NCBI GenBank assembly: GCA_030728985.1
Contig: JANQYI010000009.1
Location: 124,001 to 188,000, forward strand
Length of the DNA stretch: 64,000 nucleotides
Origin: Burkholderiaceae bacterium
GTDB lineage: Bacteria; Pseudomonadota; Gammaproteobacteria; Burkholderiales; Burkholderiaceae_B
Reading direction: 5' to 3'
The translations under genes and the position numbers were made by a program. Positions 1 to 64,000 of the stretch are shown one piece after another. How positions within the stretch are numbered: position 1 is the first letter of the stretch; each line of letters starts with the position of its first letter. Below the pieces are notes generated by a model, which was not told the origin of the DNA, searched no databases, and saw only the letters and a list, made by a program, of their open reading frames with translations.

Positions 1-47
1 CGAACCTATCTTTCCCTCAGCTTGACATTCTCAATCAGGAGAAATAC

Positions 48-1031
48 ATGCAATCCATACTTAAAACACTCACCTGTGCTGCCTTGCTTGCAGCGACATT
101 CTCATCCCCAACTCTGGCTCAGACATGGCCTGAAACTGGAAAACCTATTCACATCGTCGTCCCAGCACCAGGAGGCGGTGGCACCGGCGACACCATTGCC
201 AGGATGTTGGCTGAACAATTAGCAACCAGACTTAAAACAAGTTTCATCATTGAAAATAAACCTGGTGCCAATGGCAATATCGGTGCATCCTTTGCTGCCA
301 AAAGCGCTCCAGACGGCTATCGATTTTTATTTTCATGGGCAGGCACTTTGGCTGTCAGCCCAAAGCTCTACAGCACACCAGGCTTTGACTCGCAAAAAGA
401 CTTCACGCCTATCGTTTTGATTTGTGATGTCCCGAATATCCTGGTTGTCAATAATGGGCAGCCAGTCAAAACACTCAAAGAGTTTGTTGAGTACGCTAAA
501 AATAATCCCGGTAAATTGAACTTTGGCTCAACGGGGATCGGAAGCTCTATGCATTTGGCCGGAGAGTTGTTTATGACTCAGACCAGCGCAAAAATGGTTC
601 ATATCCCCTACAACGCTCCCGGCACAGCCACAACCAACATGATTGCGAACGATATCCAGCTCATGTTCCAGCTCGTCCCCGGTATCGCGAGTCAGGTTAA
701 GGCGAATAAGGTCAGAGCTCTCGCGATTTTGTCTGATACTCGCTCACCAGCCTTACCCGATGTTCCCACCACGACCGAGCTAGGCTATCCAAAACTGCAG
801 TCTTCAACATGGTTCGCCATGCTAGCGCCAAAAGGTACTCCCAAACCCATTATTGACAAGATGAATACTGAGATCAATGCCGTTTTAAAGGATCCTAATT
901 TCCAAAAGAGGCTCGCTGCCATTGGTGCGACCACGCTGGGGGGATCTACAGAAAAGTTATCCTCGCATCTGAGTGCAGAGCTTGAAAAATGGGGCGCAAT
1001 CATTCAAGCCGCAGGTATTAAGGCACAGTAA
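48..1031 (+). CDS. Bug/TctC-family tripartite tricarboxylate transporter substrate-binding protein
   Basis: Periplasmic solute-binding receptor of the Bug (TctC) family, which is greatly expanded in Bordetella-like Burkholderiales and usually binds carboxylates or amides. Residues 1-24 are a signal peptide ending in TLAQ, followed by the family's opening pattern (IHIVVPAPGGG) and the ENKPGANGNIG loop. The 327-aa length is normal. AGGAG lies just upstream of the ATG, which decides this start over the out-of-frame ORF at 22. No tctA/tctB membrane genes are adjacent, so it is an orphan receptor in this window and its ligand cannot be predicted. By eye it is somewhat more AT-rich than the genes that follow. 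Confidence 0.9.
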   Translation: MQSILKTLTCAALLAATFSSPTLAQTWPETGKPIHIVVPAPGGGGTGDTIARMLAEQLATRLKTSFIIENKPGANGNIGASFAAKSAPDGYRFLFSWAGTLAVSPKLYSTPGFDSQKDFTPIVLICDVPNILVVNNGQPVKTLKEFVEYAKNNPGKLNFGSTGIGSSMHLAGELFMTQTSAKMVHIPYNAPGTATTNMIANDIQLMFQLVPGIASQVKANKVRALAILSDTRSPALPDVPTTTELGYPKLQSSTWFAMLAPKGTPKPIIDKMNTEINAVLKDPNFQKRLAAIGATTLGGSTEKLSSHLSAELEKWGAIIQAAGIKAQ

Positions 1032-1163
1032 TTTTTACTTCGGAAACGAGCGATCTTTTAAAATGCGACACCTATCCATGACATCACTTTTAGTCGCTCG
1101 TGCCCCCCCTGCGTTTGAAGTCTTAGCTTACGCACATTGAAAATGTACAACTCGGTTTGGGTG

Positions 1164-1991
1164 TCATGGAGAGCCGCACGCTGAGTCGCCCAAGTCGGGA
1201 ATACAACTGGTTTTCGTCTGAATGTGTGACCGAAGGGGCACCATCACAAGATCACCCTGCTCATCTGTGAGGCATGACAAACCTACGTTGTACAAATGCT
1301 CCAAGGCGGGTTTTGCCTCCACACCACTTGTCACCGAAGCGAACTCACCGCTTGAATAGACCAGAATAAGTCGCTGGAAATATCTAAGCGCGTGATTGAG
1401 ATCATGCGTCACTGCAATCACAGCATGTCCGCGAATGCATGCAAAATTCATTAGGGTTTGCAACAATTGATCCTGTAGCCCTGGATCGACGGCTGCGATC
1501 GGTTCGTCCATCAAGATAAAGCCTTGCTCAACATCCCAGAGCTGTGCAACGACGCGGGCAAGGTGAACGCGTGCCAATTCGCCACCTGATAAGGTATCGA
1601 TTGATCGCTCTAAAAGACCACTTACCTCGAGAAGCGCAGCGGCCTGAGTCACGATCAGTTCATATTTAGGATCATACTTTCGCGAAATGCGTCCTAAACC
1701 AATCACGACGCCTGTTGGTAGGGCAAAAGAAATATCGTTGGATTGTGACAAAACAGCACGATGTCCGCTTAAAGCCTGAACACTCCATTCGCCAAGCGGT
1801 CGCTGATTGAAGACAATCCGACCGGCACAAGGTTGATGTGTTCCCGAAAGCAGTTTGAGTAGCGTTGATTTTCCAGCACCATTCGGACCTACTATAGCCA
1901 CCCTTTCTGAGTGATGGATGTGAAATGTATAAGGTCCAAAACTGCGCGAACCGAGTTTTTTAACCACGCCCTTGACCATGAGCATCGTCAC
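1164..1991 (-). CDS. hmuV: Heme ABC transporter ATP-binding protein HmuV
   Basis: Cytoplasmic ATPase that drives heme import from periplasm to cytoplasm with HmuU. It shows Walker A (GPNGAGKST), the ABC signature (LSGGELARVHLA) and Walker B (ILMDEP) in order. The 275-aa length fits the HmuV/FecE group. It is the last gene of the heme operon and begins with a GTG that overlaps the hmuU stop (GTGA). In-frame ATGs two and four codons later are alternative starts. The assignment to heme rather than siderophore rests on the hmuS, hmuT and hmuP neighbours. Confidence 0.92.
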   Translation of the reverse strand: MTMLMVKGVVKKLGSRSFGPYTFHIHHSERVAIVGPNGAGKSTLLKLLSGTHQPCAGRIVFNQRPLGEWSVQALSGHRAVLSQSNDISFALPTGVVIGLGRISRKYDPKYELIVTQAAALLEVSGLLERSIDTLSGGELARVHLARVVAQLWDVEQGFILMDEPIAAVDPGLQDQLLQTLMNFACIRGHAVIAVTHDLNHALRYFQRLILVYSSGEFASVTSGVEAKPALEHLYNVGLSCLTDEQGDLVMVPLRSHIQTKTSCIPDLGDSACGSP

Positions 1992-3037
1992 GCCCGTCCC
2001 TGATATCGCGCCGCACGCAATAACAGCATCAAAAAAGGACCTCCCAGCAGCGCAGTAAAAATACCTACGGGGACCTCGGCGGGAAGGGCGATTGTCCGAG
2101 CAATAGTATCTGCCGTCAGCATTAAAAGCGCCCCCATCAACATTGAAAGAGGTATGAGCGTTCGCTGATCAGCGCCGACCATCGCTCGCGCGAGATGAGG
2201 AGCGATCAGACCAACAAAGCCGATCACTCCACAAAAGGCGACCGATAGTCCAGCCAATAATGCAACCATCACAGAAATAGACCAACGCAATCTACTCACA
2301 ACAATGCCGAGATGCGCTGCCGTATTTTCACCCAGACTCAAGGCGTTAAGCCGCCGTGCCAGACGAAGGGACCATACATAAACAAGCATAAGGGTCAGGC
2401 ACATCAAGAGGACAATGGACCAGTTCGCACCCGCTAGTGAGCCCAACGTCCAAAAGGATAGGCTGCGCAATTGCTCGTCTGTCGCAAGATACGTACATAA
2501 CCCGATGACCGCAACGCCAAGCGCATTTAATGCAATGCCCAACAAAAGCAAACCAGCCACTGAATTAGACGAAAGCCATCTTGAGCTTGAATTGAGGGTC
2601 AAACATGTCAGCAAGGCTCCCAAAAATGACGCGAAGGGTAAAACCCACATTTTTACCTCACCTGACATCATAAGGCCTTGCCCAGACCAAAAAACAATCG
2701 TGAGTGCCGCGGCAGATGCAGCACCCGTGGTAACCCCTAGCAAACTCGGATCTGCCAATGGATTGCGAAATAGCCCTTGGACCAAGCATCCCGCAAGGCC
2801 TAATGCGGCCCCGATCAATACGGCCAGTATCACGCGCGGTGTTCGTAAATACCAAAGAACATACATGTCGCCATGATGAGATGTTGTAAATAATGCACTG
2901 TCACCTGACCACAGCGAGAACCAAACTTCACGATCCAGACGAACCGCACCCGCTTGCATTGCAGCCAAGACGCTCAACACGAGCATCACGAGAGAAAGCG
3001 GAATCGCAAAGGACTTTAAATGAGTTGATGAACTCAT
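1988..3037 (-). CDS. hmuU: Heme ABC transporter permease HmuU (FecCD family)
   Basis: Inner-membrane permease of the FecCD/BtuC type, 349 aa with about ten hydrophobic segments, which forms a homodimeric channel for heme. It carries the typical FecCD features: the early LRTPRVILAVLIGAALG block and the cytoplasmic GFVGLIAPHLAR loop that contacts the ATPase. The ATG overlaps the hmuT stop by 4 nt and its own stop overlaps the hmuV start, so the three transport genes are translationally coupled. Confidence 0.92.
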   Translation of the reverse strand: MSSSTHLKSFAIPLSLVMLVLSVLAAMQAGAVRLDREVWFSLWSGDSALFTTSHHGDMYVLWYLRTPRVILAVLIGAALGLAGCLVQGLFRNPLADPSLLGVTTGAASAAALTIVFWSGQGLMMSGEVKMWVLPFASFLGALLTCLTLNSSSRWLSSNSVAGLLLLGIALNALGVAVIGLCTYLATDEQLRSLSFWTLGSLAGANWSIVLLMCLTLMLVYVWSLRLARRLNALSLGENTAAHLGIVVSRLRWSISVMVALLAGLSVAFCGVIGFVGLIAPHLARAMVGADQRTLIPLSMLMGALLMLTADTIARTIALPAEVPVGIFTALLGGPFLMLLLRAARYQGRA

Positions 3038-3954
3038 GAAATAAAAGAAGATCTGAATTGTTCAATCAGTCTTTGAACGGCCGTTGGCAATCTTGGTCCA
3101 AAACCGAGTAACAAACTTGTGTCCATCACGACAATACGTTGATCACGACCGGCAGGTGTTTTACTCACCCCCGGAAGCTTGAGTACCGATGAGTTATCCC
3201 CCAAAGCGCGAAAACCGTGTTCTGTTAAGAGGATGATGTCGGGTCGTGCCGCAATGAGGGACTCAGGCGTCAGAGGCTTGTAGCCCGAAAAATCTGCCGT
3301 CGCATTGATCGCGCCTGCATACTCGATCATGGTATGCGCACCTGTCTGCGTGCCACCCGCCATGAGGCGACTGACGCTGTGCGCGAAAAGAAAGAGTACG
3401 CGAGGTCGCACGGCACTAGACTCGAAAACTGGCACTCGGACCTCGCTCCACTCACGAATGAGACGCTCCATCAGTTCGTCGGCTCGAGACTCATACGCCA
3501 AGAGTCTTCCGATACGCGTAATACGTTGAAGGAGTCCTTCGAAGCGATACCCTGAGTCCATGACCTCGACGGGCACGCCCGCCGCTGAGATTTGACGAAG
3601 TACCCCTGCGGGTCCCGCCTCTTCAGTCACTAAAACGGCGGTCGGTGATAATGCCAGAATACCTTCTGCCGATAGGCTACGGGCATATCCTACTTGTGGG
3701 AGAAGCTGCGCATCGCTTGGAAATCCCGAAGTCGAGTCCACGCCGACGAGACAAGCCTGCGCATCTAAGGCATAAACTATTTCTGTTAAGGCACCACCAA
3801 CAGAGACGATGCGAGGATGTTGCACATCTAAACTCCTTGCATGTATCTTTCGACTCATTGCCAAAGCACCAAGGGTACCCAGCCGACTCAAGGCTCGACG
3901 ACGCATTAAAAAGGCCAATGTCTCAGGTAACCGGGCGGGGGTTATGCGGCGCAT
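3034..3954 (-). CDS. hmuT: Heme ABC transporter periplasmic binding protein HmuT
   Basis: Class III (helical-backbone) periplasmic binding protein that receives heme from the outer-membrane receptor and delivers it to HmuUV. The mature region starts with the family pattern PRIVSVGGALTEIVYAL and has the AGPAGVLRQI and GVPVEVMDS segments typical of hemin binders. The arginine-rich N-terminus (RRRALSRLGTLGALA) is an atypical signal region. A GGGAG sequence 6 nt upstream supports the ATG at 3954, which overlaps the hmuS stop by 13 nt. A start at residue 17 (MRRRAL) is possible. Confidence 0.9.
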   Translation of the reverse strand: MRRITPARLPETLAFLMRRRALSRLGTLGALAMSRKIHARSLDVQHPRIVSVGGALTEIVYALDAQACLVGVDSTSGFPSDAQLLPQVGYARSLSAEGILALSPTAVLVTEEAGPAGVLRQISAAGVPVEVMDSGYRFEGLLQRITRIGRLLAYESRADELMERLIREWSEVRVPVFESSAVRPRVLFLFAHSVSRLMAGGTQTGAHTMIEYAGAINATADFSGYKPLTPESLIAARPDIILLTEHGFRALGDNSSVLKLPGVSKTPAGRDQRIVVMDTSLLLGFGPRLPTAVQRLIEQFRSSFIS

Positions 3955-5024
3955 AAGCGACTCCCTGAATATAAGCCATCAAGTAACGCACGCCACTGTA
4001 TATTTTCAGGAACACCCGGTTTACGCTGACCAAAGATCATCGCGATCACCTCCCCAGAATGATCGAATAACTCCAAAGAGGTGACGACCCCATCTACAGT
4101 TGGTTTACGTACGACCCATGCACTGGCAATATGATCCTGACGCAGGTGTAGGTTGAAATCTGGATCAAGTACATTTAGCCATCCCTGTGTCACAGAAACA
4201 TGGCTGATGACTCCGGTGTGTATTTGAATCACACCAGGATTGCTAACAAACACCATGATCGGAATTTTTTTATCCGATGAAAGACCCATGATGCGACGAC
4301 AATCGCCTGGCCTGACCTGTTGCGCGTATGTTGTCCCGATCAGACGAAAAGCCTGAAGCCGTGAAACAGAGTGCTTGTTAAGGATCAAAAAGAAATCGTG
4401 CGTATCACGCATGGCATCCCAGTCCTGCTGCAGTCCCGGCACATCAATATCGACATCCTGTCTCTCAGGTTTTGCCACGGCTCGAGAAGCGATTGAAACA
4501 ACGGGTGATTGCTCAGCGGCAGCAAATCGATTTTTGATATCCTCGAAGGCACATACCTGACTTTCTGGACGCAAAAATATCTTGTGGACTGCGACACCAA
4601 AACGATCATAGAACTGTAGGCTCTGTTGCACGCCCCGAGCCGTTTTTTCAATGACGGAAAAACCTAAGTGCCAATGTTTATAAAACAGTCTCAAATCAAT
4701 GGCTTCGCTCATAACAAGTCCAATATCGCCGGTCTGACTCACGGGATGGTAAATTCCGACCTTTTCATGCACGCAAGAGGCATTTCTAGTCAAGGCCATT
4801 ACGGTTCCCAGCGATTCTAGACTCGATATCTGCTCTGCCCACTGTGTGTTTAAAAGTGTTGCTTGTAAAGTGAGGGCTTCTTCGGACAATGTGGGTCCAC
4901 AATGCGCTGCGATTAACTCAGCCTCTGAAATCAACAATATTTTGGCGATATCGCGATGTCTGCGAGGTCCATCTCGACGCATCGTGGCAAATGCTGAGCG
5001 AACCAACTGGTAGTCTTGGGACAT
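3942..5024 (-). CDS. hmuS: Hemin-degrading factor / heme chaperone HmuS
   Basis: Cytoplasmic HemS/HmuS/ChuS-type protein that receives imported heme and either degrades it or hands it on. It has two homologous halves, as the family does. The ORF track extends upstream to 5153 into hmuR, but the start chosen here (MSQDYQLVRSAF, 360 aa) is preceded by a clear AAAGGAG and leaves a 43-nt gap after hmuR. It lies between the receptor and the ABC transporter genes of the same heme operon. Confidence 0.9.
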   Translation of the reverse strand: MSQDYQLVRSAFATMRRDGPRRHRDIAKILLISEAELIAAHCGPTLSEEALTLQATLLNTQWAEQISSLESLGTVMALTRNASCVHEKVGIYHPVSQTGDIGLVMSEAIDLRLFYKHWHLGFSVIEKTARGVQQSLQFYDRFGVAVHKIFLRPESQVCAFEDIKNRFAAAEQSPVVSIASRAVAKPERQDVDIDVPGLQQDWDAMRDTHDFFLILNKHSVSRLQAFRLIGTTYAQQVRPGDCRRIMGLSSDKKIPIMVFVSNPGVIQIHTGVISHVSVTQGWLNVLDPDFNLHLRQDHIASAWVVRKPTVDGVVTSLELFDHSGEVIAMIFGQRKPGVPENIQWRALLDGLYSGSRLCAA

Positions 5025-5067
5025 GAAGTTCTCCTTTAATGATGGTCGTACTCGATCATGTGTCAGA

Positions 5068-7338
5068 TCAAAAGTCGTAACGCAACGAGACTTGAAAGTT
5101 GCGACCTGGTGCGGTGTAGGCGTCTTTGATGGCGCTATTGGCAGCCAAGCCACTCACGTCGGACCAACGCCAATATTTGGTATCAAAAGCGTTATTGATG
5201 TTGGCATTGATCGTGATACTTGCGGAAGGCTTCCAATACAAACCAAGATCTAGCGTGCCGTATGAGGGTGTGGCGTACTGCTCTGGTGAGGATAGAGCGA
5301 TACGGGAGGAACTTTTTGCCGCGTTCCAAATCCAGTCTGCACGCCCACCCCAGGTTGCCTCGTCATAACGAAGCCCAAGCAAGACCTTGAGAGGCTGGAT
5401 CGAATCGAGAGGCTGCTTTCGCCCTCTGATCGTCGAGTCTCCTTTTAGATAAGCAAAACCTGTTTCGAGTCCCCAATTTTTGGCGAATCGCCAATCGCCT
5501 CTTGCGACAACACCTTGAATATGCGCGCGAGTCAGGTTGACATACTGATAGATCGTTGGATTGGAGGGTCTCCCAGCCCCTCCGACGATTTGCTGGCTGA
5601 TAAAATTTTTGTAGCGATTATCGAAGGCTGAAAGTGAATAGCTGATCGCGCGGTTAGAACCTCTCAGGCCAAGTTCAAGACTATCGGCATACTCAGGCTT
5701 GAGGTTGGGATTACCGATGCTGGTATAGCCTGAGGCCAAATTTCTAAATCCGTTGTTGACCTGATCAGGCGTTGGCGCACGAAATCCCTGTGCATATTGT
5801 GCATAGGGCGCAAACATGGGGTGCAAGGACCATACGATACCCAAACGTGGAGTGACTGCCTGGCCGGTTGAGGTGGTGGGTGGATGGAGCACTCCACCGC
5901 GATGTGCACCCTGCGTCAAACGACTCGAAGTAGGAGCAATACGGTAATAGTCGAAACGTACACCCGGGGTGATGCTGACATCTCCGAGCTCAATCTCGCT
6001 TTGTAAAAAAGCACCACTGAGCGTATAAAGCGTATCCGGAAAAGGCTTGTCGGGAAACACGCCGCCGTAAGGAGGAACCGTACCGTCGCGTTTGCCCCTG
6101 ATATCTGCCTGACTCCAGTCTAGGCCATACGTGAGCCGCTGATCTAGGACGGCCGTCAAGTTGCTTTCAAATTGCGTCGCCGCACCCAACACCGAAGTCT
6201 GGTATGTGTTGTCGCGCGTTCTGGTTCGGGTGCGGTAGCGGTCTTCGCTTGCAAACTGATTGATCTGGGCATCCTGCCAATAGACGCGTGTTTCGGCCTT
6301 TTGAATCCAAGGTGCACTGAGATCGCTGTAACGGTGCTCGACTGAGACCCGATCACGATTGATACGATCTAAGGTCGAGAAACTCAAGGTCCCAAATGGA
6401 CGAAGGGGTTGCGCTGCCCGAGCCGAATAGACTTCGGTGGCTTGTGTTCGACGTTGAGATTCGAGTGTGAGCCCAAGCTGCTGTTGTGGATTGATTGTCA
6501 GTATCGCCTTGGCCAGTAAATACCGATTGTTGTAATCCACTGGATTGGGGGCCGTACGTTCAATGTTTTGTGCTTGGCTCTTTCCTTGGTTGATCGTTTC
6601 ATGTCCTAGACGGAAGCTGCCAAGAATCATCCCTTGCCAAGGACCACGCGCTCCCGCAAGCCCCAAGGTACTTGACCAAGAACGGTCGATCGTGGTGTAT
6701 CCGGTGCGAGCAAAGCCTCCCTCATTTTTATTTTTTTTATATATGTCGGATGGATCGAGAGTGCGAAAACTGACCGCTCCCGCAAGGCCATCACTCCCAT
6801 ATTGTGTCGATGCAGGCCCTCTCAGGACCTCGACGGATTGGATTCCATCCACATCCAGATAGTCTGCACGCCCGGTCGTGAACGATCCAAACGAAAAACC
6901 ATTTGGCACTCGGATCCCGTCGATCAGCATCAACACCTGATTACCGCCTAGACCGCGGATATTGACGCCCGCATTGCCTGACCTCCCTGTTGAGGTACCG
7001 GCATTGCTAAAACGGGTCGGCCCCGAAGGCACTGTCACGTCAAGTTCATGACGAAATATTTCTTTTAAATCTCGTGCGCCCTCTCGCTCAATCGTCTCCG
7101 CAGTGATCACGGTCACCGAGGCCGGCACCTCATCGATACGACGCTCACCACGCGTGGCGCTGACGGTCATTTCTTTGAGTTGGGTGAGCGAGTGTTCTTG
7201 AGGTTGAGCTGCTGCTGTGACGGCATAGAGGCTTGCAGTCAGACTGTACGTCAGTCCGACAAGGAGGCCCGAGGTGAATCGACGCGGGCAGTGAACATGA
7301 TGAAAAGCAGGAGCTCGAGCAGAGAGGCAACGCAGCAT
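5068..7338 (-). CDS. hmuR: TonB-dependent heme/hemoglobin outer-membrane receptor HmuR
   Basis: Outer-membrane 22-strand beta-barrel receptor, 756 aa, that takes up heme or heme from hemoproteins using TonB energy. Visible parts are an N-terminal signal region ending around AAAQ, a plug domain (VSATRGERRIDEVPASVTVI) and two boxes conserved in heme/hemoglobin receptors, FRAP (GFRAPTPDQVN) and NPNL (GNPNLKPEY). The chain ends in an aromatic residue (SLRYDF), as expected for Bam-dependent insertion. It follows hmuP by 63 nt and precedes hmuS. Confidence 0.93.
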   Translation of the reverse strand: MLRCLSARAPAFHHVHCPRRFTSGLLVGLTYSLTASLYAVTAAAQPQEHSLTQLKEMTVSATRGERRIDEVPASVTVITAETIEREGARDLKEIFRHELDVTVPSGPTRFSNAGTSTGRSGNAGVNIRGLGGNQVLMLIDGIRVPNGFSFGSFTTGRADYLDVDGIQSVEVLRGPASTQYGSDGLAGAVSFRTLDPSDIYKKNKNEGGFARTGYTTIDRSWSSTLGLAGARGPWQGMILGSFRLGHETINQGKSQAQNIERTAPNPVDYNNRYLLAKAILTINPQQQLGLTLESQRRTQATEVYSARAAQPLRPFGTLSFSTLDRINRDRVSVEHRYSDLSAPWIQKAETRVYWQDAQINQFASEDRYRTRTRTRDNTYQTSVLGAATQFESNLTAVLDQRLTYGLDWSQADIRGKRDGTVPPYGGVFPDKPFPDTLYTLSGAFLQSEIELGDVSITPGVRFDYYRIAPTSSRLTQGAHRGGVLHPPTTSTGQAVTPRLGIVWSLHPMFAPYAQYAQGFRAPTPDQVNNGFRNLASGYTSIGNPNLKPEYADSLELGLRGSNRAISYSLSAFDNRYKNFISQQIVGGAGRPSNPTIYQYVNLTRAHIQGVVARGDWRFAKNWGLETGFAYLKGDSTIRGRKQPLDSIQPLKVLLGLRYDEATWGGRADWIWNAAKSSSRIALSSPEQYATPSYGTLDLGLYWKPSASITINANINNAFDTKYWRWSDVSGLAANSAIKDAYTAPGRNFQVSLRYDF

Positions 7339-7401
7339 AAATGTGTCCTAAATGAATTTAGGCACTGGCTGGCGATGGCTGGCTCGTGCAACAAAAAGAA
7401 A

Positions 7402-7617
7402 TTATTTGGTCAGAATCAATTTACCTAAAGCGGTCTGACGCAACCGGTACTGAGCGCCTTGATGCATGATTTCAAGCTCATGGGCGCCAGCAAACAACTG
7501 CTGACTCGTCATACGCAACACGGTCTTTGTCCCCGTCGTGTCGCGACCAGAAAGCACAAGTAAAGCTTGCTGCTGTCGCTCAGCGGGGTCATACAGAGGA
7601 GAAGATCGTTTATCCAT
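7402..7617 (-). CDS. hmuP: Hemin uptake protein HmuP/HemP
   Basis: Small 71-aa HemP/HmuP-family protein. The family hallmark is the C-terminal block around 'YRLRQTALGKLILTK' preceded by a 'L..G..EL.I.H.G..Y' pattern, both present here. In Burkholderia and Bradyrhizobium the homologue is an activator needed for expression of the heme receptor gene. That fits its place as first gene of this operon, directly after the Fur box and before hmuR. Confidence 0.9.
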   Translation of the reverse strand: MDKRSSPLYDPAERQQQALLVLSGRDTTGTKTVLRMTSQQLFAGAHELEIMHQGAQYRLRQTALGKLILTK

Positions 7618-7632
7618 TCGAAGATTCTAAAC

Positions 7633-7651
7633 GATAATGATTCTCATCTGC
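7633..7651. promoter_or_regulatory. Fur box upstream of hmuP
   Basis: The sequence GATAATGATTCTCATCTGC matches the 19-bp Fur consensus (GATAATGATAATCATTATC) at 14 of 19 positions. It sits 16-34 nt upstream of the hmuP ATG, in the only intergenic gap before the heme operon. Iron-dependent repression of hmuPRSTUV by Fur is inferred. Confidence 0.8.
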
Positions 7652-7693
7652 ATGATTAAATTGTTACTAAATGCTAATACACCCTTTGCCTGC

Positions 7694-8629
7694 TCAAGGC
7701 TTGGCGGGCGCCGAAATACCTGACACGATGGTCGACACATTGAGCTCGAACATTTTCAAATACGTATCAGCCTGCGTGCCCGGCGCAGACAAGGCATCGG
7801 CATAGAGCGTGCCACCAATTTTGGCGCCCGTGTCCTTGGCTACGCGCTCCAACACACGTGGGTCAGAGATATTTTCAGCAAAAATCGCAGTGACTTTATT
7901 CTTTTTAATTTCATTGACGATGCGCACGACATCCGCTGCAGAGGGCTCACTCGCCGTAGATAAGCCTTGAAGTGGATAGAAAGTGAACTTGTACGCTCGC
8001 GCGAAATAGCCGAACGCATCATGAGAAGTAATCACGCGGCGACGCTCCATGGGCACCGCGGCAATGCGCGCTTGGGTACTTTTCTCCAAAGCATCAATCT
8101 GCTTGAGGTAGTCTGTCGCACGGGACTGAAAATCTGCGGAGTGCGCGGGCATGGCGGCACTCAAGGCGACTCGAATGTTTTCAACATACTGCCGCGCGTT
8201 GAGCAAACTTTGCCATGCGTGCGGATCGGGGGCTGCATGGGAATGACTATGGCCGTGACCATGATCACTTTCAGCCATCGGGATGGTCTTGACACCCTTG
8301 CTGGCGGTCAAGACGGGCCCTTTGTAGCCGGAGGACTTAACGAGACGATTCAGCCAGCCCTCAAAACCGAGTCCATTGACGACCACGAGCTTAGCGGCCG
8401 CCAAGCGTTTGGCATCAGCAGGCGTGGGATCAAAAACATGGGCATCTGAATTGGGACCAACCAGACTACTGACCTGCACGTGAGGTCCACCGACTTGCTT
8501 GACCATGTCCGCGAGAATAGAAAAGCTCGCAACGACAGGGAGTGGTTCGTTGGCCATGACGGGCACAGCGGCTCCCAGAAGAACCATCGTCGTCAGCAAT
8601 CGCACTTTATTGAGGAAAGTCTTGAGCAT
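7694..8629 (-). CDS. znuA: Zinc ABC transporter substrate-binding protein ZnuA
   Basis: Periplasmic cluster A-I metal-binding protein that captures Zn2+ for ZnuBC. It has a signal peptide (cleavage near VMANEPL), the Zn-ligand His in the GPNSDAHVFDPTP segment, a His/Asp-rich flexible loop (HGHGHSHSHAAPDPH), ITSHDAFGYF with a further His ligand, and a C-terminal 'IFAENISDPR' block. The His-rich loop favours zinc over manganese. It is the last gene of the znu operon, and its ATG overlaps the znuB TAA by one base. Confidence 0.92.
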   Translation of the reverse strand: MLKTFLNKVRLLTTMVLLGAAVPVMANEPLPVVASFSILADMVKQVGGPHVQVSSLVGPNSDAHVFDPTPADAKRLAAAKLVVVNGLGFEGWLNRLVKSSGYKGPVLTASKGVKTIPMAESDHGHGHSHSHAAPDPHAWQSLLNARQYVENIRVALSAAMPAHSADFQSRATDYLKQIDALEKSTQARIAAVPMERRRVITSHDAFGYFARAYKFTFYPLQGLSTASEPSAADVVRIVNEIKKNKVTAIFAENISDPRVLERVAKDTGAKIGGTLYADALSAPGTQADTYLKMFELNVSTIVSGISAPAKP

Positions 8630-9522
8630 TATGATTCCTTGTGCTGAGGCGTGGGAAATAGGATTAATCGAAAGCTATCGCGCGTCCCGAAACAGAGCGA
8701 AAGCACATAAAAGACACCTGCGACTAAAACAATCGACGGCCCTGAAGGAAAGTTAGCGTGGTAGGACACCAACAACCCAAAGGCACCACTGAACCCACCG
8801 AAGCCGGCGGCGAGCAATGAACGGGCCACGACGCCATAGCACCAAAATCTTGCGGCAGTGGCTGGCAGCATGAGCAAACCGACGGCCATCAATGTGCCGA
8901 GCGCCTGAAAAGCAGATACTAAATTGAGGACCACCATCAGCATGAAAAGCTGATGGACGATGGCCCCACGCCCACCGACAGAGCGCAAAAATCCAGGATC
9001 AAAGCACTCCAACATGAGGGGACGCCAAATCACCGTCATCAACAATAGTGAAATCGTCGAAGCACCCGCAATCATCAGTAATGATTCCGCATCAACGGCC
9101 AGTACGCTACCAAACAAGAAGTGCAACAGATCCACTTTGCTGCCTGAGGTAGAAATCAGCAGCACCCCTAATGCGAGCGCAATTAAATAAAAGGATGCGA
9201 AACTGGCGTCTTCTTTTTGACTCGTCCAGCGCGTCACAAAATTGGCGATCAGCGCCATCAACGCCGCAGCGACAAAACTACCAATGGTCATCGCAGGCAA
9301 TGACAATCCAAAAAAGATGAATCCGACGGCCGCACCCGGCAATACCGCATGCGCAATCGCATCACCGGCCAGACTCATGCGTCGCAAGACAAGGATGGTG
9401 CCGATCGGACCGCAGGCTAGACCAATCGCTACGCAGGCGATCAGGGCGCGCTTCATAAAGCCATAGTCCGCAAAAGGCGTGATGATCCAGCTATAAAGCA
9501 ACGTTCCCCATTCGAGCATCAT
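8629..9522 (-). CDS. znuB: Zinc ABC transporter permease ZnuB
   Basis: Inner-membrane ABC-3 family permease (297 aa, about eight hydrophobic segments) for Zn2+ import. It contains the family motif region 'LRRMSLAGDAIAHAVLPGAA', which interacts with the ATPase. The start codon overlaps the znuC stop (ATGA) and a second ATG follows immediately (MMLEWG). It lies between znuC and znuA in one transcription unit. Confidence 0.92.
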   Translation of the reverse strand: MMLEWGTLLYSWIITPFADYGFMKRALIACVAIGLACGPIGTILVLRRMSLAGDAIAHAVLPGAAVGFIFFGLSLPAMTIGSFVAAALMALIANFVTRWTSQKEDASFASFYLIALALGVLLISTSGSKVDLLHFLFGSVLAVDAESLLMIAGASTISLLLMTVIWRPLMLECFDPGFLRSVGGRGAIVHQLFMLMVVLNLVSAFQALGTLMAVGLLMLPATAARFWCYGVVARSLLAAGFGGFSGAFGLLVSYHANFPSGPSIVLVAGVFYVLSLCFGTRDSFRLILFPTPQHKES

Positions 9523-10325
9523 CAGCCTCTACTCCCGCTCTCGGGGGGACGAACACACCAAGGCGCACGGTCATCCCAGTATTCGGCAGTTTGGCGCGCG
9601 CGATTTAAGTTTTCCGGTGTCAAGACCTCGGCGCTGGTGCCCCAGGCGATGACCTCGCGCGCAAGCAACAAGGTCTGTGGAAAATATGCACGCACCATGT
9701 CGATATCGTGCAGCACAGCGATCACCGTACGTGCTTGACGGTGCCAGTTGAGCACTACACCCAATAAGTCCTCGGCCGTGCGGGTGTCCAGTGCATTAAA
9801 AGGCTCGTCGAGCAAAATAATCTGGGCATCTTGCATGAGAAGTCTGGCAAACAAGACACGTTGCAGTTGACCGACAGAGAGCTCGCCGATGTAACGTCGC
9901 TCAAAACCGATTAAACCCACTGCCGCGAGTACCTCCGTAGCGCGCGCACGGATCTGAGCTGAGACGGAACGAAAACTCCCTAATTCGCGCCAAGCACCGA
10001 GCGCGACGACATCCAATACACGAACCGGAAACTCGCGATCAATGGCGGATTGCTGAGGTAAATAAGCGAGCTTGGAGGCACGACCTTGGGTGGTTTGAAT
10101 CGCAGGCGCAAAGTCGATGGTCCCGTCTGTACCGCCCTTTTGCCCGGATAAGGCGGCGAGCAAGGTGCTTTTACCTGCCCCGTTCGGTCCAACAATCGCT
10201 GTCAAGGATCCTGCATCGAAGGCGCCGCTCAGGTGATGCACCGCGGGGTGCCCTTGATAGGCGAGCGTTAGATTACGAATTTCAATCGCCTTGGTACTCG
10301 AATTCAATGCGTGAGCATCATTCAT
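9522..10325 (-). CDS. znuC: Zinc ABC transporter ATP-binding protein ZnuC
   Basis: Cytoplasmic ATPase of the zinc importer: Walker A GPNGAGKST, signature LSVGQLQRVLFA, Walker B IILLDEP, and a switch His in the AVLHDIDM segment. The ORF track starts at 10355. The ATG at 10325 (MNDAHALNS) is preferred because it overlaps the stop of the upstream small gene by 4 nt (ATGA), giving 267 aa. Later znu genes follow with 4-nt and 1-nt overlaps. Confidence 0.92.
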   Translation of the reverse strand: MNDAHALNSSTKAIEIRNLTLAYQGHPAVHHLSGAFDAGSLTAIVGPNGAGKSTLLAALSGQKGGTDGTIDFAPAIQTTQGRASKLAYLPQQSAIDREFPVRVLDVVALGAWRELGSFRSVSAQIRARATEVLAAVGLIGFERRYIGELSVGQLQRVLFARLLMQDAQIILLDEPFNALDTRTAEDLLGVVLNWHRQARTVIAVLHDIDMVRAYFPQTLLLAREVIAWGTSAEVLTPENLNRARQTAEYWDDRAPWCVRPPESGSRG

Positions 10326-10561
10326 GTGGATAACGCCCAGTAAACAAACGACCATAAGCCCGCAAGTGCGACACCTGTCCAGAACAATCGCTGGAACACG
10401 CCAATCAAAAAGGGGCTTTTTAGGTCTGTCACCTGTTCAGAGGTCTGTCCACCCCCAACCTCATGAGAATGATCATGCCCATGCTCATGCGAGTGAGGGT
10501 GCGCGTGCGAGTGCGCATGGCTGTGCTGAGGCGACTGCGGCGAAGAGGAGTCGGAGGACAT
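10322..10561 (-). CDS. Small His-rich single-pass membrane protein at head of znu operon
   Basis: A 79-aa protein (up to 96 aa if the ATG at 10612 is used) that I cannot assign to a named family. Its N-terminal part is a dense His/Ser tract (HSHAHSHAHPHSHEHGHDHSH) and its C-terminus is one hydrophobic segment (LFWTGVALAGLWSFVYWAL). It is translationally coupled to znuC and shares the divergent promoter with zur. A membrane-tethered zinc buffer or a metal-delivery helper for ZnuABC is an inference. The start at 10561 has a weak GAG upstream; the 10612 ATG lies almost on the presumed operator. Confidence 0.75.
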   Translation of the reverse strand: MSSDSSSPQSPQHSHAHSHAHPHSHEHGHDHSHEVGGGQTSEQVTDLKSPFLIGVFQRLFWTGVALAGLWSFVYWALST

Positions 10562-10615
10562 GCAAGGCTCGTAAACAGGTGTAAATTGAGGGTTGAGTTT
10601 AATCACTAGCATTGA

Positions 10616-10637
10616 TAATGATAATACACTATCATTA
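10616..10637. promoter_or_regulatory. Candidate Zur operator between znu operon and zur
   Basis: A perfect inverted repeat, TAATGATA-(6 nt)-TATCATTA, 22 bp in all, lies in the divergent intergenic region 7 nt upstream of the zur ATG. Its position and AT-rich palindromic form fit a Fur-family (Zur) operator controlling both directions. It also resembles half of a Fur box, so Fur binding cannot be excluded. Confidence 0.65.
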
Positions 10638-10643
10638 GGTAAA

Positions 10644-11009
10644 ATGGAACGCTCTACTCGTCAACGCTTAGCAATTAAAGAAGCCATGCAGAATGCAGGG
10701 CGGCCCCTGCTTGCGCAGGAGGTACTCGACGTGGCAGGGCAAACTGTGCCTGGGCTTGGTATCGCGACGGTTTATCGAAACCTCAAAGCCATGGTCGAGG
10801 ACGGCACACTGCGTCAAGTCGTGTTACCTGGTGAAAATCCGAGGTTCGAACTCGGCAATCACGGGCATCATCATCACTTTCAGTGCAATCAATGCCAAAA
10901 AGTATTTGACATTCACTCTTGTCCGTCTGATCTTGCGATGCTTGCGCCCAAGGGTTTCAGGGTCGAAGACCATGATCTGACGCTTTACGGGCGCTGCAAA
11001 GACTGCTGA
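10644..11009 (+). CDS. zur: Fur-family zinc uptake regulator Zur
   Basis: Fur-family metalloregulator: winged helix with the conserved TRQRLAIKEAM start and LGIATVYRNLKAMVEDG recognition region, then a HHHH metal site and two structural CxxC pairs (CNQC, CKDC at the extreme C-terminus). The chosen ATG gives 121 aa and has AGG 5 nt upstream; the upstream in-frame start at 10593 would run through the palindrome. Divergence from znuCBA indicates zinc rather than iron sensing. A Zn-bound repressor of znu and of itself is inferred. Confidence 0.88.
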   Translation: MERSTRQRLAIKEAMQNAGRPLLAQEVLDVAGQTVPGLGIATVYRNLKAMVEDGTLRQVVLPGENPRFELGNHGHHHHFQCNQCQKVFDIHSCPSDLAMLAPKGFRVEDHDLTLYGRCKDC

Positions 11010-11021
11010 TCAATTACCAGT

Positions 11022-12044
11022 CTAATTGCCGGTCGTTCCCGTGCTAAGTGCTGCGCTGAGCAGTAACACCCCAAGTGCCAAGACTGCTACAGAAGCCAAG
11101 GCCTGCAGTATCAGCATGAGGGCCTTTTGCCAACGTCGCTGAGAGGCACTCTCAGACTGGACGGCCGCCTGACTGATCCAAAGAGATGAGCAGGCTAAGG
11201 CAGCGACGGTTAATCCCGTGCCTAATCCCATCGCGAGCGCAGCCGCAATCCCTGCAATGAAAAAGCCCTGCGCTAAAGAAAACACCAAAACAAAAATCGC
11301 TCCTGTGCAAGGCCGAAGTCCAACGGCCAAAATCGCTGAAGTCGCTTTGGACCAGTTCATTGGACCTGAAATCAAGGCAGGATCTGGCATATGCACATGG
11401 CCACAGTTTTCATCATGGACGTGCGCGTGTTGATGATGCGCATGGGCGTGCTGCGTATTGACCGCGTGTGCAGACCTGCGGTCCATGAATGAACTCAGCA
11501 CGGGCTGAAGGACATGTTTGAAAACGAGCCAAGCACCTAACGCCACCATCAGCATGTAAGACGCGAGTTCCAGCCACCACGTCGCGCGATTCATCGCAAC
11601 ACCCGAGACCTGCAAGACACCTGCGGCAACAGCCACCAAAGCAATCGCGACAAGCGCCTGAAGAAAGGCGGAAAGCATCGCGAGCAAGGCACCGTTGCGA
11701 ATGGTTTCCTTATTCGCCAAGACATACGCTGTCAAGACGGCTTTTCCGTGGCCGGGACCTAAAGCGTGAAAAACACCATAGCCAAACGAAAGCCAGAGCA
11801 AGAGCCAGGCCGCCCAACCATCTTGTTTCCATGCCCGCACAGCACCCGTCAGTTGGCGATAAAACTGTCCTTGCCATGCGGCCATCTGGCCTGTGAACTC
11901 CGCAAACCAACCCGAGGTCGGAACGCTTAAGCGCTGTTCTGGGGTGGCAAAGGGATGTGCCGACTGCGCAACGGCGAAGTCAGAAAATCCTAAGACGAAA
12001 ACCAGTGCGGCGAAAAAAAGAAAGCGCATGCGCATAGCAGTCAT
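11022..12044 (-). CDS. NicO/RcnA-like nickel/cobalt (or zinc) transporter with His-rich loop
   Basis: Integral membrane protein of the NicO (nickel/cobalt efflux, RcnA-like) family: signal/TM start (MRFLFFAALVFVLGF), 'FHALGPGHGKAVLTAYVL' with the family's HALGPGHGK metal motif, a central His-rich cytoplasmic loop (HAHAHHQHAHVHDENCGH) and 'SAILAVGLRPCTGAIFVLVF'. The ORF track start at 12149 would overlap the preceding gene, so the ATG at 12044 (340 aa) is used; ATGs three or five codons later are alternatives. Coupling to a DUF1007 gene is typical. The location next to zur and znu suggests a role in zinc balance, but the metal is not determined. Confidence 0.82.
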   Translation of the reverse strand: MTAMRMRFLFFAALVFVLGFSDFAVAQSAHPFATPEQRLSVPTSGWFAEFTGQMAAWQGQFYRQLTGAVRAWKQDGWAAWLLLWLSFGYGVFHALGPGHGKAVLTAYVLANKETIRNGALLAMLSAFLQALVAIALVAVAAGVLQVSGVAMNRATWWLELASYMLMVALGAWLVFKHVLQPVLSSFMDRRSAHAVNTQHAHAHHQHAHVHDENCGHVHMPDPALISGPMNWSKATSAILAVGLRPCTGAIFVLVFSLAQGFFIAGIAAALAMGLGTGLTVAALACSSLWISQAAVQSESASQRRWQKALMLILQALASVAVLALGVLLLSAALSTGTTGN

Positions 12045-12055
12045 TTTTTCGATAC

Positions 12056-12736
12056 TCAAGGACACTTCACCGTAAATTGATGGGAAAGTTGACGAACAGC
12101 TTCGCGCAAATTCTCTGGCAACTCTTTTTGAGTAGCAGGAATGGACCACAACAAGCGTTCGGTCTTGGGGTCAAGAGGCCTAGGTGGCATGTAACCAAAT
12201 TTGCATTGAGTGGGGGCGTCCATACCTTTGATAGCACGCACCCCGCCCTTATATTCAAACGCGACAAAATAACCGGGATCCTGGATGTCGACCTCGAGCC
12301 CTTTTGCGTCGATCTTGACAGGCGACTCAAGCGGTAACTCAAAAGACAGGACGAGCTGACTGGTTTTGGGATTCCAGGTCGAACGCGCATTGAGAGGCGC
12401 ACCAAAAGCAAGCGGCTTTCCGTCAAGCGTGATTTTTGTAAAGAAGTGCGACTCTGGATCCGCTAACGCGTTCATCCACTCCCCCGTGATCTTTTCAAGC
12501 TCTGCACTGGGCACTTGACCAGCCTTGTCGCGCGGCATGCCTTGCAGCGCGTAGGTCGAGAAAAGCTCGTCAAAAAGCCAGGATTGACGAACGGCGGATG
12601 CATTGCCCTGACTATTAAAGACAAGCTCAATCCCGCCCTCGATCCAGATGTGTGGATGCGCTTGCGCAGCAGGAATCATCAAGCATTGCGCAATCGCTAG
12701 CACCCATCCAGCACAGATTTTTTTAAATGTATTCAT
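12056..12736 (-). CDS. DUF1007 family periplasmic protein
   Basis: DUF1007 (COG3683) protein, often found beside NicO-type metal transporters. It has a signal peptide (residues 1-23, ending AAQAHPH), then the family opening AHPHIWIEGGIELVF with potential metal ligands His-Pro-His. The ATG at 12736 gives 226 aa and has GTGAG upstream; the longer ORF start at 12775 has no ribosome site. It ends 11 nt before the transporter start, so the two are one operon. A periplasmic partner for the transporter is inferred. Confidence 0.82.
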   Translation of the reverse strand: MNTFKKICAGWVLAIAQCLMIPAAQAHPHIWIEGGIELVFNSQGNASAVRQSWLFDELFSTYALQGMPRDKAGQVPSAELEKITGEWMNALADPESHFFTKITLDGKPLAFGAPLNARSTWNPKTSQLVLSFELPLESPVKIDAKGLEVDIQDPGYFVAFEYKGGVRAIKGMDAPTQCKFGYMPPRPLDPKTERLLWSIPATQKELPENLREAVRQLSHQFTVKCP

Positions 12737-12790
12737 ACTCACTATATTAAACCGGTTGATCGTTCGAATAGCCACTGATCGATTGACACA

Positions 12791-14197
12791 TCAAGCAGAA
12801 CGACGTGCAGCCGCCAATAAGCCAAAGAGTTCTGAGGTATCGTTAGATCTGTCCAACTGCTCGGTCAATGCAATCACTCGATCAATCTCTTGCGTCGACA
12901 AGCACGAGGCCACGACGTTGCGGAATTTGTACACTACTTCTTCATGCGAGAGGGGATTTTCAGGGCTACCGCGACGATTCAAAATTTCGTGTTTGAATTG
13001 TCGTCCATCGTAGGTCTTGATCATCACCCGAGCCGCATGTCGAAACGCGGGGCCCATCGCCTCGATGTCTGGATCGATACGCGCATGGATGCGTTTAATG
13101 AAATCCATGATCTTTGGATCGGCGAGTCTATCCTCAGCATATTGGGAGACAAAGGCCATGCCATCAAAGCCAATCACGGCAATGCCGTAAAACAAATTCA
13201 TCTGTGCCGCAGTCACGCCTTGCGCTTTGTATTCCCAAGCACAATGTGTGTAAGTCATCGGACTCATCCCGATATCGACCTCGGACACCTGATCGGGTGT
13301 CAAACCGTACTCGCGTAACAAATACGCAAACGCATCCAGTGCGGAATGGATGCTGGTCACGCAGGCATGGGGTTTATAGCCCACCTTAGCGGTCTCCCAA
13401 ACTTGACCCAGATCATCGGTGAGCCTCAAAGCGTTGGGGGTGTTGGAATAGGAGCTTAGGTAGCCGCCGTAACCAGCCTCCAGCACGTCTGTGATCCCTG
13501 TAAAGTCGCGTTTAGCAAGATAGGCAGAATAGACGCCGCTTTGCGCCGCACGACCCGAATGAAATCGCTTGACCATCGCGCCCTCTTGCGCGGCCATCAG
13601 CCCGCCGGCCTGCGAGCCGACAATACCAAGCGCGTGCTGCATGCGCTTGGCATCGAGCTCAAGCATTTTTCCGGCACTTGCGGCAGCGACAAAAACACCT
13701 GACGCGCCTTGCGGATGAAAACCGCGAAAAAACAACCCCATCGTCGCTGCGTTACCGACACGGGTGCCGATTTCATAGCCAGTTGTCATCGCGGTCAAGA
13801 GTTTTTGACCCGTCTTACAGCCCATCTGCTCAGCTAAGGCCACCACGACGGGTGTGGCAATCGAGCCTGCATGGACGATGGACTCTTTATGAATGTCATC
13901 GAGCTCAAAAGCATGACCTGCCGTCGCATTGACAAGGACTGCCCCCGCGACCGAGGTTTTGACACCCGTTCCGAATAGGGAGGCCACAGGCCGGGCGCCC
14001 TCCTCTTCAATCATCGCCTGGACACGCTGGGTCCAAGGCAATGTTGCACCGAACAAACAGCAACCCACGCTATCGAGAAAACTTGTTTTCATCCGCTGAA
14101 TCACCTCGACAGGAATATCGGCATATTCGATCGAGGTGGCGAACTCGGCCAAAGCCTGAGTCGCACCGGGCAATAAGGAGGCGGGGTGATTGTCCAT
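12791..14197 (-). CDS. MmgE/PrpD family protein (first copy)
   Basis: MmgE/PrpD-fold protein (468 aa); characterised members are 2-methylcitrate dehydratase, cis-aconitate decarboxylase and iminodisuccinate epimerase. It shows the usual 'ATAGHAFELDDIH' and 'FHPQGASGVFVAAASAG' segments and 'KPHACVTSIHSALDAF' in the second half. It is transcribed away from the LysR gene that heads the catabolic cluster, and a second PrpD homologue closes that cluster at 22863. The exact reaction is unknown; a dehydratase, decarboxylase or epimerase acting on a carboxylic acid is inferred. Confidence 0.85.
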   Translation of the reverse strand: MDNHPASLLPGATQALAEFATSIEYADIPVEVIQRMKTSFLDSVGCCLFGATLPWTQRVQAMIEEEGARPVASLFGTGVKTSVAGAVLVNATAGHAFELDDIHKESIVHAGSIATPVVVALAEQMGCKTGQKLLTAMTTGYEIGTRVGNAATMGLFFRGFHPQGASGVFVAAASAGKMLELDAKRMQHALGIVGSQAGGLMAAQEGAMVKRFHSGRAAQSGVYSAYLAKRDFTGITDVLEAGYGGYLSSYSNTPNALRLTDDLGQVWETAKVGYKPHACVTSIHSALDAFAYLLREYGLTPDQVSEVDIGMSPMTYTHCAWEYKAQGVTAAQMNLFYGIAVIGFDGMAFVSQYAEDRLADPKIMDFIKRIHARIDPDIEAMGPAFRHAARVMIKTYDGRQFKHEILNRRGSPENPLSHEEVVYKFRNVVASCLSTQEIDRVIALTEQLDRSNDTSELFGLLAAARRSA

Positions 14198-14286
14198 AAG
14201 ATTGACTGTTCATTACTCTAAGTAGAAGTACCGATGCTACCGACTGAAGTTTCTCGGGTCAATTCGCTAGAATAAATAACTATTAC

Positions 14287-14299
14287 TGAATTTGATTCA
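14287..14299. promoter_or_regulatory. Candidate LysR-type box (T-N11-A)
   Basis: TGAATTTGATTCA is a perfect 5-bp inverted repeat with a 3-nt centre and fits the T-N11-A rule for LysR-type regulators. It lies 17 nt upstream of the LysR ATG in the divergent region between prpD-like and lysR genes. Autoregulation and control of the divergent gene are inferred. Confidence 0.4.
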
Positions 14300-14315
14300 T
14301 GAGTAAACTCCCGCC

Positions 14316-15236
14316 ATGCGAAATCTCAATGCTTTACTCGTTTTTGTCAAAGTTGCTGAAACACGCAGCTTTACGCTTGCGGCGCAACGGCTGGGCCTGA
14401 CTTCGTCGGCTGTCAGCAAATCCATTGCCCGTCTTGAGCAAGAGCTTGGCGTCAAACTACTCACCCGTTCCACGCGACTGGTGAGCTTAACGGGAGAAGG
14501 GGCAAGTTTTTTTGAGCGTTGCAGACAGATACTGACTGAAATCGAAGATGCAGAGACTGCTGTGACCGCGACCACGGCGACACCCAAAGGCCGCTTGAGG
14601 CTACAGATGCCTGTTGGATTCGGACGCCGTGTGATCGTACCAAAAATGTGGGAATTCACCCAACGCTTCCCAGAGCTCCGTGTTGACATCGAATTGAGTG
14701 ATCGGCTGGTTGATTTGACTTACGAGGCGGTCGATGCCGTTGTCCATATCGGTCCTGTGACTGACGATCGGGTGGTCTCGCACAGGCTTTGTAATCTTAG
14801 TTTTGCTGCCTATGCTTCACCAGAATATTTAGCCAAACACGGCACACCTCAATCGCCAGACGAACTCGATCAGCATCAGTGTTTGGCGTATCTTTTACCG
14901 CTAACCGGCGATCATCGAGAGTGGCAATTTACTAAAAATGGTCAAGACTACTCTAGAGTCGTCTCGGGTGCGCTCAACATCAACAATGCGGAATCGCTGA
15001 TCGAGGCCGCCATTGCCGGCGCAGGTATTGTGATGGTGAGCGACTTTATCGCGGGAAATGCGATGCGTTCAGGAAAAATCAAACGCATCCTGTCCGACTA
15101 CGTTGTCGCAGGACCTGAAGTATCCGTTCTTCATCTACCGCGCAGTACGTTGGCGGCAAAAGTGAGCGTGTTAGTCGCATATATGAAAAGTATCATCGAA
15201 GATATTGACCCCCAAGCCCTCAGCAAAACAGAGTAA
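14316..15236 (+). CDS. LysR-family transcriptional regulator
   Basis: LysR-type regulator, 306 aa: N-terminal winged helix-turn-helix (MRNLNALLVFVKVAETRSF ... SSAVSKSIARLEQELGVKLL) followed by a periplasmic-binding-protein-like effector domain from about residue 90. It belongs to the CrgA/DsdC-like group with the 'G.LR.....GFGR..I.P' linker (GRLRLQMPVGFGRRVI). It lies between two divergent catabolic transcription units, so it is likely their local regulator; the inducer is unknown. Confidence 0.9.
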   Translation: MRNLNALLVFVKVAETRSFTLAAQRLGLTSSAVSKSIARLEQELGVKLLTRSTRLVSLTGEGASFFERCRQILTEIEDAETAVTATTATPKGRLRLQMPVGFGRRVIVPKMWEFTQRFPELRVDIELSDRLVDLTYEAVDAVVHIGPVTDDRVVSHRLCNLSFAAYASPEYLAKHGTPQSPDELDQHQCLAYLLPLTGDHREWQFTKNGQDYSRVVSGALNINNAESLIEAAIAGAGIVMVSDFIAGNAMRSGKIKRILSDYVVAGPEVSVLHLPRSTLAAKVSVLVAYMKSIIEDIDPQALSKTE

Positions 15237-15303
15237 TAAACCAAATCCATAAAACTCGATACGAACAGCGATAAGATTCCTCCATAAAAGAGACACTGCA
15301 CCC

Positions 15304-16026
15304 ATGAAAAATTCCCCGTCTACGTCACAATCGAAGTCTGTGCCCTGCCTCAACATTCTGTCGACCATGGCATTGCGTAACGCCTTAAAAGAACTCCTTC
15401 CTGCTTTTACTGCGGCCTCCGGGATCCAGATCAACATTGAGTATGGTGCAACGGCACATCTTGGCGAACGTATCCGCGCTGGGGCCCGTGGGGACCTTCT
15501 GCTTGCTGTCGCAGGCTCGATTGACGACTTGACGCGCGAAGGCATCCTCAACGCAGACAGTCGAGTCGATCTGGTGAGCTCCGAAGTTGCGATGGCCGTT
15601 GGACTGTCCGCTCCCGTACCCGATATTTCCACACAAGAAGCCTTTATCGCAACGCTTAAAGCAGCGCGCTCCATCACCTTTTCCAAGCAAGGTGCGAGCG
15701 GCATATATTTCGCCAGCCTGATCAAGCGTCTTGGACTCGATGAAGAGGTCCGTGCTAAAGCGGTCGTGCTGGCCGAAGGCCTCACGGGCGAGCTTGTGGC
15801 AAGAGGTGAGGTCGAGCTCGCCGTGCAGCAGATGAGCGAACTCATGCAAGTAACAGGCATCAATATTTTTGCAAAACTCCCGCCAGCCGTGCAGCAATCC
15901 ACCGTATTGTCCGCAGGTATTTTCAAAGAAAGTGCGCAGACCGCCGCCATACAGTCTTTGGTGGCGTTTCTACAAACCAGCGACGCCAAGCGCGCGTTTA
16001 AGCAACAAGGACTGGATCCCGTATGA
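15304..16026 (+). CDS. ModA-like substrate-binding domain protein lacking a signal peptide
   Basis: A 240-aa type II periplasmic-binding-protein fold resembling ModA (LNILSTMALRNALKELLPAFTAASG; YGATAHLGERI; GASGIYFASLIKRLGL). Unlike transported ModA proteins it has no signal peptide or lipobox: the polar N-terminus MKNSPSTSQSKSVP leads straight into the first strand. No modB/modC genes are near. It overlaps the amidase start by 4 nt, so it is co-translated with cytoplasmic enzymes. Its role could be ligand sensing or sequestration in the cytoplasm; this is inference. Confidence 0.75.
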   Translation: MKNSPSTSQSKSVPCLNILSTMALRNALKELLPAFTAASGIQINIEYGATAHLGERIRAGARGDLLLAVAGSIDDLTREGILNADSRVDLVSSEVAMAVGLSAPVPDISTQEAFIATLKAARSITFSKQGASGIYFASLIKRLGLDEEVRAKAVVLAEGLTGELVARGEVELAVQQMSELMQVTGINIFAKLPPAVQQSTVLSAGIFKESAQTAAIQSLVAFLQTSDAKRAFKQQGLDPV

Positions 16027-17654
16027 AAACTGATTTGCATTTCCTCACAATTGCCGAGGCAGGACAACAGATCAAAGCTAAAAAGCTTTCTCCTGTCGAG
16101 TATGTCGATCATCTGAGCGCGCGGGTCGAGTCACTCGATGACCAACTGAGTGCCTTTATCACTCTAACCTTCGGGCTGGCGCGTCTGCAAGCCAAGGCTG
16201 CGGAAAGTGAAATCACGGCTGGACGTTATCTGGGTCCCATGCATGGCATTCCTTTTGGCGCCAAGGACATCTACGAAACGGCGGGCATTTTGACGACGGG
16301 TGGTTCACGGATCGGTCAACAGCACGTACCGACCAATGACTGCGCGGTCGTGGCAAAGCTTTATGAAGCGGGCGCAGTCTTGCTCGGAAAGCTCAACACG
16401 CACGAATTCGCCCACGGCGGGCCCTCGCTTGATCTGCCCTGGCCGCCTGTGCGTAACCCTTGGGACCTCTCGCGCTTTAGTGGCGGCTCTTCCAGTGGTT
16501 CGGGCGCAGCTGTGGCTGCGGGTTTGGTGGGCGCAGCACTCGGCACCGATACGGGAGGGTCGATCAGAGGACCGGCTTCGCTGTGTGGCATCGCAGGGTT
16601 TATGCCAAGCTCAGGTTTAGTGAGTCGCGTCGGCGTGATGCCGAACTCTTTTACGCTCGATCACTGCGGTCCTATGGCTTGGACGGTCGAGGACTGCGCC
16701 CTCATGTTGCAAGCGATCGCTGGACATGATCCCGCCGATGGCAATAGTTTTGAGCAACCTATTCCAAATTATGCAGAGAGTCTGGGTCAAGATCTCAAAG
16801 GCTTGCGCGTAGGTGTGTTGCGCTACGTGTGGGAAGAGGACCTTGTCGCTAATGAGGAGCACCGTCAGGCACTCGAGCAGGCGGTGGAGACGTTCAAGAA
16901 ACTCGGCGCCTCTGTGCAAGACTGTCGCCTGCGTCCGATGCAAGACTATATGGACGTCAAGGTCGTCTTGGCCGAAACAGAAATCTTTGGCGTGCAACAG
17001 CAGGGCTTGGCCGAACGTCCGCATGACTATGGGCGTGATTTTTTGACGCGCATTTTGCCCGCAGTGATGTTCCAGTCTCTCGACTATCTCGCAGCCACGC
17101 GTGAGCACAAACGCATGCTCGAGGAAATGAAACCGATTTATGAAAAGTTTGATCTGCTCTTGATGCCAGGCTTTGGTCCTGCCCAACCGATCACGGCGCA
17201 TCGGCCGATGACATTTTGGCGCAAGCCCAATGCGCAAGTGCTTGCCAATATAACGGGCGGCCCAGCCGTTTCTGTCAATTGCGGCTTTAACTCGGCGGGC
17301 TTGCCGATGGGCTTGCAGCTTGTCGGCGCACCTTTAGCCGATGCGCTGGTGTTAAAAGCGGGACATGCCTTTGAGCAAGCGATTGGTTTGCGTCATCAAC
17401 GGCCAGAGCTCAAGCCAGGTCAAGCCGCACCGGCGCTCGTCGCACCTGATTTGACCCCTGACACTTCGCATTGCGATGCCCAAACACGTGCGTTTGCCGC
17501 GCGTATGGCGACCAACGCAGGGCTCAAGCTCGACGAGGCGCTGATGGAGGTGCTATGCGAAGCCGCGCCTCACGCGCTGGAGATGACAAGTCGTTTGCGC
17601 AAGAACCGAAACTGGTTTGATGAGCCCGCCAATGTCTTTCGTTCGGGCCAATAA
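16023..17654 (+). CDS. Amidase (amidase-signature family)
   Basis: Amidase-signature enzyme, 543 aa, hydrolysing an amide to acid plus ammonia in the cytoplasm. The Ser-cisSer-Lys triad is readable: Lys in IPFGAKDIYE, the glycine/serine-rich signature FSGGSSSGSGAAVAAG, and the nucleophile region DTGGSIRGPAS. A C-terminal extension of about 80 residues follows the catalytic domain. It is translationally coupled to the preceding ModA-like gene and followed after 17 nt by the lyase gene. It may open the pathway by releasing a carboxylic acid, which is inference. Confidence 0.9.
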   Translation: MKTDLHFLTIAEAGQQIKAKKLSPVEYVDHLSARVESLDDQLSAFITLTFGLARLQAKAAESEITAGRYLGPMHGIPFGAKDIYETAGILTTGGSRIGQQHVPTNDCAVVAKLYEAGAVLLGKLNTHEFAHGGPSLDLPWPPVRNPWDLSRFSGGSSSGSGAAVAAGLVGAALGTDTGGSIRGPASLCGIAGFMPSSGLVSRVGVMPNSFTLDHCGPMAWTVEDCALMLQAIAGHDPADGNSFEQPIPNYAESLGQDLKGLRVGVLRYVWEEDLVANEEHRQALEQAVETFKKLGASVQDCRLRPMQDYMDVKVVLAETEIFGVQQQGLAERPHDYGRDFLTRILPAVMFQSLDYLAATREHKRMLEEMKPIYEKFDLLLMPGFGPAQPITAHRPMTFWRKPNAQVLANITGGPAVSVNCGFNSAGLPMGLQLVGAPLADALVLKAGHAFEQAIGLRHQRPELKPGQAAPALVAPDLTPDTSHCDAQTRAFAARMATNAGLKLDEALMEVLCEAAPHALEMTSRLRKNRNWFDEPANVFRSGQ

Positions 17655-17671
17655 AGCATCATAGGAAAATC

Positions 17672-18547
17672 ATGACGCATTCTATAAAAGTCAGACTAGC
17701 TCGCCCGGACATCTTGCTCGCACCAGGTGTCTATGACGCCCTTTCGGCCGCGCTCGCCGAAGAGGCGGGTTTTGAAGCCCTCTACCTTTCCGGTGCGTCG
17801 ATTGCCTACACTGCACTTGGGCGCTCGGACATTGGCTTGACCACGTTCACAGAAGTCAACGAACGTATCGCGCAACTGAGGGATCGCGTTCAAGTGCCTC
17901 TCATCGTCGACGCCGATACGGGTTTTGGCAACGCGCTGAACACGGAACGTACGGTCCGAGGCTTTGAACGCAGCGGTGCCAATATCATTCAACTTGAAGA
18001 TCAGTCCTTTCCAAAGCGTTGCGGTCATCTCGAAGGTAAGTCTCTGGTTTCGACAGCGGAGATGGTCGGCAAAATCTGTGCGGCGACGGCGTCACGTCAC
18101 TCAGCAGATACGCTGATCATGGCGCGTACGGATGCTGTCGCAGTCGAAGGATTCGAAGCGGCTCTGGAGCGCGCGGAACACTATCTTGAGGCGGGCGCCG
18201 ATATCTTGTTTATCGAGGCCGTCCGCAGTGATGAGCAGATGCAAATCGTGAACACACGTTTTGCAGGACGTGTCCCCTTGCTCGCTAATATGGTCGAGGG
18301 TGGTAAGACACCCGTTAAATCCGCCGAGGAGCTACAAGCACTTGGGTATTCGATCGCAATTTTTCCGGGCGGTACCGTACGTGCAGTCGCTCACCTGCTA
18401 CAACGTTATTACGCCAGCCTCAAGACAACCGGCAGCACACGCGCCTTTCAAGGTGCCATGCTTGATTTTGACGGCTTGAATGCGGTCATCGGCACACCCG
18501 AATTGCTCGCACGTGGCAAACGCTATGAAAACGGTCAAAAACCCTGA
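17672..18547 (+). CDS. Isocitrate lyase/PEP mutase superfamily lyase
   Basis: ICL/PEPM superfamily alpha/beta barrel of 291 aa, the size of oxaloacetate decarboxylase, methylisocitrate lyase or dimethylmalate lyase. It has the Mg-binding DADTGFGN segment and the active-site loop KRCGH (KKCGH in isocitrate lyases), with 'IMARTDAVAVEGFEAALERA' downstream. The KRCGH loop and length favour a C-C lyase or 2-oxo acid decarboxylase over a PEP mutase. The substrate is not determinable from sequence alone. Confidence 0.85.
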   Translation: MTHSIKVRLARPDILLAPGVYDALSAALAEEAGFEALYLSGASIAYTALGRSDIGLTTFTEVNERIAQLRDRVQVPLIVDADTGFGNALNTERTVRGFERSGANIIQLEDQSFPKRCGHLEGKSLVSTAEMVGKICAATASRHSADTLIMARTDAVAVEGFEAALERAEHYLEAGADILFIEAVRSDEQMQIVNTRFAGRVPLLANMVEGGKTPVKSAEELQALGYSIAIFPGGTVRAVAHLLQRYYASLKTTGSTRAFQGAMLDFDGLNAVIGTPELLARGKRYENGQKP

Positions 18548-18595
18548 TTGCCAAAGAACATTTCATTCAAATAAAACAAAACATAGGACATCGCC

Positions 18596-19660
18596 ATGAA
18601 GACTTATCGTATCGCCGCAATTCCAGGGGATGGCATTGGCAAAGAAGTGATCCCCGAGGGTCAAAAAGTGCTTCAAGCTATCGCTGCAAAAGAGCAATCA
18701 CTCAAATTTGAGTTTGAGAGTTTTGACTGGGGGGGTGACTACTATCGTCTACATGGCGTGATGATGCCTGAGGATGGCCTGGATGCGCTGCGCGATAAAG
18801 ACGCGATTTTGTTTGGCTCGGCGGGTGACCCGCATATCCCGGATCACATCACGCTCTGGGGCTTACGTCTGAAAATTTGTCAGGGTTTCGACCAATACGC
18901 AAACGTGCGTCCAACACGCATCCTGCCCGGTATCGATGCCCCGCTCAAGCGCTGCACGCCCGCCCAACTCGACTGGGTGATTGTGCGCGAAAACTCAGAA
19001 GGCGAATACTCCGGCGTAGGCGGTCGCGCCCACCAAGGTCACCCCATTGAGGTCGCCACCGATGTGAGCATGATGACCCGTGCGGGCGTCGAGCGCATCA
19101 TGCGCTATGCCTTCAAGCTCGCGCAAGCGCGGCCACGTAAGCTGTTGACGGTTGTGACAAAATCTAACGCGCAGCGTCACGCCATGGTGATGTGGGATGA
19201 AATCGCGGTTCAAATCAGCAAAGAATTCCCGGATGTAAAGTGGGATAAAGAGTTGGTCGATGCGGCGACCGCTCGCATGGTCAACCGCCCTGCTACACTC
19301 GATACGATTGTCGCGACGAACCTGCACGCTGATATTTTGAGTGACTTAGCTGCGGCGTTGGCTGGCAGTCTTGGCATCGCCCCGACCGGCAACATCGATC
19401 CCGAGCGCCGCTATCCCTCGATGTTTGAACCGATCCATGGCTCAGCGTTCGACATCATGGGCAAAGGCTTGGCCAACCCGATCGGTACGTTCTGGTCTGT
19501 CGTGATGATGCTGGAGCACTTGGGCGAACAAGCGGCTGCGGACCGCTTGATGAAAGCCATTGAAGCCGTCACCGCCAACCCTCGCCTGCACACGCGTGAT
19601 CTGGGTGGTTTAGCCACCACAGCGCAAGTGACTGCTGCAATTTGCGATCAATTGAGTTGA
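18596..19660 (+). CDS. Tartrate/D-malate/isopropylmalate-type dehydrogenase
   Basis: Beta-decarboxylating dehydrogenase family, 354 aa, closest in appearance to tartrate dehydrogenase/decarboxylase (TtuC) and D-malate dehydrogenase. It has the N-terminal AAIPGDGIGKEVIPEG, the substrate-binding VRENSEGEYSGVGGR segment, the NAD-site GSAFDIMGKGLANPIG and the 'TNLHADILSDLAAALAGSLG' metal/substrate block. It oxidises 2-hydroxy dicarboxylates with NAD+ and Mn2+ or Mg2+. It lies 7 nt upstream of the CoA-transferase. Confidence 0.85.
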   Translation: MKTYRIAAIPGDGIGKEVIPEGQKVLQAIAAKEQSLKFEFESFDWGGDYYRLHGVMMPEDGLDALRDKDAILFGSAGDPHIPDHITLWGLRLKICQGFDQYANVRPTRILPGIDAPLKRCTPAQLDWVIVRENSEGEYSGVGGRAHQGHPIEVATDVSMMTRAGVERIMRYAFKLAQARPRKLLTVVTKSNAQRHAMVMWDEIAVQISKEFPDVKWDKELVDAATARMVNRPATLDTIVATNLHADILSDLAAALAGSLGIAPTGNIDPERRYPSMFEPIHGSAFDIMGKGLANPIGTFWSVVMMLEHLGEQAAADRLMKAIEAVTANPRLHTRDLGGLATTAQVTAAICDQLS

Positions 19661-19667
19661 TTGAGCT

Positions 19668-20834
19668 ATGACTGAGTCTACGCAGCAAGAAAATCCCCGA
19701 ACCGGCCCCTTCGCCGGTCTCGTGGTGATCGAATTAGGTAATAGCGTTGCCGCACCGTTCGCCGGTCAAATTCTCGGTGAACTCGGTGCCCGGGTCATCA
19801 AAATTGAAAAAGCTGATGGCGACGATGCCCGTCGCTGGGGACCTCCTTTCTGGGAAGGGTCTTCTCCTTTTTTTCAGGCACTGAATCGCAACAAAAAATC
19901 AGTAGTGTGTGATCTACGTGATCCGCAGCAAATCCAAGAGCTCAAACAATACATCTGCGATCATGCAGATATTGTGATCCAAAATTTGCGGCCTGGGCAC
20001 GTAGAAAAACTAGGCCTCGATGCCGACAGTCTTTTGGCTCAACAACCTCGGCTTATCTATTGCAATCTAGGCGCATTTGGCAAAGTAGGTCCGCTCAAGG
20101 ATCGCCCTGGCTACGACCCGCTGATGCAGGCGTTCGGTGGGATTATGAGCACGACAGGTGAGCCTGGTCGCCCTTCGGTTCGCGTGGGCGCCTCGATTGT
20201 TGACATGGGCACGGGCATGTGGGGCATCATCGGCATCCTGACTGCACTACTCGAGCGTCAACAATCAGGGGTCGGTAAAGTCATCGACGTCTCGCTCTAT
20301 GAAACCGCCACAACCTGGGTGTCCCTGCTCGCCGCGCAATATCTCTCAAACGGCGAGGTCGCGGCCAAACAAGGCTCTGGGGCCTCAGGTATTGTTCCCT
20401 ACAAAGGCTATATGACAAGCGATGGCGAGTTGGTCATCGCCGCGGGCAGCGATGCACTTTTCAAAGCGCTCTCCACAACCGTCGGCAAGCCCGAGTGGGC
20501 GGCCGACCCGCGCTTTATTGACAATCCCCGTCGCGTTGAAAATCAGGTGGAGCTCTACGCTATGATCGATGCTCTCATTGTCACCCAACCTACCGACTAT
20601 TGGGTCGAGCAACTCGAAGCCGCAGGCGTGCCCTGCGCACCCGTGAATAACCTTGCACAAATGGTCGCGCACCCACAAACCCAGGCACTCGGTTTGATGC
20701 AAGACGTCCCAGGGACTGGGATGCGCTTTATCGGTCTGCCGATTAGCTTTGACGGCGTCAGACCAAAACCTTACGCCGCACCGCCCAAACTCGGTGAACA
20801 CTCTGCATTGATCTCCAAAAGGAACGCAACATGA
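19668..20834 (+). CDS. CaiB/BaiF (family III) CoA-transferase
   Basis: Family III CoA-transferase, 388 aa, moving CoA between acyl groups via an enzyme-bound aspartyl anhydride. The presumed catalytic Asp sits in RPGYDPLMQAFGG. The start 'PFAGLVVIELGNSVAAPFAG' and 'SVDMGTG'-like (ASIVDMGTGMWGI) segments are typical. It activates the cluster's acid substrate as a CoA thioester for the hydratase and dehydrogenase that follow. Its stop overlaps the enoyl-CoA hydratase ATG by 4 nt. Confidence 0.9.
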   Translation: MTESTQQENPRTGPFAGLVVIELGNSVAAPFAGQILGELGARVIKIEKADGDDARRWGPPFWEGSSPFFQALNRNKKSVVCDLRDPQQIQELKQYICDHADIVIQNLRPGHVEKLGLDADSLLAQQPRLIYCNLGAFGKVGPLKDRPGYDPLMQAFGGIMSTTGEPGRPSVRVGASIVDMGTGMWGIIGILTALLERQQSGVGKVIDVSLYETATTWVSLLAAQYLSNGEVAAKQGSGASGIVPYKGYMTSDGELVIAAGSDALFKALSTTVGKPEWAADPRFIDNPRRVENQVELYAMIDALIVTQPTDYWVEQLEAAGVPCAPVNNLAQMVAHPQTQALGLMQDVPGTGMRFIGLPISFDGVRPKPYAAPPKLGEHSALISKRNAT

Positions 20835-21631
20835 GTACTTTTCCCACTTACGAAACCATTGCCACAGAGATGGTGAGCACCCATGTGCTCAAGGTCACCC
20901 TCAACCGCCCACAAGTCGGCAACGCAATCAACACCCAAACCGGTCACGATTTGCTGGATCTCTGGAATCGGCTGACAGCCGATGCCGGCGAAGTGCGTTG
21001 CATCGTGCTGACGGGTGCGGGCGAAAAGATTTTCTGTGCCGGTGGCGATCTTAAAGAGCGCAATGGCATGACCAAGCGTCAATGGACACTGCAGCACGAG
21101 CTATTTGAGCGCATGTACTGGACGCTTGTGGATCTGCCTGTCCCCGTCATTGCGGCGGTCAACGGTCATGCGTATGCAGGCGGCCTAGAAATGGCACTTT
21201 CCTGTGACTTTATTTATGCCAGCCATGCCGCACGCTTTGCCTTGACCGAGGTCACGCTCGGCATCATGCCAGGCGCTGGTGGCACACAAAACTTGCCACG
21301 CGCGATTGGCGAGCGTCGCGCCAAAGAAATTTTAATGACGGGCAAGCCCTTTAGCGCGCAACAAGCGAGTGACTATGGTTTGATCAATGCCATCCTAGAA
21401 CCCAGTGAAGTCTTGGCCAAGGCGATCGAAACAGCCGAGGTGATTGCGGCTAATGCCCCACTTTCTGTCCGCCAAATCAAGAAATCTGTGCGTTATGGCG
21501 GTCAAATGGAGTTACGTACTGCTTTTCGCTTTGAAATCGAGGCGTATAACCATCTCATCGACACCGAAGACCGCATGGAAGGTGTCGCGGCATTTAACGA
21601 AAAGCGTAAAGCGAATTTCAAAGGCTGTTAA
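20831..21631 (+). CDS. Enoyl-CoA hydratase/isomerase (crotonase family)
   Basis: Crotonase-family enzyme, 266 aa. Both glutamates used by classical hydratases appear to be present (LTEVTLGIMPGAGGTQ and RRAKEILMTG), as is the oxyanion-hole segment VNGHAYAGGLEMAL. Addition of water to a 2-enoyl-CoA is the likely reaction. It is translationally coupled to the CoA-transferase and 12 nt ahead of the acyl-CoA dehydrogenase, forming a short beta-oxidation-like module. Confidence 0.9.
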   Translation: MSTFPTYETIATEMVSTHVLKVTLNRPQVGNAINTQTGHDLLDLWNRLTADAGEVRCIVLTGAGEKIFCAGGDLKERNGMTKRQWTLQHELFERMYWTLVDLPVPVIAAVNGHAYAGGLEMALSCDFIYASHAARFALTEVTLGIMPGAGGTQNLPRAIGERRAKEILMTGKPFSAQQASDYGLINAILEPSEVLAKAIETAEVIAANAPLSVRQIKKSVRYGGQMELRTAFRFEIEAYNHLIDTEDRMEGVAAFNEKRKANFKGC

Positions 21632-21643
21632 GCGGAGCATCAC

Positions 21644-22828
21644 ATGGCAAATCCAAAACAAAATATCACCATCGAAACAGGTGAGGACTATCCTGAAATC
21701 CGCGAAGGCGTCAAACGTGTCTGTGCGGACTTTCCCGGCTCATATTGGCGTGGCCTTGAGGAAAACTTAGACTACCCGACGGAATTCGTGCAGGCCTTGA
21801 CGGCCTCAGGCTATCTGGGTGCGCTGATCCCCGAAGAGTATGGCGGCAGCGGTATGCCCCTGCGCGCAGCAGCGGTCATCCTCGAAACGATTCATTCATC
21901 GGGCTGCAACGCAGGTGCCTGCCATGCGCAGATGTACACCATGGGTACGGTCTTGCGACACGGCAGCGACGCGCAAAAGAAGAAATATCTCCCCGACATC
22001 GCCTCCGGCAAGGTGCGTCTGCAAGCATTTGGCGTGACCGAGCCCACCTCGGGCACGGACACCACCAAGCTCAAAACACGCGCCGAGCGCCAAGGAGACC
22101 ATTACGTCATTAACGGTCAAAAAGTCTGGACCTCGCGTGCTTTGCATTCTGATTTGATGTTGTTGCTGGCACGCACAACGCCGATTGATCAGTGCAAGAA
22201 AAAGAGCGAAGGCTTGTCCGTGTTTTTACTCGATATCCGCGATGGTCTGGGCAAAGGGCTTGACATTCGCCCACTCAAAGCCATGGTCAATCACCATGCG
22301 ACTGAAGTATTTTTTGACAATCTGAAAATTCCTGCAGACAACTTGATCGGCGAGGAAGGCAAAGGCTTTAAGTACATTCTTGACGGCTTGAACGCTGAAC
22401 GTATTTTGGTGTCAGCCGAAGCGATTGGCGATGCACGCTGGTTTGCGAAAACGGCAGTCGCCTATGTGAGCGAGCGTCGCGTCTTTGACCGCCCGATCGG
22501 TCAAAACCAGGCCGTTCAGTTTCCGATCGCGCGTGCACACGCGGAGACAGAAGCCGCTGACTTGGTGTTGCGCCGCGCTGCTGCGCTATTTGATGCGGGT
22601 CTACCTTGCGGGGATGAGGCCAATATGGGTAAGTTGCTGGCCTCTGATGCCACTTGGCACGCGGCCGAAGCTTGTCTGCAAAGCCATGGCGGTTTTGGCT
22701 ATGCCAAGGAATACGATGTTGAGCGCAAGTGGCGAGAAACCCGCTTGTTCCAGATCGCGCCGATTTCAACCAATCTGGTGTTGTCCTACATTGGCGAACA
22801 CATGATGGGCATGCCACGCTCGTTTTAA
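21644..22828 (+). CDS. Acyl-CoA dehydrogenase
   Basis: FAD-dependent acyl-CoA dehydrogenase, 394 aa, with 'FGVTEPTSGTDTTKLKT' (flavin/acyl site) and 'SHGGFGYAKEYDVERKWRE'. At the position of the MCAD catalytic Glu376 (the IYEGT motif) this protein reads QIAPIST, so that base is absent. A Glu in GLNAERILVSAEAIG aligns by eye with the base used by isovaleryl-CoA and long-chain enzymes. A branched or otherwise non-linear substrate is therefore plausible. Confidence 0.9.
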   Translation: MANPKQNITIETGEDYPEIREGVKRVCADFPGSYWRGLEENLDYPTEFVQALTASGYLGALIPEEYGGSGMPLRAAAVILETIHSSGCNAGACHAQMYTMGTVLRHGSDAQKKKYLPDIASGKVRLQAFGVTEPTSGTDTTKLKTRAERQGDHYVINGQKVWTSRALHSDLMLLLARTTPIDQCKKKSEGLSVFLLDIRDGLGKGLDIRPLKAMVNHHATEVFFDNLKIPADNLIGEEGKGFKYILDGLNAERILVSAEAIGDARWFAKTAVAYVSERRVFDRPIGQNQAVQFPIARAHAETEAADLVLRRAAALFDAGLPCGDEANMGKLLASDATWHAAEACLQSHGGFGYAKEYDVERKWRETRLFQIAPISTNLVLSYIGEHMMGMPRSF

Positions 22829-22862
22829 ACACTCAAAATAAAATTGTGCGGGAGACAAAAAT

Positions 22863-24236
22863 ATGACTATAGGATTAACCCAAGCACTTGCTGAGTTTGT
22901 GGCAAAGCCGACCTTCGGCGGCCAAGAACAAGCGGCCTATGCCGTTGCTAAAACTGGTTTTATCGACACGATTGCCACCATGATGGCCGGCCATCGCGAG
23001 CCCGTGGTTGACGTTGTACGACAGTTTTTCGCCCAAACCACGACGCCGGCCGAGTCACCCGTACCGTTTTTAGGTACGCTGCATCCCGCGGCGCAAGCGG
23101 CCTTTATCAATGCGGTCGCAGGACACGCCTTGGACTATGACGATGTCGCGATTTCTGGGCATCCCAGCACTGTGCTAGTCCCTGCTATTTTGGCCGAAGG
23201 TCACAAGCTCAACCGCTCTGGCCTGGACGCTGTACGCGCCTACATCGTGGGCTACGAAGTCTGGGCCGAGCTTGTGAGCCGCGAACCTGAGCAGTATCAC
23301 CTCAAAGGTTGGCATCCGACTGGTGTGTTTGGTGCCGTAGGTGCAGCTGCTGCTGTGGCTTACCTCAACAAGCTATCTGTAGATGAAGCGCGTCAAGCGC
23401 TGGCCATCTCCGCGAGTCTTGCGAGCGGTTTGGTCGCGAACTTTGGCACCATGACCAAACCCTTTCACGCAGGTCGTGCGGCCTCGCACGGTATTGATGC
23501 GGTGCGCTTGTCTCAACTAGGCATGACCTCGGCACCCGATGTGTTTGAACATCCTGCTGGCTATTTGTTTGCGCTTTCTTTGTCCGGCCGCGCGGACCTC
23601 AAGCGTCCCGCTGATACTTTGGGCAAGACTTTGCGGATTTTGGATAGTGGCTTGTCAATCAAACGTTATCCGGTCTGCTACTCCAGTCACCGCAGCATCG
23701 ATGGCGTATTGGCAATTGTGGAACGTGAAAACCTCAAGGCCGAGGACATTAGTAAGGTCCATTTGACGATGGGTCCCGCGCAAGCCTCAATGTTGCGTAA
23801 CAAACATCCCGTGACAGGGCTTGAGGCCAAGTTTAGTGCCCAGTTTGCAGTGGCCTCCGCCGTGGTGGCACGCCAGGTCGGTTTATCCCAATTGACAGAC
23901 GCGTTTGCCACACGCCCCGATGTTTCAGAGCTATACGGCAAGGTGAGTGTGACGACGGTAAACACGGTGTGTCCGTTAGAGCCTGCCTTTGCATTGACAG
24001 ACCGCGTTGTCATCGAAACAAAGAATGGAAAAACGTTTGACTCAGGTGAAATTCGTTTCCCTCTGGGTAATGCAAAAAACCCCATTGATGCCGCCGGTTT
24101 AAAGGCAAAATTTATGGATTGCGTCGCGACGGGCAAAGCCGAAAATCCGGCGATGCATGGCGCAGATGCCGGCCTCTATGACCGCATCGCGGGCCTAGAG
24201 AATCTCCCTAGCGTGCAAAGTCTATTTGGCAAATAG
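22863..24236 (+). CDS. MmgE/PrpD family protein (second copy)
   Basis: Second MmgE/PrpD-fold protein of the window, 457 aa, at the end of the catabolic operon. It has 'AVAGHALDYDDVAISGHPS', 'KGWHPTGVFGAVGAAAAVA' and 'KRYPVCYSSHRSIDGVLA', all family landmarks. By eye it differs substantially from the copy at 12791, so the pair is unlikely to be a recent duplication. A dehydratase, decarboxylase or epimerase step on a substituted carboxylic acid is inferred. Confidence 0.88.
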   Translation: MTIGLTQALAEFVAKPTFGGQEQAAYAVAKTGFIDTIATMMAGHREPVVDVVRQFFAQTTTPAESPVPFLGTLHPAAQAAFINAVAGHALDYDDVAISGHPSTVLVPAILAEGHKLNRSGLDAVRAYIVGYEVWAELVSREPEQYHLKGWHPTGVFGAVGAAAAVAYLNKLSVDEARQALAISASLASGLVANFGTMTKPFHAGRAASHGIDAVRLSQLGMTSAPDVFEHPAGYLFALSLSGRADLKRPADTLGKTLRILDSGLSIKRYPVCYSSHRSIDGVLAIVERENLKAEDISKVHLTMGPAQASMLRNKHPVTGLEAKFSAQFAVASAVVARQVGLSQLTDAFATRPDVSELYGKVSVTTVNTVCPLEPAFALTDRVVIETKNGKTFDSGEIRFPLGNAKNPIDAAGLKAKFMDCVATGKAENPAMHGADAGLYDRIAGLENLPSVQSLFGK

Positions 24237-24272
24237 TCCTGCAGGCGCCGATGCTGTAGTCCACGGAGCGAA

Positions 24273-25841
24273 ATGAGTCAAAGCGTCGTGTGGTTTAAAA
24301 AGGACTTGCGCGTCCATGATCACGCTGCATTGACTGCCGCTGTCAAACGGGGGCGTGTCTGTTGTCTTTACATCATCGAGCCGAGTCTCTGGCGCAGTCC
24401 CGATGCCTCGACGCAGCACTACGAATTTACGCTTGAAAGTCTTCGCGATCTCTATGTCGCGATTAAAAAACTCGGTGGACAATTACACGTTGTCACCGGC
24501 GAGGCCCTTGACGCCTTGCAGCGTCTGCATGCACTGATGCCGTTTGATGCGCTGTTTTCACATCAAGAAACAGGAAATGCGCTCAGTTATACGCGGGATA
24601 TTGCCGTCGGCAAATGGTGCCGTCAACAAGGCATTAGCTGGCATGAACCGATCCAGTTTGGCGTAGTGCGACGACTACACAACCGCAATCTCTGGCAAGC
24701 CTCCTGGGAAGAGCACATGCAGCGAGACTGCCTCCCTGCCCCCACACAGATTGATGCGCTACCCTTGCCTTGGACTGAGCCACGCCCACCCAGTGCAGCG
24801 GAGCTGGGTATTGACCCACTGAATCCCCCTCGTCGACAAAAAGGGGGTCGCAAGCTTGGTCTAGACGTTCTCAATGATTTTCTGGAAATCCGAAGTGAGC
24901 AGTATCGGGGGGGTATTTCATCGCCGTTGTCGGCGCCGACAGCATGCTCCCGGATCTCACCCTATTTTACCTATGGGTGCCTGAGCATGCGCGAAGTCGT
25001 GCATGCCATGGTTGAAGTCATGGACCGCGAAAGCTCAAGAGAGAGCCGTAAATCGAAAGGGTTACGCGCGCTCATGAGCCGGCTCTACTGGCACTGTCAC
25101 TTTATTCAGAAACTCGAGTCTGAACCAGAGCTTGAATATCAAAACGTCCACCGTGGCTACGATGGTCTGCGTGAAGAGGACTGGAACGAGGCCCATTTTG
25201 CCGCGCTGAGCGAGGAACGCACAGGCTGGCCTCTGGTGGACGCCTGCGTGCTGATGCTCAAAGACACGGGTTGGATTAATTTTCGGATGAGGGCGATGAT
25301 TGTCTCGACCGCGGCTTACCCACTCTGGCTGCACTGGCGCGGAGTCGGTCAATGGCTGGCCAGACATTTTCTCGACTACGAGCCTGGTATCCACTGGAGT
25401 CAGATGCAGATGCAAGCGGGCACAACCGGCATCAATATTCCGCGCATCTACAATCCCATCAAACAGGCGCGCGACCATGATCCAAAGGGCGTCTTTGTCA
25501 GGCGTTGGATTCCAGCACTCAGGCAGGTCCCTGACACCTGGTTATTCGAGCCCTGGCACTTGACGCCCGAGATGCAACAACAGTTTGGTATCCAAGCGGA
25601 TCACAGACTTCCGATGCCTGTCGTGGATCTTGAGGCTGCCACACGCGAGTCTAAGCGCCGCCTGTACGATAGACGCAGTGACGCGGACGTCAAAGCGGGA
25701 AAAAAAGCGATTATTGAAAAACACGCCTCGCGCAAACGTTCGGATCGTGTCCAGACCGTAAGCCGACGCCGCAGCAACATCCAAGCACACACACAAACTC
25801 AAGCGCCACCACCCACGCAGCATGCTTTGGATTTTTCATGA
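24273..25841 (+). CDS. Cryptochrome/photolyase family protein (class I-like, FAD-binding)
   Basis: 522-aa photolyase/cryptochrome: N-terminal Rossmann antenna domain ([17 protein letters not shown]) and C-terminal helical FAD domain with '[20 protein letters not shown]', '[18 protein letters not shown]' and '[19 protein letters not shown]'. It differs from classical CPD photolyases (usually TRFRMRAM and G.NTLRIYNP) and has a basic, low-complexity C-terminal tail of about 60 residues. GGAG precedes the ATG. It leads four coupled genes, and its stop overlaps the DUF2256 start. Repair versus photoreceptor function cannot be decided from sequence. Confidence 0.88.
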
Positions 25842-26020
25842 CAACACCCTCGCCCATGCGTGGACGTAAAAAGGCAGACCTTCCGAGCAAAGTCTGTCAG
25901 CGTTGCATGCGTCCATTTACTTGGAGAAAAAAATGGGAGCGCGACTGGGAGAATGTGAAATTTTGCTCTGATCGCTGCAGGACATCCTCAGGATCTACCC
26001 ATTCTGGAGCCTCCAAGTGA
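25838..26020 (+). CDS. DUF2256 domain zinc-ribbon-like protein
   Basis: Small 60-aa DUF2256 protein with two Cys pairs (VCQRCMRPF and KFCSDRCR) separated by a basic/aromatic segment ([13 protein letters not shown]), which suggests zinc binding. DUF2256 genes commonly neighbour cryptochromes. Here it overlaps the preceding photolyase stop (ATGA) and the following DASH start (GTGA), so it is translated within the photolyase operon. Its function is unknown. Confidence 0.88.
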
Positions 26021-27321
26021 GCACCTTGATTTATTGGTTTCGAAATGATCTTAGACTGCAAGACTCGCCTGCGCTGAGTAAAGCCTGTCGCGAGGCGACA
26101 CAGCTGATCCCCGTCTATGTTCTCGCGCCAGAGGAGACCTCAACACGCTGGGGTTTTGCGCGCGAAAGTCACCAGCGCAAACGGCATTTAACCGAGTCAC
26201 TTATCGCACTCGATACACAATGTCGAGAATTAGGGAGTCGTCTGCTTGTGTTGCAAGGCGATGCCTCAACGACACTCTCTGCACTGGTTCAGTTCACCCA
26301 AGCGCAAGGCATTATTTGTGAGCAAATCGCGGCTCCTGAAGAGCAAGCCGAAGTCGAGCGACTGAGAGCGCAAGGTATCAAGGTCCAGTGCGTGTGGCAG
26401 TCCACCATGCTCGAACTTACGACACTGCCCTTTACGCCACAGCACATGCCGGACGTGTTTACGCAGTTTAGGCAAAAGCTTGAAGCCAAAGGGCTGCGTG
26501 CCCGGCAGACTGTATCGAAACCTGCACAACTACCTGGTCTGGCTTCGAATCTAGAGATTGAAAGCGTCAGCTTGAGGCAGCGGCTTGAGCATCTGGGTTC
26601 GAGTTCAGAGGCAAACGGCCAGTCGCGCGCAGGGACAGCCCAAGGCCTTCAACACTTGGATCATTACTTCGCAGACGAACTCCCCCACACCTATAAGCAA
26701 ACCCGCAATCAGCTCTCTGGCGCAGACTACTCGACACGCTTTTCAACATGGCTGGCGACCGGCGCACTCTCGGCACCCATGATTGTTGAGCGACTCACGC
26801 AGTACGAAGCCAGCCGGGGTGCCAACGAGGGTACCTACTGGATCTGGTTTGAACTGGTTTGGCGGGATTATTTCCGTTTCTTGCATCTGAAATACGGTCG
26901 TGCGCTTTACTTTCGCGAAGGACTACGCAAGCCCGATCCAGGCAGTGAAGTACCAAGTCTTGCCGAGCCCACCAGTGGCATCGCGCTCAAACTCTTTGAG
27001 CAATGGACGCAAGGCAGAACAAAAAATGCGCTCGTCAATGCGGGAATGAACGAACTCGCTGCAACAGGAAAAATGTCCAATCGCATGCGTCAGATTGTCG
27101 CAAGCTATTTGATTTACGACTTAAGAATCGACTGGAGAGCCGGGGCGGCTTGGTTTGAGTCACAACTCTTGGATTACGACGTCTACAGCAATCAGGGCAA
27201 CTGGCTGTATATCGCAGGCTTGGGGACGGATCCGAGAGGCGGTCGACGCATGAATTTGGACAAACAAGCGCTGGAACATGACCCCCAGGGGCTTTATCGC
27301 AAACAATGGGCACAGACATGA
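26017..27321 (+). CDS. DASH-family cryptochrome
   Basis: Cryptochrome-DASH, 434 aa: antenna domain ([19 protein letters not shown]) and FAD domain with the DASH pattern '[18 protein letters not shown]', '[18 protein letters not shown]' and '[19 protein letters not shown]'. Family members bind MTHF plus FAD and repair CPDs in single-stranded DNA. It starts with GTG in a GTGA overlap with DUF2256, and its TGA overlaps the next gene's ATG. Confidence 0.92.
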
Positions 27322-28847
27322 CAACACTTCGCTTAGTCCTAGGTGATCAACTCAATCCCACACACAGCTGGTTTTCCAAAGTCGATCCCAATGTCGTCTA
27401 TACCTTGATGGAAATGCGTCAAGAAACAGACTATGTGGTGCATCATGCCCAAAAGGTCCTAGCGATTTTCGCGGGGATGCGTGACCTATCGGCACTGCTT
27501 GAGTCTCAAGGGCATCGCGTCCACTACCTCGCCATCGATGACGCTAAAAATACGCAGTCTCTGACACTCAACCTTGAAAAATTATTCAAGCAATATAAAT
27601 GTACGCGCTTTGAATATCAACAACCGGACGAGTGGCGCTTGGACGCGCAACTTGAAACCTTTAGTCAACGCTTAAAGATCACGGTGCAGATGTGCGACAG
27701 CGAACATTTTTTCACTACCCGTCACGAGGCCGGAGAGATCTTTAAAGGTCAAAAAAGCTGGCTGATGGAACGGTTTTATCGCCAGATGCGGACCAAACAC
27801 AAGGTCCTTATGCTCGATGCTAAGAAACCCGTCGAAGGGCAATGGAACTTTGATCACGAAAATCGCAAGCGGTGGACCGGCACCCCTCCAGAGCCAAAAG
27901 ACCACAGGACCCAACACGATCACTCTGCCTTATGGCAGATCATTGAAACAGCGGGTATCCAAACAATGGGGGTACCACACGCCGCTGATTTTGCCTGGCC
28001 CTTGAACCGCCAGGAGGCCCTCGCCGATCTGGAGCGTTTTATCGAACATATTTTGCCAAACTTCGGTGACTTTCAAGATGCGATGAGCACAGGTCACTGG
28101 CGGATGTTTCACTCCCTGCTATCGTTTTCACTCAACACCAAGATGCTTAAACCGCAAGAAGTGGTGAGCCGCGCCGAACAGGCGTGGCAAGCAGGCCACA
28201 TATCGATCGCGACGGCTGAGGGTTTTATCCGGCAAATACTCGGCTGGCGCGAATACATCCGAGGCATGTACTGGCATCACATGCCAGGTTACGCGCAGCA
28301 CAATACCTTTAACCACACGACGCCCCTACCAGACTGGTTTTGGACTGGCAAGACCAAGATGCAGTGTCTCTCAGACTCGATTGGCCAGTCTTTGGAGCAT
28401 GCGTATGGGCACCACATCCAACGTCTCATGGTCATTGGGAATTTTTCTCTGCTCGCAGGACTCGACCCCGCTTCCTTGCATCGCTGGTACCTGGGGATTT
28501 ATATCGATGCGTTTGAGTGGGTAGAGTTGCCCAATGTGATTGGCATGAGTCAGTTCGCCGATGACGGGCTGCTGGCCACCAAACCTTATGTGTCAAGTGC
28601 GGCCTACGTCGATCGGATGAGCGACTATTGCAAAGGCTGCCATTACGACAAAAAACAACGCGAAGGTGAGCGTGCATGCCCTTACAACGCCCTGTACTGG
28701 GACTTTTTTATCCGGAACGAAGAGAAACTCTCAAAGAACTTCCGTCTCGGCATGGTGTACAGAAATATTGAAAAAATGAGTGAGGCCGCGATCGAGGGCA
28801 TCAAAGAAAAAGCTCAGGAGATTAAAGCCTCACTCAATACGTACTGA
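27318..28847 (+). CDS. Iron-sulfur bacterial cryptochrome/(6-4) photolyase, PhrB-type
   Basis: FeS-BCP (PhrB/CryB) family protein, 509 aa from the ATG at 27318, which overlaps the DASH stop by 4 nt and is preferred to the track's 27306. Four cysteines computed from this start fall at residues 350, 438, 441 and 454, the numbering I recall for the 4Fe-4S ligands of Agrobacterium PhrB. They lie in [16 protein letters not shown] and ERACPYN. This both confirms the family and supports the start. Relatives carry FAD and dimethyl-ribityllumazine and repair (6-4) photoproducts. Its 3' end overlaps the convergent dehydratase gene. Confidence 0.92.
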
Positions 28848-29139
28848 GCTTGTCAATCGCGCAGGCCATCATGATGTCTCGCGTCGATAAGCCGTCCGCA
28901 TCATGTGTGGTCAATACAATAGAGACTTTACTGTAGACGTTGGACCACTCGGGGTGGTGGTCCAATTTTTCTGCCAGGATCGCGACACGCGTCATAAAAG
29001 CAAAGGCTTCGCTAAAGTCTTTGAAATGCCAACTGCGGGACAACCGCCCACCTGCTGTGGCATCGTAATGCCAGGCCGGACAGGTCGCGCAGGCAGCCTC
29101 GAGTTCACTTGACTGCAATCGGGCAATACTCATGATCAT
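28834..29139 (-). CDS. phhB: 4a-hydroxytetrahydrobiopterin dehydratase (pterin carbinolamine dehydratase)
   Basis: 101-aa pterin-4a-carbinolamine dehydratase: the active-site block [16 protein letters not shown] with the catalytic histidines, and [13 protein letters not shown]. It regenerates pterin cofactors from their 4a-hydroxy form. No phenylalanine hydroxylase gene (phhA) is nearby; instead it ends a run with MFS, BLUF and folE genes, convergent to the photolyase operon (14-nt overlap of 3' ends). A start two codons later (MSIARL) is possible. Confidence 0.9.
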
Positions 29140-29146
29140 TCCCCTT

Positions 29147-30361
29147 TTAGGAAATCTGTGTATTAGAAGGATCTGGCTCGCGTGGGAGCAACATCACAAT
29201 CAACGCTGTACACGCGGCAAAGCCAGCCATCACTAACAGCATGAAATCAAATCCAAAACTTTTGACCGAGGGACCAATGGCCCAGACCGCGATCGAACTC
29301 AGCCCCAAGGATATCGCCAGCCGGATACCCGCTACTCGTGAACGCATCCTGTCATCCACATAGCGCACAACCATCACGTCCACAAAAGGCACCGCGCCAA
29401 AGATGAAGACCATCACGCCCAACAAGGCGGCGAACAACCACCATCCTTGCGCATGCGATGCGAGTAAAAACAAAGGGATCTGAAGCAAAACAATCCCAAG
29501 AAAGATTGGACGGATGGCGAAACGGTCGAGCAATTTGCCAACAATGACTTGCATGAGTGAAGCCACCACGTAAATCACGGCCAACATGACGCCCAGGGTC
29601 GCGGGGTCTTCGATAATTCCTTTAAAACGTTCAAGCAACAGTTGACCATTGCCATTGGTCGTAAAATTAAACAATACACTCCCCGTCGCCGCGCTCACCG
29701 TCATCACTGCCAGCACCCGCGCGATCAGCGCCGGAGGAAACTTGACCTTGGCGGACGCTCTGCGTTTGGCGGGCGCTTCGGTTTCTGATGGGCACACATA
29801 GGCAAACCAGATTCCACAAGCGATAGAAAACACGGCTGGGATGGCAAAGGCAGCGCGCCATCCCAGCCACTTGATCAAAAAACCACTGACCACTGCGGCG
29901 AGTGCCACGCCCATGTTGCCGGCGAGCCCATTGATGCCAATCACATAGCCCGGATTGGCGGACTGTTGCACCAGGAAAGGAATACCCACGGGATGATAAA
30001 TCGAGGCAAAGGCGCCGACCAGTGTGAGCGCCGCACCCATTTGCCAGGCGTTTTGGCTCAATGCGGCAAGCAACGTGGAGGCGCCGATGCCAACAAAAAA
30101 CACCACCATCATGCGTCGACGGCCCCAAAGGTCACCGAGACGCCCCGAGGGAATCGAGCCCAAACCAAATAGGACGAAAGCACCCACACCATAAGGCATC
30201 AGATCTTCCCAGCTGTCAAAGCCGAAATCGATTGCGATCACGCCCACCGAAGCCGCAAAAATCAGCAAGAACATGTGGTCTAAGCCATGGCCCACGTTGA
30301 GAAGCAAGCGCACAGCCAGCGAATGGTCTTGTACTTGCATAGAAGAATCAGTGGCGCTCAT
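29147..30361 (-). CDS. MFS transporter
   Basis: Major facilitator protein, 404 aa, with about twelve hydrophobic segments and the loop 2-3 motif '[20 protein letters not shown]'. It lies between the pterin dehydratase and BLUF genes with short gaps (7 and 24 nt), so it belongs to the same transcript. The substrate is unknown; a pterin or folate-like compound is one guess from context only. Confidence 0.85.
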
Positions 30362-30385
30362 CTTGGTTTAGCTTCTTTTGTGATT

Positions 30386-30811
30386 TTAGGCGCGACCAAT
30401 AATGGACGCGGTCAACATAAGCTCCTCGAGGAGCGCGAGCGACACCACGCCAGAAACCGAGTAGGGATCGAGCTCAGGCTGCTCTGAATACTTGAGTACG
30501 ATTGAAGTATTGAGCTTGGAGAGATTGACCTTGCCCATCGTCCAGCCGCCAAAACGCCTTTCCGTGATTTCCTCATAGTGCAGCAACACGACGTCTTTGT
30601 GCCGCGTGTCGCGAATGATGTGGGCATACAACTCGTTGACTTGCTTACGTCCACCTTCGATGGCCTGAAGATAAATTCCACCGCCATAGCAAAGAATACC
30701 CGTGATGCCATTGGTAATATTGTGTTGGCGCGAAGAATCCAGAATCGAATCCGTTTCCTCGTTCACGTTGGGATCAAGTGCGCGACTGACATACAACAAA
30801 CGTACCAACAT
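30386..30811 (-). CDS. Stand-alone BLUF-domain blue-light photoreceptor
   Basis: 141-aa protein that is essentially one BLUF (FAD) domain. Residues of the photocycle are present: Tyr7 (LVRLLYVSRA), Asn34 (NGITGIL), Gln49 (YLQAIEG) and the Trp/Met of FGGWTMGKV. About 35-40 residues follow as capping helices. There is no output domain, as in short BLUF proteins that act by protein contact. It starts 2 nt after the folE stop, and an MFS gene follows. Confidence 0.92.
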   Translation of the reverse strand: MLVRLLYVSRALDPNVNEETDSILDSSRQHNITNGITGILCYGGGIYLQAIEGGRKQVNELYAHIIRDTRHKDVVLLHYEEITERRFGGWTMGKVNLSKLNTSIVLKYSEQPELDPYSVSGVVSLALLEELMLTASIIGRA

Positions 30812-30813
30812 GA

Positions 30814-31521
30814 CTATACCTCTCGAGGAATCAGGGACAAGAACTCACGACGCAAATTGGGATCTTTTAAAAAAGCCCCGCGCATCACAGAGTTGATCAT
30901 ACGGCTATCCATATCCTTGACACCACGCCAAGACATACAAAAGTGAGTCGCGCTCATGACGACCGCCAAACCATCGGGTTGAGTTTTTTCTTGAATCAAA
31001 TCAGCAAGCTGCACAACCGCTTCTTCTTGGATCTGGGGACGACTCATGATCCACTCCGCCAGGCGGACATATTTGGAAAGACCAATCACGTTGGTGTGTT
31101 CGTTGGGCATGATGCCGATCCAAACCTTACCGATGACAGGGCAAAAATGATGACTACATGCGCTGCGCACGGTCATCGGCCCAACAATCATCAATTCGCT
31201 GAGATGCTCTACGTTGGGAAACTCAGTAATAGGCGGCTGCGGGCGATAACGACCGCCAAAAACTTCTTGGAGATACATTTTAGCGACACGTCGCGCGGTG
31301 TCATTGGTGTTGTGATCGGAAACGGTGTCAATCACCAGACTCTCCAACACGCCTTTCATTTTCCCCTCAACTTCATCTAAAAGAAGAGCCAGCTCGCCGG
31401 GTTCGATAAAATCGGCGATATTGTCATTCGCGTGAAAACGCTTGCGGGCTGTTTTCAGGCGATTGCGGATGGATACCGAGATAGGTATGCCTTGATCTAG
31501 GTCTTGTTCAGGTGCATTCAT
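30814..31521 (-). CDS. folE: GTP cyclohydrolase I
   Basis: GTP cyclohydrolase I, 235 aa, converting GTP to dihydroneopterin triphosphate, the first step to folates and pterins. Zinc ligands are readable as Cys/His in RSACSHHFCPVIG and Cys in THFCMSWRGVKD. The motifs are divergent from the usual SMCEHHLLPF and HMCMTMRG. It has an N-terminal extension of about 35 residues. Location directly upstream of a BLUF gene and opposite three photolyases suggests dedicated pterin or MTHF supply for light proteins rather than the only housekeeping copy. Confidence 0.88.
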   Translation of the reverse strand: MNAPEQDLDQGIPISVSIRNRLKTARKRFHANDNIADFIEPGELALLLDEVEGKMKGVLESLVIDTVSDHNTNDTARRVAKMYLQEVFGGRYRPQPPITEFPNVEHLSELMIVGPMTVRSACSHHFCPVIGKVWIGIMPNEHTNVIGLSKYVRLAEWIMSRPQIQEEAVVQLADLIQEKTQPDGLAVVMSATHFCMSWRGVKDMDSRMINSVMRGAFLKDPNLRREFLSLIPREV

Positions 31522-31591
31522 AAGCTTGAGTTTAATCGTGGAACATCTGCAAAATAAAGGAGATCGACATTAAGCACTCCTTGGCAAAGCG

Positions 31592-31972
31592 CTACTTGAT
31601 CCGACGCTGTATAGCTGGGCGTATCCTAAGAAACCCAACATAACACTTTTCTAAAAACCATATACCGGGCGGATGCGCAAACAACCGCCCGAACCAGCGC
31701 CAATATTTCAGGCTCAACCAGAGCTCGACGAAAGCCGCAGCGCCGCTTTTGAGGCTGCCATCGGCACCTCGCACGTGAAAACGCGCCATCGCTTGCTGGC
31801 AACTCAAATCACCGGCCACCTGCCCGTCTAAAATACGACTGATATCCTCCCAGCAAATCTGATCTGCGCCTACGCTGTTTTTATAAAAGCCGATTTCTCG
31901 CCGACAAAGGGGACACGAACCATCAAAATACACAGTCACTTGATTATTTGCTTTCACAAAGGCTTTGTCCAT
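31592..31972 (-). CDS. DCC-family thiol-disulfide oxidoreductase-like protein (DUF393)
   Basis: DUF393 family (DCC motif): VTVYFDGSCPLCRREIGFY carries the DxxCPxC signature, and the C-terminal part contains a 'YWRWFGRLFAHPPGIWFL' segment. The length is about 126 aa. The ATG at 31972 is used; a GTG three codons earlier also fits. It starts a few bases after the GNAT gene stop and precedes folE by about 70 nt. A role in thiol chemistry is suggested by the family name but is not experimentally defined. Confidence 0.82.
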   Translation of the reverse strand: MDKAFVKANNQVTVYFDGSCPLCRREIGFYKNSVGADQICWEDISRILDGQVAGDLSCQQAMARFHVRGADGSLKSGAAAFVELWLSLKYWRWFGRLFAHPPGIWFLEKCYVGFLRIRPAIQRRIK

Positions 31973-31985
31973 AAAGACCACACAC

Positions 31986-32474
31986 CTACAGCCACTTCTG
32001 CATAAAAAGCGCTTGTCCCGTCAACGCGCTCAAGGAATATTGCTCAAAACCAAAACGCTCATAAGAGCGCTGCGCTTGGGTATTGCCGCTCAGTACCTCA
32101 AGCGTAACCTTGCAGCATCCTAAAGCACGCGCATGCCCCTCCATTGCAGTCAGAAGTGCTTGACCGATACCTTGGCCGCGATAGGCAGGGTCCACGGCAA
32201 TATCGTGCACATTGATCAGAGGCCGTGCCTTAAAGGTCGAATAGCCAGGCAGGGCATTTAACAAGCCTACAGGCTTGCCGTCCTTGAACGCAAGCCAACT
32301 GATCGCGCCCGTCACCCTTGACAGGTCGTCGCACAGGCGAAGGCGGGTGTCGGCTGTCAAGGGCTCACCGCCCCCCATCGGATCTCGGGCGTACATATCC
32401 AGCATATCGATTAAAGCCTGACGATCAGAGGGGTCAAGATAGTCCACGACTTTGACAGCTATGTTGCACTGCAT
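31986..32474 (-). CDS. GNAT-family N-acetyltransferase
   Basis: 162-aa GNAT acetyltransferase. Motif A, which binds the acetyl-CoA pyrophosphate, is YRGQGIGQALLTAM, preceded by 'LINVHDIAVDPA' and followed by 'EVLSGNTQAQRSYERFGF' (motif B). The substrate is unknown. It is the first gene of the minus-strand run leading to folE and is divergent from the CoA-transferase at 32573. Confidence 0.88.
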   Translation of the reverse strand: MQCNIAVKVVDYLDPSDRQALIDMLDMYARDPMGGGEPLTADTRLRLCDDLSRVTGAISWLAFKDGKPVGLLNALPGYSTFKARPLINVHDIAVDPAYRGQGIGQALLTAMEGHARALGCCKVTLEVLSGNTQAQRSYERFGFEQYSLSALTGQALFMQKWL

Positions 32475-32572
32475 GAAAAACCGCTCCTAAAGGCTCGCGC
32501 AGGCCGACAAGCCTGCCACCGCATATCCGATGGTATAACAACTCGTTTGCAGACCCAAATTGAAGGTGCACG

Positions 32573-33778
32573 ATGTCTGATTCCCTCCCGCTCGACGGCA
32601 TTCGCGTTGTTGAATTTACACACATGGTCATGGGCCCCACCTGTGGCATGATCCTCGGAGATCTAGGCGCCGAGGTGATCAAAGTCGAACCGCTCGCGGG
32701 TGACAACACACGCAAACTACTGGGCTCGGGCTCAGGATTTTTTCCAATGTTTAACCGCAACAAGAAAAGTATCGCGATCGACGTCAAACACCCGGCAGGC
32801 AAGGAAATCGTTCTAAAGCTGCTTGGTTCTTCCGACGTCTTTAGCGAAAACTTCAAGAGCGGCACGATGGATAAACTCGGCTTCGGTTACGAGGCGCTTT
32901 CCAAGCTTAATCCCGCCCTGATCTATGTCTCGCACAAGGGCTTTTTACCCGGTCCCTACGAGCACCGCACGGCACTCGACGAAGTGGTGCAGATGATGGG
33001 TGGACTGGCATACATGACGGGACCGGTCGGACAACCCTTACGCGCAGGGTCCAGTGTCAATGACATCATGGGTGGAATGTTTGGTGCCATCGGTGTGTTG
33101 GCATCCCTCCAAAAACGACATCGCACGGGCAAGGGGCAAGAAGTTGCCAGCGCATTGTTTGAGAACAACGTGTTTTTAGTCGCCCAACACATGATGCAAT
33201 TCGCCGTGACAGGCGTTCCCGCCAACCCCATGCCCAACCGACTCAGTGCCTGGGCGGTTTACGATGTATTCACCGTCAAGGATGGGGAGCAAATATTTTT
33301 ATCGGCTGTCAGCGATACGCAGTGGGCGATCTTATGCAAAGAGTTCGGCTTTGAAGACCTCAAAGCTGACGACAGGCTCAACAGCAACAACGACCGTGTC
33401 AAGGCGCGCGGTTGGCTCATCCCAATCTTGCGAGAGCGTTTCGGAACGTTAAGTGCCAAAGAGCTGAGCAACCGTTTTGAGCAATGCGGCCTTCCCTACG
33501 CGCCCATTACACGCCCTCACGACTTGTTCGACGATCCGCACTTGCTGGCAACAGGCGGCCTGGCACCCGTGACGATCCCGGCTGACAACACAGGCGCTGG
33601 GCGAGAGATCGAAACCCGCGTCGCCCTCCTACCCATCGCGTTGGAGGGTGAGCGACTGCAAGTCCGCAATGCACCCCCTAAAATAGGTGCCGATACGATC
33701 GCGCTTTTACAAAGCATCGGCTACACCAAAGAAGAAATCTCAGCCCTCAAAGACAATGGAGTCGTAACATGGAATTAA
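32573..33778 (+). CDS. CaiB/BaiF (family III) CoA-transferase
   Basis: Second family III CoA-transferase of the window, 401 aa. Typical segments are 'LPLDGIRVVEFTHMVMGPTCG', 'FNRNKKSIAIDVKHPAG' and the presumed catalytic Asp in HRTALDEVVQMMGG. It overlaps the SDR gene by 10 nt, so the pair works together, probably activating and oxidising a hydroxy acid. The substrate cannot be predicted. Confidence 0.88.
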   Translation: MSDSLPLDGIRVVEFTHMVMGPTCGMILGDLGAEVIKVEPLAGDNTRKLLGSGSGFFPMFNRNKKSIAIDVKHPAGKEIVLKLLGSSDVFSENFKSGTMDKLGFGYEALSKLNPALIYVSHKGFLPGPYEHRTALDEVVQMMGGLAYMTGPVGQPLRAGSSVNDIMGGMFGAIGVLASLQKRHRTGKGQEVASALFENNVFLVAQHMMQFAVTGVPANPMPNRLSAWAVYDVFTVKDGEQIFLSAVSDTQWAILCKEFGFEDLKADDRLNSNNDRVKARGWLIPILRERFGTLSAKELSNRFEQCGLPYAPITRPHDLFDDPHLLATGGLAPVTIPADNTGAGREIETRVALLPIALEGERLQVRNAPPKIGADTIALLQSIGYTKEEISALKDNGVVTWN

Positions 33779-34569
33779 ATCTCACCCACAAGCATGTGTT
33801 GATCACAGGTGGCAGCCGAGGCATCGGTCTGGCTTGCGCTAAGGTGTTTCTCGAAGAAGGCTGCAAAGTCAGCCTAGTCTCGCGTGATCCCAACAATCTT
33901 GAAAAAGCAAAAACTCTGCTCTCGTCTCAAGTGGCAGGCTGTCAGGACCGCATCGCTTTGTTTTCCGCAGAGCTACAAAAAGCCGACTCGGCCGAGCGCG
34001 CGCTCAACGAAGCAGAAAAAACTTTTGGCGCCATCGATGTATTGGTCAACTCTGCTGGCGCTGCGAAACGCACACCGGCGGAAAGCCTCTCGCCCGCTTT
34101 TTTCCGCGAAGCCATGGATGCGAAATTTTTTACTTATATCAATATGATTGACCCCGTGATCAAGCGTATGGGTGCGCGCGGGGAAGGCGTGATCGTGAAC
34201 GTGGTTGGCGCAGGTGGCAAGATTCCCTCGACCGTGCATATCGCGGGTGGTAGCGCCAATGCAGCACTCATGCTCACCACCGCGGGACTCGCCGTCGCCT
34301 ATGGACCTAAAGGTGTGCGTATCAATGCGGTCAACCCCGCAGGCACACTGACCGACCGTCTGATCGAAGGACTCAAAGTCAATGCCGATCACGAAAACAT
34401 CAGCCCCGAGGAAGTCCTCGAGCGCATGACATCGAAAATTCCGATGGGCAGGCTCGCAAACCCTGAGGAAGTGGCCGACACGGTGGCGTACCTCGCCTCG
34501 AATCGTGCCAGCTATGTAACGGGTACTGTTATCACGATGGACGGTGCGGCGCATCCCGTAGTGGTCTAA
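33769..34569 (+). CDS. SDR-family NAD(P)-dependent oxidoreductase
   Basis: Classical short-chain dehydrogenase, 266 aa: nucleotide-binding TGGSRGIG, VNSAG (NNAG equivalent), and a C-terminal 'YVTGTVITMDGAAHP'. At the catalytic YxxxK position the sequence reads 'VHIAGGSANAALMLTT', so the usual Tyr-X3-Lys pair is not evident (His/Gly and Asn instead). That makes the oxidoreductase activity less certain. It is translationally coupled to the CoA-transferase upstream. Confidence 0.82.
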   Translation: MELNLTHKHVLITGGSRGIGLACAKVFLEEGCKVSLVSRDPNNLEKAKTLLSSQVAGCQDRIALFSAELQKADSAERALNEAEKTFGAIDVLVNSAGAAKRTPAESLSPAFFREAMDAKFFTYINMIDPVIKRMGARGEGVIVNVVGAGGKIPSTVHIAGGSANAALMLTTAGLAVAYGPKGVRINAVNPAGTLTDRLIEGLKVNADHENISPEEVLERMTSKIPMGRLANPEEVADTVAYLASNRASYVTGTVITMDGAAHPVVV

Positions 34570-34580
34570 AAGCCAATGTT

Positions 34581-35564
34581 TTAGGCACGCGTCATATCAA
34601 GGTATTGTCGAATGATGTCTTGAAATGACGCGTCAGCTTTCAGGCCCAGTCGATGGGTGCGTTGACAATCAAAACGTGCGGGCCAACCACCCACGATACG
34701 CGCGATCTGAGCGTCGGGTTCCACACAGACCAACCCGGCCGCTTGCTCACCAGCCACTTCGCGTAAAGCCTGCAACATCTCTCCGACGGTCACCGTTAAC
34801 GCAGGAAGATTGATGGCTGTACGTCCACCAAAGTCCTCGCGCGTCGCCTCGACAACAGCGAGCACGCCTGCGATCGACGTCATCGGTGACGACAATGCCA
34901 CGGAGGTCTCCAAACTCACCGGACAGCGGGTCGCCACACCGGAAAGCGGCTCTCGGATAATGCCCGACAGAAAACTAGAGGCCGCGCCATTGGGTCGACC
35001 GGGACGCACCGAGACAGTCATGAGTCGCGCGACGCGCCCATCGATATAGCCTTTGCGCGTGTAGTCGGCAATCAACTGTTCGCAGATAAATTTGTGGATG
35101 CCGTAACTGGATTGTGGCGTCGGCAAGGTCGTATCAGTCACCACGGCAGGCAACGGAATCGCGAGGTCTGAACCAAATACTGCCACCGAACTGGCGAAAA
35201 ACAACAAAGGCGCCTGGTCTGTGCGCGAGTGCTGCGCACGCAGACCTTCGAGCAAAACGCGCGTTGCCTCCAGATTGGAGCGCAAGCCCAACTCGAAATC
35301 CGCTTCGCACTCACCCGATACCGCCGAAGACAAATGAAACACCGCGTCATAGTCAGCGCGGAGCAGCTCCGGCAAACGAAGCAGCAAATCTCCTGTGTCC
35401 ATTCGTACTTTGGGATGATGAACGATATCCTGCCAAGACGATGGGAAGAGATCAGTCAGCGTCAAGGAAGATAGCGTCTGACCGCGCAAACCATCACGCA
35501 TTAATAGCTTGCGCGCGAGCAAGGTTCCCAAAAAGCCTGCTCCACCCGTGATCAAAATATTCAT
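34581..35564 (-). CDS. denD: NAD-dependent epimerase/dehydratase family, D-erythronate dehydrogenase-like
   Basis: Extended SDR, 327 aa, starting with the Rossmann pattern MNILITGGAGFLGTLLA and with catalytic YGIHK (YxxxK). Length, 'RLMTVSVRPGRPNGAASSF' and neighbours fit the DenD-like group, which oxidises D-erythronate at C2. The ATG at 35564 lies 2 nt after the upstream stop; the track's TTG at 35573 is less likely. Cotranscription with an OtnC-like and an OtnK-like gene supports the four-carbon acid-sugar role. Confidence 0.8.
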   Translation of the reverse strand: MNILITGGAGFLGTLLARKLLMRDGLRGQTLSSLTLTDLFPSSWQDIVHHPKVRMDTGDLLLRLPELLRADYDAVFHLSSAVSGECEADFELGLRSNLEATRVLLEGLRAQHSRTDQAPLLFFASSVAVFGSDLAIPLPAVVTDTTLPTPQSSYGIHKFICEQLIADYTRKGYIDGRVARLMTVSVRPGRPNGAASSFLSGIIREPLSGVATRCPVSLETSVALSSPMTSIAGVLAVVEATREDFGGRTAINLPALTVTVGEMLQALREVAGEQAAGLVCVEPDAQIARIVGGWPARFDCQRTHRLGLKADASFQDIIRQYLDMTRA

Positions 35565-35566
35565 CT

Positions 35567-36259
35567 TTACCAAGACGCCTTAAAGTGTTGTCGTAATTCC
35601 TCAATCGCCACCTCTGAAAGCGGCTGCAACGGTTGCCCACTGCGTAAACTACGTAGCCATAGACGGGCCGTCTCTTCTAGTTCCTCGAGCACTGCCATGG
35701 TCGCGATCAGATTCGGCCCCCAGACTTGGGGTCCAAGCCTCTCGCACATGACCGCGCGCAAGGCCAGCCCGCGCGAACGGTATGCTTCGATCAAGTGCGC
35801 CACCTGTTCGGCAACCTGCAACGCACCAGGCCTGAAATAAGGCACTAGCGGAACATGCCCGACTTTCATCACATAATAAGGGGTCAAAGGCGGAACGATA
35901 TCATCCTTGTGCCAGACTCCTCGGAGTGTTAGCTCCACCAGATAGGAAGAGTGTGTATGGATCACACAATGCGCTTCGGGAGCGTGCTGATAAATCTGCC
36001 GATGCAATGACAGGGTTTTACTGGCGCGCTCTCCTGAGCGCTGCTCGCCCTGCTCATCCACCCAAGCGAGTTTTTCGGGTTCGAGAAAGCCAAGACAAGC
36101 ATCCGTAGGAGTGATTAGAAAACCGCTTCCATGCCCCAGCCTGACGCTGATGTTGCCCGTGGTCCCATGCACATAGCCACGCTCAAACAAACTGCGACCT
36201 ACTCGGCACAGATCCTCACGTATCCTGGCCGTATCAACAGGCTCTGGCAAAACACTCAT
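35567..36259 (-). CDS. Class II aldolase/adducin family protein, OtnC-like (divergent active site)
   Basis: Class II aldolase-fold protein, 230 aa, in the place of OtnC (3-oxo-tetronate 4-phosphate decarboxylase, giving DHAP). N-terminal 'RGYVHGTTGNISVRL', zinc-ligand pair HTHSS and 'VPLVPYFRPG' are as expected. The third zinc-ligand His normally in 'NHGP' is Leu here (CERLGPQVWG, codon CTT), and the catalytic Glu normally in 'SKE..LH' is Thr (ASKTLSLH). These may define a subfamily or reduced activity. The otnK stop and this gene's start overlap by 4 nt. Confidence 0.8.
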   Translation of the reverse strand: MSVLPEPVDTARIREDLCRVGRSLFERGYVHGTTGNISVRLGHGSGFLITPTDACLGFLEPEKLAWVDEQGEQRSGERASKTLSLHRQIYQHAPEAHCVIHTHSSYLVELTLRGVWHKDDIVPPLTPYYVMKVGHVPLVPYFRPGALQVAEQVAHLIEAYRSRGLALRAVMCERLGPQVWGPNLIATMAVLEELEETARLWLRSLRSGQPLQPLSEVAIEELRQHFKASW

Positions 36260-37542
36260 GTCGAACGTCCTTGCTCAAAAGCTGTGGTAAAAAATTCGGT
36301 GCGTCCAAAATTACCAGACTTCAACGCCACATGAATCTGTCTGCCTGAAGAGCGGACGTAGCCCGCACACCACGGCACACCAGGGTCAATCTGAGCACCA
36401 ATGTGTAATTGCGTCATCCCGAGCGCCTGTACGACCGCGCCTGAAGTTTCACCCCCGGCGACGATGAGCTGGCCAACCCCTTCTTGGACGAGACCCAGCG
36501 CAATCTTTGCGAGGGTGGCTTCGATGAGCGCGCCCGCCTGCTCAACGCCCAAGCGGCTCTGTGCTGCCTGCAAGGCCTCGGGTGCGACGGTTGAGTAGAT
36601 CAAAAGTGGCTGCTCCCCAAGCCTGGAGCCCGCCCAAGCAAGTGCTTGTTGGGCAAGCAGCTCCACAGCGTCGACACCCTTGACTAAACTCAATGGATCG
36701 ATCACAAAATGGGCGCCTCCTTTTGACACAAAATCCGCGACCTGCGCATTGGTGGCCCGCGAACAACTGCCAGACAAAATCGCTCTCTTACCTGAGGCAG
36801 GGACCAGCGCGGCCGCACGGGGATTAGGCTGTATCGAAAAGTTGCTAGGTAAACCTAGCGCCAAACCCGACCCCGCTGTCACCAAGGGCATATCAGCGAG
36901 CGCCGGCGCCAGTCTAAAGAGGTCCTCATTGCTAATAGCATCGACTATCGCGATGCCGATGCCCTGCTGTCGCAACTCGGCGATACGCGCTCGAATGGCG
37001 TCTGCTCCTCGCGACACCACCGCGTAATCAATCAAACCAACGCGTTGCTGAGTTTGCGGGGTCAGTACACGCAATAGATTGGGATCCCTCATCGGGGTCA
37101 AAGGATGATTTTGCATACCACTCTCATCGAGCAACACATCCCCCACAAATAAATGCCCCTTGAAGACTGTTCGACCCACGTCGGGAAATGCGGGGGTGGC
37201 GATCGTAAAGTCCGTCTTTAACGCCTCCATCAGCGCATCGATCACCGGGCCTATATTGCCCTGTTCTGTCGAGTCGAAGGTCGAGCAGTATTTGAAATAA
37301 ATTTGTCCTGCCCCTTGTGCCCGGAGCCAGGCACATGCATTGAGAGACTGCGCAACAGCCTCGGCGGGCGGGATCGTACGGCTTTTGAGCGACACCACGA
37401 CGGCATCGACCTCCGCGTCTAAAGGCTTCTCGGGCACTCCGATCGTCTGCAAAACACGCATGCCTGCTCGAACGAGGTTATTCGCCAAATCGGTGGCGCC
37501 GGTAAAGTCATCTGCAATACAACCCAACAACACCTGCTTCAT
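36256..37542 (-). CDS. otnK: Four-carbon acid sugar kinase, 3-oxo-tetronate kinase OtnK
   Basis: DUF1537 four-carbon acid-sugar kinase, 428 aa: the N-terminal domain opens with GCIADDFTGATDLANNLV and the C-terminal nucleotide domain has 'VAGGETSGAVVQALGM'. It phosphorylates 3-oxo-tetronate to the 4-phosphate. The ATG at 37542 has AGGTGG upstream; the track's extension to 37614 lacks a ribosome site and extends into the divergent promoter region. It heads otnK-otnC-denD, divergent from the TRAP genes that probably import the substrate. No otnI (2-oxo-tetronate isomerase) is in the window. Confidence 0.9.
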   Translation of the reverse strand: MKQVLLGCIADDFTGATDLANNLVRAGMRVLQTIGVPEKPLDAEVDAVVVSLKSRTIPPAEAVAQSLNACAWLRAQGAGQIYFKYCSTFDSTEQGNIGPVIDALMEALKTDFTIATPAFPDVGRTVFKGHLFVGDVLLDESGMQNHPLTPMRDPNLLRVLTPQTQQRVGLIDYAVVSRGADAIRARIAELRQQGIGIAIVDAISNEDLFRLAPALADMPLVTAGSGLALGLPSNFSIQPNPRAAALVPASGKRAILSGSCSRATNAQVADFVSKGGAHFVIDPLSLVKGVDAVELLAQQALAWAGSRLGEQPLLIYSTVAPEALQAAQSRLGVEQAGALIEATLAKIALGLVQEGVGQLIVAGGETSGAVVQALGMTQLHIGAQIDPGVPWCAGYVRSSGRQIHVALKSGNFGRTEFFTTAFEQGRST

Positions 37543-37757
37543 TGATTGTCCACCTGAAAGAAACCCAATAAGAATAGAAGGATAAGATCTATTCTGATAA
37601 TTGAAACAAACCAAGGGATTTTACCTAGCCTCAAACACACTATTTTCCTCTAGGATCAGGATTCATTACAACAATAACGTCGCAGCGAACAACAAAATAA
37701 AATTTTATGGTTCGCGGCGTCAAATAGACGCCCAATCATCCAGATTTGGAGACATCT

Positions 37758-38738
37758 ATGAAGCTTTTACGAAACGCAACCCTCGTCCTGGCAGGCGCAA
37801 TGACGATGGGCTTAGCTGCTACTGCTTTCTCACAAACTGTCATGCGCAATAGTATCTCGGTCGCGCAAAATTCACATCAGGGTGTTGGCATTGATGTATT
37901 GGCCAGAGAAGTAGAGAAAGGCACCAACGGTCGAATCATTATTAAAAACTTTTATTCAGGTAGCCTAGGTGGAGAAAGAGAAAGTATCGAGTCGGTTCAA
38001 CTCGGTACACAGGAACTCACGGGCACTAGCACTGGACCCGTGCCAAATTTTGTGCCTGCTGTTCGTATTTTAGATATTCCTTTCTTATTTCGTGACAAAG
38101 CGCATGCACGTGCCGTGCTAGACGGTCCGATTGGTCAAGCCATGCTCAAGGAGTTTGACAGTAAAGGTTTCAAGGCACTAGCTTGGTCTGAGAATGGTGT
38201 GCGACACATGACCAACAGCAAGAGACCCGTCAATGGACCCGATGATTTGAAAGGTCTCAAAATGCGTACCATGGAAAATCCCATCCATGTCGCGGCTTAC
38301 AAGGGCTTTGGAATTATCACCACACCAATGGCATTCCCTGAGGTTTTTACTGCCTTGCAACAAGGTGTTGTGGATGGTCAAGAAAACCCTCTTTCAGTCA
38401 TTATGGCTGCAAAGTTTGACCAAGTACAAAAGCACATGACTTTGACAGGTCACGTCTACAGTCCCGCCATTTTTCTGATGAACAAAGCCGCTTTTGACAA
38501 GTTGTCGCCCGCCGATCAAAAGGTGTTCTTAGAGGCGGCCAAGGTTGCCTCTCAGGCTCAACGCGCCCGCGTTGATCAAGACGATGCGAATGGTGTGGCT
38601 GAGTTACGCAAGAAAGGCATGCTGGTGGTAGAAAATGTCGACAAAGCTGCCTTTATCGCAAGACTAAAACCCGTCAATGCACAATTCGAAAAAGAGTTTG
38701 GTAAGAACAAGATCGACGCTATCCGCAACTACAAGTAA
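37758..38738 (+). CDS. dctP: TRAP transporter substrate-binding protein DctP
   Basis: DctP-family periplasmic receptor, 326 aa: signal peptide ending ATAFSQ, 'FYSGSLGGERESIESVQLGTQ', and the carboxylate-binding Arg region 'DLKGLKMRTMENPIHVAAYKGFG'. The start at 37758 has GGAGAC upstream, in preference to the track's 37746. It is divergent from otnK, so a tetronate such as D-erythronate or L-threonate is the likely ligand by context. A strong stem-loop follows the stop. Confidence 0.9.
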   Translation: MKLLRNATLVLAGAMTMGLAATAFSQTVMRNSISVAQNSHQGVGIDVLAREVEKGTNGRIIIKNFYSGSLGGERESIESVQLGTQELTGTSTGPVPNFVPAVRILDIPFLFRDKAHARAVLDGPIGQAMLKEFDSKGFKALAWSENGVRHMTNSKRPVNGPDDLKGLKMRTMENPIHVAAYKGFGIITTPMAFPEVFTALQQGVVDGQENPLSVIMAAKFDQVQKHMTLTGHVYSPAIFLMNKAAFDKLSPADQKVFLEAAKVASQAQRARVDQDDANGVAELRKKGMLVVENVDKAAFIARLKPVNAQFEKEFGKNKIDAIRNYK

Positions 38739-38754
38739 TCTATCGTGACCTGTC

Positions 38755-38784
38755 ATGGGCGTAGCGCGTAAGTGCTACGCCCAT
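38755..38784 (+). terminator. Strong stem-loop between dctP and dctQ
   Basis: ATGGGCGTAGC and GCTACGCCCAT form a perfect 11-bp stem around gcgtaagt (further inner pairing possible), followed by TTCTTCT. It begins 17 nt after the dctP stop and ends 16 nt before the dctQ ATG. It could be a partial terminator or an mRNA stabiliser giving more receptor than permease, a common arrangement for binding-protein genes. Confidence 0.8.
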
Positions 38785-38800
38785 TTCTTCTGGATTCAGA

Positions 38801-39295
38801 ATGAAACAGTTTTTGCTTTCCATAGAAAACCTGACTACCCGTATCTCATTGGTGGTTGCCTGCTTGATGATGGCGCTCGCCGTGACACTCGGACTCTTTC
38901 AGGTCATCATGCGGTTTGTGCTTGAAATTCCCGCTGAATGGACAGAGGTTCTTATTCGCTTCAGTCTGATCTGGATGGTATTTATGGGGATCCCCTATGC
39001 TTTTAGAGTGGGCGCAATGGTGAGCGTTGATGTACTTTCACGCTTGGTTGGTCCGGTTGCCAAACGCTTTTTATCATTTTGCACCTGCATCGCAGCACTG
39101 ACTTTAATGATATGCATTATCTGGTGGGGCTGGGACTATGCCACCCGAGGCCGCATGCAAAGTGTGATAGGCCTTGAGGGCGTCACAATGTTTTGGGCTT
39201 ACCTCGCTTTACCCGTTGGGGGACTTTTCAGCATACCTGCGATTGTGGCGCAGTTTTTTGATTCCAGAAATAGTGAATTGGAGACTGCACAATGA
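38801..39295 (+). CDS. dctQ: TRAP transporter small permease DctQ
   Basis: Small TRAP membrane subunit, 164 aa, four hydrophobic helices, with the typical 'IPAEWTEVLIRFSLIWMVFMG' segment between helices 1 and 2. It couples to DctM: its stop overlaps the dctM ATG by 4 nt. It lies after the stem-loop that follows dctP. Confidence 0.9.
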   Translation: MKQFLLSIENLTTRISLVVACLMMALAVTLGLFQVIMRFVLEIPAEWTEVLIRFSLIWMVFMGIPYAFRVGAMVSVDVLSRLVGPVAKRFLSFCTCIAALTLMICIIWWGWDYATRGRMQSVIGLEGVTMFWAYLALPVGGLFSIPAIVAQFFDSRNSELETAQ

Positions 39296-40566
39296 GCCTG
39301 ACCATGCTGATTACGATGATGCTTTGCTTTACGCTGACGATTTCTGTCGCAGTATCGATCGGACTGGCTGCTGTATTGGGTATTCAGGTCGCCAACATCA
39401 ATATGTTAATAGCAGTCAAAGAGATGTTTAACTCTCTTAACAAATTTCCTTTGGCAGCGATTCCCTTTTTTATTCTCGCTGGCAATCTCATGGAAACGGG
39501 CGGTATTTCGCGACGGCTGGTGGAGTTCGCTAAAAGTATTGTGGGTGGAGTGCAAGGCGGACTGCCAATGACTTGTGTGCTGACCTGCATGATTTTTGCG
39601 GCAGTATCGGGTTCGAGCGTAGCGACAACCTTTGCCATTGGAGCCATCTTAATTCCAGCCCTGATCAAGCACGGCTACCCCACGAACTACGCGGCTGCCC
39701 TTCAAGCGACAAGCGCGGAATTGGGCGTCGTGATACCTCCGTCTATTCCTCTCATTTTATATGGTGTAGCGGCAGAGGTATCGATCGGAGAATTATTTGT
39801 CGCAGGGTTTGGTCCAGGTATTTTTATCGGTTTATCTCTGATGCTGTTTGTCCACCTTTACTGCCGATGGAAAGGCTGGGGCAAGAACGACGGCGACGGC
39901 AGATTGAGTGTTGGACATGCCACCATTCAAGCAGCTTGGGCCTTATTGATGCCCGTCATCATCTTAGGTGGTATTTATGGCGGAATATTCACGCCAACCG
40001 AAGCCGCGGCTGTTGCCGTTTTTTACGCCCTCTTCGTCGGCATGGTGGTGTATCGCGAAATTAAGCCGCAGAATTTATTTTCAGTTCTCAAAAAATCTGT
40101 CGTGTCTAGCGCGGTCATCATGTTCATCATCGCTAACGCTGGATTATTTGCATTTTTATTAACGCGAGCAGGCGTCCCTGGTGATATCGGACGTTGGCTT
40201 AGTGTGGTGCTAGATTCTCCTGTCATGTTTTTACTAGGTGTCAATATCGCCCTGTTTGTGATTGGCATGTTTATTGAAACCAGCGCGGCAATCCTTGTCT
40301 TGGCTCCCATCCTGGTGCCGGTTGCGATGCATTTTGGTGTCGATCCCGTCCACTTCGGACTGATTATGGTGATTAACCTTGCCATGGGGATGATCACGCC
40401 TCCTTTCGGCGTGAACTTGTTCGCCGCTTGTACAATCGCGCGAATCTCTATCGATCAAATCATTGGGCGACTCGTTCCTTTTATTGTGGTGATATTTTGT
40501 TGCCTGATGATGGTCACTTACTTTCCTTCCATCTCACTGACCTTGAGGGATTTAGTTTACAAGTGA
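39292..40566 (+). CDS. dctM: TRAP transporter large permease DctM
   Basis: Large TRAP permease, 424 aa, about twelve hydrophobic segments, driving sodium-coupled uptake. Landmarks: 'FPLAAIPFFILAGNLMETGGIS', 'AAVSGSSVATTFAIGAILIPAL' and 'INLAMGMITPPFGVNLF'. It completes the dctPQM operon that is divergent from the otnK-otnC-denD genes. Confidence 0.92.
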   Translation: MSLTMLITMMLCFTLTISVAVSIGLAAVLGIQVANINMLIAVKEMFNSLNKFPLAAIPFFILAGNLMETGGISRRLVEFAKSIVGGVQGGLPMTCVLTCMIFAAVSGSSVATTFAIGAILIPALIKHGYPTNYAAALQATSAELGVVIPPSIPLILYGVAAEVSIGELFVAGFGPGIFIGLSLMLFVHLYCRWKGWGKNDGDGRLSVGHATIQAAWALLMPVIILGGIYGGIFTPTEAAAVAVFYALFVGMVVYREIKPQNLFSVLKKSVVSSAVIMFIIANAGLFAFLLTRAGVPGDIGRWLSVVLDSPVMFLLGVNIALFVIGMFIETSAAILVLAPILVPVAMHFGVDPVHFGLIMVINLAMGMITPPFGVNLFAACTIARISIDQIIGRLVPFIVVIFCCLMMVTYFPSISLTLRDLVYK

Positions 40567-40610
40567 GTGCAGCATCATTGATTTGCTGCGCACTGCAGAG
40601 GTCGATCACC

Positions 40611-41147
40611 ATGAAGACGCCTACGACCATTTATTACGGACACGCTCCGACCCCCTTTGGCACCGGACTGATCGGCTGGACTGAGCAGGGTCTTTTGCTG
40701 CTGCACCTACAGCAAACAAGAAATACGCAGCTTCATGAAACGCTGTCTTCGGCCTACCCGGATAGCATCCTGATCCATTCCGGCCGCGAAGCCATCGAAA
40801 GACTTGATCAAGCTTTCCAGTATGGTCGACCTGGTCATGCTTTACACAAGCCCGCACTCATGCTGCAGGGCACTGCGTTTCAGCTCAAAGTCTGGCAAGC
40901 CCTAAGAGGTATACCCTTCGGAGAGGTCCGAACGTATGGAGCCCTCGCTGAATCGCTCGGACACCCGGGAGCTGCACGCGCGGTCGGCACCGCCATCGCG
41001 GCCAATCAACTCGCCTATGTCATCCCTTGTCACCGCGTCATACGCGCCTCTGGCGATAGCGGTCAATACCGCTGGGGAGCCGAACGAAAGGCTCAAATGC
41101 TTGCTTGGGAAACCCGCCAACTTGCGGACTCGCACGCCGCCCGTTAG
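40611..41147 (+). CDS. ogt: Methylated-DNA--protein-cysteine S-methyltransferase
   Basis: Suicide DNA repair protein removing O6-methyl groups from guanine. It has the active-site IPCHRVIRASG and the helix-turn-helix region 'FGEVRTYGALAESLGHPGAARAVG'. The start at 40611 (MKTPTT, 178 aa) has AGAGG upstream; the track's longer ORF would run through dctM. It lacks the AraC-like Ada domains, so it is Ogt-type. Confidence 0.9.
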   Translation: MKTPTTIYYGHAPTPFGTGLIGWTEQGLLLLHLQQTRNTQLHETLSSAYPDSILIHSGREAIERLDQAFQYGRPGHALHKPALMLQGTAFQLKVWQALRGIPFGEVRTYGALAESLGHPGAARAVGTAIAANQLAYVIPCHRVIRASGDSGQYRWGAERKAQMLAWETRQLADSHAAR

Positions 41148-41186
41148 CATTTGACGACAATTTCACCAAAACAAGGACACAGACAC

Positions 41187-42299
41187 ATGAGTCAGCTGTT
41201 TACGCCTATCAATATCGGCCCGCTTACACTCCCGAATCGCATCGTCATTGCACCGATGTGCCAGTACTCGGCAGAACATGGCAAAACGACTGACTGGCAT
41301 ACGATACACCTTGGCCATATGGCGCTCTCAGGCGCAGGTTTGCTTATTATCGAGGCGACAGCCGTTGAGGATATCGGACGGATTACGCATGGCTGCGTGG
41401 GTCTCTACTCCGATGAGACCGAGGCAGCGCTCAAAAAGACCATTGACATCGTGCGGCAATACGCGTCCATGCCCATCATGATTCAGCTGGCGCACGCAGG
41501 TCGCAAGGGTTCAAGCGCCCGCCCCTGGGAAGGTGGACAACTGATTTCGCTCAAGGACGGAGGCTGGCAATCGGTCGGCCCCTCCGCCATCCCACAACTG
41601 CCAACGGAAACACCCCCGCTAGCCCTCGACAAGGCGGGCCTGGCCCGTATTCGCGAGGCCTTTGTGGACTCTGCCAAGCGCGCTCTACGTATCGGTTTTG
41701 ACGGGATCGAATTGCACGGCGCGCACGGTTATCTATTGCACCAGTTTTTATCTCCGATCGCCAACCAGCGTACGGACGAGTACGGTGGCTCGCTGGCTAA
41801 CCGCATGCGCTTTCCACTCGAGGTCTTCGACGCAGTGCGTGCCATCACGCCAAAGACAACGAGTCTGGGAATCCGCATCTCAGCGACGGATTGGGCCGAA
41901 GGTGGCTGGACACCAGAGCAAAGCGTTGAGTTTTGCAATATGTTGAAAGCCCGTGGCTGCGACTTTATCGATGTGTCGAGCGGCGGAGTTTCACACCAGC
42001 AAAAAATCCCTTTAGGTCCAAAATATCAGGTGCCGCTGGCCACGACGATCAAAAAAGGCACGGGACTGCCCACCATGGCAGTAGGACTCATTACCGAGGC
42101 CAAAGAGGCCGAGGAAATCATCGCCACCGGCGAAGCCGATATGGTAGCGCTTGCGCGTGGCATGCTGTATGACCCGCGCTGGCCTTGGCACGCTGCGGCT
42201 GAGTTGGGTGCCTCCATTCAGGCACCCAAACAATACTGGCGTTCACAGCCGCGCGGTTTGACCACCCTGTTTGGTGATGCCAAAACAGGCGGACGTTAA
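41187..42299 (+). CDS. NADH:flavin oxidoreductase/old yellow enzyme (YqjM-like)
   Basis: FMN-dependent ene-reductase of the YqjM class, 370 aa from the ATG at 41187 (AAGGA upstream). It has the class-specific Cys in IAPMCQYSAEHG, the substrate His pair in IELHGAHGYLLHQFLSP and the C-terminal 'LARGMLYDPRWPWHAA'. It reduces activated C=C bonds with NAD(P)H. Its stop overlaps the convergent yajQ stop. Confidence 0.9.
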   Translation: MSQLFTPINIGPLTLPNRIVIAPMCQYSAEHGKTTDWHTIHLGHMALSGAGLLIIEATAVEDIGRITHGCVGLYSDETEAALKKTIDIVRQYASMPIMIQLAHAGRKGSSARPWEGGQLISLKDGGWQSVGPSAIPQLPTETPPLALDKAGLARIREAFVDSAKRALRIGFDGIELHGAHGYLLHQFLSPIANQRTDEYGGSLANRMRFPLEVFDAVRAITPKTTSLGIRISATDWAEGGWTPEQSVEFCNMLKARGCDFIDVSSGGVSHQQKIPLGPKYQVPLATTIKKGTGLPTMAVGLITEAKEAEEIIATGEADMVALARGMLYDPRWPWHAAAELGASIQAPKQYWRSQPRGLTTLFGDAKTGGR

Positions 42300-42778
42300 T
42301 CCCGGAAATTATTGAACTGAAGCGGCAGTGGCACATCCACTTTTTTTAGCAACGCGATCGCCTCTTGGAGGTCGTCGCGTTTTTTACCCGTCACGCGTAA
42401 TTTTTCACCCGTGATTTGTGACTCGACCTTGAGTTTGGCCTCTTTCATGGCCGCAATCAGTTTTTTAGAGATCGGCTGCTCGATACCTTGTTTGATCGTA
42501 ATTTTTTGACGGGCGCCTCCCAAGTTTTCCAAGGGGTCCGCGATATCCATGGAGCGAACATCGATCCCACGCGCACTCAAGCGACTGCGCAAAATATCCA
42601 GCATCTGTTTGAGTTGAAAAGCGCTCGAGGCGGCCTGGGTCACGACAAATCCCTCAAGCTCGAATTTGGCGTCGGTGCCCTTAAAGTCAAAACGGGTCGA
42701 TAGCTCGCGATTGGCTTGATCGACGGCGTTGGTCAACTCGTGTTTATCGACCTCAGAAACCACATCAAAAGAAGGCAT
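42296..42778 (-). CDS. yajQ: YajQ family nucleotide/c-di-GMP-binding protein
   Basis: 160-aa YajQ (UPF0234) protein with the conserved start MPSFDVVSEVDKHELTNAVDQ, 'STRFDFKGTDA' and 'KVDVPLPLQFNNFRD' end. Homologues bind nucleotides, and Xanthomonas and Pseudomonas members bind cyclic di-GMP. It stands alone here, convergent to the OYE gene and divergent from the MOSC gene. Confidence 0.92.
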   Translation of the reverse strand: MPSFDVVSEVDKHELTNAVDQANRELSTRFDFKGTDAKFELEGFVVTQAASSAFQLKQMLDILRSRLSARGIDVRSMDIADPLENLGGARQKITIKQGIEQPISKKLIAAMKEAKLKVESQITGEKLRVTGKKRDDLQEAIALLKKVDVPLPLQFNNFRD

Positions 42779-42848
42779 AACGAAATCCTGACAAAAGTAA
42801 GAAGTTCATTTTAGAATACAACGACCATAGATACGTAGGAAGACCAGC

Positions 42849-43709
42849 ATGGCAGACTGTACTGGCGTCATCAGCCAGATGTATATATATCCAGTGAAGT
42901 CTTGTGCGGGCATCGAAGTCTCGGAGTCCCTCCTTCACAAAACGGGGCTTTCCTATGACCGTGAGTGGATGATTGTCGACCAGGACGGTCAGTTTGTGAC
43001 GCAGCGTCAGATTCCGCACATGGTGTGGATCACCCCCAGACTGACCGCAGACGCCTTATATCTGAGCGCCCCCGACCACCCTGAGGTCAGGGTCGCACTC
43101 AATACTGGTGGTACCCCCAGACAAGTGACAGTCTGGCGCGACACCCTGATCGGCGACGATATGGGGGACGACGCCGCGGCCTGGCTCGATGTTTTTTTGT
43201 CTGTGCCGGGCAAGCAGTATCGCTTGATTCGGTTCTCACCCCAGTCCACCCGAATCTCCGCCAGAGAGTGGACCGGTGAACTCGTGGCGCACAACATGTT
43301 TAGCGATGGCTTTGCGCTACTCGTTGTGACGCAACGCGCCTTGGAGGTGTTCAATGAGCGTCTCATAGAGCACGGGCATGACCCGGTCGATATGTTGCGC
43401 TTTCGGCCCAATCTCGTACTCGAGGGTCTAGACGCGCACGCCGAGGACGAGCTTGCCAATATGATGCTCCATACTGCGAGCGGACTGATCGACCTCAAAT
43501 TGGTCAAACCCTGTGGCCGTTGCCCCATCCCAAATATCGACCCTTATACCGCCACAAGCGCACCCGAAGTCATGGAAACTCTGGCCACCTACCGTCGCTT
43601 GAATCAGATGCAAGATGCGATCTGTTTTGGTATGAATGGCATCGTATTGACGGGCGCAGGGCAAATGATCCGCGTCGGTCAACCCTTTGAGGCTGAACTG
43701 GCTGTTTGA
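42849..43709 (+). CDS. MOSC domain-containing protein (mARC/YcbX-like)
   Basis: 286-aa protein with an N-terminal MOSC_N beta-barrel (VISQMYIYPVKSCAGIEVSES) and a C-terminal MOSC domain. The putative molybdenum-ligand Cys lies in KPCGRCPIPNIDP, with 'RFRPNLVLEG' upstream, as in YcbX and mARC enzymes that reduce N-hydroxylated compounds. AGGA precedes the ATG. It lacks the ferredoxin domain found in E. coli YcbX. Confidence 0.88.
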   Translation: MADCTGVISQMYIYPVKSCAGIEVSESLLHKTGLSYDREWMIVDQDGQFVTQRQIPHMVWITPRLTADALYLSAPDHPEVRVALNTGGTPRQVTVWRDTLIGDDMGDDAAAWLDVFLSVPGKQYRLIRFSPQSTRISAREWTGELVAHNMFSDGFALLVVTQRALEVFNERLIEHGHDPVDMLRFRPNLVLEGLDAHAEDELANMMLHTASGLIDLKLVKPCGRCPIPNIDPYTATSAPEVMETLATYRRLNQMQDAICFGMNGIVLTGAGQMIRVGQPFEAELAV

Positions 43710-43746
43710 CCCGCCTGAGCTAAGAAGTCTTGCAAGGAGCCGCACA

Positions 43747-43818
43747 ATGTTAAGCTTGAGTCGACTATTTCTTCCAAAGGCTTTGACGCAAATCCGCACA
43801 AGGATGCCACTCTCATGA
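43747..43818 (+). CDS. Possible 23-aa upstream (leader) ORF
   Basis: A short ORF (MLSLSRLFLPKALTQIRTRMPLS) with a strong AGGAG at good spacing. Its TGA overlaps the ATG of the next small gene (ATGA). It is too short for family assignment. It may only serve to deliver ribosomes to the DUF5993 gene by translational coupling, or be fortuitous. Confidence 0.35.
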   Translation: MLSLSRLFLPKALTQIRTRMPLS

Positions 43819-43973
43819 TCATGATGCTGCCTTTTTTAACCGCTCTGGTCACCATAGTCTTGGCGATACGTGGCGCCAGAATGCCCGCGATCATCGGCTG
43901 GGGCGTGACTTTTATTATCTTTGTGGTGTGGCTGCAGTACCACATGACAGACAAACTCAATCTTTCTTTCTGA
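43815..43973 (+). CDS. DUF5993 family small membrane protein
   Basis: A 52-aa protein below the ORF track's size cut: start MIMMLPFLTALVTIVLAIRG, with a second hydrophobic stretch IIGWGVTFIIFVVWLQYHM. It resembles the DUF5993 proteins that are encoded immediately before dsbB in many proteobacteria. It ends 8 nt before the dsbB ATG. Two membrane segments are predicted; its role with DsbB is unknown. Confidence 0.75.
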   Translation: MIMMLPFLTALVTIVLAIRGARMPAIIGWGVTFIIFVVWLQYHMTDKLNLSF

Positions 43974-43981
43974 GGTCGGTC

Positions 43982-44578
43982 ATGGATTATTCAAGTCGCA
44001 CGCACAGCGCAACGGGTCAAGGTTTATCATTTTGGTTTAACGCCCTAGCCCTGGCGGGTGTCTGCGGCTCGCTACTGATGGCACTGTATTGGCAAGTCGT
44101 ATTTAACGAACTGCCCTGCCCGCTCTGTCAGCTGCAGCATGTCGCACTCACGCTGGCCGGGATCGGCATGATGCTCAATGTTCGCTTTGGTCCCTCCGCC
44201 GTGCACTACGCCATCATCCTGGCCTCTGCACTTGGAGGGGCTGTAGCCTCAGCGCGTCAAGTCTTGTTGCATATCGCGCCCGGTGACACTGGCTATGGCT
44301 CGACGCTTTTTGGACTGCACTTTTATACCTGGGGCTTTATTTCTTTTGTCCTGATGCTGGTGTTTTGCACTGTGATGCTGTGCATCGATCGCAATCAGCT
44401 CTCAGCGCCACGTGTGCAACTCTCGAACCGTCCTCAAGCGAATACGCGCATCGCCTTTCTCTTGATGGGTCTCTTTGTGCTGATCACCATCGCTAACCTC
44501 ATCAGCGCGCTCATGGTCTGTCAATTTGGTTCCTGCCCGGACAATCCGACCGAGTATCTCTGGAAATTTGGCTTTTGA
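43982..44578 (+). CDS. dsbB: Disulfide bond formation protein B
   Basis: Inner-membrane quinone reductase that reoxidises DsbA, 198 aa with four hydrophobic helices. The first redox pair is in LPCPLCQLQH; the second periplasmic loop Cys pair differs in position from E. coli, with Cys residues near the C-terminus (MVCQFGSCPDNP). The DsbI/DsbB-like group is an alternative name. The ATG at 43982 has GAGG upstream, in preference to the track's 43928. DUF5993 precedes it and a peptidase gene overlaps its stop. Confidence 0.85.
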   Translation: MDYSSRTHSATGQGLSFWFNALALAGVCGSLLMALYWQVVFNELPCPLCQLQHVALTLAGIGMMLNVRFGPSAVHYAIILASALGGAVASARQVLLHIAPGDTGYGSTLFGLHFYTWGFISFVLMLVFCTVMLCIDRNQLSAPRVQLSNRPQANTRIAFLLMGLFVLITIANLISALMVCQFGSCPDNPTEYLWKFGF

Positions 44579-45471
44579 ATCTCTCCGACATCTTGAAATA
44601 TCGCGCGCTGGGTTTTTTTTTAGCGTTCATCGCGCTTGTAACACTGATCTTGACCACGTCCGCGCATGCGGCACCATATTCATCAGCGCAACTCCAGAGT
44701 CTGCATCACCCTGTTCCGGGCGGTGTCGCGGTGATCGAAATTACCGGAATCCCTAAGGGTAAGCATCCGGCACCGAGTGCTCGCTACCTAAACAAACCCG
44801 TGCTGGTCACACCAACCGATGCGGGTCAATGGGTCGCGATTGTAGGTATTCCGCTCTCCGTCCCGCTTGCACCGCAATCACTCGAGATCACGCTGGGCGG
44901 AAAAAAAACGACCCAAATATTTGCGATCCGCGACAAAAAATATCGTGAGCAGCGCATCAAACTTAAAACAAACAAGCACGTCGACCTGAGCCCGCAAGAC
45001 CTCGCGCGCTTTGAACGGGAGAAAAAACTGCAAGACGACGCCTATCAGCAATTCAGCGCGCAATTACCAAGCAATCTGCTTCTGGATCGTCCTGTTAAAG
45101 GACCTCTGTCGAGCCCCTTTGGTCTGAAGCGATTCTTTAATGATCAGCCCCGAGCGCCCCACTCAGGACTCGACTTTGCCGTCCCGACGGGCACGCCTGT
45201 TCAGGCTCCGGCCGCGGGCCGCGTTATTTTGGTCGGAGATTATTTTTTTAATGGCAAAACCGTTTTTGTCGATCACGGTCAAGGCATGATCAGTATGTTC
45301 TGTCACTTATCTGTCATCGATGTCAAGCCCGGTCAGTCCATCGCACGCGGTCAAGTCCTAGGGCAGGTCGGTGCGACAGGGCGCGTCACGGGCGCACATC
45401 TACACTGGAATGTGAGTTTGAACGATGCACGGGTCGATCCGGCTATTTTCATCGGCATGTTTACGCCTTAA
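44575..45471 (+). CDS. M23 family metallopeptidase (LytM/Gly-Gly endopeptidase-like)
   Basis: 298-aa exported peptidase: signal region ending TSAHA, an N-terminal beta domain, then the M23 domain with the zinc motifs HSGLDFAVPTG (HxxxD) and GAHLHWNV (HxH). It likely cleaves peptidoglycan cross-links in the periplasm. The start is TTG within a TTGA overlap with the dsbB stop, implying translational coupling. All metal ligands appear intact, so it should be an active enzyme rather than an EnvC/NlpD-type activator. Confidence 0.87.
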   Translation: MNLSDILKYRALGFFLAFIALVTLILTTSAHAAPYSSAQLQSLHHPVPGGVAVIEITGIPKGKHPAPSARYLNKPVLVTPTDAGQWVAIVGIPLSVPLAPQSLEITLGGKKTTQIFAIRDKKYREQRIKLKTNKHVDLSPQDLARFEREKKLQDDAYQQFSAQLPSNLLLDRPVKGPLSSPFGLKRFFNDQPRAPHSGLDFAVPTGTPVQAPAAGRVILVGDYFFNGKTVFVDHGQGMISMFCHLSVIDVKPGQSIARGQVLGQVGATGRVTGAHLHWNVSLNDARVDPAIFIGMFTP

Positions 45472-45501
45472 ACAACTTCAGAGCGGCTCAAGGGAAACAC
45501 C

Positions 45502-46116
45502 ATGTCAATCATCTTCATCCGCCACGGCGAAACCTTGTTGAATGCGGCACGCACGATTCAGCCTGCGGATACGCCGCTCGCCCCCCGAGGCCATGCACAA
45601 GCCGAGCGCGTCGCTGAACGCGTTCGCGCACTCAAACCCGCGGCACTTCTCGCCAGCGACATGCCACGGGCCTGGCAAACCGCACAAGCGATTGGAGTCA
45701 GTACCGGACTCACCCCAATCAAGACCCCGCTACTTTGGGAGCGCAACTTCGGAGACTTACGAGGACGGCCCTACGACACCTTGAGTTTCAACGCCATGGA
45801 AATGGTTGAGGCGCCCCCGAATGGCGAGTCAATGGAAACCTTTCATCAACGTGTCGCCGAGGCGCTCGCTTATGCTGCGACACTCAGAGCGTCTCTGGAT
45901 GGTCCGCTGATTGTCGTCAGTCATGGCTTGGTGATTCGAGCATTGCTGGAAAACAATATCGAACTTGGTGAACATACGGTGCCTGAGCGCATCGGCAATA
46001 CCGCTATCACCGCGATTAGCACTCAAACACCTCACCGCGCCGAGCTGGTGAACTGCACCGTCCACTTGCTTGGCACCGGACTCGAGGAGGATGGCCACAG
46101 CCTCTCCGGTGGCTAA
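45502..46116 (+). CDS. Histidine phosphatase family protein
   Basis: 204-aa phosphoglycerate-mutase-like phosphatase with the catalytic RHGETLLN, the proton-donor region 'LLWERNFGDLRGRPYD' and second His in VVSHGLVIRALL. The substrate is unknown; members dephosphorylate sugar phosphates, nucleotides or cofactor precursors. It is convergent with the sox operon end. Confidence 0.9.
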   Translation: MSIIFIRHGETLLNAARTIQPADTPLAPRGHAQAERVAERVRALKPAALLASDMPRAWQTAQAIGVSTGLTPIKTPLLWERNFGDLRGRPYDTLSFNAMEMVEAPPNGESMETFHQRVAEALAYAATLRASLDGPLIVVSHGLVIRALLENNIELGEHTVPERIGNTAITAISTQTPHRAELVNCTVHLLGTGLEEDGHSLSGG

Positions 46117-46148
46117 ACCCGCGCCTCTAAGGTCTCACGCCAGGCGTC

Positions 46149-46910
46149 TCAAGCGGCATACCGCGCGCGCCACATCAGAAAAAGCTCTAGCTGTGTCAGT
46201 TCTTTGGAACCCAGGGCATAAGGCTCTGCACGCACACCTGTCATGCAGTTGCGCAGACGGCGTTGCAGTGAACCCACTGTTTGCCATTCGAGTCGGTAAA
46301 TCGGGTATCCCGTGGGATGCGCTTCGGGAATAAAATTTCCTCCAAGCTTGAGTCCTGCGCGCTCCGTGTGACATTGTGCACAGGACAAATTGAGCTGCCC
46401 TATTCGTTGCTCATAGAGTCGTTGCCCGGCGTCGAGGTCTTGCGCGTTGAGCGGCGAACGCGACACCGTAATGGGCATGCCTTTGGAGGCGTGACCGATG
46501 AATGTCGCCAAAGACAATAACGGTTTGCTCTCCATCGCGAGTGGCGCAGCCTGCTGCTTGGCCTCGCGGCACATATTGATCTGACCTTCGAGACTCAATA
46601 ACTGGTGATGCACAACTTTAGGAAAGCTCGCTGCCACCCCTTTCATCGAGGAAGAAGCCTCTCCATGACATTGCGCACACGAAACATTTTTTTGCCCTGA
46701 CGGGGTATTCCACAGTGCCTGCCCATCCAGCACCCAGAAGGTCGCAGGGTTGAGCGTCTCGTCATCCTGCATTTCACGCGTGGACGGCGACATCAATGCG
46801 TAACTCGACTGTCGCTGAGCTAGAGGCGCCTCTGACGCTGTCGATGTTTGTGGCCAAACGATTTGCGCGACAAACAAAAAGAAAAGCGTACAAACAGAAA
46901 ACACGCTCAC
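46149..46910 (-). CDS. soxA: Sulfur oxidation diheme c-type cytochrome SoxA
   Basis: 253-aa periplasmic SoxA with a signal peptide and two heme c sites (SCAQCHGEA, SCAQCHTER). The conserved INMCREAK cysteine and the presumed active-site Cys in LRNCMTGVRAEPYALGS are both present. With SoxX it should couple sulfane sulfur to the SoxY cysteine. It begins with GTG 4 nt after soxZ. It is the last gene of an operon headed by a molybdenum hydroxylase rather than soxB or soxCD. Confidence 0.9.
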   Translation of the reverse strand: MSVFSVCTLFFLFVAQIVWPQTSTASEAPLAQRQSSYALMSPSTREMQDDETLNPATFWVLDGQALWNTPSGQKNVSCAQCHGEASSSMKGVAASFPKVVHHQLLSLEGQINMCREAKQQAAPLAMESKPLLSLATFIGHASKGMPITVSRSPLNAQDLDAGQRLYEQRIGQLNLSCAQCHTERAGLKLGGNFIPEAHPTGYPIYRLEWQTVGSLQRRLRNCMTGVRAEPYALGSKELTQLELFLMWRARYAA

Positions 46911-46914
46911 GAGA

Positions 46915-47244
46915 TCATGTCACCGTAAGCGTACTGGTCATATTGGAGGCATAGCCGTTATCACCCGTCCATTTGAATTCGAGCTTGCCGGTTTGGGTCG
47001 CTACCGTAAAAAAACTAAAGGTAGGATTCGCGCCCATCGCGGGATGCAACTCAGCGCGAAAGACCTCCACACCATCATAGATGCATACAAAATCGCGAAT
47101 GATGTCACGCGCCACGCGTACACCGCGATCGGTGTGCCTGAAACCTGATTCCATATCATGCTGAACAATCACGCGAATCGGAACAATTTCGCCCTTTGTC
47201 GCAGTCTTGGGCATGGAAACGACGGTGCGGGAGGTTTTGCTCAT
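46915..47244 (-). CDS. soxZ: Thiosulfate oxidation carrier complex protein SoxZ
   Basis: 109-aa SoxZ immunoglobulin-like partner of SoxY: 'KGEIVPIRVIVQHDMESGFR' and the end 'FKWTGDNGYASNMTSTLTV' resemble the family. It has no signal peptide; SoxZ is exported with SoxY through Tat. Its ATG overlaps the soxY stop by 4 nt. Confidence 0.9.
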   Translation of the reverse strand: MSKTSRTVVSMPKTATKGEIVPIRVIVQHDMESGFRHTDRGVRVARDIIRDFVCIYDGVEVFRAELHPAMGANPTFSFFTVATQTGKLEFKWTGDNGYASNMTSTLTVT

Positions 47245-47693
47245 ATCAGCACATCCTCAGTACAGGCCGCAAGGGTGACCACCGTATCCGCATGACCCTG
47301 CCAGAACGACCCATCATTCATTTCAGCGATCGCCCAAAGGCGTTGCGATGTCAACAAGCGGATCCGCGTACTGACTTGCGCACGGCCGGCGCGGGCACCC
47401 AAATTAAAACTGACAATATTGGGCAACGGATTTTTCTCAGAAATAATATGAATGGCTTTTACGAAGTCCGTCGATGTCATCGGACTTTCCACCGAGACGG
47501 TCATGGGCACCAGATTGCCGTTTTCGACTAGCGGTGCGATATCGAGCGTGACTCGACCCACGCGAGGGTCAGCTTGACCGACGATCTTTTTGATTGTCTC
47601 GACGGCTTCGCTCGTCGTCGCTTGGGCATTTAACCAAGGTACGACGCTCACAGATCCGAGTGCCACAATGAAGCTTCTACGACTTGTGCTCAT
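47241..47693 (-). CDS. soxY: SoxY-like carrier protein with variant C-terminal arm (AACTEDVLI)
   Basis: 150-aa SoxY homologue with a Tat-type N-terminus (MSTSRRSFIVALGSVSVVPW). Classical SoxY ends in a flexible GGCGG arm whose Cys carries the sulfur substrate. This one ends VVTLAACTEDVLI, so the carrier Cys (residue 144) is kept at the aligned site, but the glycines are replaced and the arm is longer. It resembles the family I recall as 'SoxY-related AACIE arm protein'. ATGA overlaps join it to soxX before and soxZ after. Function may differ from thiosulfate oxidation. Confidence 0.85.
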   Translation of the reverse strand: MSTSRRSFIVALGSVSVVPWLNAQATTSEAVETIKKIVGQADPRVGRVTLDIAPLVENGNLVPMTVSVESPMTSTDFVKAIHIISEKNPLPNIVSFNLGARAGRAQVSTRIRLLTSQRLWAIAEMNDGSFWQGHADTVVTLAACTEDVLI

Positions 47694-48145
47694 GGTTTTA
47701 AGCTCACTAAAAATGCCACGACGTCCTCGATTTCCTGTGCAGTCAGAATGGTTTTATCGGCGAACTGAGAACCAATCCGAGAACCGTGGTTCTTTTTGAA
47801 ATACGGTGGCATGATCGTGTTTGGATTAAAGCGGCTCGCGTCGACAATACGCGCCCGCAGCTGCTCGGGTGAAAGTCTCGCCGCGCTTATCGCCAGATCA
47901 GGCGCCAGATTTCCCTGAAAACGTTCTTCGGGGAAAGGTCCACTATGACACAAGATACACAAACCGCTCTGGCGACTCAAGATAATCAATCGCCCCCGCG
48001 CAGGATCACCAGGGGCGCCAGAAAGGGAGTCCGCAATGACCTCCCCTTCAGTGACTTTTACATCGACCTGCTGAGCCAGAGTGATCGCTGGTGCCGCCAA
48101 CACAAAACATGCTGTCAACAACCAATTTATCACTCCATGCGTCAT
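47690..48145 (-). CDS. soxX: Sulfur oxidation monoheme c-type cytochrome SoxX
   Basis: 151-aa SoxX with a signal peptide (ending ITLAQQ), one heme site (GLCILCHSGP), and SoxX landmarks 'GDPARGR', 'FQGNLAPDL', 'LRARIVDASRFNPNTIMPPY' and the end 'LTAQEIEDVVAFLVSLKP'. The axial Met is probably the one in TIMPPY. Its ATG overlaps the molybdenum hydroxylase stop and its stop overlaps the soxY ATG. Confidence 0.9.
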   Translation of the reverse strand: MTHGVINWLLTACFVLAAPAITLAQQVDVKVTEGEVIADSLSGAPGDPARGRLIILSRQSGLCILCHSGPFPEERFQGNLAPDLAISAARLSPEQLRARIVDASRFNPNTIMPPYFKKNHGSRIGSQFADKTILTAQEIEDVVAFLVSLKP

Positions 48146-50331
48146 ACCAAAGTAAAGCCACTATTCTTTAAAGGCACATCACGCAAACGCTTACCCGTGG
48201 CACGATAAATCGCGTTCAACACGGCAGGCGCAGCAACCGCGATCGTTGGTTCGCCGATACCACCCCAAGTCTTACCGCCCCCTTGGATAATGATGGTTTC
48301 AACTTTGGGCATCTGTCCCAGTCGGATCGAACCAAACGTATCGAAGTTCTTTTGCTCGACGCGTCCATCCTTGATCGTGCACTCCTCCTCGAAGAGTGCG
48401 GATAATCCGTAAACGAACGAACCAGAAACTTGGCGTTGAATCTGCGCGGGATTGACCGCGTATCCGCAGTCGGTCGAGGCCACAATACGATGAATCTTGA
48501 CCTTGTTGCCATCGGTTACCGACAACTCGCATGCCGCGGCCACATAGCTGCCAAACGACATCATCTGCGCAATGCCACGATGAACGCCCTTGGGGGCGGG
48601 CTTGGTCCAACCAATCCCATCCGCCACGGCGTTGAGTGCGGCCAGATTGCGTGGATATTTCGCCATATACTTTCTACGGAACTCGACGGGATCCATGCCT
48701 GCGTACTCGGCGAGTTCATCCATGAAACATTCAATAAAAATCGCGTTTTGATTGATGTTCACACCACGCCAGAAGCCTGGTGGCACATGGGTATTGCGCA
48801 TGGCGTGATCCATCAGCTGATTAGGGAACTCGTAGCTGATCGCATGTTCTCCGGCTTGCATCACGCCTTGAAACACCAAAAGGTCACGACCCTTATCCTT
48901 GGCGACGATCGCGGGACGCACGGCGGACAAGATGGACTGACCCGATAAACGCATATGCACGCCTGTCAAGTTTTTGTTGGCGTCAAAGGCGCCTGTCAAC
49001 TTACACATCATGACGGGATGGTAACGGCCTTGCGTCATATCCTCTTCGCGCGTCCAAATCAGTTTGATCGGTACGCCGGGCATTTGCTTGGCGATATTGA
49101 CCGCTTGAGTGGTGTAGTCCTGGAACGCGCCACGACGTCCAAAACCACCGCCCAAATTGATCTTGTAAACCTCACATTTATCTGCAGCCAATCCCGAGGC
49201 TGCAATGACCGCAGCCAAAGAAGCCTCGCCGTCCTGAGTCGGCACCCACGCCTCGCAGCGCTCCGGTGTCCACTTGGCGGTCGCATTCATGACTTCCATG
49301 GGTGCATGGTTCAAGAACGGGTAGAAATACGTTGACTCGATTTTTTTGGCCGCGCCAGCCATAGCGGCCTTGGTGTCGCCACGTTGATTCCCCACAAAGG
49401 CCTGTTCAGCGTTCAGACCTTCTTTGAGCATCGCAGCAATCGAGGCGCTCGAGACCTTTGCATTTGGACCTTCGTCCCAGACGATGGGCAGAGCATCCAT
49501 GGCCGTCTTGGCGACCCAGAACGTATCGGCCACGACCGCGACAGAGCTGTCACTGACCTGTACGACTTTTTTTACGCCCTTCATACCCATGACTTTGCTG
49601 GCATCAAAGCTTTTGATCTTGCCACCAAAAACCGGGGATTGCTTGATCGTCGCGACCAACATACCGGGCAATTTCAAATCCATACCGTAGATCTGCTTAC
49701 CGGTTACCTTGTCTTCGAAGGTGTCGATCCGTGGCACGGACTTGCCGATGATTTTCCAGTTTTTCGGATCTTTCAGCGGAATATCTTTAGGCACGGCAAG
49801 TTTGGACGCGGCATCCGCGACTTTGCCATACGTGATCGTACGACTTGTCGGCTTGTGCGTAATCACACCTTCAGAAACCACGCACTCTGCGACGGGCACT
49901 TTCCAACCGTCGGCAGCGGCCTGGACCAGCATCATGCGCGCCGCTGCACCACCTTGGCGGACATATTGTTCAGAGGTGCGAATCCCGCGGCTTCCGCCCG
50001 TCGAGAATGAACCCCAGGGATTTTTACGCTTGAGACTTTCGCCGGGAGTCGGATACTCGATGGTGACATTTTTCCAGTTGCACTCGAGTTCTTCGGCCAC
50101 CATTTGTGCCAGACCAGTGATAGTGCCTTGGCCCATCTCGGAGCGCACCACACGCACGATGACTTTCTCATCGGGCTTGATCACCACCCAAACACCAATT
50201 TCAGGTGCGGCGCCAGCGGATTGCGCAAGACTACTAAAGGGAAATTGTAGACCCAGAGCCAGACCGGTACTGACGGCAGTTGTGCCGACGATAAAGTGTC
50301 TGCGGGAAGGATTCGGGACGCGTGCATTCAT
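48142..50331 (-). CDS. Periplasmic molybdopterin-binding hydroxylase large subunit (IorB-like, xanthine dehydrogenase family)
   Basis: 729-aa molybdenum-cofactor subunit of the xanthine oxidase family, closest in layout to isoquinoline 1-oxidoreductase beta and membrane-associated aldehyde dehydrogenases. A Tat signal is evident (SRRHFIVGTTAVSTGLALG), so it works in the periplasm. The catalytic Glu is in GGIGEPTIA, and 'GGGFGRRGAFQDY' contacts the cofactor. Electrons could pass through the 2Fe-2S subunit to a c-type cytochrome. It is coupled to soxX by an ATGA overlap. The substrate is unknown. Confidence 0.9.
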   Translation of the reverse strand: MNARVPNPSRRHFIVGTTAVSTGLALGLQFPFSSLAQSAGAAPEIGVWVVIKPDEKVIVRVVRSEMGQGTITGLAQMVAEELECNWKNVTIEYPTPGESLKRKNPWGSFSTGGSRGIRTSEQYVRQGGAAARMMLVQAAADGWKVPVAECVVSEGVITHKPTSRTITYGKVADAASKLAVPKDIPLKDPKNWKIIGKSVPRIDTFEDKVTGKQIYGMDLKLPGMLVATIKQSPVFGGKIKSFDASKVMGMKGVKKVVQVSDSSVAVVADTFWVAKTAMDALPIVWDEGPNAKVSSASIAAMLKEGLNAEQAFVGNQRGDTKAAMAGAAKKIESTYFYPFLNHAPMEVMNATAKWTPERCEAWVPTQDGEASLAAVIAASGLAADKCEVYKINLGGGFGRRGAFQDYTTQAVNIAKQMPGVPIKLIWTREEDMTQGRYHPVMMCKLTGAFDANKNLTGVHMRLSGQSILSAVRPAIVAKDKGRDLLVFQGVMQAGEHAISYEFPNQLMDHAMRNTHVPPGFWRGVNINQNAIFIECFMDELAEYAGMDPVEFRRKYMAKYPRNLAALNAVADGIGWTKPAPKGVHRGIAQMMSFGSYVAAACELSVTDGNKVKIHRIVASTDCGYAVNPAQIQRQVSGSFVYGLSALFEEECTIKDGRVEQKNFDTFGSIRLGQMPKVETIIIQGGGKTWGGIGEPTIAVAAPAVLNAIYRATGKRLRDVPLKNSGFTLV

Positions 50332-50342
50332 GTGAGGACCCC

Positions 50343-50795
50343 TTAAGCTTTAGCAACTGAGTGAATCGCGGCGCGAACTTCCTGGAAACTTCCGCAACGA
50401 CAAATATTCGTAATCGCCGCATCGATGTCAGCATCGGTGGGCTTTGGCTTTTTAGCCAGCAAATCGGTCGCAGCCATCAACATGCCTGATTGACAGAAAC
50501 CACACTGGGGGACTTGATGATCGATCCAAGCCTGTTGCAACTTGGTCAGCTTGCCATCCTTGGCTAGACCCTCGATCGTCGTGACACTTTTACCCGCAGC
50601 GGCACTCACTGGAATGACGCAAGAGCGAATCGCTTGGCCCTCGAGCATCACCGTACAGGAACCACACTGCGCCACACCACAACCATACTTGGTGCCGGTC
50701 AGTCCAACCTGTTCGCGGATCGCCCACAATAAGGGTGTATTTGGATCCACATCAATGCTTTGCGGCGTGCCATTAACAGTGAGTTTTATAGCCAT
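50343..50795 (-). CDS. (2Fe-2S)-binding subunit of molybdenum hydroxylase (IorA-like)
   Basis: 150-aa small subunit with two 2Fe-2S clusters: the plant-ferredoxin type ([15 protein letters not shown] with RSC) and the second CGFCQSGM ... CRCG type. It has no export signal of its own, so it must travel with the Tat-targeted large subunit. First gene of the operon, 11 nt before the large-subunit gene. Confidence 0.92.
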
Positions 50796-50935
50796 TTGGG
50801 TGCTCCCAGTACGGTGTTTAATTATCTCGAAACGAGTTGCGACGAATTGATCATTCTCAAGGTATAAAGTTATTACTCCATGGGCATGAATAATGCCTAG
50901 TGCATACCCTATATCTCACGGAACATATCGCTTCT

Positions 50936-51928
50936 ATGCTTAACCACCAAGTCGTTCTCGTTAGTCGACCCGAGGGCTGGGTGACGCCTGCCAACTTCCG
51001 CTTTCAGGAAGCAGCCATCCCCTCCCCTGGACCAGGACAAGTACTCATTCAGAACCAATGGCTGTCCCTTGACCCCTACATGCGAGGCAGGATTTCCGAG
51101 GCGAAGTCTTATGCTCGAAGCGTCAATATTGGTGATGTCATGGTCGGAGGTGCCGTCGGCGAAGTCATCGCCTCCAACGCCCCTAAATTCAGTGTCGGGG
51201 ATACCGTACTCGCAGCGTCGGGCTGGCAATTGTTCGCCGCCATGGATGCCAGCGCAGTCACCCCCATCAGGACCGACAAGGTGAGCCCTTCAGCCTACCT
51301 TGGCGTTCTAGGCATGCCAGGGATCACAGCATGGACTGGGCTCATCGATATTTGCCAGCCTCGGGAAGGCGAAACCGTCGTCGTGGATGCCGCTTCGGGT
51401 GCGGTTGGAAGCGTCGTGGGTCAGCTCGCCAAACTTCAAGGCTGTCGAGTGGTGGGTATTGCGGGCGGGACAGAAAAGTGCCGTTATGTCGCGCAAGAAC
51501 TCGGATTTGATGCGTGCATCGATCATCGCTCCGCACACTTTGCTTCTGAATTGGCAGCCGCACTGCCCTCAGGCATTGACTGCCTATTTGAAAACGTGGG
51601 AGGTGAAATCTTTGAGAGGCTCCTGTCACACATGAATGTAAGTTCGCGTATCGCATTATGCGGCATGGTCTCTGAGTTCAATCGCGAGCCGTATGCTAAC
51701 CGCACACTGCGCTCCATTTTGATCAATCGCATTCGCATCCAGGGGTTCATCGTTTCGGACAAGCTCGAAACCTGGCCAAGCATCAGGGACAATCTTTATG
51801 ATCTCGTTGTTCAGGAGAAACTGAAATTTCGGGAGTCCGTCACCGTTGGCCTTGAGAATGCCCCGGCCGCCTTCATCGGTTTGCTCAAAGGCGAAAATTT
51901 TGGCAAACAACTCATTAAGCTCAGGTGA
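50936..51928 (+). CDS. NADP-dependent MDR-superfamily oxidoreductase (CurA/leukotriene reductase-like)
   Basis: 330-aa zinc-independent medium-chain reductase with 'PGQVLIQNQWLSLDPYMRGRI', 'GMPGITAWTGL' and the NADP-site ASGAVGSVVGQLAK. Family members reduce the double bond of enones or allylic aldehydes. The start at 50936 gives normal length; the track's 50900 start has no better ribosome site. It is divergent from the molybdenum hydroxylase-sox operon. Confidence 0.87.
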   Translation: MLNHQVVLVSRPEGWVTPANFRFQEAAIPSPGPGQVLIQNQWLSLDPYMRGRISEAKSYARSVNIGDVMVGGAVGEVIASNAPKFSVGDTVLAASGWQLFAAMDASAVTPIRTDKVSPSAYLGVLGMPGITAWTGLIDICQPREGETVVVDAASGAVGSVVGQLAKLQGCRVVGIAGGTEKCRYVAQELGFDACIDHRSAHFASELAAALPSGIDCLFENVGGEIFERLLSHMNVSSRIALCGMVSEFNREPYANRTLRSILINRIRIQGFIVSDKLETWPSIRDNLYDLVVQEKLKFRESVTVGLENAPAAFIGLLKGENFGKQLIKLR

Positions 51929-51948
51929 ATGAAACGAGAGACGTGCGT

Positions 51949-52413
51949 CTAAAGAAAGCGATCCAAAATACGACGGCTGTGTTTATCGAGCTGCTGCATA
52001 TCGGGCACATAAAAACGCAGGCCATGGCTATCTGTGATGATGAGAGTGCCTCCGCCAAGGCGTCGAATATCTTCCTCGGTTTTGAGCACAAACTTCGTCG
52101 CGCCACGATCCGTATTGACTTCCCAAACACTGGGCGTGGAATAGGTGGAAACTTTGGATAACTGCTGAATCACAGGCATCACATCTCGCGCGGCAATCTC
52201 CTCGTTGATCAGCATGCGTACATCCTCCGGCACCTCAGCCAGACGATCAATCCACAGCACCTCTTTACCCTCCGTGCTCATCAATGCCACGAACTCCTCG
52301 GGTGACTGAACAGGAAAAGCTCTGACGGGAGTCACACCTTCATACATCATGCCATTGGCTAGACGCAACACTAAGCGGCCAGCGAGATTACGCGTCAGCA
52401 GAAAATCATCCAT
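51949..52413 (-). CDS. DUF1854 family protein (cyanophycin-associated)
   Basis: 154-aa DUF1854 protein (MDDFLLTRNLAGRLVLRL; FPVQSPEEFVALMS; WIDRLAEVPEDVRMLINEEI). DUF1854 genes typically sit beside an ABC exporter and cyanophycin synthetase genes in betaproteobacteria, exactly as here. The ATG at 52413 overlaps the end of the exporter gene by 8 nt; the track's longer start lies within that gene. No export signal; cytoplasmic. The molecular role is unknown. Confidence 0.82.
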   Translation of the reverse strand: MDDFLLTRNLAGRLVLRLANGMMYEGVTPVRAFPVQSPEEFVALMSTEGKEVLWIDRLAEVPEDVRMLINEEIAARDVMPVIQQLSKVSTYSTPSVWEVNTDRGATKFVLKTEEDIRRLGGGTLIITDSHGLRFYVPDMQQLDKHSRRILDRFL

Positions 52414-54694
52414 TGTTAGCCTCGCTCGGACTTTGCAGCGGAGCCTCGGCATCCACTTGACGGGTCTGCGCCTCATACAGCGCATGATATGCCCCGCCCC
52501 GCGCCAACAAATCTTCGTGATTGCCGATTTCCACCACCTGGCCGCGATCCAACACGACAAGACGGTTCGCTTTGCGCAGCGTGCTCAGTCTGTGCGCAAT
52601 CGCGATCGTCGTACGACCCTGGATCAAATTATCCAGAGCTTCCTGAATTTCCATTTCCGTTGTAGTGTCGACCGATGAGGTCGCCTCATCGAGAATGAGA
52701 ATCCGCGGATCGATCAGCAACGCGCGGGCGATCGAAATGCGCTGACGCTCTCCTCCTGATAAGGCCTGACCACGCTCACCCACCAACGAGTCATAGCCTT
52801 GCGGAAGTCGCAAGATGAATTCATGGGCTCGCGCCGCGCGAGCCGCAGAAATCACCTCCTCGCGCGATGCACCCGGTTTGCCGTAAGCAATATTTTCGGC
52901 GATCGTACCGAAAAACAAGAACGGCTCTTGTAAAACCAGACCGATATTGCTGCGGAACGCATTGAGGGAATAGGAACGGATGTCGACACCATCGACGCGG
53001 ATGCCGCCTTCAGTGACATCGTAAAAACGACAAATCAAATTGACCAAAGAAGACTTGCCAGAGCCGCTATGGCCCACAAGGCCAATCATTTCGCCGGCTC
53101 CGATACTCAAACTCACGTCTCGTAACACCGTACGGCTACCGTAGCGAAAGCCGACGTTGCGAAGCTCGATCCGACCCTCCATGCGCTCAAGAGGGACCGG
53201 TCGCTGAGCATCCGGCACGCTTGAGACATGATCCAAAATATCAAAAATACGCTTGGCGCCTGCCGCTGCTTGTTGTGTGTACGTGACAATACGACTCATT
53301 GAGTCAAGGCGCGTGTAAAACCGACCGATGTAGGCTAGGAAGGCGGCAAGTACGCCTACACTGATCGCGCTAGAGGCGACCTGGGTGATACCAAAAATCC
53401 AAACGACCAGCAAACCAATTTCAGTCAAAAAAGTAACCGTGGGTGCGAACAACGCCCAAATTTTATTAATACGGTCGTTGACGCCAAGATAACGATCGTT
53501 GGCTTCCCTGAAACGCACCACCTCTCGCTTTTCCTGTGCAAAGGCTTTCACGACACGAATACCGGGAATCGTATCGGCCAGGACATTGGTCAATTCACTC
53601 CATGAGCGATCAACTTTTTCAAAACCAAAACGCAAACGATCTCGCACCAGATGAATCATCCAGATGATGATGGGCAATGGGACCAATGTCGTCACCGCAA
53701 GCCAAGGATCAATGCTGAGCAAGATCACAGCCGTCATCAAAATCATCAACATATCGTTAACGAAATCAAGAAAATGCAGAGACAAGAAGAGATTGATGCG
53801 ATCTGTTTCACTCCCGAGCCTGGCCATCAGATCACCCGTGCGCTTGCCGCCAAAAAACTGCAAAGATAAAGTTTGCAAATGATTAAACGTAGTTGTGCGT
53901 AAATCCGCGCCGATTCTCTCGCTCACCCAGGCCAACAGATAAGTGCGAGCCCAACCAAGCAACCAAGCCAGCAAGGCGGATACAACCAGACCGGTCAAAT
54001 AAAGTGTGACAAGGTCGTAATCAATGGGCTTACCATTCTGAAAAGGAATCAGAACGTCGTCCATGAGTGGCATGGTCAGATAAGGCGGCACCAGAGAAGC
54101 TGCCGTTGAAAGCAAGGTCAACAACAAACCAACCACAAGCGGAAAACGGTAAGGACGGGCAAAACGCGCCAAACGCAGCAATGCCCAGGTGTCGCTCGGG
54201 CCGGCCGGATCCGCGTCGCAAACCGCGCACTCATCCTGGTCAGGCGCGAAAGGCGTTCCACACGCGGGGCATGCGGCCGCATCGACCAGAATTTCTGCGT
54301 CGGGATCGCGCAACTTCCTCTGCAAATTACCGAAGAGTTCGACCATGCGTGCCACTGCGGGAGTCATACCTAACGTGTGACGCCAAATGCCCAGTCGAGT
54401 GGTGCTATCAAATAACTCAATCGCACCCACACCCGCGTGATCGCGGTGTTGCAGAGACTGAGAAATCGAAATGTTCCAAACAAGCCAATCCGAAGCCCCC
54501 GGCGCCTTGGAGAATAAGCGATGCGAAGACAGCACCAGGGCGCCAGAGGAAAAGAACAAATGCTCATCGAGATCGGGTTCTAGCCAGGCGAGAACGTGCT
54601 CACCGGGCTCCAGTAACGCCTGCAGGGCCTCTGACCAGTTGCCGGGCATTGTTGGGCTGATGTGCGTCACCCCGGAAGTTGAGAGAGTTGTCAT
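52406..54694 (-). CDS. ABC exporter (fused permease/ATPase) associated with cyanophycin metabolism, with N-terminal extension and zinc ribbon
   Basis: 762-aa protein. Residues 1-135 form an unusual N-terminal domain with a possible PH-like pattern (LLEPGEHVLAWLEP ... LVLSSHRLF). Next is a zinc ribbon with Cys142, 145, 156 and 159 (CPACGTPF, CAVCD), then a six-helix exporter domain (about 175-460) and an ATPase with Walker A GHSGSGKS at 541-548, signature LSGGERQ at 645-651 and Walker B ILILDE. It is probably a homodimeric exporter. It is divergent from the cphA genes and coupled to DUF1854. What it moves is unknown. Confidence 0.88.
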   Translation of the reverse strand: MTTLSTSGVTHISPTMPGNWSEALQALLEPGEHVLAWLEPDLDEHLFFSSGALVLSSHRLFSKAPGASDWLVWNISISQSLQHRDHAGVGAIELFDSTTRLGIWRHTLGMTPAVARMVELFGNLQRKLRDPDAEILVDAAACPACGTPFAPDQDECAVCDADPAGPSDTWALLRLARFARPYRFPLVVGLLLTLLSTAASLVPPYLTMPLMDDVLIPFQNGKPIDYDLVTLYLTGLVVSALLAWLLGWARTYLLAWVSERIGADLRTTTFNHLQTLSLQFFGGKRTGDLMARLGSETDRINLFLSLHFLDFVNDMLMILMTAVILLSIDPWLAVTTLVPLPIIIWMIHLVRDRLRFGFEKVDRSWSELTNVLADTIPGIRVVKAFAQEKREVVRFREANDRYLGVNDRINKIWALFAPTVTFLTEIGLLVVWIFGITQVASSAISVGVLAAFLAYIGRFYTRLDSMSRIVTYTQQAAAGAKRIFDILDHVSSVPDAQRPVPLERMEGRIELRNVGFRYGSRTVLRDVSLSIGAGEMIGLVGHSGSGKSSLVNLICRFYDVTEGGIRVDGVDIRSYSLNAFRSNIGLVLQEPFLFFGTIAENIAYGKPGASREEVISAARAARAHEFILRLPQGYDSLVGERGQALSGGERQRISIARALLIDPRILILDEATSSVDTTTEMEIQEALDNLIQGRTTIAIAHRLSTLRKANRLVVLDRGQVVEIGNHEDLLARGGAYHALYEAQTRQVDAEAPLQSPSEANNG

Positions 54695-54947
54695 TGCTGC
54701 GGCAGAGGGGGCTCGTCAGTCTGAAAAGCCGACTGCAACAGAAAGCTGTTCATTGGGAAAATTTGGCTAACTCGATATACTGTTCAGAATGCAAGTATAA
54801 CGACCATATGACTCAGATATCTGCCCTGTTTAGGCGGGTCGCTGTCAAACCCCTTTTTTGCTGCGATAATGATACATCCCTGTCATTGTGCGGTGCAGCA
54901 TTCACAGTGCGGCAAAGATCTTTTTACAGCAGCCTATTCTGTTCCCT

Positions 54948-57104
54948 ATGAGCAAATGCGACATCTCGACACTGCGCAGCATTTATTTGCGCGGGCCGAA
55001 CATTTGGACCTATCGCCCCGTCATCGAGGCATGGATCCAGTTTGATGGACTGCAAACACTCCCCTCTGCCGTTCTAAACGAGGCCTACGCGCGCCTTGCT
55101 CTGTCTGCTCCCGCACTGGTGCATCCCGGTCCCGGTATCGAAGCCTCCAAAGGCATGCACGCCTCAATTTCCGAGGGCGTCTGGTCCCCGCATCTTCTTG
55201 AACATCTCACGCTCGTATTGCAACAACAGGCTGGCATGCCTGGCGGCTTTGGGCAGACCCGAGCCACCTCCAAGCCCGGTCTCTACAAAGTCGTGGTACG
55301 CGCCTGGCACGAGATCGTCACACGACAAGCGCTCAGCTTTGCCAGGAGCTTGATACTCAGCGCCATCGATGGTCAGACCGCCGATACGGGCGAAATGATT
55401 CGGACGCTCCATGATTTGCGTCAACGTCATTGTCTCGGACCCAGCACTGCATGCATTGTCGATGCAGCGGACGATCGGGATATCCCCGCCATTCGGCTCA
55501 GCGCTGGCAATTTGCTACAACTTGGCTACGGCGTGAATCAACGCCGCATTTGGACTGCGGAAACCGACAATACCGGCGCCATCGCTGAGACGATTTCTCG
55601 CGACAAAGATCTCACCAAAAGTTTGCTTCAAGCCTGCGGTGTGCCTGTTCCGATTGGGCGCGAGGTACTTAGCCCAGAAGATGCTTGGGAAGCTGCGCAA
55701 GATCTTGGTTTGCCTGTTGTTATCAAGCCCAGTGACGGCAATCATGGACGGGGGGTTTTTACCAACTTAAGCACCCAAGACGAAGTCAACCAAGCATACT
55801 CTGTCGCGATTGAGGAAGGCTCAAGCGTCATTGTCGAACGATTCATCCGCGGGCATGAACATCGTCTGCTCGTGGTAGGCGGAAAACTCGTTGCCGCGGC
55901 AAAGGGAGAACATGCCGTCATTACCGGCGACGGACAGCACAGCATCCGTACGCTGATCGATTCTCAACTCAATGCCGATCCTCGCCGCGGGCACGAGCAA
56001 GACCAGCCCCTAAATTACGTGCGATTGGACTCCGCTGTTGTTTTAGAGATCGCCAGGCAAGGTTTACGACCCGATGATATCCCTGAACTAGGCCGGAGAG
56101 TCACAATCCAACGCAACGGGAATGTGGCCTTCGACTGCACTGAAGAGGTTCATCCAGATGTCGCCGCCATTGCCTGTACCGCAGCACGCATTGTTGGCTT
56201 GGATATCGCAGGGATCGATCTCGTTACCCAAGATATTTCCGCCCCTCTTGCCGCACAACAAGGCGCCATTGTCGAAGTCAATGCGGGTCCTGGTTTACTG
56301 ATGCATCTAAAGCCAGCGCTCGGCAAGGCCCGACAGGTAGGCAAAGATATCGTCGGCTATACCTTCCCTCCTGGCGATATGGCCAGAGTTCCTGTGGTGG
56401 GCATCACCGGCACAAGCGGTAAAACACTGACGGGCAAGCTTCTTTTCCGGCTGCTGTCGCTGCATGGCTGGAACGCCGGTCTTGCCTGCAGTGAAGGTCT
56501 GTTTGTCCACCACCGCCAACTTCGAGCGGGCAACTGCGCGGATCATGCGAACGGCAGACGTGTATTAGTGAATCGCGAAGTTCAAGCCGTCATTATCGAA
56601 AATGGTTGTAAACAAATTTTGACTGAGGGCTTAGCCTACGAGCGCTGCGAAGTCGGTATCATCACGAACGTCGACTGGACACAGGATCTAGACGCCTACG
56701 AAATCCGCGACGAGACGGATCTTGTCAATATTTATCGAACACAAATGGACGTCGTCTTGCCGCATGGGATGGCTGTTCTTAACGCAGAAGATGCCAGAGT
56801 CATGAAACTATCGCAGTTCTGCGATGGCGCCGTCACCCTGTTTAGCACTCAAGCCAACCTCGTCGTTCTGGCGACACATGTCTCTGACGGCCAACGCGCA
56901 GTGTTTATCGATCACGGACAACTCATCTTGGCCCAAGGGTCCTTACGCATCAACCTCTGCACGATCGCCTCAATCCCAACCGCACACAATGACAGCCATC
57001 CAGCTCGCCTCACCAGCATCTTGGCTGCGGCCGCTACAGCGTGGGCCCTAGGCATCTCACCGGCGCTTATCGAGGCCGGTCTAATCGCCTTTGAATCGTC
57101 TTAA
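54948..57104 (+). CDS. Cyanophycin synthetase-like protein, C-terminally short (CphA')
   Basis: 718-aa CphA homologue from the ATG at 54948. It has an N-terminal domain (SIYLRGPNIWTYRPVIEAWI), an ATP-grasp (VVIKPSDGNHGRGV) and a Mur-ligase central domain with P-loop GTSGKT (488-493; GTNGKT in CphA). It stops just where CphA's Mur ligase C-terminal lobe would start (the NAPGRFN region). Such a second shorter cphA gene beside cphA is known in Ralstonia. Whether it polymerises alone or assists CphA is unresolved. Confidence 0.87.
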   Translation: MSKCDISTLRSIYLRGPNIWTYRPVIEAWIQFDGLQTLPSAVLNEAYARLALSAPALVHPGPGIEASKGMHASISEGVWSPHLLEHLTLVLQQQAGMPGGFGQTRATSKPGLYKVVVRAWHEIVTRQALSFARSLILSAIDGQTADTGEMIRTLHDLRQRHCLGPSTACIVDAADDRDIPAIRLSAGNLLQLGYGVNQRRIWTAETDNTGAIAETISRDKDLTKSLLQACGVPVPIGREVLSPEDAWEAAQDLGLPVVIKPSDGNHGRGVFTNLSTQDEVNQAYSVAIEEGSSVIVERFIRGHEHRLLVVGGKLVAAAKGEHAVITGDGQHSIRTLIDSQLNADPRRGHEQDQPLNYVRLDSAVVLEIARQGLRPDDIPELGRRVTIQRNGNVAFDCTEEVHPDVAAIACTAARIVGLDIAGIDLVTQDISAPLAAQQGAIVEVNAGPGLLMHLKPALGKARQVGKDIVGYTFPPGDMARVPVVGITGTSGKTLTGKLLFRLLSLHGWNAGLACSEGLFVHHRQLRAGNCADHANGRRVLVNREVQAVIIENGCKQILTEGLAYERCEVGIITNVDWTQDLDAYEIRDETDLVNIYRTQMDVVLPHGMAVLNAEDARVMKLSQFCDGAVTLFSTQANLVVLATHVSDGQRAVFIDHGQLILAQGSLRINLCTIASIPTAHNDSHPARLTSILAAAATAWALGISPALIEAGLIAFESS

Positions 57105-57156
57105 TTTAGATTGAACTGAACTCAACCACCCATCCCCTTGCCTCCCAGGAATCCAA

Positions 57157-59727
57157 ATGGAAGTCTCTAGAATTCGTGCGTTACGCGGCCCTAACTTGTG
57201 GAGCCGTCTCACCGCCATCGAGGCCGTTGTGACGTGCGCAGGGCACGAAGCAGATCTCGATCAGATGCCTAGTTTTGTCACACGATTACGCGCGCGCTTT
57301 CCCGAGATGAAACCCTTGCGACCCCTGGGGCATAAAGATCCCATTACTGTGGCGCACGCACTAGAGGCGATTGCGCTGGGACTTCAAGCTGCCGCAGGTT
57401 GTCCGGTCTCGTTTGGGCAGACAACCGCGACACCCGAACACAATGTATTTCAGATCGTATTTCAGTACAGCGAAGAGCCCGTCGGTCGTCGCGCGCTTGA
57501 GCTCGCTGAAAGTCTCTGTCAAGCCGCACTGGACGATCAGGCGTTTGATATCAAGCAAGCCCTCGCGGAGCTGCGTGACCTCGACGAAGACGTTCGTCTC
57601 GGCCCCAGCACGGGTTCGATCGTTGATGCGGCCGTCGCGCGAGGCATTCCTTATCGTCGCCTGACCGAGGGGAGTTTGGTGCAGTTTGGTTGGGGCAGCA
57701 AACAAAAACGGATTCAAGCGGCTGAAACAAGCGGGACCAGCGCTATCGCCGAAGCCATCGCGCAAGATAAAGATCTCACCAAAATGTTGTTACAGGCCGC
57801 CGGCGTTCCAGTACCGGAAGGGCACGTCGTGCGCGACGCAGACGAAGCCTGGGAAATTGCGCTGCAGATCGGCCTCCCCGTGGTGATCAAGCCCCGCGAT
57901 GGCAACCAGGGAAAAGGCGTCGCCGTCAACATCGAAACACGCGAACAACTGAATCAGGCTTTTGACGTCGCGAGCACCATCAGCCGTGATGTCATCGTTG
58001 AGCAGTACATTCCAGGGCATGATTTCCGCATGCTGGTGATTGGTAATCAACTGATCGCCGCTGCCAGACGCGATCCACCGAGCGTCATTGGCGATGGCCA
58101 GCACACGATTGCGCAGTTGGTGGAAACCGTCAATCTCGATCCCCTGCGCGGTGATGGGCATGCCACGGCCCTGACCAAAATCCGGCTGGATGAAATCGCG
58201 CTGGCAACACTGTCAAACCAGGGGCTGACTGCGCAATCCGTTCCTGAACATGGGCAGCGCATCTTGTTGCGCAATAACGCCAACCTCAGCACGGGCGGCA
58301 GCGCCACCGACGTCACCGATGAGGTTCACCCTGAGCTGGCAGCGCGCATAGTCACTGCTGCACAAATGGTCGGACTTGATATCGCCGGCGTCGATTTAGT
58401 CGCCGAGAGTGTCATTAAACCCATGGAAGAGCAGCGCGCTGGCATTGTTGAAATCAATGCAGCCCCGGGCCTGCGTATGCATCTGAGTCCCTCTTTCGGT
58501 AAAGCGCGTCCCGTCGGTGAAGCCATCATCTCGACGATGTTCGCAGAAGGCGACAATGCGAGAATACCGGTGGTTGCCGTGACAGGCACTAATGGTAAAA
58601 CAACTACAGTCCGGCTGACCGCACATTTATTGAAAACAAGCGGCAAACGCGTCGGCATGACCAACTCGGATGGTGTTTACATTGAGCAGCGTTGCATCGA
58701 TACCGGCGACTGCAGCGGCCCCCGGAGCGCGCGTAATGTCCTCATGCATCCGGATGTGGATGCCGCGGTATTTGAAACGGCTCGGGGTGGGATTTTGCGA
58801 GAAGGTCTTGGCTTCGACAAATGTGATGTCGCCGTTGTCACCAACTTGGGCGTGGGAGATCATCTGGGAATGAACTTCATCACGACCATTGACCATTTGG
58901 CCCTGGTCAAGCGAGTCATTGTTCAAAACGTGGCGCCCAATGGCACGGCAGTGCTCAATGCTTCAGACCCGATGGTGCTGAAAATGGTCGAAGCATGCCC
59001 AGGCTCAGTCACGCTCTTTTCGAGCGACCGTCAAAACCCAGCGCTCAATACACACCGTGCGCAAGGCAAACGTGTTGTCTATGTCGATGGCGATCACGTC
59101 GTGGGCGCCGAAGGGACAACCGAACAACGCATTGCGCTCAAGTCGATCCCCATCACCCGCAATGGCAGCATCACCTTCCAAAATGAAAATGCGATGGCCT
59201 CGATCGCCGCGGCCTGGGCCTTGGGCCTTGATTGGCAAACGATCACGACTGGCGTTTCCACCTTTGTCAACGACGCTCAAAACGCGCCAGGACGCTTTAA
59301 CGTGTTCGATTACAGAGGCGCCACCGTGGTAGCCGATTATGGACATAATCCGGATGCGATTCAGGCGTTAATCCAAGCCGTTGAGACAATCCCCGCCAAG
59401 CAGCGCATGGTCGTCATTAGCGGTGCGGGTGATCGTCGAGACGAGGACATCATCCGTCAGACCGAGATCCTTGGCGAGGTCTTTGACCAGGCAATTTTGT
59501 ACCAAGACCAGTGCCAGCGAGGCCGTGAGGATGGCGAAGTACTTGCTCTTTTACAACAGGGATTACGAAACGTATCTCGCACAAAAGAAATCATGGAAAT
59601 CAGGGGAGAGTTTCTGGCAATTGATACCGCACTCGCCAAACTGCGGCCCGGCGATCTATGCTTGATTTTGATCGATCAGGTGCAGGAGGCGTTGGATCAT
59701 ATTACCCTGCGTGTCGGGCAGGGCTGA
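57157..59727 (+). CDS. cphA: Cyanophycin synthetase CphA
   Basis: 856-aa full-length cyanophycin synthetase, which builds the Asp-Arg storage polymer from aspartate, arginine and ATP. Order: N-terminal domain (RALRGPNLWSRLTAIEA), ATP-grasp (PVVIKPRDGNQGKGVAV, about 240-255), Mur ligase domain with P-loop GTNGKT (477-482), and C-terminal lobe beginning NAPGRFNVFDYRGATVVADYGHNPD. It follows CphA' by 52 nt on the same strand. No cyanophycinase gene (cphB) is in the window. Confidence 0.93.
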   Translation: MEVSRIRALRGPNLWSRLTAIEAVVTCAGHEADLDQMPSFVTRLRARFPEMKPLRPLGHKDPITVAHALEAIALGLQAAAGCPVSFGQTTATPEHNVFQIVFQYSEEPVGRRALELAESLCQAALDDQAFDIKQALAELRDLDEDVRLGPSTGSIVDAAVARGIPYRRLTEGSLVQFGWGSKQKRIQAAETSGTSAIAEAIAQDKDLTKMLLQAAGVPVPEGHVVRDADEAWEIALQIGLPVVIKPRDGNQGKGVAVNIETREQLNQAFDVASTISRDVIVEQYIPGHDFRMLVIGNQLIAAARRDPPSVIGDGQHTIAQLVETVNLDPLRGDGHATALTKIRLDEIALATLSNQGLTAQSVPEHGQRILLRNNANLSTGGSATDVTDEVHPELAARIVTAAQMVGLDIAGVDLVAESVIKPMEEQRAGIVEINAAPGLRMHLSPSFGKARPVGEAIISTMFAEGDNARIPVVAVTGTNGKTTTVRLTAHLLKTSGKRVGMTNSDGVYIEQRCIDTGDCSGPRSARNVLMHPDVDAAVFETARGGILREGLGFDKCDVAVVTNLGVGDHLGMNFITTIDHLALVKRVIVQNVAPNGTAVLNASDPMVLKMVEACPGSVTLFSSDRQNPALNTHRAQGKRVVYVDGDHVVGAEGTTEQRIALKSIPITRNGSITFQNENAMASIAAAWALGLDWQTITTGVSTFVNDAQNAPGRFNVFDYRGATVVADYGHNPDAIQALIQAVETIPAKQRMVVISGAGDRRDEDIIRQTEILGEVFDQAILYQDQCQRGREDGEVLALLQQGLRNVSRTKEIMEIRGEFLAIDTALAKLRPGDLCLILIDQVQEALDHITLRVGQG

Positions 59728-59747
59728 TGCTGCGGGGATGTTGATTT

Positions 59748-60317
59748 TTAGCTTTTACCTTTATCGCCTGGCGACGTTGGCGGGAAAGGGAAAGTCGAAA
59801 ACATCCCACGCGTTTGTTCTTGCATCTTGTCCTGCATTTGAGAAAACAAACTTTTGCTTTGCTCGACATAACTGTTCATCATGTTTTGCACCATCGGCGT
59901 CTGAGCCGACATAAATTGAGACCAAGCCTCAGGTGCGAACTGATTAGTCCCATATAGTCCCTTTGACTGATCCGCCATCCGTTCCTGAATCTCCATAAAC
60001 CCCTGGATATTTTTTTCAAGATACGAGCCCATCATGCCCTGCATCGCATGGCCATAAAAACGGATCACCTGGGCCAGCATCGTCGAGGAAAACATCGGCA
60101 TACCGCCGCTTTCTTCTTCGAGAATGATTTGCAAAAGAATACTGCGCGTCAAATCCTCGGAAGACTTGGCATCCACCACTTTGAATAATTCATTTTCCAG
60201 CACCAATTGCTTGACATCCGCGAGAGTGATGTAGGTGCTAGTCTGCGTGTCGTACAAGCGACGGTTAGGATATTTTTTAATCAGGCGTACGGTTGCGCCC
60301 GGTGCTGCTTCAGTCAT
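59748..60317 (-). CDS. phaR: Polyhydroxyalkanoate synthesis repressor PhaR
   Basis: 189-aa PhaR with N-terminal DNA-binding domain (VRLIKKYPNRRLYDTQTSTYITL) and PHB-binding helices ('FYGHAMQGMMGSYLEKNIQGFMEIQ'). It represses phasin and PHA genes until PHA granules sequester it. It sits downstream of phaB on the same strand with its own 65-nt gap. Confidence 0.92.
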   Translation of the reverse strand: MTEAAPGATVRLIKKYPNRRLYDTQTSTYITLADVKQLVLENELFKVVDAKSSEDLTRSILLQIILEEESGGMPMFSSTMLAQVIRFYGHAMQGMMGSYLEKNIQGFMEIQERMADQSKGLYGTNQFAPEAWSQFMSAQTPMVQNMMNSYVEQSKSLFSQMQDKMQEQTRGMFSTFPFPPTSPGDKGKS

Positions 60318-60382
60318 GACTGTCCCCAGATCTAATGTCTATTTAACCACTTAAATACTCTTCGTTCAGGTCATCCGCAGGA

Positions 60383-61120
60383 TCACCCCATATGCAGACC
60401 GCCATTCAAGGAAAAGTCTGCGCCAGTCGAAAATCCCGACTCCTCAGAGGCAATCCAAGCGATGATCGAGGCAATTTCCTCCGGCCGTCCGAGACGTTTG
60501 ACAGGAATGGTCGCGATAATTTTCTCAAGCACATCGGGACGAATTGCACGCACCATATCGGTTCCGATATAGCCCGGCGAAACGGTGTTCACCGTCACCC
60601 CCTTGCTTGCGACCTCGAGTGCCAGCGACATCGTGAAACCATGAATCGCGGCTTTCGCAGTTGCGTAGTTACACTGACCAAACTGACCTTTCTGACCGTT
60701 GACGGAACTGATGTTAATAATACGCCCAAAACCACGATCAGCCATTCCGTCGATCACTTGTTTGGTCACGTTAAACAAACTATTGAGGTTGGTATCCATC
60801 ACGGCGCGCCAGTCATCGGACGTCATTTTACGAAATACGCCATCGCGGGTGATGCCTGCATTATTGACCAGCACATCGATAGGGCCATGCTCTGCCACAA
60901 CTTTTTTAAATGCAGCTTCACAAGAGTTCCAGTCAGACACATTTCCAACCGATGCATAAAAAGTGTAGCCCAAGGCGGCCTGTTCATCGATCCATTGCTG
61001 ATGGTCGCGACTCGGACCACATCCAGCGATCACTGTCATCCCATCCTTGGACAGACGCTGACAAATCGCAGTGCCGATGCCGCCCATACCACCCGTGACG
61101 TACGCAATTTGTGCACTCAT
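60383..61120 (-). CDS. phaB: Acetoacetyl-CoA reductase PhaB
   Basis: 245-aa SDR reducing acetoacetyl-CoA to (R)-3-hydroxybutyryl-CoA: TGGMGGIGTAIC, VNNAGITRD, the catalytic Ser-Tyr-Lys in ISSVNGQKGQFGQCNYATAKA and C-terminal 'FSTGADFSLNGGLHMG'. The start at 61120 has AGGAGA upstream; the track's 61144 start does not. It lies 41 nt after phaC. No phaA thiolase gene is in this cluster. Confidence 0.92.
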   Translation of the reverse strand: MSAQIAYVTGGMGGIGTAICQRLSKDGMTVIAGCGPSRDHQQWIDEQAALGYTFYASVGNVSDWNSCEAAFKKVVAEHGPIDVLVNNAGITRDGVFRKMTSDDWRAVMDTNLNSLFNVTKQVIDGMADRGFGRIINISSVNGQKGQFGQCNYATAKAAIHGFTMSLALEVASKGVTVNTVSPGYIGTDMVRAIRPDVLEKIIATIPVKRLGRPEEIASIIAWIASEESGFSTGADFSLNGGLHMG

Positions 61121-61161
61121 GTTTATCTCCTGGTTGTCCTGCATCTAGGTTGAACTAAAAC

Positions 61162-62844
61162 TTAAACCGCCCTGACTTTCACATATGAGCCTGGCGCATC
61201 CTCAAGCACCTTGAAGCGCGGATTTCCCAGCGACTTTGGCGCCTTGAGACGCTTGCCGCTGTGCTGGCTCAGCCACTCGAGCCACGTTGGCCACCAGCTC
61301 CCGGGCTTTTCGATGGCCTGCCGCTCCCATTTTTCAGGGTCTTGAAGATTCGCGTCGGCACCACTCGTCCAAAAGTTGCGTTTATTTTTTGCGGGAGGAT
61401 TGATCACCCCGGCGATGTGTCCCGACGCTCCGAGGACAAACGTGTTGTCGCCACCAAACAAGGAAAGGGTTGAAAACGCAGAGCGCCAAGGCACGATGTG
61501 ATCGTCGCGTGAAGCATAAACAAACGCGGGGATCTTGACGTTGCGCATATCGATCGGCACACCACAGCAAGTCAGCGCATTGGGTTGACACAGCTTATTT
61601 TCGAGGTAGGTATAACGAAAATACCAAATGAAAAACGGACCAGGTAAATTTGTGCCGTCGCTGTTCCAGAAAAGCAAATCAAAAGCAACCGGTGTTTGAC
61701 CTTTTAAATAGTTGGAAACAACATAGTTCCAGACGAGCTCATTCGGACGCAGGAACGAAAATGTAGAACCGAGTTCCCTCGCCGACATGAAACCGCCTTG
61801 ACCGATCTGCTGTTCGCGCAGACGCGCATGTTGCTCATCGACAAACACTCCCATCATCCCGGTATCATGAAAATCAATCATGGTCGTGAGCATCGTGACC
61901 GCGGCAACCGGCTCTTCCCCGCGCGCGGCGGCGACCGCAAGGGCGGTCGCGAGCATTGTCCCGCCCACGCAGAAGCCAAGGGCGTTGATTTGCTTTTGTT
62001 TGGAGATCGCTTGAGTGACCTCGATCGCCTTTAGGACCCCCTGCTCCAGATAATCATCCCAAGTCGCTTTATCCATCCCGTCGTTCTCTTCGGCCAAAGG
62101 ATTGCGCCACGAAACCAAAAATACCGTCAGGCCTTGCTCAATAAGGTAACGAACCAAAGAGTTCTCTGGCTGAAGATCAAGAATGTAAAATTTATTGATA
62201 CACGGCGGCACCAAGAGAATCGGCTTTTGAAAAACCGTTGGCGTGCTCGGCGCGTATTGAATTAATTGAAAATAAGGATTTTCAAATACGACAGCGCCTG
62301 GGGTCGTCGCAACGTTTTCACCAATCGTGAATTTCGTCTCGTCCGTTTGAGTAATCCGCCCTTTTTGCAAATCAGACAATAAGTTTTGCATCCCCGCCAT
62401 CAAGGTCTCGCCCCCCGACTCTACGAGCGCAGCCTGCGCCTCGGGGTTGGTCACAAAAAAATTAGCGGGAGACAACGCATCAAGCCATTGACTGATTGAG
62501 AACTCTAACCGGTTTTTAACCTCTGGAGCAGAGGTGGAGGCACTCACCATGCGACTCATGACGTCGGCTGACAATAAGTACAAATGCGCCAAGAGCAGAT
62601 GCGGTTGGCTGCTCTCCCAAGCCGGCGCCGCAAAACGTCGATCCTTGAGAGGTGTCAAATGTCCATCGGCAGCATCGATGGAAATACGTTGCCAGCCCTC
62701 TAAAAAATCATGCTGAATCTTGGCGAGGTCTTCGGAGGAGATACCGGGTGGAGGTGCCCAACCATCTGGAAAAGGGAAATTCAAATCATGACCTTTATAA
62801 GCACGCAGCGGTTCAATCCTGCGCTGCAATGCCAATATTGTCAA
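61162..62844 (-). CDS. phaC: Class I polyhydroxyalkanoate synthase PhaC
   Basis: Class I PHA synthase, 560 aa: lipase-like box GFCVGG with the nucleophilic Cys, the catalytic Asp in SREDHIVPW-equivalent (ASRDDHIVPWRSAF), and His in GASGHIAGVINPP. 'WLDALSPANFFVTNPEAQ' and 'YILDLQPENSLVRYLIEQG' are class I landmarks. No ATG is available near the N-terminus: the track uses TTG at 62844, directly after the pgeF stop. A TTG 21 codons later (LNFPFPDGW) has AAAGG upstream and is an alternative. Confidence 0.92.
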   Translation of the reverse strand: MTILALQRRIEPLRAYKGHDLNFPFPDGWAPPPGISSEDLAKIQHDFLEGWQRISIDAADGHLTPLKDRRFAAPAWESSQPHLLLAHLYLLSADVMSRMVSASTSAPEVKNRLEFSISQWLDALSPANFFVTNPEAQAALVESGGETLMAGMQNLLSDLQKGRITQTDETKFTIGENVATTPGAVVFENPYFQLIQYAPSTPTVFQKPILLVPPCINKFYILDLQPENSLVRYLIEQGLTVFLVSWRNPLAEENDGMDKATWDDYLEQGVLKAIEVTQAISKQKQINALGFCVGGTMLATALAVAAARGEEPVAAVTMLTTMIDFHDTGMMGVFVDEQHARLREQQIGQGGFMSARELGSTFSFLRPNELVWNYVVSNYLKGQTPVAFDLLFWNSDGTNLPGPFFIWYFRYTYLENKLCQPNALTCCGVPIDMRNVKIPAFVYASRDDHIVPWRSAFSTLSLFGGDNTFVLGASGHIAGVINPPAKNKRNFWTSGADANLQDPEKWERQAIEKPGSWWPTWLEWLSQHSGKRLKAPKSLGNPRFKVLEDAPGSYVKVRAV

Positions 62845-63636
62845 TCAGGGGAAACGGACGCAAGACAGCCAGGCCAAGGTCGCCATCCTTCCCGTTTGAC
62901 GATCTCTGCGATAAGAAAAGAATTGCTTAGGATTTGTGACGGTGCAATACTGACTCTGTTCGACCGCCATCACCCCCATCTTTGCAAGGCGATATTGTGC
63001 AAGTCTGGCCAAATCAAGCCGCCATCGCTCTGGCACGGCAGGATCAGGCAAGCATAGCTGCGGTTGAGCCGCAAGCTCAGTCGCAAACGCTTCACATACA
63101 TCTGACCCAACTTGAAATGATGCCGCACCGATGCCTGGACCAATCCAGGCGCGCCAACCTGTCGCCGAGGGTTGCTTGTGACGCATCCGCATCAGGGTTT
63201 GCTCGAGCACACCCGCGGCCAGTCCTTTCCAACCCGCATGCGCAACGCCCAAAACCGTCGCTTGATCATCGGCCAACACCACAGACAAACAATCGGCCGT
63301 CAATACAGTCAACACCCGATCAGGATGTGTCGTCACCGAGGCATCTGCTTCGGGAGGCAATCGCCCATCCTCAAATATCATTGGATCATCGGCGTCAACA
63401 ACCCGCACGCCATGCACCTGTTTGAGCCAAGCGGGCTCAGAAGGAACGAGATTATTCAATAAATTACGATTTGCCAGCACAGCCTGCGGCGCATCGCCTG
63501 CGCCCAGACCGAGGTTGAGCGTGTCATAAGGCGCCACCCCTACCCCCCCGATCCGAGTGGTGCAAAACGCTTGCACCCCGGGCCAAGCTTGTTTTGGCCG
63601 CACAACTGGGAGGGGAAAATCGTCGTTTACTTCCAT
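62845..63636 (-). CDS. pgeF: Peptidoglycan editing factor PgeF (laccase-domain/YfiH family)
   Basis: 263-aa YfiH/PgeF protein (polyphenol oxidase family). It has the metal-site segments LTADCLSVVLADD and VLGVAHAGWKGLAAGVLEQT, and 'WIGPGIGAASFQVGSDVCEAF'. It is thought to remove mis-incorporated L-Ser-containing peptidoglycan precursors. It starts 10 nt inside the upstream pseudouridine synthase gene and ends directly at the phaC start. Confidence 0.9.
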   Translation of the reverse strand: MEVNDDFPLPVVRPKQAWPGVQAFCTTRIGGVGVAPYDTLNLGLGAGDAPQAVLANRNLLNNLVPSEPAWLKQVHGVRVVDADDPMIFEDGRLPPEADASVTTHPDRVLTVLTADCLSVVLADDQATVLGVAHAGWKGLAAGVLEQTLMRMRHKQPSATGWRAWIGPGIGAASFQVGSDVCEAFATELAAQPQLCLPDPAVPERWRLDLARLAQYRLAKMGVMAVEQSQYCTVTNPKQFFSYRRDRQTGRMATLAWLSCVRFP

Positions 63637-64000
63637 ATGATATGTTCTTGAACGCGTAAAAGGTCGCGCGCAGGGGGGGCGGTAAAGCTCACCTCTTTGC
63701 CCTCTTGACCTGGATCTTCAAACCGAATCTGGTAAGCATGTAGCATTTGACGCTTGGCATCCCCTAAAATACGGCCACCATATTGGGTATCGCCCAGCAA
63801 GGGGTGACCCAGGCTGGCTAAATGGACACGAATCTGATGCGTGCGCCCTGTTTCCAGCCGACAACGCACCTGAGAAATATTTGAGCCGTGATACTCGCCC
63901 ACACGCATCAACTCGTAATGGGTCACCGCGGCTTTGGGGGCGCTCGGGCGTTCTACCGCCATTTTGACCGGCACCCTAGGATCACGTCCAATCGGACGAT
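63627..64000 (-). CDS. RluD-family 23S rRNA pseudouridine synthase (partial, 5' end outside window)
   Basis: C-terminal 124 residues or so of an RluD/RluA-family pseudouridine synthase. The frame is open to the window edge (RPIGRDPRVPVKMAV precedes the track's internal GTG). It shows 'ETGRTHQIRVHLASLGHPLLGDTQYGG', the conserved C-terminal block. The catalytic Asp region is outside the window. The usual RluD-PgeF gene order supports RluD over other paralogues. Confidence 0.85.
   Translation of the reverse strand, partial: RPIGRDPRVPVKMAVERPSAPKAAVTHYELMRVGEYHGSNISQVRCRLETGRTHQIRVHLASLGHPLLGDTQYGGRILGDAKRQMLHAYQIRFEDPGQEGKEVSFTAPPARDLLRVQEHIIWK

Follow-up and report, generated by a model that had tools for sequence, protein, structure and literature searches.

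An AAC-arm SoxY encoded with a xanthine oxidase-family molybdenum hydroxylase marks a widespread variant of the Sox carrier module

SoxYZ is the carrier of the thiosulfate oxidation pathway, and several enzymes share its arm. Among the closest described relatives of the locus reported here is the second sox cluster of Starkeya novella, soxX2Y2Z2A2F2, which Kappler and colleagues found together with a xanthine oxidase-family molybdenum (Mo) enzyme and without SoxB or SoxCD. In that study, none of the growth conditions used, thiosulfate among them, yielded detectable SoxAX or SoxYZ protein from the cluster; transcript levels were very low, and no function was proposed (PMC3797975). The cluster matches the present operon in gene content and in having neither soxB nor soxCD, and differs from it in having SoxF, like other Alphaproteobacteria. 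In Bradyrhizobium diazoefficiens, soxY1 alone is essential for thiosulfate oxidation and soxY2 is dispensable (PMC5748708); a genome labelled as this species (L139) carries an AAC-type SoxY, so soxY2 of strain USDA110 is probably an AAC-arm protein. A further relative is the TIGR04557 family of SoxYZ-like carriers, associated with quinoprotein dehydrogenases and not with sulfur oxidation (PMC12997753). It, too, is a carrier of SoxYZ type whose partner is a periplasmic dehydrogenase and not SoxB, but its Y and Z parts are fused in one protein and its enzyme is a PQQ enzyme. A survey of SoxY arms published in 2024 kept only sequences with GGC and thereby passed over the AAC-arm family (PMC11237559). 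Among the papers text-searched here, none names both SoxY and AACIE.

The soxY gene, its carrier arm and its operon

The window analysed, 64,000 nucleotides of contig JANQYI010000009.1 from a Burkholderiaceae bacterium, carries an operon on its minus strand in the order FeS-MoL-soxX-soxY-soxZ-soxA, with overlaps or gaps of no more than 12 bases. Its features are as follows.

50343..50795, minus strand: small (FeS) subunit of a xanthine oxidase-family Mo hydroxylase with two [2Fe-2S] domains, 150 aa (Pfam Fer2, Fer2_2)
48142..50331, minus strand: large Mo-cofactor subunit (MoL), IorB-like, 729 aa, with the twin-arginine signal SRRHFIVG (Pfam MoCoBD_1/MoCoBD_2)
47690..48145, minus strand: soxX-type monoheme cytochrome c, 151 aa (TIGR04485, 77.8 bits, cut-off 61)
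47241..47693, minus strand: soxY paralogue, 150 aa, with the Cys144 carrier arm (TIGR04487, SoxY fold)
47241..47270, minus strand: carrier arm AACTEDVLI-stop in place of GGCGG (translation, frames checked)
46915..47244, minus strand: soxZ, 109 aa, its start overlapping the soxY stop (Pfam SoxZ, 73.9 bits)
46149..46910, minus strand: soxA, diheme, active-site Cys ligand kept in LQRRLRNC (TIGR04484, 199.4 bits, cut-off 110)

The initial annotation had read a SoxY with Cys144 and an AACTEDVLI arm at this position, and its codons, coordinates and translation proved exact: the reverse complement of 47241-47270 is GCG GCC TGT ACT GAG GAT GTG CTG ATA TGA, that is, AACTEDVLI-stop, at the end of an ORF running from 47693 to 47241. 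The protein thus ends in ...TLAACTEDVLI, with the carrier Cys as residue 144. A sequencing frameshift hiding GGCGG, the error which that annotation had allowed for, is ruled out: GGCGG is absent from the other two frames of 47241-47270, and relatives have the same arm. Nor is the arm a sequencing slip, because the SoxY of Zwartia vadi (L094), the nearest named relative (SoxY 78% identical, Mo subunit 94%), ends in AACTEEVLV, because the soxY stop and soxZ start overlap as ATGA, and because the operon genes are under strong purifying selection. In comparison with Zwartia, dN/dS is 0.03 for the FeS subunit, 0.02 for MoL and 0.11 for SoxX; for SoxY, SoxZ and SoxA the synonymous sites are saturated, and pN is just 0.06-0.16. 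In the predicted structure, residues 141-150 follow a strand at 130-140 and are unstructured (pLDDT 58), which places Cys144 on a flexible arm. The remainder folds as SoxY, with the Paracoccus SoxYZ complex as the top PDB match (2oxg; TM 0.88 by target length), and the carrier Cys is invariant in the SoxY alignment (A3).

The family named in the initial annotation, "SoxY-related AACIE arm protein", exists as NCBIfam TIGR04487 (SoxY_para_1), and the protein passes its curated cut-off over the whole length (195.7 bits against 172, residues 5-146). It has the non-glycine AAC-x-E arm of that family, differing by a Thr where the family name has Ile and by four additional residues past the Glu; the name states no function. 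The replacement of Ile by Thr had been read correctly but is not peculiar to the window: AACTE is the most frequent version of the arm among the sampled loci (40 loci, against 3 with AACIE) and is therefore no oddity here. Against the family of true SoxY, TIGR04488, the protein scores 86.8 bits, below the cut-off of 125; the adjacent SoxZ scores 62.3 bits against true SoxZ (TIGR04490, cut-off 76); and SoxY reaches 53.5 bits against TIGR04557, where the cut-off is 140. Canonical SoxY (TIGR04488; 2oxg, 4uwq) shares with it the fold, a soxZ in the operon and a lone C-terminal carrier Cys on a flexible arm, predicted as such here. The GGCGG arm and the in-operon soxB of thiosulfate-oxidising SoxY are both missing, however, with no soxB near, and the protein falls in a separate clade of a tree computed without the arm. 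We conclude that the arm is that of a member of a catalogued family, and that it marks a widespread Sox-variant module of uncharacterised function.

The enzyme encoded upstream has the Mo-cofactor domains, the catalytic Glu and the two 2Fe-2S domains of a xanthine oxidase-family Mo hydroxylase. The GxGEP glutamate is conserved in MoL (GGIGEP here), and 123 of 124 relatives conserve the plant-type cluster cysteines of the FeS subunit. An FAD subunit is missing from the module. Domain order, the GxGEP glutamate and the 2Fe-2S small subunit are shared with IorAB-like two-subunit Tat-signal Mo hydroxylases and with 8gy3, whose aldehyde dehydrogenase large subunit (8gy3_C) is the nearest solved structure to MoL; the AlphaFold model of MoL was poor (mean pLDDT 65) and was set aside. 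Against the NCBIfam equivalogs for Mo hydroxylases whose substrate is known (xanthine, CO, aldehyde, 4-hydroxybenzoyl-CoA) the best score was 161.7 bits, with a cut-off of 780. The enzyme differs from other Mo hydroxylases in belonging to a subfamily of its own, mostly SoxYZ-linked, with about 47% or more identity inside it and 39% or less to most other paralogues of the same genome. SoxA and SoxX together have the features of a SoxXA complex, a Cys-ligated active-site heme in SoxA and the SoxX heme: LQRRLRNC aligns with the ligand Cys region of 1h31 (alignment to 1h31/2c1d), and the active-site Cys and two hemes of SoxA are conserved in nearly all relatives. Genes for a TRAP-type transporter (periplasmic binding protein plus the small and the large membrane subunit) lie at 37746-40566, about 5.6 kb downstream from the operon's sox genes.

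Contig C13 of the same genome carries another sox operon, which is complete (soxC-soxD-soxY(GGCGG)-soxZ-soxA-soxX-soxB), so two carriers coexist, each with its own operon. The only soxB of the genome is in this canonical operon, on a different contig from the AAC-arm operon; the earlier statement that SoxB is missing holds for the operon but not for the genome, and an organism without SoxB is ruled out. At the canonical locus (C13:34001-54000, L034) an FCSD/cytochrome pair is found close by on the opposite strand, and the soxC region is partly masked.

Arm type, molybdenum hydroxylase genes and soxB across genomes

Two samples were used. The order sample (300 genomes) comprised the neighbourhoods of AAC-type matches and the canonical soxY/soxB loci of the same genomes; in the second, phylum-wide sample the loci were selected by SoxY alone. 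A Mo gene was counted as nearby within 6.5 kb (order set) or on the retrieved sequence piece (phylum set). The named loci L094-L173, gathered via the Mo subunit and biased for Mo linkage, were excluded from these counts.

Over both samples, Mo-hydroxylase genes lay near 57 of 63 non-GGC SoxY genes and soxB near none of the 63. The initial annotation had suggested that the AAC-type arm goes with Mo-hydroxylase genes and away from soxB, and the counts agree; the pattern it had named as contrary, such arms being common in SoxB operons, did not appear. GGC SoxY genes had Mo genes near in 1 of 52 cases (arm GGCNP, L076) and soxB near in 44 of 52, the latter figure being inflated because part of the order-sample GGC loci were picked at soxB. 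In the phylum sample, a Mo gene accompanied 7/7 non-GGC against 0/13 GGC SoxYs, and soxB 0/7 against 12/13. The Mo enzyme was held by all 52 arm-bearing genomes of the order sample and by 8 of the 248 others, two of which carry a linked divergent SoxY with the arm SACYDG (L225, L226). For the six non-GGC loci without an adjacent Mo gene, a same-subfamily Mo gene was present elsewhere in all 5 genomes searched, plus one further. From the association of arm and Mo genes and the split from soxB we conclude that AAC-arm SoxYZ is very probably a dedicated Mo-hydroxylase carrier module.

The module was present in about 17% of the genomes in the order sample and in 8% of those in the phylum sample, the latter figure with non-AAC matches included. 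It is commoner in sulfur-oxidising genomes: soxB occurs somewhere in 37 of the 52 AAC genomes, against 103 of 248 others. The remaining 15 AAC genomes have no soxB (13 of them are at least 92% complete), so the module does not depend on SoxB. In many genomes soxCD is already present with the GGCGG operon. FeS-MoL pairs of the same subfamily also occur without sox genes, a few of them in genomes without any AAC SoxY. The Mo enzyme can therefore work without the carrier, and a strict dependence of the enzyme on SoxYZ is ruled out by these unlinked paralogues.

Evolution and variants of the module

In the SoxY tree, computed without the arm residues, a Mo-linked clade (SH-aLRT 93) stands apart from the main GGCGG/SoxB clade (99). 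The arm class switches about four times in all, and just one or two independent pairs allow arm and Mo linkage to be compared. The association is essentially one ancient origin, kept across Alpha- and Betaproteobacteria by co-inheritance and not by repeated convergence. With one or two independent changes, the association alone is no proof that the partner shapes the arm; the suggestion that the altered arm fits a different partner is upheld by the association with the Mo hydroxylase but not as a demonstration of such shaping. Many groupings of the SoxY tree recur in the tree of the Mo subunit, where the unlinked paralogues are scattered.

When the neighbouring genes of the order set were clustered without bias, the FeS subunit, MoL, X, Y, Z and A came out as conserved, with no seventh module gene; the next cluster was a generic solute-binding family. 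X and A are lost in some loci while FeS-MoL-Y-Z remains. Of the branches of the Mo-linked clade that lack X and A, one has SSDCGL-like arms and another has retained AACLEEL. In the order set, an acidic-type arm was found in 31/31 loci with Mo genes and XA, and a non-acidic one in 13/20 loci without XA. On the SoxY tree XA was lost in several lineages and the arm relaxed in just one. An acidic residue after the Cys is not claimed as a marker of SoxXA, because most XA losses keep the arm and because AACLIG arms occur with XA in L242-L245. Many Alphaproteobacteria have a Tat-signal FCSD/SoxF-related flavoprotein between MoL and X, some with its monoheme cytochrome, and this FCSD points to a sulfide or persulfide product. 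In one family, ModE-like, XdhC/MobA-like, moaA, moaC and moeA genes, identified by eye from their sequences, come after the cluster; the Mo-cofactor genes among them speak for a functional Mo enzyme.

Several loci depart from this layout. At L242-L245 the cluster has AACLIG/AACVIG arms and SoxEF-like proteins, and Mo-cofactor genes come after it together with ModE-like and XdhC/MobA-like ones. FeS-MoL-Y-Z without soxX and soxA, with SSDCGL, VAGCGL or LTACGG-like arms, is found at L046, L049, L050, L053, L056 and L059, and likewise at L060, L062, L064, L067, L069 and L074; loci of this type are a second arm family of the FeS-MoL-Y-Z module. At L063 and L070 an AAC-arm soxXYZA (arm TACLDA) has no adjacent Mo hydroxylase and lies 3-4 kb from soxCD, and both genomes have an additional, separate FeS-MoL-Y-Z locus. 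L098, L100 and L103 carry a tandem pair of FeS-MoL units before the sox genes. A three-heme SoxA-like protein of 414 aa is encoded with soxY (GGCGG) and soxZ at L085:8466-10515; the retrieved piece holds no soxB, and the SoxY body branches close to the Mo-linked clade. At L174, L175, L181 and L182, GGC-type SoxYs (GGCAG, GGCGE, GGCGT) lie beside X, Z and A, with soxB not nearby; they are possibly a third SoxY class.

A proposed carrier-bound reaction and its alternatives

The data show the partnership itself: an operon FeS-MoL-X-Y(AAC arm)-Z-A that is conserved, strictly separate from GGCGG/SoxB operons and intact in its catalytic residues. That the Mo enzyme acts on a cargo held at Cys144, and the order of the steps, we infer. 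We hold at even odds the overall explanation, the reaction steps below included: a Sox-like module independent of SoxB, with SoxYZ as the dedicated carrier of a periplasmic Mo hydroxylase. Cys144 on its flexible arm would bind the cargo covalently. SoxXA, with its heme-ligating Cys intact, would load a thiol-type compound onto Cys144 as a disulfide and pass the electrons on, and the Mo enzyme, which has Mo and 2Fe-2S but lacks an FAD subunit, would oxidise the cargo bound to the carrier, the bulkier AAC(T/L/I)(E/D) arm being fitted to the entrance of its active site. Xanthine oxidase-family enzymes hydroxylate carbon, so a carbon-containing thiol is the simplest cargo that fits both SoxXA loading and a downstream FCSD; the likeliest candidate would be a small organic thiol or thiol adduct, although we put forward an organic thiol only tentatively. 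Oxidation beside the sulfur would free an aldehyde or acid and leave a persulfide or sulfide on the carrier, which would explain the presence of SoxF/FCSD in Alphaproteobacteria; SoxB would be unneeded because no sulfonate would be formed. That FeS-MoL-Y-Z survives gene loss argues for the carrier, and against the cytochromes, as the essential partner. The complete sequence, in which the Mo hydroxylase hydroxylates the carbon of a SoxXA-loaded organic thiol on SoxYZ and a sulfide dehydrogenase clears the carrier persulfide, is a possibility short of likely. Against this explanation, the acidic residue after the Cys is not universal: arms are AACLIG in L242-L245 and SSDCGL-like in the clade without X and A.

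The same genes could serve inorganic sulfur, if the Mo hydroxylase replaced SoxCD: SoxXA would load thiosulfate or sulfide, the Mo enzyme would oxidise the carrier-bound sulfane sulfur, and release would fall to SoxB of the canonical operon or to spontaneous loss. SoxXA and, in Alphaproteobacteria, FCSD are conserved inorganic-sulfur enzymes, soxB is enriched in arm-bearing genomes (the 37/52 against 103/248 above), and the AAC-arm XYZA genes of L063 and L070 lie 3-4 kb from soxCD. We nevertheless consider this reading unlikely, as the 15 arm-bearing genomes without soxB speak against it, the Mo enzyme belongs to the carbon-hydroxylating xanthine oxidase family and not to that of SoxC and sulfite oxidase, soxCD already stands beside the GGCGG operon in many genomes, and the Starkeya novella cluster was undetected on thiosulfate (PMC3797975). 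That the cluster was undetected, with very low transcript under the conditions tried in that study (PMC3797975), agrees with the suggestion made for Starkeya novella that it redundantly duplicates the thiosulfate Sox system and has no function of its own. Such redundancy is very improbable given the frequency of the module (about 17% of order genomes, 8% of the phylum sample, non-AAC matches included), the soxB-free genomes that carry it, the purifying selection and the constant presence of the same Mo enzyme.

Two further readings keep the Mo hydroxylase and change the role of the carrier. SoxYZ may be a maintenance factor, its periplasmic persulfide replenishing the labile sulfur of the Mo=S group in the exported enzyme. 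Mo=S insertion in the xanthine oxidase family is cytoplasmic and precedes Tat export, which argues against such repair; it would also leave no role for FCSD and a weak one for the conserved SoxA active-site Cys, and unlinked FeS-MoL paralogues exist without SoxYZ. FeS-MoL-Y-Z as the minimal conserved unit favours it, as do the TIGR04557 carriers, which go with quinoprotein dehydrogenases and not with sulfur oxidation (PMC12997753); we rate it as distinctly unlikely. Rather less probable again is that the Sox genes supply only an electron-transfer partner, SoxXA taking electrons from a Mo hydroxylase that acts on an ordinary aldehyde or N-heterocycle, with SoxYZ merely carried along. Related Mo hydroxylases pass electrons to cytochromes c, the FAD subunit is missing here, and 8gy3, the closest relative with a solved structure, is an aldehyde dehydrogenase; yet gene loss removes X and A and keeps Y-Z, the carrier Cys is invariant (alignment A3), and SoxY is under purifying selection.

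A SoxYZ with a different arm, in the company of a Mo hydroxylase and never of SoxB, occurs in about one in six genomes of the order sample and in many Bradyrhizobium, and it does so even where the genome has no soxB. Matches to soxX, soxY, soxZ and soxA in genomes and metagenomes need not imply thiosulfate oxidation, and the arm distinguishes the two cases. If the dedicated-carrier explanation is true, carrier-bound chemistry would reach one more class of enzymes, and an orphan enzyme of wide distribution would acquire a testable substrate. If the organic-thiol route is also true, it would be a carrier-bound route of organosulfur oxidation, with the arm sequence as a partner code.
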